Positions 1 to 28,387 of a stretch of DNA of 28,387 nucleotides are shown piece after piece; the stretch's first letter is position 1; each line of letters begins with the position of its first letter. The position numbers and the translations under genes were made by a program. This stretch comes from a virus: positions 1 through 28,387 of the IMG/VR virus record IMGVR_UViG_3300036830_000168, one strand, 5' to 3'. The notes beneath the pieces were generated by a model. That model worked only from the letters and a program-made list of their open reading frames with translations, searched no databases and was not told the DNA's origin.

Positions 1-1
1 G

Positions 2-106
2 CACCTGCGGGTAGCGGTGACCGACGCCGAGCACGGGTCGGTGCCGACGGGATGCGCGGTGCACGACGCGGGCGAGTCGGGGCCTGAGCGTCCCCGGACA
101 TGCTGA
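2..106 (+). CDS. C-terminal end of a plus-strand gene (partial)
   Basis: The frame starting at base 2 is open to a TGA at 104-106 and encodes 34 residues that continue from beyond the left edge. Nearly every codon ends in G or C, as in the real genes of this window, while the other two frames lack that bias. A strong terminator hairpin begins three bases after the stop, which also supports a genuine gene end. The visible tail is hydrophilic (His, Asp, Glu, Arg) and matches no family I recognise, so no function is given. Confidence 0.5.
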   Translation, partial: HLRVAVTDAEHGSVPTGCAVHDAGESGPERPRTC

Positions 107-108
107 AA

Positions 109-142
109 GCGGCCCCCAAGCCCGTGAAGGCTTGGGGGCCGC
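109..142. terminator. Bidirectional intrinsic terminator
   Basis: A perfect 14-bp stem joins 109-122 (GCGGCCCCCAAGCC) to 129-142, with a six-base loop CGTGAA. AAA precedes the stem and TCCTATT follows it, so each strand has a weak T-rich tail. It sits between the end of the plus-strand gene at 106 and the end of the minus-strand gene at 158, and probably ends both transcripts. Confidence 0.8.
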
Positions 143-157
143 TCCTATTGGATCAGG

Positions 158-409
158 TCAGAGGCCGTGGGCCGTCAGCCAGGCCAGCACCTCGGGCGCG
201 TCCCTGGCCCCTGCGGCCAGCTCCCGCGTCAGCGTGGCGAGCTCCTGGAGGCGTGCGGGGGTGACCAGTGCACGGACGTCCGCGATGAGGCGGGCGGAGA
301 TGCGGTCCATCCCCCGCTCGATCTCCCCCATTACCCCGTGGGGTGCGGCGTGCTCGGGGGAATGGGTGGTGGGGTCGGCCTGGCCGGCGGGAGGGTTGGG
401 GCTGGTCAT
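158..409 (-). CDS. Small hypothetical protein, 83 aa
   Basis: I chose the ATG at 409 because GGAGG (complement of 419-423) lies nine bases upstream. Longer in-frame starts would run through an Arg-rich stretch with no coding look. The product has a Pro/His-rich N-terminus of about 25 residues. A helical body follows, rich in Ala, Leu, Glu and Arg, with phrases such as MGEIERGMDRISARLIADVR and a C-terminus VLAWLTAHGL, perhaps a small dimerising or regulatory protein. There are no transmembrane segments or Cys motifs. The gene converges on the left-edge gene and shares its terminator. No family is recognised. Confidence 0.6.
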   Translation of the reverse strand: MTSPNPPAGQADPTTHSPEHAAPHGVMGEIERGMDRISARLIADVRALVTPARLQELATLTRELAAGARDAPEVLAWLTAHGL

Positions 410-688
410 GGCTGATCGCCTCCAGGTCGTGAGGGGTGAAAGACGCGGCGACAAGAAGCGTTGTGCCAGGGCCGCGCCCGTGTCGTTGCCCTGGCGCCCC
501 GCTGTCCGCGCTATGCGACTGCTGCGCGCTGGATTGGCTACCACGGAGGCGGACGGGGCTCGCACCGGATCGGTCATCGTCCCGCCTCTGGGACGGGTAC
601 AGCGGGTCGGCCGACGTCCGTGAGCCCGGCGCGAACGTAGGTCCATTGTACCGGCTGGCCACCGTTTTTGGGCACTGTGGGCGACGAG

Positions 689-719
689 TCGAACGCGGTC
701 CGTTCGAAACGAGTAGGAT
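689..719 (+). promoter_or_regulatory. Candidate promoter with operator-like dyad
   Basis: TAGGAT at 714-719 fits the -10 consensus of high-G+C actinomycetes. Just upstream is the perfect dyad TCGAACG (689-695) / CGTTCGA (701-707), in the place of the -35 and spacer, where a repressor could block polymerase. The -35 match is poor (TCGAAC-like). It points toward the plus-strand gene run that begins at 896. The promoter role is an inference. Confidence 0.3.
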
Positions 720-745
720 TGGCGTGCGCCCGCTGAAAAGCGTGC

Positions 746-780
746 GCCCTCGGCCCGAGCGACTACTCGGAACCGAGGGC
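746..780. other. Compound hairpin in a 5' leader
   Basis: An outer stem pairs GCCCTCGG (746-753) with CCGAGGGC (773-780). An inner stem pairs CCGAG (755-759) with CTCGG (766-770) around a six-base loop. Together they form a 13-bp stem with a small 1x2 internal loop. A smaller hairpin with a GAAA tetraloop (CGCT/AGCG, 731-742) comes before it. No T-run follows, so it may be an attenuator or leader structure rather than a terminator. Confidence 0.4.
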
Positions 781-895
781 AGGACCCCCACCGTTCAACT
801 CTCACGAAGCCCGGTGACGATCCGTGTCTAGCCTAACTGGCGAACCCCCCGCAACACCCGGTAACCCTGCTGCCGCGTCTCCTGTGTCCGCCTGA

Positions 896-1468
896 GTGCC
901 CGGCGAGGCCGGCCAGTGCGCGGCCGGGAAGACCATCACCGCATGCCGTGACCAGCACGTCCGGTACAAGATCCCGCCGCTTCAGCGCCCCAGCGGAAAC
1001 GACCGCGAGTGCCCGAAGTGCGGCAAGCCCCTCAGCATCAACATCGGCAGCAAGGGCATGCGGTTCGTCTGGCACTGCGGCGGCCAGTGCGACGAGCACG
1101 ACATCCGCCGCCTGTTCACCGACAAGCTCGGCCTCAACGGGACATGCCTCGGGAACTACGGCAAGCGGCCGAGCGGCACGCCCGACGCAATGCGCGACCG
1201 GCCCCGCGCCGACGTCTACGAAGCCGCGCGGAAGTGCTTCCTCATTGACCAGCTCGTCCGCCTGGACCTCGGCAACGACTCGGGGACGCTGCTGCGGGTC
1301 TGCATTCAGGCGGTGCTGGAAAGCGACGGGAACGTGCGGGCCGACCCGGAATCCCTGCTGCCGGCCGACCGGAGCAACCTCGCGGCGCTGGCCCGCAGGT
1401 CGGGCGTGGAGCGGCGCAACAGCTACCGGTTCGCTGACTGGTGGCTGGCCCGCAGGCAGGCGGCGTGA
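896..1468 (+). CDS. Zinc-ribbon protein, primase-like N-terminal motif
   Basis: The 190-residue product has a zinc-ribbon pattern: C39-x2-C42, then about 18 residues on W-H-C61-x3-C65 followed by DEHDIRRLF and a GLNG stretch. This layout resembles the zinc-binding N-terminal region of phage and ICE-type DNA primases (CPxC/H, a beta strand with SLSI-like residues, xCxxxC, then a DI..L helix). No catalytic Toprim or Prim-Pol motifs follow; the rest is an Arg-rich helical domain. It is therefore at most a primase-like DNA-binding fragment, or a separate small nucleic-acid-binding protein. The first available start is GTG 896, which directly follows an in-frame TGA (893-895). No Shine-Dalgarno is seen, so expression may depend on the short upstream ORF. 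Confidence 0.7.
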   Translation: MPGEAGQCAAGKTITACRDQHVRYKIPPLQRPSGNDRECPKCGKPLSINIGSKGMRFVWHCGGQCDEHDIRRLFTDKLGLNGTCLGNYGKRPSGTPDAMRDRPRADVYEAARKCFLIDQLVRLDLGNDSGTLLRVCIQAVLESDGNVRADPESLLPADRSNLAALARRSGVERRNSYRFADWWLARRQAA

Positions 1469-1662
1469 TCGCCTTCCCCTCACTCCCAGCCAACAAGTGG
1501 TACTGGCACAGGAAGCCGGATCTTGTCAAGCCGTGCAGGTCACAGCCTCGGGCAGGTGTGACTTCAAGTCACACCCAGGGACTTGAAGTCACACGGGATC
1601 GTGCGGGAGCACAAACAAAGCGGCTTCTGGGCAATCCGCGCAAAGCGGGCCGCGAGTCATGA
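1465..1662 (+). CDS. Possible small basic protein, 65 aa
   Basis: The GTG at 1465 overlaps the stop of the zinc-ribbon gene (GTGA), the coupling arrangement used repeatedly in this window. The frame stays open for 65 residues and gives a basic, Trp/Tyr-containing peptide (KWYWHRKPD near the start). Against it, the middle codes through the palindrome cluster at 1556-1594, which looks like a DNA site rather than protein-driven sequence, and third-position G+C bias is weaker than in the neighbours. It may be only a spacer with regulatory sites. Confidence 0.3.
   Translation: MIAFPSLPANKWYWHRKPDLVKPCRSQPRAGVTSSHTQGLEVTRDRAGAQTKRLLGNPRKAGRES
1556..1594. repeat. Palindrome cluster, operator-like
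   Basis: A near-perfect palindrome GTGTGACTT-C-AAGTCACAC fills 1556-1574, with nine-base arms around one central base. A third copy of the half-site AAGTCACAC lies at 1586-1594, exactly 20 bases after the first direct copy and preceded by ACTTG, so it forms a second partial dyad. A weaker GGTCACAG sits at 1538-1545. Half-sites set two helical turns apart are typical of repressor operators. The cluster is about 130 bases upstream of the start at 1724. Confidence 0.5.
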
Positions 1663-1723
1663 GGCGACCGGGGCGCCTACTCCTGTCGCTGTCATCGGTA
1701 ACGATCACTGGAAGGATCCCAGC

Positions 1724-2086
1724 ATGTGCATCAACTGCCCGGACATGGTGACCGACTGCTGGGAGCCCGGCTGCCTCGGCCCGGAGTTCCTGCCCGACGG
1801 CCGCCGCAACCTGTACTCCCGCAGCAGCAAGTTCTACCTGGACGACACCCTGTGCGCCCACCTGCAGCAGCGGTACGGCGTCACGACCGGCTGGGAACTG
1901 CGGGACTTCCTGCGAAGCCGCCCCGAGGATGAGGAGCCCGACGAGCTGGAGGCGTACCTGGCCGAGGCCGGCCCGGGGTTCCGCGCGGCCTACCAGCGCG
2001 CCGAGTGGATCGACGCCCGGTGGTGGCGGCGCGCGCTGAGCGCTCACGCACCGCGCCTGCTGCGGTCCCTGTCGCTGCCTCAGTAA
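1724..2086 (+). CDS. Small protein with N-terminal Cys motifs, 120 aa
   Basis: The ATG at 1724 is chosen for the ribosome site GGAAGGATC ending about seven bases upstream; the longer in-frame extension is not protein-like. The first 20 residues carry C2-x2-C5 and C13-x4-C18, spaced to bind a zinc ion. A charged middle follows (PEDEEPDELEAYLAEAG), then a Trp/Arg-rich C-terminus (WIDARWWRRAL). No family is recognised. It lies in a run of small plus-strand genes between the primase-like protein and the convergent endolysin, probably early or regulatory phage functions. Confidence 0.65.
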   Translation: MCINCPDMVTDCWEPGCLGPEFLPDGRRNLYSRSSKFYLDDTLCAHLQQRYGVTTGWELRDFLRSRPEDEEPDELEAYLAEAGPGFRAAYQRAEWIDARWWRRALSAHAPRLLRSLSLPQ

Positions 2087-2095
2087 CGACCACCG

Positions 2096-2326
2096 ATGAG
2101 CACGAAGCAGGACCGCGCCGAGCGGCTGGAGGCTGACCGTCAGCGACGGGCAGACGATCGCGGCGCAGCGGCAGCGGAGAGCATGGGCCTGGGCGGCCTG
2201 CACCTCCGGTCACGCCCGGACCAGCTCCGCTACCTGGCCGCCAAGCTCCGCGAGGGCGAGTCCCCGCTGGCCGTGGCGTTCGCGCTGGACATGCTGGCCG
2301 GCGAGGCGGAAGGATCACGGGCATGA
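2096..2326 (+). CDS. Small helical hypothetical protein, 76 aa
   Basis: The ATG at 2096 lies nine bases after the previous stop, with no clear Shine-Dalgarno, so it may be translated by re-initiation. The first 25 residues are highly charged (Lys, Arg, Asp, Glu), then two predicted helices follow (DQLRYLAAKLREG and LAVAFALDMLAGEAEG). The length suits a small DNA-binding or regulatory phage protein. Its stop overlaps the next start as ATGA. No family is recognised. Confidence 0.6.
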   Translation: MSTKQDRAERLEADRQRRADDRGAAAAESMGLGGLHLRSRPDQLRYLAAKLREGESPLAVAFALDMLAGEAEGSRA

Positions 2327-2328
2327 GC
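2311..2328 (+). repeat. 18-bp repeated translation-start element, copy 1
   Basis: AGGATCACGGGCATGAGC occurs here and again, identical, at 2651-2668. Each copy carries the Shine-Dalgarno and the first two codons (ATG AGC) of the gene that follows. A shorter version (AAGGATC, then ATG) precedes the start at 1724. This suggests duplicated start cassettes among these small genes. Confidence 0.7.
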
Positions 2329-2649
2329 GACCTGCCGGACGACTTCTGCCCGGGCAGGGATGACGACTGGGCGGACCCGATCCAGGCGTACATGGACCTG
2401 CGCGGCGAGATGCCGGACCTGCCATCGGGCGTGTACCGGATCGGGCGCACCCTCAGGCTCGTCGGCCCGGGCGGGGCGAGCAGCACGCACATCGCGGGTG
2501 CGACGGGCGGCGCCTACTGCCACATGACGGGCGGTGGCGGGAACGGCGGCCGGACGCGCTACGAACCGCTATGGATGCCCGACTGCCCGGCATGCGGCCA
2601 GCCGATCCCCGCTACCGGCGAGCCGTGCCTCTGCATGGACGAGAGCTGA
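2323..2649 (+). CDS. Small zinc-motif protein, 108 aa
   Basis: The ATG at 2323 overlaps the previous stop (ATGA) and has GGAAGGATC upstream. The N-terminal half is acidic (DDFCPGRDDDW). A beta-like stretch, VYRIGRTLRLVG, comes next, then a Gly/His-rich segment (HIAGATGGAYCHMTGGGGNG). The C-terminus carries C-PAC followed some 13 residues later by C-x-C (CLCMDES), a likely single zinc knuckle. No enzyme family is evident. Its position in the plus-strand run suggests a phage accessory or regulatory role. Confidence 0.65.
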   Translation: MSDLPDDFCPGRDDDWADPIQAYMDLRGEMPDLPSGVYRIGRTLRLVGPGGASSTHIAGATGGAYCHMTGGGGNGGRTRYEPLWMPDCPACGQPIPATGEPCLCMDES

Positions 2650-2650
2650 G

Positions 2651-2668
2651 AGGATCACGGGCATGAGC
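2651..2668 (+). repeat. 18-bp repeated translation-start element, copy 2
   Basis: Identical to 2311-2328 (AGGATCACGGGCATGAGC). It supplies the ribosome site and the ATG AGC start of the gene at 2663, which supports choosing that internal start. Confidence 0.7.
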
Positions 2669-2881
2669 TTCGGTGACGACGGCAGATGGCGCCGCGCCGC
2701 GCCCGATGGCCAGTGGCAGGCGTTCGTGGGCGAGCACTTCGCCACCGACGCCGACCGGAAGGCCGTCAAGATCGCGTTCGTGGAAGGGCTCCGCGACCAC
2801 ATGGCAGACCTTCGGGTGCGCGTGGAGGCCCAGCAGGAGCGGCTCCTGGCCCGGCTGAAGGCCGACCTGGGCGAGAGTTAA
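2663..2881 (+). CDS. Small coiled-coil-like protein, 72 aa
   Basis: The start at 2663 is set by the repeated ribosome-site cassette just upstream; the longer in-frame ORF overlaps the previous gene and is not protein-like there. A short aromatic N-terminus (RWRRAAPDGQWQAFVGEHF) precedes a long amphipathic helix from about residue 28 to the end, with DHMADLRVRVEAQQERLLARL as a coiled-coil heptad run. It is probably a small oligomeric protein of unknown role. It is the last gene of the plus-strand run and converges on the endolysin. Confidence 0.65.
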   Translation: MSFGDDGRWRRAAPDGQWQAFVGEHFATDADRKAVKIAFVEGLRDHMADLRVRVEAQQERLLARLKADLGES

Positions 2882-2891
2882 GCCTCCGCTA

Positions 2892-2914
2892 CTGCCGCCA
2901 CGCTAGAGCGGCAG
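2892..2914. terminator. Hairpin between convergent genes
   Basis: A 7-bp perfect stem pairs CTGCCGC (2892-2898) with GCGGCAG (2908-2914) around a nine-base loop that contains the endolysin stop codon (2903-2905). Plus-strand transcripts from the small-gene run and minus-strand transcripts from the late operon meet here. T-tracts are weak, so termination efficiency is uncertain. Confidence 0.45.
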
Positions 2915-3664
2915 CTTGAAATCAGCGCCGGCCGGCGGCACCTGGGCGCCAAGCTCCTGGTTCAGCCACGCGGCGATCTCGTCGGGGAACGCGCCGTCTT
3001 GCTTCGCGGTCGCCCGCAGCAGTTCGGACGGGGCATGCCCGTGGGCATTCGCCAGCGCCCTGAGCGTGGTCTTCCCGTCAGCCGTCACGTCCGTCACGGT
3101 GGCTCCCTCCCTGATCTGCTTGGCGAGCGCGATGATCGCGGGCCGCTGGGCCTTCCGCACATCGCCCGGGCAGCCGGGGTGGTTGCCCCAGGCGACCCCG
3201 CCATCGCCATGCGTGATCAGTCCCGTGCCGCTCGCCGTGTCGTCGGTGATCTGGAGCGGGAACCCGTCGTAGGCGCTGACGGCTTCGAGGATCTGCGCGA
3301 ACGTGGCGACCTGGGCCGCCGTCATCGGCTGCCCTGTCTTGGTCATGTCCTCGCACTCGCACGAGCGCCACGAGGCATTGCCGGCGCCCTCGGCCCACGC
3401 CACGTAACCCTGGCCTAGGGGAAGGAACTGCTGGGCGGCGCCGTTCTCGCCGACCCCGAAGAACGCCGAGACCTCGCTGGCCTTGCTCAGGAACGTCGCG
3501 ACGGTGCCGGCCGTGAAGCCGTCTTCGGTGTGCTGCACCATTCCGCGCGACTTGACCGCGAAGCCCGACCCGTAATGGTTCGGGCTCAGGTAGTGCGTGA
3601 TGGTGATCGGCCCCTGGAGCCAGCCGTGAGCGTCGAAGTGGCACTTGCCGGGGATGGTGGTCAC
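2903..3664 (-). CDS. Endolysin: N-acetylmuramoyl-L-alanine amidase with LysM-like C-terminus
   Basis: The 253-residue enzyme would cleave the bond between N-acetylmuramic acid and L-alanine in peptidoglycan to release progeny. Residues 20-185 fit Amidase_2/PGRP: H45 in MVQHTEDG as the first zinc ligand, a middle part with VGENGAAQQFLPLG and YVAWAEG, and a late THGDGGVAWGNHPGCPGD block supplying H152 or H162 and C165. Residues about 195-253 (DGKTTLRALANAHGHAPSEL ending in FKLPL) resemble the LysM-like tail of many actinophage endolysins. The start is GTG 3664: AGGGGGG lies just upstream and GTGA overlaps the previous stop. It is the last gene of the lysis block, after several small membrane proteins. 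Confidence 0.88.
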   Translation of the reverse strand: MTTIPGKCHFDAHGWLQGPITITHYLSPNHYGSGFAVKSRGMVQHTEDGFTAGTVATFLSKASEVSAFFGVGENGAAQQFLPLGQGYVAWAEGAGNASWRSCECEDMTKTGQPMTAAQVATFAQILEAVSAYDGFPLQITDDTASGTGLITHGDGGVAWGNHPGCPGDVRKAQRPAIIALAKQIREGATVTDVTADGKTTLRALANAHGHAPSELLRATAKQDGAFPDEIAAWLNQELGAQVPPAGADFKLPL

Positions 3665-3981
3665 ATGCCCCCCTGCCTGTCTATGTGCTGGCGGATGCGG
3701 TGCTCGGCGCGGACCACGTGCATCTCGGTGAGCCCCGAGGTGAATAGCGAGAGCGTGGCCGCGAACAGCGGGATCACGGTGAAGCACTCGCAGGCGTCCA
3801 CCAGGTGCCCCCAGCCGTTCGCCGGGGGCACGTCCCCGCCCAGGGTCACGGCGTTCGCCAGGGCGTTGTACAGGCCCAGCCAGACGGCGATGTGCTCGGC
3901 GGCGGCGTAGGCGATCCCGCAGGCGCCGTCCAGGGCCAGGGCGGCAGCGACGACGAGCAGGGCAATCTTGTGGTGAGTCAC
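3661..3981 (-). CDS. Two-TM membrane protein, holin candidate
   Basis: The 106-residue product has hydrophobic segments at about residues 5-28, with a possible short continuation at 30-45, and at 66-84, followed by a basic, His-rich C-terminus (RAEHRIRQHIDRQGG). The start is GTG 3981, overlapping the previous stop as GTGA. It immediately precedes and is coupled to the amidase gene, the usual place of a holin or lysis-timing protein in actinophages. Size and topology fit a class II-like holin, but adjacent genes have similar features, so which is the true holin is unresolved. Confidence 0.65.
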   Translation of the reverse strand: MTHHKIALLVVAAALALDGACGIAYAAAEHIAVWLGLYNALANAVTLGGDVPPANGWGHLVDACECFTVIPLFAATLSLFTSGLTEMHVVRAEHRIRQHIDRQGGM

Positions 3982-4361
3982 CGCGGCGGCGTCATCAGGG
4001 CGATGAGCGTGTCGAGGCGCTCGCACACGTCCGCGAGGGTGACCTCGCCGTGGTAGGCGCGGCCCTCGGGCAGGTGGCGGGTGCACCAGGGGGTGCCGGC
4101 GATCTTGTGCTTGCCCAGCCTCCAGCACCGCTCGGAGTGACAGTTCCGGACATGGTAGGCGCCGCCGACGAGGGTCAGCAGCGACAGGACCGTCAGCGAC
4201 GGGAGGAAGCCCGACTCGAACTGGTACGGCCAGCCAGTACCCGGCGGGACCGGCCAGATGCCCATGGCGAACCGCCAGCCGAGCCAGTGCGCGGCCATCG
4301 ACCAGGCGCACAGGCCGAGCAGCGCCGCCAGGGCGCACCGGGTGACTATGCGCCGGGTCAT
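3978..4361 (-). CDS. Two-TM membrane protein with Cys/His cytoplasmic tail
   Basis: The 127-residue protein has membrane segments at about residues 10-30 and 53-73. A soluble C-terminal part follows, with HSERCWRLGKHKIAGTPWC and then TRHLP, a Cys/His pattern that may bind metal. Similar small membrane proteins with a CWR..GKH..GT..C..H motif occur next to lysins in actinobacteriophages. The ATG at 4361 starts three bases after the TGA of the preceding small gene. In this lysis block it could be a holin partner or a phage membrane protein of other function. Confidence 0.65.
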   Translation of the reverse strand: MTRRIVTRCALAALLGLCAWSMAAHWLGWRFAMGIWPVPPGTGWPYQFESGFLPSLTVLSLLTLVGGAYHVRNCHSERCWRLGKHKIAGTPWCTRHLPEGRAYHGEVTLADVCERLDTLIALMTPPR

Positions 4362-4363
4362 CG

Positions 4364-4537
4364 TCAGCTGCGCGTGCGCACGATCGGGTCGTGCCAGCCC
4401 CGGATGTAGGCGATCACGGCAGCGGACACGAGCATCAGGCCGACGATCAGGAGCCACTGAAGCCATGAGCCGTGCGAGCCGGTGATCTTCAGGATGAGGG
4501 CCAGGAAGCCGGCCAGGAAGGCGAGGATCGCAAGCAT
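4364..4537 (-). CDS. 57-aa two-TM protein, small holin candidate
   Basis: The ATG at 4537 has GGAGAG ending four bases upstream. The reading frame gives 57 residues to a TGA at 4364-4366. The protein is almost all membrane: segment one is residues 2-17 (LAILAFLAGFLALILK), segment two 26-46 (LQWLLIVGLMLVSAAVIAYI), with a short loop and a basic tail (RGWHDPIVRTRS). That is the minimal two-TM holin plan. It falls in a tight minus-strand string of lysis-block genes, between the one-TM protein at 4553-5014 and the Cys/His membrane protein. Confidence 0.7.
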   Translation of the reverse strand: MLAILAFLAGFLALILKITGSHGSWLQWLLIVGLMLVSAAVIAYIRGWHDPIVRTRS

Positions 4538-4552
4538 GTTCTCTCCGATCGG

Positions 4553-5014
4553 TCAGTGGGCCTTGTACGCCTGCTGGCAGTCCCGGACCATGTAGGCGTT
4601 CGCGATGTGCCGTTCGAGCTTCGCGAGGAACTTCTGCGCCGCGGCCTTCTGCGCCGAAGTGTCCGACGCGGGCGGCTGGAGCGCGGCGACGACGAACGCC
4701 CACAGCGCGGCCTGCTTGTTCTTCGAGTCGTTGTTGACGAGGCAGCCCTGTACCTGGCTGGCGTGCAGCTGACTGAGGGTCGCGCCGTTGCGGTTCGACG
4801 CGTCGCTGGCGTCGCGGGCGGTCACGGCGAACACGGCGACCACGACGGTCAGCAGGACGTCGAGCACCAGCGAGACGGTCAGGCCGATGACCACGTGGCG
4901 CATGCGGTCCTGGCGCTTGTTGACGGCCGCCAGCTCGCGGCTCATCCCCTCCAGCGCCTTCGTGAGTGCCTGGGCGGCGGTGACGGCTTCCTGGTCCGGG
5001 GTCGGCTCGGTCAC
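4553..5014 (-). CDS. One-TM protein with N-terminal coiled coil
   Basis: The 153-residue product has a helical N-terminus (residues 5-38, ALTKALEGMSRELAAVNKRQ), one strong membrane span at about 41-66 (VVIGLTVSLVLDVLLTVVVA), and a soluble extracytoplasmic domain with two Cys (QGCLVNND and RDCQQAY) that could form a disulphide. The start is GTG 5014, overlapping the stop of the upstream gene as GTGA, with only a weak ribosome site. Bitopic proteins of this shape occur near lysins in actinophages and are often listed only as membrane protein; a spanin-like or antiholin role is possible but not shown. Confidence 0.7.
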   Translation of the reverse strand: MTEPTPDQEAVTAAQALTKALEGMSRELAAVNKRQDRMRHVVIGLTVSLVLDVLLTVVVAVFAVTARDASDASNRNGATLSQLHASQVQGCLVNNDSKNKQAALWAFVVAALQPPASDTSAQKAAAQKFLAKLERHIANAYMVRDCQQAYKAH

Positions 5015-5166
5015 GGGGAAATCAGCCTTTCATCCGCTTCCGGTGCGGGCGGCGCCGGGCGCGTCAGGATTGCGTTCAGGGCGGCCACGTTCGCCGCGAG
5101 CTCGTCGAGCAGGCCGTCCAGCCTGGACGCGACCTGCTTGATCTCGGCGTCCTTGTCGCGGCTCAT
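5011..5166 (-). CDS. 51-aa soluble helical protein
   Basis: ATG 5166 overlaps the previous stop (ATGA) and its own stop overlaps the next start (GTGA), so it is tightly coupled on both sides. The 51 residues are an amphipathic helix (DAEIKQVASRLDGLLDELAA, then NVAALNAIL) followed by a Pro-rich tail (TRPAPPAPEADERLISP). It has no membrane span. It may be a small coiled-coil partner of the neighbouring membrane proteins. No family is recognised. Confidence 0.6.
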   Translation of the reverse strand: MSRDKDAEIKQVASRLDGLLDELAANVAALNAILTRPAPPAPEADERLISP

Positions 5167-5417
5167 ATGTCCCCTGGCCGATCTTCGAGCAGCTCGGCCA
5201 GCCGGCCGAGAAGCTGGGAAACCTGGCGGGCCTGCGAGAGCGCCTCGGCGGCGAGGGCGCGGACCTGCGCCGACGTCATCTGGGCGCGGGGGGCTGCGAG
5301 GGCCTCGGCGGTCATGCCGGCTAGCTCGCCTTCGCCGGGCATCCCGGCAGCGCGCACGCGGACGCGCTCAGCGAGCATCCGGGTCTCCTCAGAGATGTCG
5401 TCATCGTCGCCCGTCAT
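5163..5417 (-). CDS. 84-aa helical acidic protein
   Basis: ATG 5417 overlaps the stop of the upstream gene (ATGA). The protein opens with an acidic patch (GDDDDISEE), then is all helical with Ala/Arg/Leu/Gln-rich heptads (RALAAEALSQARQVSQLLGR and LAELLEDRPGDI). No membrane span or Cys is present. It is part of the coupled chain 5884 to 3664, so it is likely made together with the lysis proteins. Function unknown. Confidence 0.65.
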   Translation of the reverse strand: MTGDDDDISEETRMLAERVRVRAAGMPGEGELAGMTAEALAAPRAQMTSAQVRALAAEALSQARQVSQLLGRLAELLEDRPGDI

Positions 5418-5884
5418 TGGCTCTCGCGTCCGCGTCGGCGTGGGAATGAGTTGTCGTCGGCGTTCTGCACGACCCGCTGGAGGATTGGCAGAAGTGACGA
5501 AGTCGATGCATTGAACTGGAAAAGTATTGGAGCCAGGTCATCGCGGGCGAACCGGAGGTTCTCGGCTAGCTGCGCCTCGACTTTCTCCTTCTCGGTGACG
5601 AGGCGCTCGATCTCCCGGAGCAGGTCCGCGCGGCTGGCGGCGATCATCTCGTCTACGCGCTTCTGCGGGACGAACGATCCCTTCCACACGATCCACGCCA
5701 GGACCAGGGCTACGGCCCCGGTGACGCCGTAGCCGAGCACCTGCTGCGCCGCTGCGCCCAGGACGTCGCCGCCGCTCCCCGGCGCGTCAGCGAGAAAGGG
5801 AACGGCCGGCGTCCAGGGGCTCAGCCCGGCGTGGACTGCGACGAGGACGATCCGGTGCATTGCCAGCGGGGGAAGCCAAGGCAC
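5414..5884 (-). CDS. Membrane-anchored coiled-coil protein, holin-like
   Basis: The start is GTG 5884, with GGGGGAGG about five bases upstream; an ATG eight codons in is an alternative. The product has a hydrophobic N-terminus (residues 10-30, possibly a signal or first span), one clear membrane helix at about 50-68 (GYGVTGAVALVLAWIVW), then a long charged coiled coil (75-118: VDEMIAASRADLLREIERLV, EKEKVEAQLAENLRFARDDL) and a basic end (RRRGRESQ). One or two TM helices plus a cytoplasmic coiled coil recur in actinophage holin-like proteins. It is the first gene of the lysis block. Confidence 0.7.
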   Translation of the reverse strand: MPWLPPLAMHRIVLVAVHAGLSPWTPAVPFLADAPGSGGDVLGAAAQQVLGYGVTGAVALVLAWIVWKGSFVPQKRVDEMIAASRADLLREIERLVTEKEKVEAQLAENLRFARDDLAPILFQFNASTSSLLPILQRVVQNADDNSFPRRRGRESQ

Positions 5885-5916
5885 CTGCGCCTCCCCCGTC
5901 TGCTCGTACTCGCGTG

Positions 5917-5945
5917 ATTACCGTGCGTGATGTGGAGCCGGCCAA
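5917..5945 (-). promoter_or_regulatory. Candidate promoter of the lysis block
   Basis: Reading the minus strand, TTGGCC (complement of 5940-5945) and GGTAAT (complement of 5917-5922) are separated by exactly 17 bases, each matching four of six consensus bases. The lysis block must start in this 73-base divergent gap or be read through the oppositely oriented 1.4-kb gene. Two direct GCGTGAT copies (5912-5918, 5925-5931) overlap the site and could bind a regulator. Confidence 0.3.
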
Positions 5946-5951
5946 TAGCAT
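5946..5951 (+). promoter_or_regulatory. Leaderless-type -10 box (TAGCAT)
   Basis: TAGCAT ends six bases before the ATG at 5958, which would place transcription start at or next to the A of the start codon. There is no Shine-Dalgarno. The same spacing recurs before three other plus-strand genes (22695, 24610, 25315). No conserved -35 is seen. Confidence 0.4.
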
Positions 5952-5957
5952 CCGGGA

Positions 5958-7331
5958 ATGACTGCCACGCTGGCCACCGCGCTCTTACTCCAGTTAGCCG
6001 CGGTCGCCCTGCTGCGCCACCGGCTCGGCCGGACGTGGCTGCGCAGGCCGGTCACGCTGCTGGTCCTGGCGAGCGTGGTGTACGACGGCGTCTCGCCGCT
6101 GCTGATGACGGTCCCGTCTGTGGGGAAGTGGGACATCTACCGGCAGGGCATCGCGCCGCAGTACGCGGACGAGGCGGTCCTGGTCCTGGCAGCGGGCATG
6201 CTCGCGCTGACCGTCGCTTACCTGCTGACGCGCCCCGAGCGGTCAGTCCCCGGGATGGTCCCCGCTGACATCCGGGCGGTAACCAGGGCGCTGGACTGGC
6301 GGCTGCTGGCCGCAGCGTGCGCGCCGCTCGCGGTGATCACCTACGCGGGACGCGGGTACAACGATGCCGCGCCGTCCGCAGGTACCGCGACCGCGCTGTC
6401 AGCGAACCTCGCGTCGGCGTTCTTCGTCACGCTCGTACTGCTCGCCGCGCTCGGCTTCCTGCTGCGGTACGGCACCCGCTGGTTCCTGCCGGTCCTCGCC
6501 GTGCAGTCCGCATCCCTCGCCGCAGCCGGGGAGCGGACGCCGGTCATCATCGACGCGATCGGCCTGGGCCTCCTGCTGGCCTTCGCCGGGCGCCGGCCGT
6601 CCCGCCGGCAGGTCGCCGTGGCGCTCGGCCTGACCCTCGCCGCTGTCATGGCGATCACCGGGCTCAGAGCCGGAGAGGGACGCGGGGTGTTCTACCGGGA
6701 CAGCGGCCTCCCGGAGCGGCTGTCCGCGCTGGGATCCGGGCTGACGGGCATGTTCTCCGCACCGGAGCCGGGGACGCCGGGGATCATCTCGCAGGCCGCC
6801 GTGCGCCTGGACGGCACCGACTGGACAGCCGGCATCCTCCAGGCCCGGCACCTGGGCCAGCCGCGGATGAGCGCGGCGGGGATTCCCCGCTCGCTGCTGC
6901 TGGCGGCCCCCTCGGCGGTGTGGCCGTCCAAGCTGGACCACGGCGGCCTGGATGCCTACGTGGCTCAGATCCGGTACTTCGGGCTCCAGGACGTGAACTT
7001 CCTGGCCGGGTTCGCGGGGCTGTACGCCGGGATGCTCACCGTGCCGTGGCTGATCGCGTTCCTGGCACTGTGCGGGCTGCTGGCCGGCCGGGGAGAACGG
7101 TGGCTGCTGGCGCGGTTCACCCCGGCCCGGCTGGTGCTGTACGCCGGCGCCGTGACCGAGGCGCTGTGGTATGAGCAGGGCCTGGTGTTCATGCTCGCGG
7201 CATTCCGCGCCGCTGTTGTCGTGGCGGCCGCCGCATGGCTGGCCGGGAAGGTTCTCGCGGCGCGCCCGCGCCGGGCGCCTGCCCCGGGGGGAAGTGCCCG
7301 GTCCTTCCCGCCGCATCATGGAGCCGGCTGA
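5958..7331 (+). CDS. Polytopic membrane protein, O-antigen polymerase (Wzy)-like
   Basis: The 457-residue protein has roughly ten hydrophobic segments: near 2-20, 33-52, 75-93, 115-130, 150-168, 175-192, 200-216, 221-238, then after a long hydrophilic loop at 355-385 and 400-435. The loop (about 240-345) has PERLSALGSGLTGMFS, RMSAAGIPRSLL and then WPSKLD. The segment just after it, IRYFGLQDVNFLAGFAGLYA, resembles the YxxFG...GFxGLYAG signature near the end of Wzy/O-antigen-ligase-type integral membrane proteins. The role would be building or modifying cell-surface polysaccharide, but no family was confirmed. It stands alone on the plus strand between the lysis and tail genes, as a moron would. 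Codons 10 and 13 are TTA, rare in such genomes. Confidence 0.55.
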   Translation: MTATLATALLLQLAAVALLRHRLGRTWLRRPVTLLVLASVVYDGVSPLLMTVPSVGKWDIYRQGIAPQYADEAVLVLAAGMLALTVAYLLTRPERSVPGMVPADIRAVTRALDWRLLAAACAPLAVITYAGRGYNDAAPSAGTATALSANLASAFFVTLVLLAALGFLLRYGTRWFLPVLAVQSASLAAAGERTPVIIDAIGLGLLLAFAGRRPSRRQVAVALGLTLAAVMAITGLRAGEGRGVFYRDSGLPERLSALGSGLTGMFSAPEPGTPGIISQAAVRLDGTDWTAGILQARHLGQPRMSAAGIPRSLLLAAPSAVWPSKLDHGGLDAYVAQIRYFGLQDVNFLAGFAGLYAGMLTVPWLIAFLALCGLLAGRGERWLLARFTPARLVLYAGAVTEALWYEQGLVFMLAAFRAAVVVAAAAWLAGKVLAARPRRAPAPGGSARSFPPHHGAG

Positions 7332-7350
7332 CATCTCCGGGCTGCGGAAT

Positions 7351-10017
7351 CTAGGAGAAGTGCGTGACTATCAGCGCCCAGCCGGCACCCCCCGCGCCGC
7401 CTGCCCCGGAGTTGCTTCCGTTGACGCTCGCTCCGCCTCCGCCACCCCCGCCGCCGTAGAAGGCGCTTGCCCCAGTCTGGGCGACGGTGGTAACAGAGGC
7501 CGCGCCGGCGCCTCCTCCGCAGGATGGCGTGCCCTGCGACGACGGCTGAGTTCCCGCCGTGGGAATAGTGGTGTCCACCACCCCGCCGCTGCCAGTGTTG
7601 GATGATGCCCCGTTCCATGAGAACGATGCGGTTCCGCCGGCCGACGCCACATTGGCCGACGTGACGGTGCCCCCGGCCCCTCCGCCGCTGGCTGAATATG
7701 AGCTTCCCGAGCCGTTTGCCGCCGCGCCCGTTGTGGACGCCGATCCGCCGGCCCCCCCGTTGCCCCCGTTGCTGCTGGTCACGCCTCCCGTACCCGAGGC
7801 TGCGCTGCCACCCGCACCGCCGTTGCCCCCGGGGGCGAACGCAAAGGATCCGAAGGTGGCGCCAGTCCCGTTGCCGCCGGCGTTCCCGTTCGTGGTGTCC
7901 GTGGTGACGGCCGCTCCCCCGGAGCCCCCTGCTCCCACGGACCCCGTCACCGAAGACGGCAGGTCGGACGCCACGAACGTCCGCGCGACCAGGACGCCGC
8001 CTGCACCGCCTCCGCCTCCGCACCGCACGGTTGAGGCAGCCCCTCGGCAACCTGAGCCGCCGCCACCCCCGCCGCCGAGGATGCGTACGTCCACGGCCTG
8101 CGCCCCGGACGGCTTGGTCCAGGTATACGAGCCCGTGGCCGTCACGAACTGAACGCTCGGGACCGCCGACGACGGACGGGAGGACACCTCGATGAGGCTC
8201 GTTCCGTCGTAGTAGAAGGTGACAGAGTCCACCGCGTTCGCGGCGGTGGACGCAGCCGGCGCCGTGCCGTTCGCGAACACGCAGTTCGACGGCCATGCGT
8301 ACGTCCGGCCGCCTGTCGCGTCCTGGACCCACGAGATGGTGACGCACTGGCCCGGGTACAGGTTCGTGACGCTGCTGGAGGTGCAGTTGGCCTGCAAGGT
8401 GATCTTGGCGTACTCGGCCACGCCCTGGATGGCGACCGCGCCAGCGGAGCTGAGGGTCTGGAACTCCACTGGCGACATCACGTCGCGGCCGGTGCCGTTC
8501 CACGTGAACGTCTTGAAGCCCGGCCCGAGCCGCATCGGCCCGGGGATGTAGGTGCCGGAGGTAACGCTGGAGCCGGTACCGGTGAGCTGCGTGTAGGAGG
8601 TGGCCACGACGCTGACCGCCTCAGTCGAGGCGGAGCTGAACAGCTGGTGCAGCGGCTGGGGCACCTGGAGGCCCGAGGCGGTCACGGTGAGAGTGAATCC
8701 GGATGAAGCGGTATTGGCGCCGAGCAGGATCAGCGGGGTGACGGTTCCCTGGTTCTGGTAGGTGATGTTGCGGAGATCCAGGTTCCCGGAGAACCCGTAG
8801 TTGATGAATGCACCGTCGCTGCTGAGAAAGGAGTCGTTCCCGACTCCGAAGTAGTAGTTGTGAACGGACACTGTCGCCGGGGTGCTGACCGCCGTGGCGA
8901 ACAGCATCCGGGCTGAGTTCTCCGACCGGGGGCCGTCGATGACAACCGGGTCAGACTCGTTCATGCTGGCCAGGTAAATGTCGGAGAAGGTGTTCTCCCC
9001 GAAGTCGCCGCCGTACCAGCGGAACCCGGCAGAGTTGGCCTTGACGCCGTACTGGTTGTTCTCGGAGACGCAGCCGAACATGCGGGTGTCGAGCACGTTG
9101 GAGGCCGTGCCGTCGTTGATGATCCACCCGGCGCCCGTGCAGGCCAGGGCCTTGCAGTCCCAGAAGTTCGTGAATGCCACGTCGGCGTGGTGATCGGGGG
9201 AGACTGCGAACCCGTTGACGAGCGTGCCGCCGGCGCCGCCGTTGATGTAGACGCGCCGGAACCAGCAGGACTCCGCCGACGTGGCCGAGGTGACCCCGCA
9301 GGCGTAGGTGACGTTCCCTCCGGAGGCGACCTGGATGGTCAGGTCCTCTAGCCCGGACAGCGCTCCCTGGAGGACGATTCCCCAGGTCATGGTGGCAGAA
9401 AGCGATATTCTGGTGATGTCCGCGCCCATGCCGCGAATCCGCTGGAGCGAACTGCCGAGCGTGACGCCGTTGCCTGATCCGTCCGCCGCCGAGATGGTGA
9501 ACGCGCCGGCGCCAACCTGGATAAGGCCAGGCGACGATCCGAGCGCGGTCAGCGCCCCCGCGATGGTGGCCTTGGCGGTGTAGACGGTCAGGCCGTCGTT
9601 GCTGTCACTGGCGTAGGAGGCCGCCGAGACGAAGTACGTGGACTCGGTCGCCGAGGGCTTGGCGGTCAGCCCCCCCAGCGGCAGGTCGTCCCCGTGGACG
9701 TCCCACACCCCGGCTGAGGAGTTGTACTGGAGCTGGACGCCCTGGTTCAGCAGCTTCAGCGTCACGGTTGCGGAGCCGCCGGGCAGGTTGAACTTGTCGG
9801 TGCCGCCGCACGTCACCGTGACCGCGTTGACGGTCGCCGCGGAGGCGACGAGCTTGACGCCCGCAGCGGTCTTGTCCGCCGGGGCCGACACCAGGGTCGC
9901 GGTATACGCGCCGGCCGTGGAGTCGATCTTGACGAACTGGCCTGCGGCGACCGAGCAGGACGTGCCCGTCTGGACCGAGGTGGGGTTGCGCAGGCGTGAG
10001 TAAAACGAGTCGCTCAC
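7351..10017 (-). CDS. Tail fibre / receptor-binding protein: beta-helix plus glycine-rich tip
   Basis: The 888-residue protein starts at GTG 10017 with GGAAGG upstream. Residues 1-110 are a beta-rich N-terminal part, likely the virion anchor. Residues about 126-440 read like a right-handed beta-helix of the pectate-lyase fold (opening STYFVSAASYASDSNDGLTV, then PGLIQVGAGAF and RIRGMGADITRISL). Residues about 450-640 are further beta-structure. Residues about 645-888 are a glycine-rich domain with long Gly runs, GGNGGAGGSA repeated, ending GGAGWALIVTHFS, the usual tip of phage fibre proteins. The role is probably recognition and possibly degradation of host surface polysaccharide; no catalytic residues can be assigned. 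It is the last tail gene before the Wzy-like cassette. Confidence 0.8.
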   Translation of the reverse strand: MSDSFYSRLRNPTSVQTGTSCSVAAGQFVKIDSTAGAYTATLVSAPADKTAAGVKLVASAATVNAVTVTCGGTDKFNLPGGSATVTLKLLNQGVQLQYNSSAGVWDVHGDDLPLGGLTAKPSATESTYFVSAASYASDSNDGLTVYTAKATIAGALTALGSSPGLIQVGAGAFTISAADGSGNGVTLGSSLQRIRGMGADITRISLSATMTWGIVLQGALSGLEDLTIQVASGGNVTYACGVTSATSAESCWFRRVYINGGAGGTLVNGFAVSPDHHADVAFTNFWDCKALACTGAGWIINDGTASNVLDTRMFGCVSENNQYGVKANSAGFRWYGGDFGENTFSDIYLASMNESDPVVIDGPRSENSARMLFATAVSTPATVSVHNYYFGVGNDSFLSSDGAFINYGFSGNLDLRNITYQNQGTVTPLILLGANTASSGFTLTVTASGLQVPQPLHQLFSSASTEAVSVVATSYTQLTGTGSSVTSGTYIPGPMRLGPGFKTFTWNGTGRDVMSPVEFQTLSSAGAVAIQGVAEYAKITLQANCTSSSVTNLYPGQCVTISWVQDATGGRTYAWPSNCVFANGTAPAASTAANAVDSVTFYYDGTSLIEVSSRPSSAVPSVQFVTATGSYTWTKPSGAQAVDVRILGGGGGGGSGCRGAASTVRCGGGGGAGGVLVARTFVASDLPSSVTGSVGAGGSGGAAVTTDTTNGNAGGNGTGATFGSFAFAPGGNGGAGGSAASGTGGVTSSNGGNGGAGGSASTTGAAANGSGSSYSASGGGAGGTVTSANVASAGGTASFSWNGASSNTGSGGVVDTTIPTAGTQPSSQGTPSCGGGAGAASVTTVAQTGASAFYGGGGGGGGASVNGSNSGAGGAGGAGWALIVTHFS

Positions 10018-10073
10018 GAGACCGCCTTCCGGGATGCGCGGGCGAAAGGGAGGCGGGTACTGCCGGAGCCGGG

Positions 10074-13043
10074 CTAGATGCCCCAGTACGAGGCCGGCTC
10101 GTAATCAAGAGCTGCCGTGAGGCTGGCCGTTCCGGTGCGGAACTCGATCTGCCGGCTGATATGCGAGATGCGCATGATCATCGTGAAAGCAGGCTGCCCA
10201 GGCTGGGAGACCAGGATCTGGACAAGGTCCCCAATATTCGCGCCCAGGACATAAAGCCAGGACTGTGGCACCGAGCGGGTCATCCCGGCGGCGTTCACCG
10301 TCAGGGCAACGGCGCGCTTCCGGGCCGTGCTGAAATTGGCGAGCTGCCAGTCGGCCTGCTCCTGCTGAAGCGCCTGGGACTGAAGGTAGCTGGTTATGGC
10401 GAGATCCTGCTCGCCGTACTGCTCCTGCGATGCCAGCGCCGTGGTCACGTCGGAGGGCGTGATCAGCGGCAGGCTGGAACCGTCGGGCGCATATGGCGTT
10501 ACCACGACGTTATTGCGGATGCGCTGCGGGTCCGTCGTCAGCGACGCGTCGTCATTGAGGTAAGGGATCTGCCCGGCGGCGACGTTCGGGCCGAGTTGCC
10601 AGACCACCTGCGACCCCGCTAGGTGCGGCCGGTCCCAGTAGCAGACCGCCCCCGCGTTGTCGGTGTAGAGCAGGCCGCCGTCGCTGGCGGTGATGTTGCT
10701 GACCGTCGTCCCCGACACCGACCCCGCAGTGTCGAGCGCCGCCTGGACGAGCGCGGTGGCCGTGTCGATGCACCGGGGCACCGCGATGTTCCCCGAAGCC
10801 ATGAGCCGCTCGATGCGCTGCTGCACGGTGTCCCCGCCCGGCGTGGGCGCAGCCGGGGGTGACGCGCCGGACCCGTAGCCGCCGCCAGTCTGGTCGCTCC
10901 ACGGCGCGGTGGAGGCGACCCGCAGCTTCTCCGCGCGGGTCTGCGCCGCGGTGTACAGGCTGAACGACGGCGCCACGCCTTTCCAGCTGACGTAGTAGTC
11001 GCCGCCCTTGGCCGCGCCGAAGTTCGAGTCGTTGACGCTGACAGACTCCGCGCACGGCCCTGACGAGAGGCCGCCGATGACGGAGGCGACTGTAACCGCG
11101 ATCGTGGAGGCGGTGGTCGAGCCGAACCCGCCGACAGCGAACGCGCCGCTGGGCAGCGGGTCCCCGGCCTTCACGTACTGCACCGCCGGGGACGTCGGCG
11201 CGGGCACCAGCCCGAAGCCCGTGACGGCGGCGAGGTAGTGGGACACGATCCGCGACGGCGGCAGGACCCGCGGGTACACGATCAGCGACGAGTGCGCGGC
11301 GTCGCCGAGGCCCGTGATGCCCGCCGTGTTCCCGCCGCCGCCCGAGCCCATGCTGGCCCCGAAGTTCAGCCACGACCACGTGCTGGTGAAGCTGGCCGTC
11401 CCCGATACCTTCGCGGTCGCGCCGCCGTTCAGCCACACCGTCCACGACGACTGGGTCAGGGTGACGGTGATGCCCAGCCACGCGGTGTTCCGCAGGTCGC
11501 CGCCCGCGTAGATGGCGGTGGTGGTCCCGGCGGCGGTGAACTGGAGGTGCCCGGACGTGTCGAGGAACAGGACCGCCACGGGGGCGGTGGAGGTCGCCAT
11601 CTCCCAGATGACAAGGCTCCCGGCGGGCTGGTTCGGCGGGAGGCCCCCGCCGCTGTCGGGGGTCGCGGACGTGGCGAACTCGTAGTTCCACCAGCCCTCG
11701 ACCGTGACCCCGCCGGACAGCGCCGGGAAGCCGGGGTCGTTGGCGGTGAGCCACAGGCCGGTAGTGATGCCGCCGTTGCCGGAGTGCCTCCAGGAGAACG
11801 AGCCGGGCTGGGCGGTCACGGGACCGCCCGGTCCGCCCGGTCCGGCAGTGGACGACGGGTCGCCGTACATCCACCCGGAGTCCGACGCAACCGTCCCGGT
11901 GGCGAGGTACACAACGCCGGCGAGGGTGTCGGAGAAGAACGTCCCGTTCGGGCTGACCTTGATGGACAGCGGGACCGTGTTGCCCGCCGCCGCGTTCCTG
12001 AGGGTCAGCGGGGCGACGCCGCCGAGGGCGGGCTGGTCATCGCACGGCCACCACGCGTACGGGGCGTCAGCGGCCACCTCGGCGCGGTACGGGGACCGCA
12101 GCGACCGGTTGGCGATCGACCATGCGTCCGTGCCCGTGGCGTTGGACATGCCGCGGAAGGCGTTGTCCCACGACTCCGGCCATGACTCCGCGGCCCGCTC
12201 GATGACCTGCCACGCGCTCACGCCCGTGGAGGCCGGCGGGACGCAGCGCAGGCGCACCGGAGTACCGGGGACGACGTTGGGGTACCACGGGCTGGCCGGG
12301 TTGCCCGGGGTGATCGCCCCGTCGGGGTTGTCGAGCTCCATCTCAAGCTCGGTGGACTCGAGCGACCCGAGCTCGAACTGGACGCCCGTGTCTTCCTTCC
12401 AGGCCCGGCACCGCTTGCCGCTGGCGAATGCCTGGAGGTTGACCCACGTCTTCTGGTCCGGTGGCGTCAGGAGCCCGGCCCCGAAGGCCGCCTCGAACAC
12501 GGTGTAGGGCCATGCCGGGTTGATGCCGGCGGGCACCGGGGACTGCGCGCCGACGATGACGCCGGTCATGGCACCCGCAATGTCCTCGGTCGCGGTGGAC
12601 GTGGCGGTGACCGAGGCGCTCGCGGTTGTGGTGTTGCACGCGGCGGCGAGCACCACGTCAGCCGAGTGGTCCGTGCCGTTGGTCGCGGTGACGGTGTGCA
12701 GCGCCGTCCACCCGGACGGGTGCAGCGCGGTTCCGGCCGTAGACAGGTCCCCGACCGCGATGGCCAGGATGAAGCCCTCCGGGGTGACCGAGCGGCCAGC
12801 GGCGACCAGGGTGCCGTGGCCGGCCTCGGTCGCGGTCCCGCGCACTGCGACGGACGCCCCGGCGGCCAGGGTCCCGGTGCCGTGCTCCGCGCCAGCCGCG
12901 TGGATGACGATGCCGCCCAGGGCGGTCAGCGTGCCGGCGCCTTCCTCGTCCGCGCCGGGCGGCACGACGCCGGGGAACCCGTTCGGGGCCGAAATCGGGC
13001 GGACAACCGGCCCGAGGACCCCGTTCTGCCAGGTGAGGCTCAT
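10074..13043 (-). CDS. Large minor tail protein with LamG-like domain
   Basis: The 989-residue protein starts at ATG 13043 with GGGAG nearby. Three short repeats of the form GxGTLxAxG lie at about 35-90. Residues about 175-320 carry the actinophage tail hub signature: WVNLQAFASGKRC, ELEMELDNPDGAITPGNPAS, YPNVVPGTPVRLR. Residues about 325-620 form a LamG/concanavalin-like sandwich (PYAWWPCDDQP, then VTVEGWWNYE, HLQFTAAG, LGITVTLTQSSWTVWLNG). The C-terminal third contains TASDGGLLYTDNAGAVCYWD and ends RTGTASLTAALDYEPASYWG, typical of these baseplate-type proteins. It probably builds the tail tip and may bind cell-wall glycan. It lies between two other minor tail genes. Confidence 0.82.
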   Translation of the reverse strand: MSLTWQNGVLGPVVRPISAPNGFPGVVPPGADEEGAGTLTALGGIVIHAAGAEHGTGTLAAGASVAVRGTATEAGHGTLVAAGRSVTPEGFILAIAVGDLSTAGTALHPSGWTALHTVTATNGTDHSADVVLAAACNTTTASASVTATSTATEDIAGAMTGVIVGAQSPVPAGINPAWPYTVFEAAFGAGLLTPPDQKTWVNLQAFASGKRCRAWKEDTGVQFELGSLESTELEMELDNPDGAITPGNPASPWYPNVVPGTPVRLRCVPPASTGVSAWQVIERAAESWPESWDNAFRGMSNATGTDAWSIANRSLRSPYRAEVAADAPYAWWPCDDQPALGGVAPLTLRNAAAGNTVPLSIKVSPNGTFFSDTLAGVVYLATGTVASDSGWMYGDPSSTAGPGGPGGPVTAQPGSFSWRHSGNGGITTGLWLTANDPGFPALSGGVTVEGWWNYEFATSATPDSGGGLPPNQPAGSLVIWEMATSTAPVAVLFLDTSGHLQFTAAGTTTAIYAGGDLRNTAWLGITVTLTQSSWTVWLNGGATAKVSGTASFTSTWSWLNFGASMGSGGGGNTAGITGLGDAAHSSLIVYPRVLPPSRIVSHYLAAVTGFGLVPAPTSPAVQYVKAGDPLPSGAFAVGGFGSTTASTIAVTVASVIGGLSSGPCAESVSVNDSNFGAAKGGDYYVSWKGVAPSFSLYTAAQTRAEKLRVASTAPWSDQTGGGYGSGASPPAAPTPGGDTVQQRIERLMASGNIAVPRCIDTATALVQAALDTAGSVSGTTVSNITASDGGLLYTDNAGAVCYWDRPHLAGSQVVWQLGPNVAAGQIPYLNDDASLTTDPQRIRNNVVVTPYAPDGSSLPLITPSDVTTALASQEQYGEQDLAITSYLQSQALQQEQADWQLANFSTARKRAVALTVNAAGMTRSVPQSWLYVLGANIGDLVQILVSQPGQPAFTMIMRISHISRQIEFRTGTASLTAALDYEPASYWGI

Positions 13044-13071
13044 CCTGTCTCCCTGCTCGGTGCTTCAGGAG

Positions 13072-13584
13072 TCAGGAGAGGGTGATCGCCTTCCACGCGC
13101 CGCCGATGTAGCCGTAAAGCTGGTTGTCGGTCGAGTCGATGACTAGCGGGACCAGCCCCGTCTGCGTGACCGGCACTCCAGTCGGCGGCCCCGGGCAGGT
13201 AGGCGCGTAGAGGAATCCGGTGGTCGCCGTCGTGGGCAGGGCGGCCGGGGCGGACTGGAGCAGGGTGAGCCAGAAGCCCTGAGCGCTGGCGAGGAAGTCC
13301 TGCTCGGTCACGCCGTGCACAACGGGGGCGCCGGGCGCGTGGGCCTGCGCGGTGGTCCCGTCGATGCCCCTGGAGCACGTGAGCGTGAACGGCCCGGTAC
13401 CGGAGATGGCGGTGACCGACACGGCTTCCTGGATGCTGGTGCCCCAGTCGAGGAGCACGCTGAACGGCGTGCTCGCTGGCCAGGTCCCCGGCATGGATGC
13501 GACCTGGATGTTCCCCGACGACAGGGCGTTGGTGCTGAGCGTCGTCGGCAGGGCGCCGGAACTGATGAACCTAGCTTGTGCCAC
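13072..13584 (-). CDS. Minor tail protein, 170 aa
   Basis: GTG 13584 shares one base with the upstream stop (TAGTG) and has AGGAG nine bases upstream. The frame stays open far upstream but is Arg-rich and is the shadow of the neighbouring gene. Residues about 35-92 hold a recognisable phage module: PFSVLLDWGTSIQEAVSVTA with E53, then SRGIDGTTAQAHAPGAPVVH with R72-G73 and H82. The end, STDNQLYGYIGGAWKAITLS, is the kind of short C-terminal strand seen in tail fibres and decoration proteins. It sits between two minor tail genes and is probably a virion component of the tail tip. Confidence 0.75.
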   Translation of the reverse strand: MAQARFISSGALPTTLSTNALSSGNIQVASMPGTWPASTPFSVLLDWGTSIQEAVSVTAISGTGPFTLTCSRGIDGTTAQAHAPGAPVVHGVTEQDFLASAQGFWLTLLQSAPAALPTTATTGFLYAPTCPGPPTGVPVTQTGLVPLVIDSTDNQLYGYIGGAWKAITLS

Positions 13585-14867
13585 TACGGCGCTCCTATGG
13601 CAATCGTGAGTGATCGCGTTGCCGCGCTGTAGCCCGTAGTCACGGCGTACGCCTGGTCCCAGGGGCCGAGCGCCTCGACCTCCACGATGAGGACGGCCAG
13701 GCCCGACACGGCACCGAGCGGGGAGACGTAGACGATGGCCGGAGGGTTGCCGGTGACGGCGCCGATGTTGGGCTGGTACCACACCGCCGCCCGGACCGTT
13801 CCCGTGCCGTTCGACGGGGAGCCGGGGCGCCACCACTGGTGCCCGTCGTCCTGGACGCTGACGGTGACCGGCGGCAGGCCGGCCATCTGCCGCCATCCCA
13901 CCGCGACGAAGAGCCAGTTGCCAGGCGTCGGGACCCCGGAACCGCCGCCGACCGACGTGGCCAGGGTCAGCGGGATGACCGCGGACTGGTCCGCGGGCGG
14001 GACGAACCCGAACGCCGAGGGCTGCGCGAGCGTCCCGGCCCACTGGTTTACCGGCAGCGGGTTGAGCGCGTTGGCGACGCCGGCGAGCTGCCCAGTTCCC
14101 GAGAGCGCTGCCGGGCCGGACTGGACGATGGCCGTGCCGGCGGCGCCGAGGGTGCCGACGCCGATGAGCGGCGCACTGTCCGGGGGCGCCCCCGACGCAT
14201 GGCCAGTGAGCGTGCCGGTGCCGGACGGGGTGCCCGCGCCCTTGATTCCCGCCGCCGCGCCGAGGGTCCCGTGGCCGGCCTCGGTGGCCGTACCCGACTG
14301 GCCGCCGGTTTTCAGCGCGACGCCGACGGCAGTCCACTGAAGGGCAGCGGAGAACGTCCCCGACCACACCGGGGTCACGGGGCCGGAGGTGACCTGGAAC
14401 CCGGCGATGGCCGCGTCGCCCAGGGACGTGGACTGCTTCGCCTCGTCGGTCCACGGCGACCCGGGGCCGGTGATCGTCGGGTTCCCGGTGACGTGGACGA
14501 TGCCGAAGACCGCGCCAGCAGCGGTGGTCGCGGAGTTCGGCGTGAATGCCCCGGCCGCCCAGGTCGAGCTGTTGCCGCCCGCCGCGGCGGTGCCGTCCTC
14601 GATCGCGGTGCCGTGGCCGCTGATCCCGGAGAGCTCCCAGGCCCAGCCGATCATCGTGGTGGCGAAGCCGCCCGACGCCCCGGACAGGGTGATGGTGACG
14701 GTGGTCGCCCCGCCGGCGCAGTCGCCGTCGCTCCAGAAAAACGAGTAGTTCGTGGAGGTGGCGGTGCGCTTGGTCTGCCGGTGCAGGTAGAAGTTGTCTG
14801 GCGATGAGCCGAGTTGCGGGGCGGCGGTGACCGAGCTTGACGACGTGTCGAACGCCGAGACGGCCAC
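13584..14867 (-). CDS. Minor tail protein, two jelly-roll domains; 5' end disrupted
   Basis: The first in-frame standard start is GTG 14867 (427 aa), but the same frame reads as protein for 34 more codons up to 14969 (GIAIVQTATPAELVG, then TLTLTFGSPVTAGHC), including the first strands of a beta sandwich. The frame is then closed by a TGA at 14970-14972, and no ATG/GTG/TTG lies in the extension. A GTG at 14971-14973 would start it perfectly if one G of the following GGG were absent, so a frameshift or sequencing error near 14966 is likely. Residues 1-187 and 290-427 are two similar jelly-roll domains joined by a Gly/Thr repeat linker (190-265). Probably a tail-tip structural protein. Confidence 0.7.
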   Translation of the reverse strand: MAVSAFDTSSSSVTAAPQLGSSPDNFYLHRQTKRTATSTNYSFFWSDGDCAGGATTVTITLSGASGGFATTMIGWAWELSGISGHGTAIEDGTAAAGGNSSTWAAGAFTPNSATTAAGAVFGIVHVTGNPTITGPGSPWTDEAKQSTSLGDAAIAGFQVTSGPVTPVWSGTFSAALQWTAVGVALKTGGQSGTATEAGHGTLGAAAGIKGAGTPSGTGTLTGHASGAPPDSAPLIGVGTLGAAGTAIVQSGPAALSGTGQLAGVANALNPLPVNQWAGTLAQPSAFGFVPPADQSAVIPLTLATSVGGGSGVPTPGNWLFVAVGWRQMAGLPPVTVSVQDDGHQWWRPGSPSNGTGTVRAAVWYQPNIGAVTGNPPAIVYVSPLGAVSGLAVLIVEVEALGPWDQAYAVTTGYSAATRSLTIAIGAP

Positions 14868-15020
14868 GGCGATGCAGTGCCCGGCGGTGACCGGGGAGCC
14901 GAACGTGAGGGTGAGCGTGGTGCCGACGAGCTCGGCGGGCGTGGCGGTCTGGACGATGGCGATGCCCGGTCACCGCCCCCGGCCGGTCATCCGAATTAGG
15001 ACAGTGATGTTCTTATCGGG

Positions 15021-15425
15021 TCAGACTAGACTCGCGCTGACCGCAGCGGCGGCGGTGACGAACGTGTTCCCATTCGTGACCGAGATCGGCTGACTTGTCC
15101 ACTGCCCGAAGTAGTGCCGCAGCGGTGTCCCGGCGGTGTCCCAGATCTCTAGGTTCGTGATCGCCCAGGTACTGCCGCTGGCGTTCGTCCAGGAGACCGC
15201 GCCGCTGTTAGTCGTGGACTGGCCGGACGGGGCGTTCCACGAGATCGCCTGGCCGCCGGCGGTGTAGCCCGTGCCGGTCAGTTCGGTCATGTCGACCGTG
15301 GCCGTAGGCGCTGAACCAGTGCCCAGCCGCAGGTGCGTGGCCGTCACGGCGGGATAGGTGAATCCGCCGATGCCCAGATTCGCGGCTAGTACGTTGTTCG
15401 CGTCGGAAGCGTCGTACATCGCCAT
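15021..15425 (-). CDS. Tail-associated beta-sandwich protein, 134 aa
   Basis: The ATG at 15425 is chosen because the protein-like frame begins there (MAMYDASDANNVLAANLG) and an AGGA lies about 10 bases upstream; a second ATG is two codons in. The rest is beta-rich with VDMTELTGTGYTAGGQAISW, WAITNLEIWDTAGTPLRHYF and a final TNGNTFVTAAAAVSASLV. This arrangement (T-G-x-G-Y, ITW-like, NLxIWDTA, G-N-T-F) matches a small structural protein widespread in actinophage and other tail clusters, usually listed as a minor tail or fibre protein. Function in the virion is inferred. Confidence 0.7.
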   Translation of the reverse strand: MAMYDASDANNVLAANLGIGGFTYPAVTATHLRLGTGSAPTATVDMTELTGTGYTAGGQAISWNAPSGQSTTNSGAVSWTNASGSTWAITNLEIWDTAGTPLRHYFGQWTSQPISVTNGNTFVTAAAAVSASLV

Positions 15426-15445
15426 GCCTGTACCGTCCTGTCCGT

Positions 15446-15745
15446 TTAGGAGCCGGTGCCGCCGAGGACGGCAGCGCCCTCGAAGGCAGTGATGGTCAGG
15501 GACTTGCAGACCCCGCAGGCGCCGTTCGCCACGGCGCACTCGCCGACGTGCTGGGTGTCGCACTCCGAGGTGTGCGCGCACCCCGGCTCCTGGCAGCAGC
15601 CAGAGCCCGGCGGGCACTGCACGGCGAGCTCGGGGGCCGCGCACCTGGCCAGGGCATCCGGGTCGTACTCCGGGTGCGCCGGGTCGGGGTGGCCCACGTC
15701 CACGGACGTCCCGCACCCGTTGCAGGTGAGGTTGTAAATCGGCAT
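15446..15745 (-). CDS. Cys-rich small protein, 99 aa
   Basis: ATG 15745 is preceded by GGAGGG about 10 bases upstream. The 99 residues contain 13 cysteines, beginning with C8-x2-C11 (TCNGCG) and continuing through QCPPGSGCCQEPGCAH, ECDTQHVGEC and GACGVC. Such density suggests either two or more zinc sites or a disulphide knot. It lies between the tape measure and the minor tail genes, so it could be a tail-tip component or a cytoplasmic assembly factor. No family is recognised. Confidence 0.65.
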   Translation of the reverse strand: MPIYNLTCNGCGTSVDVGHPDPAHPEYDPDALARCAAPELAVQCPPGSGCCQEPGCAHTSECDTQHVGECAVANGACGVCKSLTITAFEGAAVLGGTGS

Positions 15746-15792
15746 GGCGGAATGCCCTCCGGGCTGTGGGTGGGATGGCGCGATAAGGCGGG

Positions 15793-18700
15793 TCAGTGGC
15801 CGTTGGGCAGCGTCAGGCCGTTACTGACGTTCCGCCGGTTCCGCTTGAGGGTCGCGGTCTGCACGACGTTGGCCAGCGTCTGCCCCGACACGGTGATCGT
15901 CGCGTTCAGCGTCACGTTGATCGGCTGGCTGGACCCGCCCGTCGCCCCCGACATCACCGCCGGGTGCATGACCGTGACGGGCTGCGGGGCGCGGATCGGG
16001 CCGGGCTGCGCGAACCCGCCCGGTCCCTTCTCGGGCTTCGGCGAGTAGATGATGTGCGGCGGCGTGATCGTCGGCTTCTTGCCGCTGCTGCCCGAGCCGG
16101 AGCCCGAGTCGATGCCGAGTTCCTTGTCGAGCTTCTTGATCGCGGCCTTGATCTGCTTGCTGGAGTCGCCCAGAGCGGTCATGATGCCCGTGACCAGGGA
16201 CTTCGCGATGGACTCCATCTCGGCGTTCACGCCCTTGAGGGACGCCTTCAGCCCGGCAGCAAGCGCGCCGCCGATCTGGCTGGCGCTCTCGTACGCCGCG
16301 TTGCCGCCCGTGATCCCCAGCTTCTTGCTGGCCAGGCCGATGCTGTTGTCGAGCTGGGCGATCTGCTGGACGGCCTTCTTCCCGCCCGCCAGGATCTGGG
16401 TGGCGGTCGCGCCGCCGGACTGCACGCCCGCCGCGAGGAGTTCCTGGATGCCCTGCTTGTCCAGGCCGTCCTTCTTCAGCTTGATGATCTGCTGCCGGAA
16501 CTGCTGGATCGACTTCAGCTGAGCCTGGAGGCCCTGCTGGATCGACTGGGTCTGCGGCTGGGCGGCCTGCGTGCCCCCGAGTGCGAAGTCCAGCGACCCG
16601 TCATCCGCCGCAGCCGCCTGCCCCGCCGGGGTGGCCGCCGCGATCGTGTTCAGGTCCGCGCTCGACACCGCGGCCTGCTGCACGGACTTGGCCAGCGCGT
16701 CGGCGGCCTGGATCTGGTTCTCCAGCTTCTGCCGCTGGGCCGCCAGCTTCTGGAGCCGCTGGTTGTCCAGGTCGAGGAGCTGGGTCAGGCCCGTCTGCTG
16801 GAGCGGGTTGATCTTCCCGGCCTTCGCCGCGGCGTCGATCTCCTTGGTGATCGCCGTGACGGTGGACTTGATCGTGGAGTTCGGCGCGGGGGTTCCCAGG
16901 ACGTCCCGCATGGCCTTCTGGACCGCGGACTTGCCGCCCAGGAGCCCGAGGATGTAGCCCAGGGCGCTGTTCTCGCCGATCTTCTGGAACTTCTTCGACG
17001 GGCTCTTGATGATGAGCTGGATGTTCGCCGCAGTCTCGGCAGCGGCGGCAAGGCTGGCGGCGGCGGACGACACGGCCCCGGTCTCGCCCGCCAGCCCGGC
17101 CGCCAGGCCCGCTCCGGCCTGAGTGCCGATGGCGCGGAAATCTCCCGGCAGTGGCGCGATAGCCCCCCGCATCGACCCGGCCATCGCCGACACCGCCGCC
17201 GACGCCCGTCCCGCGCCGGCGGCGACACCGGTCCCCATCGCCGTCCCGGCCGTGCCAACCTGCTTCAGGCTGGACTCGGCCGCCTGGGCGCCGGTCACCT
17301 GGACCTTGAGGTCCGTCTTGGTCTTCCCGGCCGCCTGCGCGGCGGTGGAGACGCCCTTGAGATCGGCCTTGGCCTTGTCCGCGCCCTCGGTGTCGACCTT
17401 GATCTTGACCGGCTTGGGCTTGGCCGAGTCGAGGCCCTTGATATCGGCTTTCGCCTTGGCGGCGCCGTCGACCGAGACCTTGATCTTGACGTCGCCGGCG
17501 TCCTTGCCGCCCTTCAGCGCGCCCGCGGCACCGATGCGTGCCTGCGCCCCGAGGTTCGTCCCCGGCTTGATGCCGAGAAGCTTGTCCCATGTGCTCGCGC
17601 CGAAGCTGCCGGTGTCGCCGATTGCCCTCGCGGCAGCCTTCGGGACCGTCTTCCACGAGAAGTCGCCGACCTTGCCGGCGATGTTAAACGCATCGCCGAT
17701 CGCCTTGCCGACCGGCGAGTTCGCGGCCTTGGTGGTGACGTTCATGATCGTGGACAGGTCCTTGGCGACGCTGCCCAGCGACTTCACCGTGCCGGGGCCG
17801 AATTCCTTCGCGAAGCCGCCCAGCGACGATAGGAACTGATCGCCGATCTTTACGTTGCCCTTGCTGAACAGGGCCGTGGCGATGGCGCCGAACGCATTCC
17901 CGACCTGCTTCAGCGGCCCGGCCAGCCCGGGGATCTCGCTCTTGATGTTGCTGATGAACTTCTCGAAGCCAGTGGACTTCTCGAACTTGCCGAAGTCCTT
18001 GAGCATCCCGGAGATCAGCGGGTTCGTGGCCTTGGCCAGCCCCTGGACGGCGGGCAGCAGCCCCTTGATGTCCTTGATTGCCTTCGGGATGTCCTTCAGC
18101 GCGTCAGCCTGGATCGGCTTCCCCGCCTTGGAGAATGCCGACTCCAGGCCCTGAACCGCCTTCACCGAGGGCCGGACGTCAGCCGGGATCGTCGCCCAGG
18201 TCGCCTTGAGAGAGTCCAGCGCGGCCTTCTCGGACGCCGCGTGCGCCTTGGTGGGGTCAATCGCCTCGGTAGCCGCGGCCTTCTGGTACGCCTGCTGCGC
18301 AGCCGTGACGTTGGTCAGGCCGTCCTTGACCTTCAGGATCGCCGGGGCCGCCAGCGCGCCCCACGACGCGAACCCCAGGCCCGTGGCGGCGAGCGCCGGG
18401 CCGATGGTCGTGATGGCCGACGCGATGCCGACGATCGCGGCGGGGAACGCCGCTGACTGCGCGGCCCCGCCGACCTTGCCGAATGCGCCGCCGAAGCCGC
18501 CCAGGCCGCCGATCGACGAGATGAAGCTCTCGCCCTCGCCGCCAGCGTCCTCCAGCCCCGACGACAGGTCACCAAGCCCGCGGGTCGCGTCTTCCGTCGT
18601 CCTGCCGAAGTCGCCCAGTACCCCGTCGAGCTCGCGGCTCGCCCGGATCGCCGTGGCCGCGTCCCCGTGCCCGGAGGCGAAGTCGTGGACGGACCCGCGC

Positions 18701-19407
18701 CAGTTGTCCATCGCCTCCTTAGCGATGGAAGCCTGCCGGCCAGACTCCGCGATGGCCTCGCCGGACTGGTCGATGTACGGCGCCGCCTCGGAGTACGCCT
18801 TGCGGGCGTCCTCGATCGCGCGGGCCGAGTCGTCGATGGCCTGGCGGGCGCCGAGGAAGGACTCCGAGCCGGTCAGGCCCGTGGTCCGGATGTCCCGGCC
18901 GAGGTCTGCGGTGGCCTTGTCGGCCTTCTCTGCCTCGGTGCGGTAGGTTCCCAGTTCCTTCTCGAGGTCCGCCAGGCCCGATGCGCTGCCCTTCGGCAGG
19001 TTCCCGCCCGCATCCCGGCTCGCGCCGATGTCGGCGATCTGCTTCCCGGCGTCCGCGTACAGGTCGCGCGACGCCTTGCGCATCGCCGACGCCTGGGCGC
19101 CTGCCTCCTTGCGCGCCGCGGACAGGGCAGCCGTGGACGCGGCCTCCAGGTCGGCCGCGGCGGCAGACTCCGCCGATGCGTCCCGGACCCCGGAGATTTC
19201 CTTCTTCGCCGCAGCGGCAGACGCGGCAGCGGCATCCATGCCGCCCGAGATCTCGGCACCGGCCTCAGCGCCGGCGGCGCCCGCCTCTTCCTCGGCGGCG
19301 GTGAGGCCCTCAAGGGCGCCTTCAAGGTGCTCGACCTCGGAGGCTGCCTCGTCGAAGCCCGAGACGCTTGCGTGGACCTCTACGTTCTTCTCGATGTCAC
19401 CGGCCAC
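15793..19407 (-). CDS. Tape measure protein
   Basis: The 1204-residue protein starts at GTG 19407 with GGGGGTGA upstream. It sets tail length and is ejected with DNA. Residues 1-300 are Ala/Glu/Lys helices, mostly coiled coil. Residues about 315-360 are hydrophobic (IVGIASAITTIGPALAATG, LGFASWGALAAPAILKV), a likely membrane-inserting stretch. Residues about 630-720 hold three degenerate repeats around VKIKV...GAxKAKADLKG. A further helical region (QRLQKLAAQRQKLENQIQAA) follows, then a Gly/Ser/Pro linker and a beta-like C-terminus (PINVTLNATITVSGQTLANV). It follows the chaperone genes, as expected. At about 1.5 angstrom per helical residue it predicts a tail near 180 nm. Confidence 0.92.
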   Translation of the reverse strand: MAGDIEKNVEVHASVSGFDEAASEVEHLEGALEGLTAAEEEAGAAGAEAGAEISGGMDAAAASAAAAKKEISGVRDASAESAAAADLEAASTAALSAARKEAGAQASAMRKASRDLYADAGKQIADIGASRDAGGNLPKGSASGLADLEKELGTYRTEAEKADKATADLGRDIRTTGLTGSESFLGARQAIDDSARAIEDARKAYSEAAPYIDQSGEAIAESGRQASIAKEAMDNWRGSVHDFASGHGDAATAIRASRELDGVLGDFGRTTEDATRGLGDLSSGLEDAGGEGESFISSIGGLGGFGGAFGKVGGAAQSAAFPAAIVGIASAITTIGPALAATGLGFASWGALAAPAILKVKDGLTNVTAAQQAYQKAAATEAIDPTKAHAASEKAALDSLKATWATIPADVRPSVKAVQGLESAFSKAGKPIQADALKDIPKAIKDIKGLLPAVQGLAKATNPLISGMLKDFGKFEKSTGFEKFISNIKSEIPGLAGPLKQVGNAFGAIATALFSKGNVKIGDQFLSSLGGFAKEFGPGTVKSLGSVAKDLSTIMNVTTKAANSPVGKAIGDAFNIAGKVGDFSWKTVPKAAARAIGDTGSFGASTWDKLLGIKPGTNLGAQARIGAAGALKGGKDAGDVKIKVSVDGAAKAKADIKGLDSAKPKPVKIKVDTEGADKAKADLKGVSTAAQAAGKTKTDLKVQVTGAQAAESSLKQVGTAGTAMGTGVAAGAGRASAAVSAMAGSMRGAIAPLPGDFRAIGTQAGAGLAAGLAGETGAVSSAAASLAAAAETAANIQLIIKSPSKKFQKIGENSALGYILGLLGGKSAVQKAMRDVLGTPAPNSTIKSTVTAITKEIDAAAKAGKINPLQQTGLTQLLDLDNQRLQKLAAQRQKLENQIQAADALAKSVQQAAVSSADLNTIAAATPAGQAAAADDGSLDFALGGTQAAQPQTQSIQQGLQAQLKSIQQFRQQIIKLKKDGLDKQGIQELLAAGVQSGGATATQILAGGKKAVQQIAQLDNSIGLASKKLGITGGNAAYESASQIGGALAAGLKASLKGVNAEMESIAKSLVTGIMTALGDSSKQIKAAIKKLDKELGIDSGSGSGSSGKKPTITPPHIIYSPKPEKGPGGFAQPGPIRAPQPVTVMHPAVMSGATGGSSQPINVTLNATITVSGQTLANVVQTATLKRNRRNVSNGLTLPNGH

Positions 19408-19423
19408 GGGAGGTCACCCCCGG

Positions 19424-19849
19424 TCAGAGCCCTGCGTCGCGGAGGATCTGGGCGATGGCGTTCTCGCATGCCTCGTCGATCGGGCCGCCCGACGCGGCGT
19501 CCGCGCGCTCGAAGTAATGCGACCCGGCCTGCGTCACGGACTTGCCGAAGAACGCGCTGCCGTTGCTCAGGACGCGGGCGCCCTTGACGTGGATCGTCCC
19601 GCCGGTCTCCCGGAACGACGCGTAGACCGTGTGCGCCCCGATCGTGGCCACGGCGAACGTCCCGCCGCCGCGCACCGAGTCGACGCGCTCCGAGGCGCGC
19701 AGATGCCCGGTCAGGACCGGCGTGGTGCCGCGCAGCACCTGGAGGTACGCCTGCCCGGCGTCCGCCGCGCACTCCCGTGCCGCGTTGAGCTCAAGCTGCT
19801 CGCCTGCCTTCCGCAGGGCCGCGGCGAGTTCCCCGAGGCTGCCCGCCAT
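19424..19849 (-). CDS. HK97-gp10-like tail/neck protein
   Basis: ATG 19849 is preferred: GGGGG lies five bases upstream, whereas a GTG at 19855 would fall inside that ribosome site. The 141-residue product has an N-terminal helix (LGELAAALRKAGEQ), then TTPVLTGHLRASERVD, IGAHTVYASFRETGGTIHVK and a helical end (PIDEACENAIAQILRDAG). The P-x-x-T-G-x-L-R-x-S and H-x-V-Y-A-x-F-x-E-x-G-G phrases are those of the HK97 gp10 family. Usually this gene lies between capsid and tail tube; here it lies between the chaperones and tape measure. Confidence 0.75.
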   Translation of the reverse strand: MAGSLGELAAALRKAGEQLELNAARECAADAGQAYLQVLRGTTPVLTGHLRASERVDSVRGGGTFAVATIGAHTVYASFRETGGTIHVKGARVLSNGSAFFGKSVTQAGSHYFERADAASGGPIDEACENAIAQILRDAGL

Positions 19850-19861
19850 GGCCACCCCCGG

Positions 19862-20505
19862 TCAGAGCGTGAAGGTGGGGCGGTTCTTGGCCTCGATCGC
19901 GTCGAGCGTGGCCTGCACGGCGTCCAGCCAGAGAAAGACGCCCAGCGGGATGCCCTCGCCGGAGATCTCCTGGAGGGTCAGGCGCCCGTAGCGGGCGATC
20001 CAGATGCAGGTGCGGCAGTCGTCGGCACTGAGTCCGGCTGGCGGGGCGCTGAGCTTTCCGGAGAGGTACTCGTAGAGGTCGCCGTAGTCTCCGGCGTCTC
20101 TTTTGGGCCGCCGTTCCGGAGGCGCTCCAGGACCGCGTCGTAGGTGGCCATGATCTTCTCGATGGCTTCAAGCGGAAGCACGGGAGAGTCGATGTAGCCC
20201 GTGTGGTACGGCATCGGCAGGGCGTCCTCGAACGACCAGCCGCCGATCAGCAGGGCCAGCATCGCGGTCTGCTGCCTGGTGATGAGCTCGCGGGACACCT
20301 TCCGGTGTGCCACGCGCTTGACCATCGAGACGCCGTCGGGGGCGAGTTCCCACTCGTCATCACCGTCCCCGAAGTAGATCCCCTTGTCGAGGCCCGAGGA
20401 CTCGTCCTCGATCTCGATGAGGGCCTTGCGGTCTGCGCCGGTGAGCTCTGAAGGGCCGCGCATCGTGACCCACCAGGTTGCGCCGTCGGCGCCTTCAATA
20501 CGCAT
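19862..20505 (-). CDS. Tail assembly chaperone gpGT, -1 frameshift product
   Basis: A -1 slip at CCCAAAA (complement of 20101-20107, read as C CCA AAA) joins the first 135 residues of gpG to 79 residues of a second frame, ending at TGA 19862-19864. The added part is clearly coding: DYGDLYEYLSGKLSAPPAGL, DDCRTCIWIARYGRLTLQEI, IPLGVFLWLDAVQATLDAIE. Four bases beyond the heptamer is a possible stimulatory hairpin (CGCCG/CGGCG, complement of 20092-20096 and 20080-20084). gpG and gpGT coat the tape measure during tail assembly in lambda-like siphoviruses. The expected place, just before the tape measure, fits. The 214-aa length is calculated from the slip site. Confidence 0.85.
19978..20505 (-). 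CDS. Tail assembly chaperone gpG (unshifted)
   Basis: The 175-residue product starts at ATG 20505 (weak ribosome site). The body, residues 1-135, has TWWVTMRGPSELTGADRKAL, ISRELITRQQ-like and LLIGGWSFEDALPMPYHTGY segments typical of actinophage tail chaperones, then IEKIMATYDAVLERLRNG just before the slip site. The unshifted tail after residue 135 is low-complexity Thr/Ser/Pro (SSAPRQPDSVPTTAAPASGS), as expected for sequence constrained by an overlapping frame. It assists loading of tail tube subunits on the tape measure. Confidence 0.85.
   Translation of the reverse strand: MRIEGADGATWWVTMRGPSELTGADRKALIEIEDESSGLDKGIYFGDGDDEWELAPDGVSMVKRVAHRKVSRELITRQQTAMLALLIGGWSFEDALPMPYHTGYIDSPVLPLEAIEKIMATYDAVLERLRNGGPKETPETTATSTSTSPESSAPRQPDSVPTTAAPASGSPATGA
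20101..20107 (-). promoter_or_regulatory. -1 ribosomal slippery heptamer CCCAAAA
   Basis: On the minus strand the bases read C CCA AAA in the gpG frame, a full X-XXY-YYZ slippery site. The -1 frame opens at once into conserved-looking coding sequence. A 5-bp hairpin begins four bases downstream. It controls the ratio of gpG to gpGT. Confidence 0.85.
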
Positions 20506-20588
20506 GCGGGAGTCCGTTTCTCGGAAGTGGGGCTTGAGCGGGTACGTGGAATGCTGGGATAAGGGCGGAGAGTAACGCGGGTTAGCTA

Positions 20589-21833
20589 TCAGTACGTTTG
20601 AGCGTTGATAACCGTAATCTGCGCGATATTCCACCCGCCGGAGTTCCCGGACTGCGACTGGTTGCCGACCAAGGTACCGGACAGATCGTACCCAAAGGTA
20701 GTCTCTGTGACCTTAAGGGGCGCCTCGGTCACCGCGCCGAAGTTGGCGGTAATGGAGAAGCTCACCAGGCTAGCCCCCGAGGCCCCGTTGCTTGTGGTCC
20801 AGGTCAGGGACGGCTGCGTGTTCTGAAGGAGATAGTTGAGCGCGCTCTCGTCCAGGGCGGGCGAGTAAGTGAGCTCAAATGTCCCTTCCATCGGGCCGCG
20901 GGCAAAGGTGTAAACGGCCTGCTGGCCGTCAATCGTGGTCATCGGGTTGACCGGGCGCGTAAAGGTCATCTTCCAGCTCGCGACGTCGTTCACGATCGAG
21001 CCGGCGACCGTGGACGTGCCCTTCCATGCGGGGATGCCCCGCACGCCGCTGAACGCCGGGGTGATCGCCGCGGTCGCCGCGACCTGCGGCTGCGACATGG
21101 CCTTGCCCGTCCACGACAGGTAGCCCTTCGCGTTGCCGCTGAACTCCATCTCCGACATGCAGACCAGGGGGAAGACGTCGCCGTAGAAGCCGCCCGACCC
21201 GGCGACCTGGTTGCGGTCCTGAATCGCCAGGGTCGCGGGCTGGGCGCCCACGTTGCCGGTGCTTGATGCCGGGTTCAGGACGGAGAAGATGTGGGTGAAC
21301 GGAGCCACGACGGTGGTGATGGTGACAGCGCTGGCGTGCTTGAACCGCAGCGGCGACACCACGACCGACGTGGACGTTGACCCGGCACCGACGGTCACCA
21401 GTTCGGCCAGGGTGGAGGTGCCGACCTGGACCACGGTGCCCGCAGTGAACGACGCGCCGCCTGATGCCACAGTCAGCGCCACGTCGCCGGCGGAGGCCGC
21501 AGCGGAGAGCGTGCTCGTCGGCGTGGAGGCCGTGCCCGTCGAGGTCAGGTCGCCGAACAGGCCGAGGAGCGGGAACCCGATGGAGTCGCCGTACACCGGG
21601 GACTCCCCGATGGAGTGCTCCGTCCAGCTGGCGCCCATCTGGTAGTCGAAGGTCTTGATCATCGACCCGCGGACGGCCTCGTCCGGGATCGGGTTGACCT
21701 TGGGCACGGGGTCGAAGCTGTTGACCGGGACGGACAGGTAGCCCGTGGTCGGCGGGGTTCCGATGGTGGTCTCGCGGGTGATGTTGAGGACCCGCGCGGC
21801 CTCCGGGTAGATAACGGTAGGCGGAGAAACCAC
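20589..21833 (-). CDS. Major tail (tube) protein, second paralogue
   Basis: The 414-residue protein starts at GTG 21833 with GGGTGAT seven bases upstream. The N-terminus has LNITRETTIGTPPTTGYLSV, followed by a G-x-P-V-Y-G-D and GLFGDLTS region. Residues about 105-172 are an inserted beta domain (TSTLSAAASAGDVALTV ... SPLRFKHASA). The rest (FTHIFSVLN, EMEFSGNAKGYLSWTGKAM, GPMEGTFELTY, LNYLLQNTQPSLTW) fits phage tail tube proteins that stack as rings around the tape measure. It is directly upstream of the chaperones, the classic position of the major tube gene, so this is the best candidate for the main subunit. A related protein is at 23361-24581. Confidence 0.8.
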   Translation of the reverse strand: MVSPPTVIYPEAARVLNITRETTIGTPPTTGYLSVPVNSFDPVPKVNPIPDEAVRGSMIKTFDYQMGASWTEHSIGESPVYGDSIGFPLLGLFGDLTSTGTASTPTSTLSAAASAGDVALTVASGGASFTAGTVVQVGTSTLAELVTVGAGSTSTSVVVSPLRFKHASAVTITTVVAPFTHIFSVLNPASSTGNVGAQPATLAIQDRNQVAGSGGFYGDVFPLVCMSEMEFSGNAKGYLSWTGKAMSQPQVAATAAITPAFSGVRGIPAWKGTSTVAGSIVNDVASWKMTFTRPVNPMTTIDGQQAVYTFARGPMEGTFELTYSPALDESALNYLLQNTQPSLTWTTSNGASGASLVSFSITANFGAVTEAPLKVTETTFGYDLSGTLVGNQSQSGNSGGWNIAQITVINAQTY

Positions 21834-21932
21834 TCTTAATCACCCATTTCCGGCCCGCCGGGGGCACGCCTGAGAGCCGGTCCAGGCCGAAGCCGTCCGG
21901 GATGGAAGTAGATGCAGGGCTAGGTCGGGGAG

Positions 21933-22307
21933 CTACGCGCCAGTGCCGGAGAGGCTTGCGGTGGCCCCGGTCACGGGGGCTTCCGGGGCGCTACCCGCGT
22001 CGCTGGCGGCCTCCGGGGCAGACTCGGGCGCGCTGGCCGCGGGCTTGCCGTCCGGCGCCTCAGCGGGCGCCTCAGGCTGCCGGTACATGTCAGCGCCGAC
22101 GCCGTCCCACGCCTTGGCGATCTTCGTGCCCTTCGGCACCCACCGGCCGTCGGGTGCGGGCCAGAACTCCGGAGCGTCCTCCGGCTTCTCGCCGCCGCCG
22201 AAGTCGCGGGTATCCCCGTGCTCGACGGTGCCGACGATGAAGCCGCCGGCGTCCCTGGTCTCCGCGTAGGAGGCCGGCAACTGGCCGGCGTAAGTGAACT
22301 CGGGCAC
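21933..22307 (-). CDS. Small structural protein with Ala/Pro tail, 124 aa
   Basis: GTG 22307 has GGAGG four bases upstream; the longer in-frame start lacks one. Residues 1-75 are the folded part: PEFTYAGQLPASYAETRDAG, then FIVGTVEHGDTRDFGG and PEFWPAPDGRWVPKGTKIAK. The R/Y-E-x-R-D-x-G-x-x-V-G-x-V-x-x-G-D pattern is common in small head or tail completion proteins of actinophages. Residues 85-124 are Ala/Pro/Glu/Ser-rich and probably disordered. It lies between the two tube paralogues, next to a divergent plus-strand cassette. Confidence 0.65.
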   Translation of the reverse strand: MPEFTYAGQLPASYAETRDAGGFIVGTVEHGDTRDFGGGEKPEDAPEFWPAPDGRWVPKGTKIAKAWDGVGADMYRQPEAPAEAPDGKPAASAPESAPEAASDAGSAPEAPVTGATASLSGTGA

Positions 22308-22344
22308 GCTGCCTCCAGGCACGGAAAGTGGGATGATGGTTACG

Positions 22345-22362
22345 GCGCGTGATGGCACGCGC
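22345..22362. repeat. Inverted repeat in divergent gap
   Basis: GCGCGTG (22345-22351) and CACGCGC (22356-22362) form a perfect 7-bp dyad around ATGG. It lies in the 74-base gap between the divergent starts at 22307 and 22382 and may be an operator or a hairpin in the plus-strand leader. Confidence 0.4.
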
Positions 22363-22381
22363 ACCAAGGGGGGAGTGGGGA

Positions 22382-22684
22382 ATGCGGGCCTACGTGAGCC
22401 GCAGGGGGCATGCCGGCTTATCGTTCGGCTGCCTGGGGACCGTCGTGATGGGCGGCCTGATCGTGCTGGCCGTGGAGGCTGCCGTCGGGCTGCCGGTGCT
22501 GGCTGCCGCCGCGTGGCTGGCCGCGGTGGTCATCGCCGGCCTTGTGCGGCTGGGCCGCCGGCCGTCACGGACGGGACTGCGGATCTACCACGCCCCGCGT
22601 ATGCCGCGGCACCGGGTGCGGTACGTGGAGCGGGAGCAGTGGCCGCATGCTGTCCGCGAGGGCTCCTGGCTGGACCGGCGCTAG
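22382..22684 (+). CDS. Two-TM membrane protein (moron-like), 100 aa
   Basis: ATG 22382 has GGGGAG about eight bases upstream and is preferred over an upstream GTG. The protein has membrane spans at about 15-33 (FGCLGTVVMGGLIVLAVEA) and 36-55 (LPVLAAAAWLAAVVIAGLV), then a basic cytoplasmic tail with RPSRTGLRIYHAPRMPRHRV and a Trp-containing end. No family is recognised. It is the first gene of a three-gene plus-strand cassette inserted between the tail tube genes and read against the late operon. Confidence 0.65.
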   Translation: MRAYVSRRGHAGLSFGCLGTVVMGGLIVLAVEAAVGLPVLAAAAWLAAVVIAGLVRLGRRPSRTGLRIYHAPRMPRHRVRYVEREQWPHAVREGSWLDRR

Positions 22685-22687
22685 GCT
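22682..22687 (+). promoter_or_regulatory. Leaderless-type -10 box (TAGGCT)
   Basis: TAGGCT overlaps the stop codon (TAG, 22682-22684) of the two-TM gene and ends seven bases before ATG 22695. No Shine-Dalgarno precedes that ATG. The layout matches the TANNNT boxes before 5958, 24610 and 25315. Confidence 0.35.
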
Positions 22688-22694
22688 GCGGGCC

Positions 22695-23180
22695 ATGAGC
22701 AGCGAGGCCGAGGCGGTCGCGTGGCTGCGGGCGCAGATCGAGAGCGACCGGGCGCTAGCCGAGCGGATGGCCAAGCGGTTTGTGCGGCCACCTGATCGCG
22801 AGCGCCCCGGCGAGCCGATCTGGCCGCCGCCGAGCATCGAGCGCAAATGGCAGAGGTTCGAAGACCCCGAAGTGCGCGCCGGCCTCGACTTCACGCTGGC
22901 GCACAGTCCGCATGACGTGCTCGCGGACTGCGAGGCGAAGCTCGCCCTGGTCGACGAGATGGTGAACCTGCGGATCGCCAGCATCGCCTACCCGGATGAG
23001 GCTGGGCCGGAAAGCGCCGGGGTGATGCTCGGCATCCTGGCCGGCGCCTACCGCCACCGCGAGGGCTACGCGGAGCGCTGGGGCGTCAAGGTGACCGGCT
23101 CGACGACCTTCCGGGGATCGATGTCGGAGCCGTTCAGGTACGCCACCTACGAGCCGCCCACGTGGGAGCCCAAGCCATGA
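22695..23180 (+). CDS. DUF6221-like protein, 161 aa
   Basis: ATG 22695 begins MSSEAEAVAWLRAQIESDRA, the characteristic opening of DUF6221 proteins (short helix E-x-V-x-W-L-R-A-x-I/L-x-x-D). The middle has HSPHDVLADCEAKLALVDEM, matching the family's H-D-P-x-x-V-L-x-x-x-E-A-K pattern, and near the end GYAERWGV corresponds to the usual Y-R-E-E-W. Family function is unknown; members are common in Streptomyces genomes and their phages, often in accessory regions. It lacks a ribosome site and has a -10-like hexamer instead. Its stop overlaps the next start (ATGA). Confidence 0.7.
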   Translation: MSSEAEAVAWLRAQIESDRALAERMAKRFVRPPDRERPGEPIWPPPSIERKWQRFEDPEVRAGLDFTLAHSPHDVLADCEAKLALVDEMVNLRIASIAYPDEAGPESAGVMLGILAGAYRHREGYAERWGVKVTGSTTFRGSMSEPFRYATYEPPTWEPKP

Positions 23181-23383
23181 TCCGGCGCCCGCTTAGCCTG
23201 CGGAAGGCGCGCCGTGAAGCTCGCGCCATTGCCGACATGGCCTCGGCCCTCCGCGGCGGCTTCGCGCAGGGCTACGGGTCGGGGACGTTCGCGCAAGCCG
23301 CAGCAGCCCTCGCGGACCGCTGGCAGCCTCACTCGCTGTGGCTTGTCAACTGGCCGAGGGTTAAGGCCCGTACGGCTCGCTGA
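23177..23383 (+). CDS. Small basic protein, 68 aa
   Basis: ATG 23177 overlaps the stop of the DUF6221-like gene, so the two are translated together. The N-terminus is strongly basic (MIRRPLSLRKARREARAIAD), then a Gly/Ala/Phe helix-rich segment and a Trp-containing end (WQPHSLWLVNWPRVKARTAR). It may bind nucleic acid. Its last 23 bases overlap the 3' end of the opposite-strand tube paralogue, so the two genes converge tail to tail. No family is recognised. Confidence 0.6.
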   Translation: MIRRPLSLRKARREARAIADMASALRGGFAQGYGSGTFAQAAAALADRWQPHSLWLVNWPRVKARTAR

Positions 23384-24581
23384 CAAAATTCAGCAGCGAA
23401 GCGCTGACGGCAGGCCCTGGTGACGGGCTGGCGATGCCGCTCAGGCGGTATGTCGCTGCCAGGTAGGTGTCGGCGTTCTCCGGGTCACCCTGGAGCCACC
23501 CGGCGCGTGGCAGCCCAAGGGCCAGCGAGCAGCCGCCGAGCAGTACCGGCTGTGCGAGCACGTGGGTTACGGGCTGCTGGCCGTAAGCGAGGTACAGGTC
23601 CATGTCGGCCTGGTCCTCGTAGATCGCCGTGTACGTGCCGTCAGCCCGCATCGGCCCGGTGCTGATCACGTACGGCGAGTTCTGCCCGTTGATGGCGAAC
23701 ATCGGCGCGGTCTTGCGGGAGAGCGTCAGGTCGAGTTTCTGGCCCCGCGTGCTGGCGATGGTTCCCGCGGCTGCCGGGCCGGACGGCTGCGAGACCGGCC
23801 GGAGCACCGGGCTCATGACGCCGTTGAACCACTCGGTGATGCCGGCCTGCATGATGGCCCAGTCCCACCCGGCCATCGGCTGCATGGGCGAGGCGGCGTA
23901 AGTGAAGGTGCTCACGGCGGCGGCGGGGAAGCCGGTCCACGATGCCCGGAACTTCACGTAGCCCGCGGCGTCGATGGTGATGCGGAACGCTGACATGGTG
24001 CAGCCGGGCCAGCCGAGCGGCCCCGTCCCGTCGTCCATGGTGAGGGAGTAGGAGGGGAACCCGGCGCACATGGTCTGGGTGAACACGTGGCTGGCCTGCG
24101 ACAGCACCGGCTCGGCGGCGTTGTGGGCGAATCGCAGCGGCGAGGTCAGCGGCACGGACAGGCCGGACGGCGTGCCGCACCGGGCGTACTCCAGGGTGTC
24201 CCCGGCGCCGATCATGAGCACGGCGCCAGCGGGAGGGGCCATGCCGACCGCAAGGGTCGTGGCGCCGGCCTGGGTGCTCGCGGTGAGCGCCGTCGTCACG
24301 CCCGGCGTGCACGTGTCGGGGCCGATGACGGCCCGCAGGTACCAGCCCGCCAGGTCCGGGTAGCCATCACTGGGGACCTGCCACTCGGTGTGCCAGGGGC
24401 CTTGCTGGGCGTCCTCCAGCCACGTTCCCTCACCGCGCAAGGCGGTGTCGCGCAGCGGTTCGATCACCTGACGGTACGTCGCCGGGCGGGAGAACGTGAT
24501 CGTGAACGCGGGAGCGGCGTACTGGGCGGCCGACGACTCGGCGGCGATGCCGAGCTTCGCCATGCGGGACAGGACGGTCAT
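23361..24581 (-). CDS. Tail tube-like protein, first paralogue
   Basis: The 406-residue protein starts at ATG 24581 after GAGGGGAGGG. It is related along its length to the tube protein at 20589-21833. Both have an inserted beta domain, here residues 96-160 (TTALTASTQAGATTLAVG, ending SPLRFAHNAA), an H-x-F-x-x-x segment after it, TIDAAGYVKFRASWTGFPAA against SGNAKGYLSWTGKA, and a GPM-x motif near the C-terminus. It would be a second tube subunit, a tube-tip or terminator-proximal ring, or a decoration. It follows the tail terminator gene in the operon. Which paralogue forms the bulk tube cannot be told from sequence. Confidence 0.7.
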   Translation of the reverse strand: MTVLSRMAKLGIAAESSAAQYAAPAFTITFSRPATYRQVIEPLRDTALRGEGTWLEDAQQGPWHTEWQVPSDGYPDLAGWYLRAVIGPDTCTPGVTTALTASTQAGATTLAVGMAPPAGAVLMIGAGDTLEYARCGTPSGLSVPLTSPLRFAHNAAEPVLSQASHVFTQTMCAGFPSYSLTMDDGTGPLGWPGCTMSAFRITIDAAGYVKFRASWTGFPAAAVSTFTYAASPMQPMAGWDWAIMQAGITEWFNGVMSPVLRPVSQPSGPAAAGTIASTRGQKLDLTLSRKTAPMFAINGQNSPYVISTGPMRADGTYTAIYEDQADMDLYLAYGQQPVTHVLAQPVLLGGCSLALGLPRAGWLQGDPENADTYLAATYRLSGIASPSPGPAVSASLLNFVSEPYGP

Positions 24582-24597
24582 GGCGCCCTCCCCTCGC

Positions 24598-24603
24598 TAC
24601 GCT
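24598..24603 (+). promoter_or_regulatory. Leaderless-type -10 box (TACGCT)
   Basis: TACGCT ends six bases before ATG 24610. The context CTACGCTGGGCGGATGAGC nearly repeats that at 25302-25319. No Shine-Dalgarno lies between. The gap to the divergent minus-strand start at 24581 is only 28 bases. Confidence 0.45.
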
Positions 24604-24609
24604 GGGCGG

Positions 24610-24795
24610 ATGAGCATCCGCAGATGGCTCGCCGCGCCTCCGGCCGCAGAGGGCTTCACCAGCCGCCTCAGCCTCGTGCTGGGCTTCCTGTGCGCGATGG
24701 TGGCCGGAATGGCCCTGATGGCGATCATCGTCTCGGTGCTGTACCGCTCCGGGGTGCTGTTCCCGTGCCATGGCCGCGATATCTGCAGCCGGTGA
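24610..24795 (+). CDS. One-TM small protein (moron-like), 61 aa
   Basis: ATG 24610 is set by the -10-like box six bases before it and by MSIRRWL, a basic N-terminus. The protein has a single strong membrane helix at about 19-44 (LSLVLGFLCAMVAGMALMAI) and a short tail with two Cys (FPCHGRDICSR) that may form a disulphide outside the cell. It resembles small phage membrane proteins that modify the infected cell, but no family is recognised. It is a single-gene plus-strand cassette between the tail terminator and tube genes. Confidence 0.6.
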   Translation: MSIRRWLAAPPAAEGFTSRLSLVLGFLCAMVAGMALMAIIVSVLYRSGVLFPCHGRDICSR

Positions 24796-24799
24796 CCGC

Positions 24800-25288
24800 C
24801 TAGCCGCTGATCTCGTAGTCGTCCGCTGAGTACGCAATCCCCTGCCGCAGCACCCTGCCGGCCGGGATCGTGATCGCCGGGTCCTCCAGGGTGACCACCG
24901 GCCGCCGGGTCTCGCCGACGGACAGGAACCGGCCGCCGTGCGTCTTGTCGCCGAGCAGCCCGCGGACCCGCTGGAGCACCAGGTCCGTGGCGGCGGCGAG
25001 GGCCTGCTGCTCGCCCTCGGCCAGCGGCGCGTTGCCCCCGGTGCCCTTCACTGGCCAGATGCAGGTCAGGATGAACTCGTACTGGGTGCGGATGCGCTGA
25101 TTGCTGGCGCGCTCGTCGGCGATGGTGCGGGCCAGCACGTAGATCCCGTGAGCCTGGGTCCGCTCGCGGGCGCCAGGCCACCACGGCTGCACTACGTCCC
25201 ACGGGCCGGGGGCGAGCAGCGACGGAAGCGAATCGTTCGTGATGCTCAGCCATGCCGCTTCCCGGGAAACCGCGTCACCCGTGCTCAC
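24800..25288 (-). CDS. Tail terminator / tail completion protein
   Basis: GTG 25288 has GGGAGG four bases upstream. The 162-residue protein fits the small alpha/beta fold of tail terminators: an early EAAWLSITNDSLPSLLAPG helix, then QAHGIYVLARTIADERASNQ, TQYEFILTCIWPVKG, a helix QALAAATDLVLQRVRGLLGD, and the closing strands TLEDPAITIPAGRVLRQGIAY with SADDYEISG. The R-x-R-T-x-Y-x-F-x-L phrase and Y-x-A-D-D-x-E-I-S-G ending recur in actinophage genes at this place. It would cap the tail and join it to the head. Neighbours (connector upstream, tube downstream) agree. Confidence 0.7.
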   Translation of the reverse strand: MSTGDAVSREAAWLSITNDSLPSLLAPGPWDVVQPWWPGARERTQAHGIYVLARTIADERASNQRIRTQYEFILTCIWPVKGTGGNAPLAEGEQQALAAATDLVLQRVRGLLGDKTHGGRFLSVGETRRPVVTLEDPAITIPAGRVLRQGIAYSADDYEISG

Positions 25289-25302
25289 GGTGCCTCCCGG
25301 TC

Positions 25303-25308
25303 TACGCT
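25303..25308 (+). promoter_or_regulatory. Leaderless-type -10 box (TACGCT)
   Basis: TACGCT ends six bases before ATG 25315 with no ribosome site between. The 26-base gap to the divergent minus-strand GTG at 25288 is very like the gap at 24582-24609, with CCTCCC then CTACGCTGG in both. Confidence 0.45.
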
Positions 25309-25314
25309 GGCCCG

Positions 25315-25479
25315 ATGAGCAATGAGCCCGACCGCCCCGACTGCACTCCGACATGGGATGAGGGAATTGCGACACTGCTCGGCAAGCTGCCGGGACTCGC
25401 GGCCGAAGGGCACCTGACGATCAACGACACGCGGGTGATTCAGTACCTCGCGGCCAGGCGGACGGCCGCGCTGAGCTAG
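25315..25479 (+). CDS. 54-aa hypothetical protein (moron-like)
   Basis: ATG 25315 is the codon just after the -10-like box. The 54 residues are soluble and acidic at the start (SNEPDRPDCTPTWDEGIAT), then a helix (LLGKLPGLAAEG), a short strand (HLTINDTRVIQY) and a basic end. This small fold could be a regulator. No family is recognised. The stop TAG (25477-25479) shares the palindrome CTAG with the stop of the opposing minus-strand gene. Confidence 0.55.
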   Translation: MSNEPDRPDCTPTWDEGIATLLGKLPGLAAEGHLTINDTRVIQYLAARRTAALS

Positions 25480-26069
25480 CGCCAGTCCGCTTCCCAAGCT
25501 TCCTCGACCGCGCCCAGGCCGTCCAGCGGGTACTCGTCGCCCCACGACACCAGCGCCCCGTCATGCACGGTCACCGCGTGGGTGCCCGCCACGCCGAGGA
25601 TCACCCCGTCGTGCAGGCCCTCGGCCGGGCGGAACGGCACGCCCAGCGCCCCAAGGACGTCCGTGACGGCCCGCATGCCCGCGAGCGCCCGGATCTGCCA
25701 GTCCGCGACGCGCAGGCCCCGGTCGATCAGCAGGGAGTTGGCCAGCGCCACCGGCACGCAGGTCTCGAGCCGGTCGTTGTCCCCCGTGACCCAGAACCCG
25801 CCGGCGCACGAGGCGATGGCGCCGCGCTTCTTCGGCGCGGGCTTCTTGCTCCCCGCCGGCTTCGGCGTGGCCTTCACCACGATGTACTTGCGGGTCGTCG
25901 TCGAGGTGACCTTGCCGCCGGTCTTCACCGTCGTCACCGACGTCCGGTGCGAGCCGTGCGCCGTCGTCCGGGTCGTCGTGGTCGTGTGGCCCGCATGGGT
26001 GACGGTGGTCCGGGTGTTCCCGCGGGTGACCGACGTGGTGTGGCCGGCCGGCTTGGGCTTCGCGGTCAC
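25476..26069 (-). CDS. Papain-like (C39-type) cysteine-peptidase-like protein with Thr-rich N-terminus
   Basis: GTG 26069 overlaps the connector stop (GTGA). Residues 1-82 are low-complexity and basic, dominated by Thr, Lys, His and Arg (TTSVTRGNTRTTVTHAGHTT), surely disordered. Residues 83-197 form a compact domain: C104 in ETCVPVALANSLL at the start of a helix, then WQIRALAGMRAVTDVLGALG, and GTHAVTVHDGALVSWGDEYP with H164 and an aspartate (D170 or D178). C then H in an HAV-x-WG setting resembles papain-fold C39-like peptidases. Similar C...HAV...SWG...EEAW proteins occur in actinobacterial mobile elements. Whether it cleaves anything is unknown. Its place in the head-tail region suggests a virion or assembly role. 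Confidence 0.6.
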   Translation of the reverse strand: MTAKPKPAGHTTSVTRGNTRTTVTHAGHTTTTTRTTAHGSHRTSVTTVKTGGKVTSTTTRKYIVVKATPKPAGSKKPAPKKRGAIASCAGGFWVTGDNDRLETCVPVALANSLLIDRGLRVADWQIRALAGMRAVTDVLGALGVPFRPAEGLHDGVILGVAGTHAVTVHDGALVSWGDEYPLDGLGAVEEAWEADWR

Positions 26070-26728
26070 GCCCGCTGCCAGGACGCCAGGATCGCCGTGG
26101 CGTCCTCGCGGAGCAGGTCCGGGTCATGAGCGGAGTCGTCCGGGTTGAGCTCCCGGCAGATGATCGAGGCGGTCATGTACTTGTTCGCCCGCACGAGCGA
26201 GGCCGGAATGCTGTTGACGTAACCGCCGGAGTAAGCAACCTGGATGCCCGAGCCGACCGGGACGAACGTGCCCAGGGTGAACCGGATATGCCCGGTGTCA
26301 TCCGGGCCGGACAGGATCTGCCCCGGCCCCAGGATCTGCGACCCGCCGTAGGAGCGGGTGACGGTGACCGTGACCCCGGAGTAGGCCCACATCTCCGGGT
26401 AGCGGACGGGCGCCTCATTCAGCCACACGTGGCTGACCAGCGACGTCCCGCCCAGTGCCGAGGCGTACGACATGCCGAGCGTCCCCTGGATGTCCATGGG
26501 GAAGTTCGCGGACTCCGCGTACTCGTCGGGGTTGATGCCCAGCGCCATGTGCGTCTCGGTCATCGTGAACGGGGCCAGGCGCCGGTCGCACGCTTCCTCG
26601 CACAGGCGGGTGCCCTCGATGAGGAAGTCCGCCAGCGCTCCGTCGGAGAGGGCGGACGCCAGGTCGGCGAACGCGGCTTCCTTGAACTGGGCGGACGAGC
26701 ACAGCGGGACAGGGCTGTCGGCGGCCAC
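26066..26728 (-). CDS. Head-tail connector (adaptor) protein
   Basis: GTG 26728 follows AGGGGGG by a few bases; the longer ORF upstream is Arg-rich and false. The 220-residue protein has an N-terminal helical part (FADLASALSDGALADFLIEG, TRLCEEACDRRLAPFT), a beta-rich central insert (SLVSHVWLNEAPVRYP, GVTVTVTRSYGG, GHIRFTLGTFVPVGSGIQVA) and a C-terminal helical part (IPASLVRANKYMTASIICRE, REDATAILASWQRA). Helical ends flanking a beta insert are typical of the gp6/gp15-type adaptor proteins of HK97-like phages. Position after the capsid and before the tail terminator supports this. Confidence 0.7.
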   Translation of the reverse strand: MAADSPVPLCSSAQFKEAAFADLASALSDGALADFLIEGTRLCEEACDRRLAPFTMTETHMALGINPDEYAESANFPMDIQGTLGMSYASALGGTSLVSHVWLNEAPVRYPEMWAYSGVTVTVTRSYGGSQILGPGQILSGPDDTGHIRFTLGTFVPVGSGIQVAYSGGYVNSIPASLVRANKYMTASIICRELNPDDSAHDPDLLREDATAILASWQRA

Positions 26729-26775
26729 GGCACCCCCCTGCTGGCTGGCTCGCTGCGGTGCGGGGGCGGGGCGTG

Positions 26776-27021
26776 CTACTTGGCGGGCTTGACCTCGGTC
26801 ACGGGCGCCTTGGCCTTCGGGGCGGGCTCGGTGACCGTGGCCGCCGGGGCGGGCTCCCGGACGGGCTCCGGGCCGGCCTCGGAGAAGCCTGCGCCGCGGA
26901 TGGACAGCAGTTCCTCGGCCAGCGGCACCGGGACGTCGATGACGGAGCCGTCGTCCTTCCACGTGTACTCCTGGCCGTGCCAGGCGATCGTGCAGCCGCC
27001 AGTTTCCTTGGCGAGACGCAT
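26776..27021 (-). CDS. Small head-region protein with Ala/Pro tail, 81 aa
   Basis: ATG 27021 has GGAAGG about six bases upstream; the larger ORF in this frame is antisense-like. Residues 1-45 are the folded part (TIAWHGQEYTWKDDGSVIDV, then PVPLAEELLSIRGAGF), recalling small head-completion proteins with a beta hairpin and short helix. Residues 50-81 are Pro/Ala/Lys-rich (REPAPAATVTEPAPKAKAPV). The layout resembles the protein at 21933-22307, which also ends in such a tail. It comes directly after the capsid gene, separated by the strong hairpin. Confidence 0.65.
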   Translation of the reverse strand: MRLAKETGGCTIAWHGQEYTWKDDGSVIDVPVPLAEELLSIRGAGFSEAGPEPVREPAPAATVTEPAPKAKAPVTEVKPAK

Positions 27022-27040
27022 GAGGGTCCTTCCGGGTGGC

Positions 27041-27082
27041 GCCCCGTCCCGCCCGCCGGGATGGCGGCGGGCGGGACGGGGC
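27041..27082. terminator. Very stable hairpin downstream of the capsid gene
   Basis: A perfect 17-bp G/C-rich stem pairs 27041-27057 with 27066-27082 around an eight-base loop. On the minus strand it starts 22 bases after the capsid stop and has no T-tract. It is probably an attenuator or mRNA-stabilising structure that lowers downstream expression relative to the capsid. Confidence 0.65.
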
Positions 27083-27104
27083 GGGCGAGCAGGAGCAGGA
27101 CGGC

Positions 27105-28387
27105 TCAGGCCGCGACGCCGACCCGGTAGCCGCGCCCGACGAACTTGGGCGTCCGGACGGCCAGGCAGGTGTCCCCCATGATCGCGAACGGCAGCGAGTC
27201 GGGAGAGCTGGTCGTCGGGTAGACGTCGAGCATCTCGGCGTCCCGCACGAACGGGCGGACGATGTTGCCCGGGTCGCGGGACATCAGGTAGATGTTCTCC
27301 TGGCCCTGGCCCGGGGGAAGCATGCTGGCGTTCGTCCCGAAGTAGGACGTCGGCAGCGTGCCCGGCACCAGCGACCCGGACGACTGGCCCGGGATCAGCG
27401 CCGCGCCCGTGTCGATGATCTGGTTCGTCATGATGGGGGTAACCCCGTCGCTGGCCAGTCCGACCGTGGAGTCCACGTAGCCGAGGAACGTCTCGGTCCC
27501 CGTGGCGCCGCCGGCTGCCGTCCGCCACACCTTGTAGAGCTGCGGCCCGAGGCCGTCCTGGCCGGCCGGAGGGGTAAGCGACAGCACGACGTTGTTCGTG
27601 GTGGTGACGGCCTGGGAGACCTCGGCCGACGGCAGGATCTCGCCCATCCGGGCGATGACCGCGCTGACCTGGTACTTGTAGGTCCCGTTCAGCGTCGCCG
27701 CAGAGTTCGATGCGGTCGTGCTCGTCACCGCGCCGACCTGGTAGCCCAGGGTGGCCAGGAACGAGGACGGGACCAGCGGGACGCGCTTGTAGGAGCCGAC
27801 GATCAGGCCGGCCTCGACCTCGACGTCGTTGTAGCGCTGCTGGGAGACCAGGAGCTGCGCGATCCGCGCCTCGGCGCCGACGGACAGGACGAACATCCAC
27901 GACGGGTCCGACACCGGCTCGGCGGCATTGCCGGACACCATGACCATCAGCTCGTCGAGGGTCGCCAGGGACAGCGACTTGCCGGCGAAGTCGATGACGT
28001 TCTGGTTCCCGCCGCCGCTGAAGGTGCTGATCTGGGTGTCGAGGCCGTCGAACTGCGGCTGCGCCGCACCGGGGTTGTACGTGGTGCTCGCGGCGTTGCC
28101 CCAGCCCATGAACGTCTCGACGTCCCAGAAGTAGCCCTTGATGGCGCCGTTGATTTCAGTCGCCCTCAGGTTCTGGATGACTTCCTGGGTGACGGCCTGC
28201 GCGTAGCCCGTGACCGAGCCGACGGCCTGGACGTGGCCCATGTTGGCGCCCTGCTGCACGTACGTGCTCGTCGACACCGGCCGGGCGCCGCCGTCGGGCA
28301 CCGCGCCGCCGCTGACGTTCACGGTGCGCTGGTTGAAGAAGTACGTGGTGCTGTTCGTCTTCTTCGTGGAGATGGCCCGGCACCAGG
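27105..28387 (-). CDS. Major capsid protein with inserted Ig/FnIII-like domain (5' end missing)
   Basis: The frame is open to the right edge: before an internal GTG at 28322 it reads STKKTNSTTYFFNQRT, clearly protein, so the true start lies outside. The visible 426 residues include VTGYAQAVTQEVIQNLRATE, IKGYFWDVETFMGWGNAAS, QFDGLDTQIS, NVIDFAGKSLSLATLDELMV and near the end DPGNIVRPFVRDAEMLDVYP, RTPKFVGRGYRVGVAA, consistent with HK97-fold coat proteins that carry a GN...FDGLD motif. Counted from GTG 28322, residues about 205-310 (YKYQVSAVIARMGEILPSAE, LYKVWRTAAGG, TFLGYVDSTV) look like an immunoglobulin/fibronectin-type insert, likely a surface decoration. Confidence 0.82.
   Translation of the reverse strand, partial: WCRAISTKKTNSTTYFFNQRTVNVSGGAVPDGGARPVSTSTYVQQGANMGHVQAVGSVTGYAQAVTQEVIQNLRATEINGAIKGYFWDVETFMGWGNAASTTYNPGAAQPQFDGLDTQISTFSGGGNQNVIDFAGKSLSLATLDELMVMVSGNAAEPVSDPSWMFVLSVGAEARIAQLLVSQQRYNDVEVEAGLIVGSYKRVPLVPSSFLATLGYQVGAVTSTTASNSAATLNGTYKYQVSAVIARMGEILPSAEVSQAVTTTNNVVLSLTPPAGQDGLGPQLYKVWRTAAGGATGTETFLGYVDSTVGLASDGVTPIMTNQIIDTGAALIPGQSSGSLVPGTLPTSYFGTNASMLPPGQGQENIYLMSRDPGNIVRPFVRDAEMLDVYPTTSSPDSLPFAIMGDTCLAVRTPKFVGRGYRVGVAA

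Follow-up and report, generated by a model that had tools for sequence, protein, structure and literature searches.

A Wzy-like membrane protein gene in an exchangeable slot of probable actinophages: a candidate for lysogenic conversion

The stretch of DNA analysed, here called the window, is the complete IMG/VR virus record IMGVR_UViG_3300036830_000168 (28,387 bases; GC content ∼0.70) and is probably a fragment of a larger phage genome. Its late genes lie on the minus strand; minor tail proteins and the fibre come after the tape measure and are followed by a lysis block, which ends in an Amidase_2 endolysin. The following genes frame the locus:

27105-28322, minus strand: major capsid protein, SU10-like
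15793-19407: tape measure protein
7351-10017, minus strand: tail fibre or minor tail protein (Gly_rich_2 and PHROG tail matches), which borders the slot described below on one side
5414-5884, minus strand: small protein with a transmembrane (TM) segment and a C-terminal part rich in charges, whose gene opens the lysis block and borders the slot on the other side (counterparts in the related records L031 and L060)
4553-5014 and 4364-4537, minus strand: small membrane proteins of the lysis block
2903-3787, minus strand: endolysin, Amidase_2 (PF01510 over the cut-off, PHROG endolysin match, relative in L031)

A perfect 19-nt inverted repeat with a 6-nt loop was observed at 27040-27083, immediately 3′ of the stop of the capsid gene (minus strand), and is likely a terminator or processing hairpin.

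Between the fibre gene and the lysis block, a single gene, P0001, runs on the plus strand. The initial annotation had described an intact reading frame of 457 residues at 5958-7331, and both its coordinates and its length were recovered exactly. P0001 was judged to be coding, and the observation to stand, because its codon-position GC content (0.74/0.55/0.90; GC3 0.90) shows a pattern that is missing from the overlapping 311-aa antisense ORF and from the other frame. The gene was also found to be alone on its strand, as had been reported, all neighbours from the fibre (7351-10017) to the lysis block being on the minus strand. A role as holin or in another lysis function was considered and rejected, as the protein is too large and its gene is antisense to the lysis genes. 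The features within the gene are:

5958-7331, plus strand: P0001, Wzy-like polytopic membrane protein, slot gene, 457 aa (from ORF, codon use, profile, residues and topology)
6534-6536, plus strand: codon of R193, at the family's GxR position (16 of the 24 Wzy-type proteins have R here)
6666-7031, plus strand: codons 237-358, the long loop that starts with R237 and is predicted to lie outside the membrane (from hydropathy and charge distribution)
6909-6932, plus strand: codons 318-325, PSAVWPSK, counterpart of the signature PRxxWPxK (from an alignment of 24 Wzy-type proteins)

Hydropathy analysis of P0001, which is rich in Ala and Leu, gave eight strong and three to four weaker hydrophobic segments, in agreement with the roughly ten noted before, and confirmed the long hydrophilic loop at residues 237-358. 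Eleven TM segments were predicted, and a weak twelfth is possible at 304-322. Lys and Arg residues fall on alternating sides of these segments (20 among 77 residues on the inner side and 4 among 49 in the short loops outside), and for this reason the loop 237-358 was assigned to the outside. R193, R237 and the signature loop are thus predicted to lie on the outer face. The YFGL...GFAGLYAG stretch singled out in the initial annotation exists, at residues 340-358, but it is not terminal, as it ends ∼100 residues before the C terminus. A single-sequence structure model (pLDDT 45) was too poor for a fold search. The predicted topology is that of Wzy-type proteins, with 10-14 TM segments and a long extracytoplasmic loop near the C terminus, and it places conserved Arg and Lys residues (R193, R237 and K325, all at family positions) on the outer face.

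No relatives of P0001 were found in 50,697 phage records, 72,556 plasmids, the IMG/VR contigs or the GTDB species contigs, nor among 29 related virus records, and the alignment-based viral scans A3 and A4 returned none. A draw of 396 Actinomycetota genomes gave spurious matches only; four weak matches (L043-L046) were dismissed as relatives, three being chance matches in unrelated frames and L043 a GT-C-like protein. Searches against Pfam, NCBIfam, PHROG and PDB sequences gave no relevant match; TIGR04370 (oligosaccharide repeat unit polymerase; curated cut-off 40 bits) was not hit, since no NCBIfam match was obtained up to E 10. As direct relatives were lacking, the identity of P0001 was sought by using profiles, motifs and genomic context.

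Members of TIGR04370 and their relatives were gathered from Actinomycetota, and many carried PRxxWPxKP ahead of the last helices. A profile HMM (Wzy-type HMM) was built from 24 of these actinobacterial PRxxWPxKP polymerases, a group near TIGR04370; it aligned collinearly with P0001 over positions 41-313 of 319, the best domain scoring 35.5 bits without bias correction. Shuffled sequences that preserved local composition and hydropathy reached this score in 0 of 1000 cases at windows of 10, 15 and 25, and in 1 of 1000 at a window of 5. A larger set of membrane decoys contained true Wzy proteins, so a small clean membrane set and GT87 proteins were used as controls. The maximum scores were 18.3 bits for actinobacterial membrane proteins (n=25), 21.4 for GT87 enzymes (n=28) and 31.4 for Wzy_C proteins (n=29); L088, a distant relative of the Wzy-type family, scored 34.4 bits, about the same as P0001. 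The bias-corrected score of P0001 (HMMER) was 3.5 bits, which is not significant and was exceeded by four of the 25 membrane controls, and hhalign gave an 18-column match only between P0001 and the family. With the Wzy_C profile PF04932, P0001 scored 38.9 bits, not above the controls (membrane proteins ≤40.5, GT87 proteins ≤45.2). The GT87 profile gave 4.9 bits, which is shuffle level (Z 0.1) and offers no indication of a GT87 or GT-C mannosyltransferase. The earlier description of P0001 as Wzy-like can therefore be kept in part: profile, motif and topology favour it, and the uncorrected score exceeds shuffles and controls, but significance is lost once composition is corrected for, and no curated cut-off is reached.

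In the alignment of the 24 proteins, P0001 carries the expected residue at eight conserved positions (R193, R237, D288, P318, W322, P323, K325 and G373), five of which (R237, P318, W322, K325 and G373) are invariant across 12 aligned sequences. The family frequencies in the signature are 24/24 for P318 and W322, 19/24 for P323 and 23/24 for K325. Compared with PRxxWPxKP, the sequence PSAVWPSKL of P0001 retains P, W, P and K, and has replaced the R and the final P. Three near-invariant residues are lost in all (R319S, P326L and G361T), the last being the conserved G at the NFG position. Polymerase and ligase families are reported to hold their conserved residues on the outer face; two of the three clans, GT-C1 and GT-C2, have a long loop near the C terminus and a conserved Arg or Arg/Lys, and in the ligase two Arg residues bind the lipid diphosphate (PMC10920833). 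The predicted anatomy of P0001 agrees with this published layout.

A search with the capsid protein yielded the 29 related virus records mentioned above and two Streptomyces prophages at 53-55 % identity. The most syntenic record is L031 (IMGVR_UViG_3300037258_000171; 64.9 kb), which has the tape measure, minor tail genes, fibre N terminus and endolysin in common with the window. At precisely the corresponding place, flanked by fibre and lysis block, antisense to both and oriented as P0001, this sister phage carries a gene for a different polytopic protein of 418 aa, P0002. BLASTP detected no meaningful similarity between P0001 and P0002. With the Wzy_C profile, P0002 scored 96.8 bits uncorrected, above all controls (shuffles at most 65.3, GT87 proteins at most 45.2). 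In a third syntenic record, L060 (IMGVR_UViG_3300037258_000615), the slot measures only ∼170 bp and contains no gene; the remaining related loci that were inspected, many of them incomplete, yielded no membrane gene of this kind. The slot and its upstream element are:

5885-7350, no strand: exchangeable slot from lysis block to fibre (empty, ∼170 bp, in L060; occupied by P0002 in L031)
5916-5957, plus strand: promoter-like element GATTACCGTGCGTGA-N15-TAGCAT-N6, which abuts the ATG, with the −10-like TAGCAT at 5946-5951 (match to the region upstream of P0002)

Since P0001 is Wzy-type-like and P0002 Wzy_C-like by profile, one functional superclass appears to be represented by two different types in the same slot of the sister phages. 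The proposal that P0001 is a phage moron is well supported by its antisense orientation, its private promoter-like element, the empty slot of L060 and the different gene of L031.

Two further observations were made in the related records. The 64.9-kb phage encodes an RtcB-like RNA ligase and a second RNA-ligase-like protein, recognised by eye (L150 3287-4441 and L031 17821-18528, both minus strand), possibly an RNA repair pair. L183, a relative of lower GC content, has a glycosyltransferase-like gene (by eye; 3373-4536, plus strand) within its tail gene region.

Both slot genes are preceded by GATTAC(C/G)G(A/T)GCGTGA-N15-TAG(C/G)AT-N6-ATG with identical spacing. Upstream of P0001 and P0002, 25 of 42 positions are identical in register, a value reached by none of 20,000 shuffles, the two regions having been compared in a single register set by the start codon and the pattern having been defined post hoc from the two sites. 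The in-register position ranks first or second of the ∼57,000 positions of the window. The related loci (1.6 Mb, counting both strands) gave no further copy of the element, the next best site having 8 mismatches of 24, and it was likewise absent from the empty slot of L060 (11 mismatches) and, at ≤3 mismatches, from the 396 genomes. A scan of the slot for sigma-70 and terminator consensus sequences found nothing. The slot gene mRNA is probably leaderless, because TAG(C/G)AT stands six bases ahead of the ATG without a Shine-Dalgarno sequence; expression in the lysogen would be the natural reading, because the gene runs opposite to the late operon.

A second antisense cassette of two genes lies inside the late operon and is kept in the sister phage; upstream of it, at 22338, GGTTACGGCGCGTGA resembles the slot element with 2 mismatches of 15. 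Its genes are:

22349-22684, plus strand: small two-TM protein (MRAYVSRRGHAG...); L009 11322-11654, minus strand
22542-23180, plus strand: AWLRxQIxxDxALAER protein; L009 10834-11385, minus strand

The fibre next to the slot had been credited in the initial annotation with a polysaccharide-binding type of architecture, which could not be confirmed. Apart from a Gly-rich domain at the C terminus and PHROG matches to minor tail or fibre proteins nothing was recognised in it, a PDB sequence search gave no match, and its single-sequence structure model (pLDDT 40) was useless. The fibre of the sister phage (L031 7587-10514, plus strand) has a weak CBM_5_12 match below the cut-off (E 0.004); nothing similar to this carbohydrate-binding module was found in the fibre of the window.

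A tyrosine integrase was identified in all eight of the larger related records examined, both syntenic records included; the 28-kb window record contains none. As the lineage carries integrases, lysogenic conversion by P0001 is plausible. On balance we consider it probable, by a modest degree, that P0001 is a distant Wzy-type polymerase that acts as a lysogenic-conversion moron, without being a demonstrated member of any curated family. The analysis shows the intact gene, the slot and the exchange of its content, the common upstream element, the predicted topology, the likeness in profile and motif, and the integrases of the relatives, whereas enzyme activity, substrate, expression in lysogeny, and surface and exclusion phenotypes are inferred. 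In a lysogen the slot gene would have a promoter of its own, would probably give a leaderless mRNA, and would be read in the direction opposite to the late operon. P0001 would span the cytoplasmic membrane and expose its long loop on the outer side; R193, R237 and K325 might bind the lipid-pyrophosphate donor, and the protein would polymerise or re-link host repeat units in a new way. A surface glycopolymer that serves phages as receptor would thereby be changed, and the lysogen with the altered glycopolymer would exclude superinfecting phages.

The same profile result can be read in another way. P0001 might be a moron membrane protein of another class, such as a GT-C mannosyltransferase, an acyltransferase or a transporter, with a Wzy likeness that stems from shared membrane-protein composition; the bias-corrected score of 3.5 bits, not significant, the Ala/Leu-rich sequence and the absence of a curated family match would all be expected on this account. 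We regard it as rather unlikely, since shuffles with preserved local composition and hydropathy fall short of the score of P0001, GT87 and random membrane proteins stay far below it, the GT87 profile is blind to P0001, the Pfam acyltransferase and transporter models gave no match, and motif, topology and slot partner fit a polymerase.

The loss of the near-invariant R319, P326 and G361 would fit a further reading. P0001 could be Wzy-like and yet act as a dominant-negative form, or it could modulate the host polymerase in chain length or ligation, in which case the glycan would be lost or shortened and no new linkage formed, and phages that block the host polymerase do exist, as with Iap of D3 (PMC12373910). 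The known inhibitors are, however, small peptides and not full-length polymerases, P0001 retains R193, R237, W322 and K325, and its reading frame and codon bias are typical of a maintained gene, which makes such a role improbable. It is more improbable still that P0001 is a mere passenger, a recently acquired host glycan gene that is not expressed and is of no benefit to the phage. The want of a sequence relative in other phages would suit this view, yet a close host homologue was likewise not found (GTDB species contigs and 396 genomes), and chance pick-up is inadequate to account for a sister phage whose slot contains another gene of polymerase type, oriented alike and preceded by the upstream element at the same spacing.

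Because the sister phage has a different polymerase-like gene in the same slot with a matching promoter-like sequence, the comparison suggests that these viruses alter the sugar coat of the cells they inhabit, probably soil actinomycetes. The slot would best be read as a site for lysogenic-conversion genes that encode polymerases of lipid-linked glycans, comparable in actinophages to the seroconversion by D3 and epsilon15. A wider generalisation is possible, though we would sooner doubt than expect it: temperate actinophages may keep a dedicated surface-conversion slot in which a Wzy-type gene, a Wzy_C-type gene or none is exchanged behind one conserved leaderless lysogeny promoter, and each variant may re-link or re-lengthen the host glycopolymer read by the fibre, which would parallel O-antigen seroconversion in Gram-positive hosts. 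Phage polymerases are known to cause seroconversion of Gram-negative O-antigens, and the wall targets of actinophages on actinomycetes are poorly known; infection by phiC31 depends on protein O-mannosylation (PMC5882110). A literature search of incomplete coverage on O-antigen polymerases and actinobacteriophages found nothing relevant. If the proposal is true, an exchange of polymerase class beside the fibre points to host glycopolymers as receptors, and the slot gene becomes a direct handle for finding them.

Among known systems, the actinobacterial chromosomal PRxxWPxKP Wzy polymerases resemble P0001 in a collinear profile alignment, eight shared residues, and similar size and topology. P0001 differs from them in being phage-borne, in having ∼20 % identity and scores below every curated cut-off, and in the replacement of R319, P326 and G361. 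The O-antigen ligase/Wzy_C family (PF04932) belongs to the same superclass of lipid-diphosphate-sugar enzymes, and P0002, in the same slot of the sister phage, is similar to it, whereas P0001 scores with the PF04932 profile like unrelated membrane proteins. TarP, a cytoplasmic side-chain glycosyltransferase and not a polytopic polymerase, is a further parallel as a prophage gene that alters a Gram-positive wall glycopolymer, although its sequence is unrelated to P0001. Prophage TarP of Staphylococcus aureus changes wall teichoic acid (PMC9650247). Pseudomonas phage D3 and Salmonella phage epsilon15 carry Wzy_C-type polymerases, the Wzy-beta proteins, which act in seroconversion, and D3 lysogens are resistant to superinfection (PMC4815439). 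The Wzy-beta of D3 belongs to a unit with an inhibitor and an acetylase, whereas P0001 stands alone, and no D3-like inhibitor of the host polymerase is visible beside it. The Wzy-beta proteins are, moreover, of Wzy_C type and from phages of Gram-negative bacteria, whereas P0001 is not of Wzy_C type and its host is probably an actinomycete; P0002 of the sister phage would be their Wzy_C-type counterpart. P0001 resembles the Wzy-beta proteins as a phage-borne polytopic polymerase-type protein of a probably temperate phage, with Arg residues predicted on the outer face, and it would likewise be expected to change the surface polymer and to exclude other phages.
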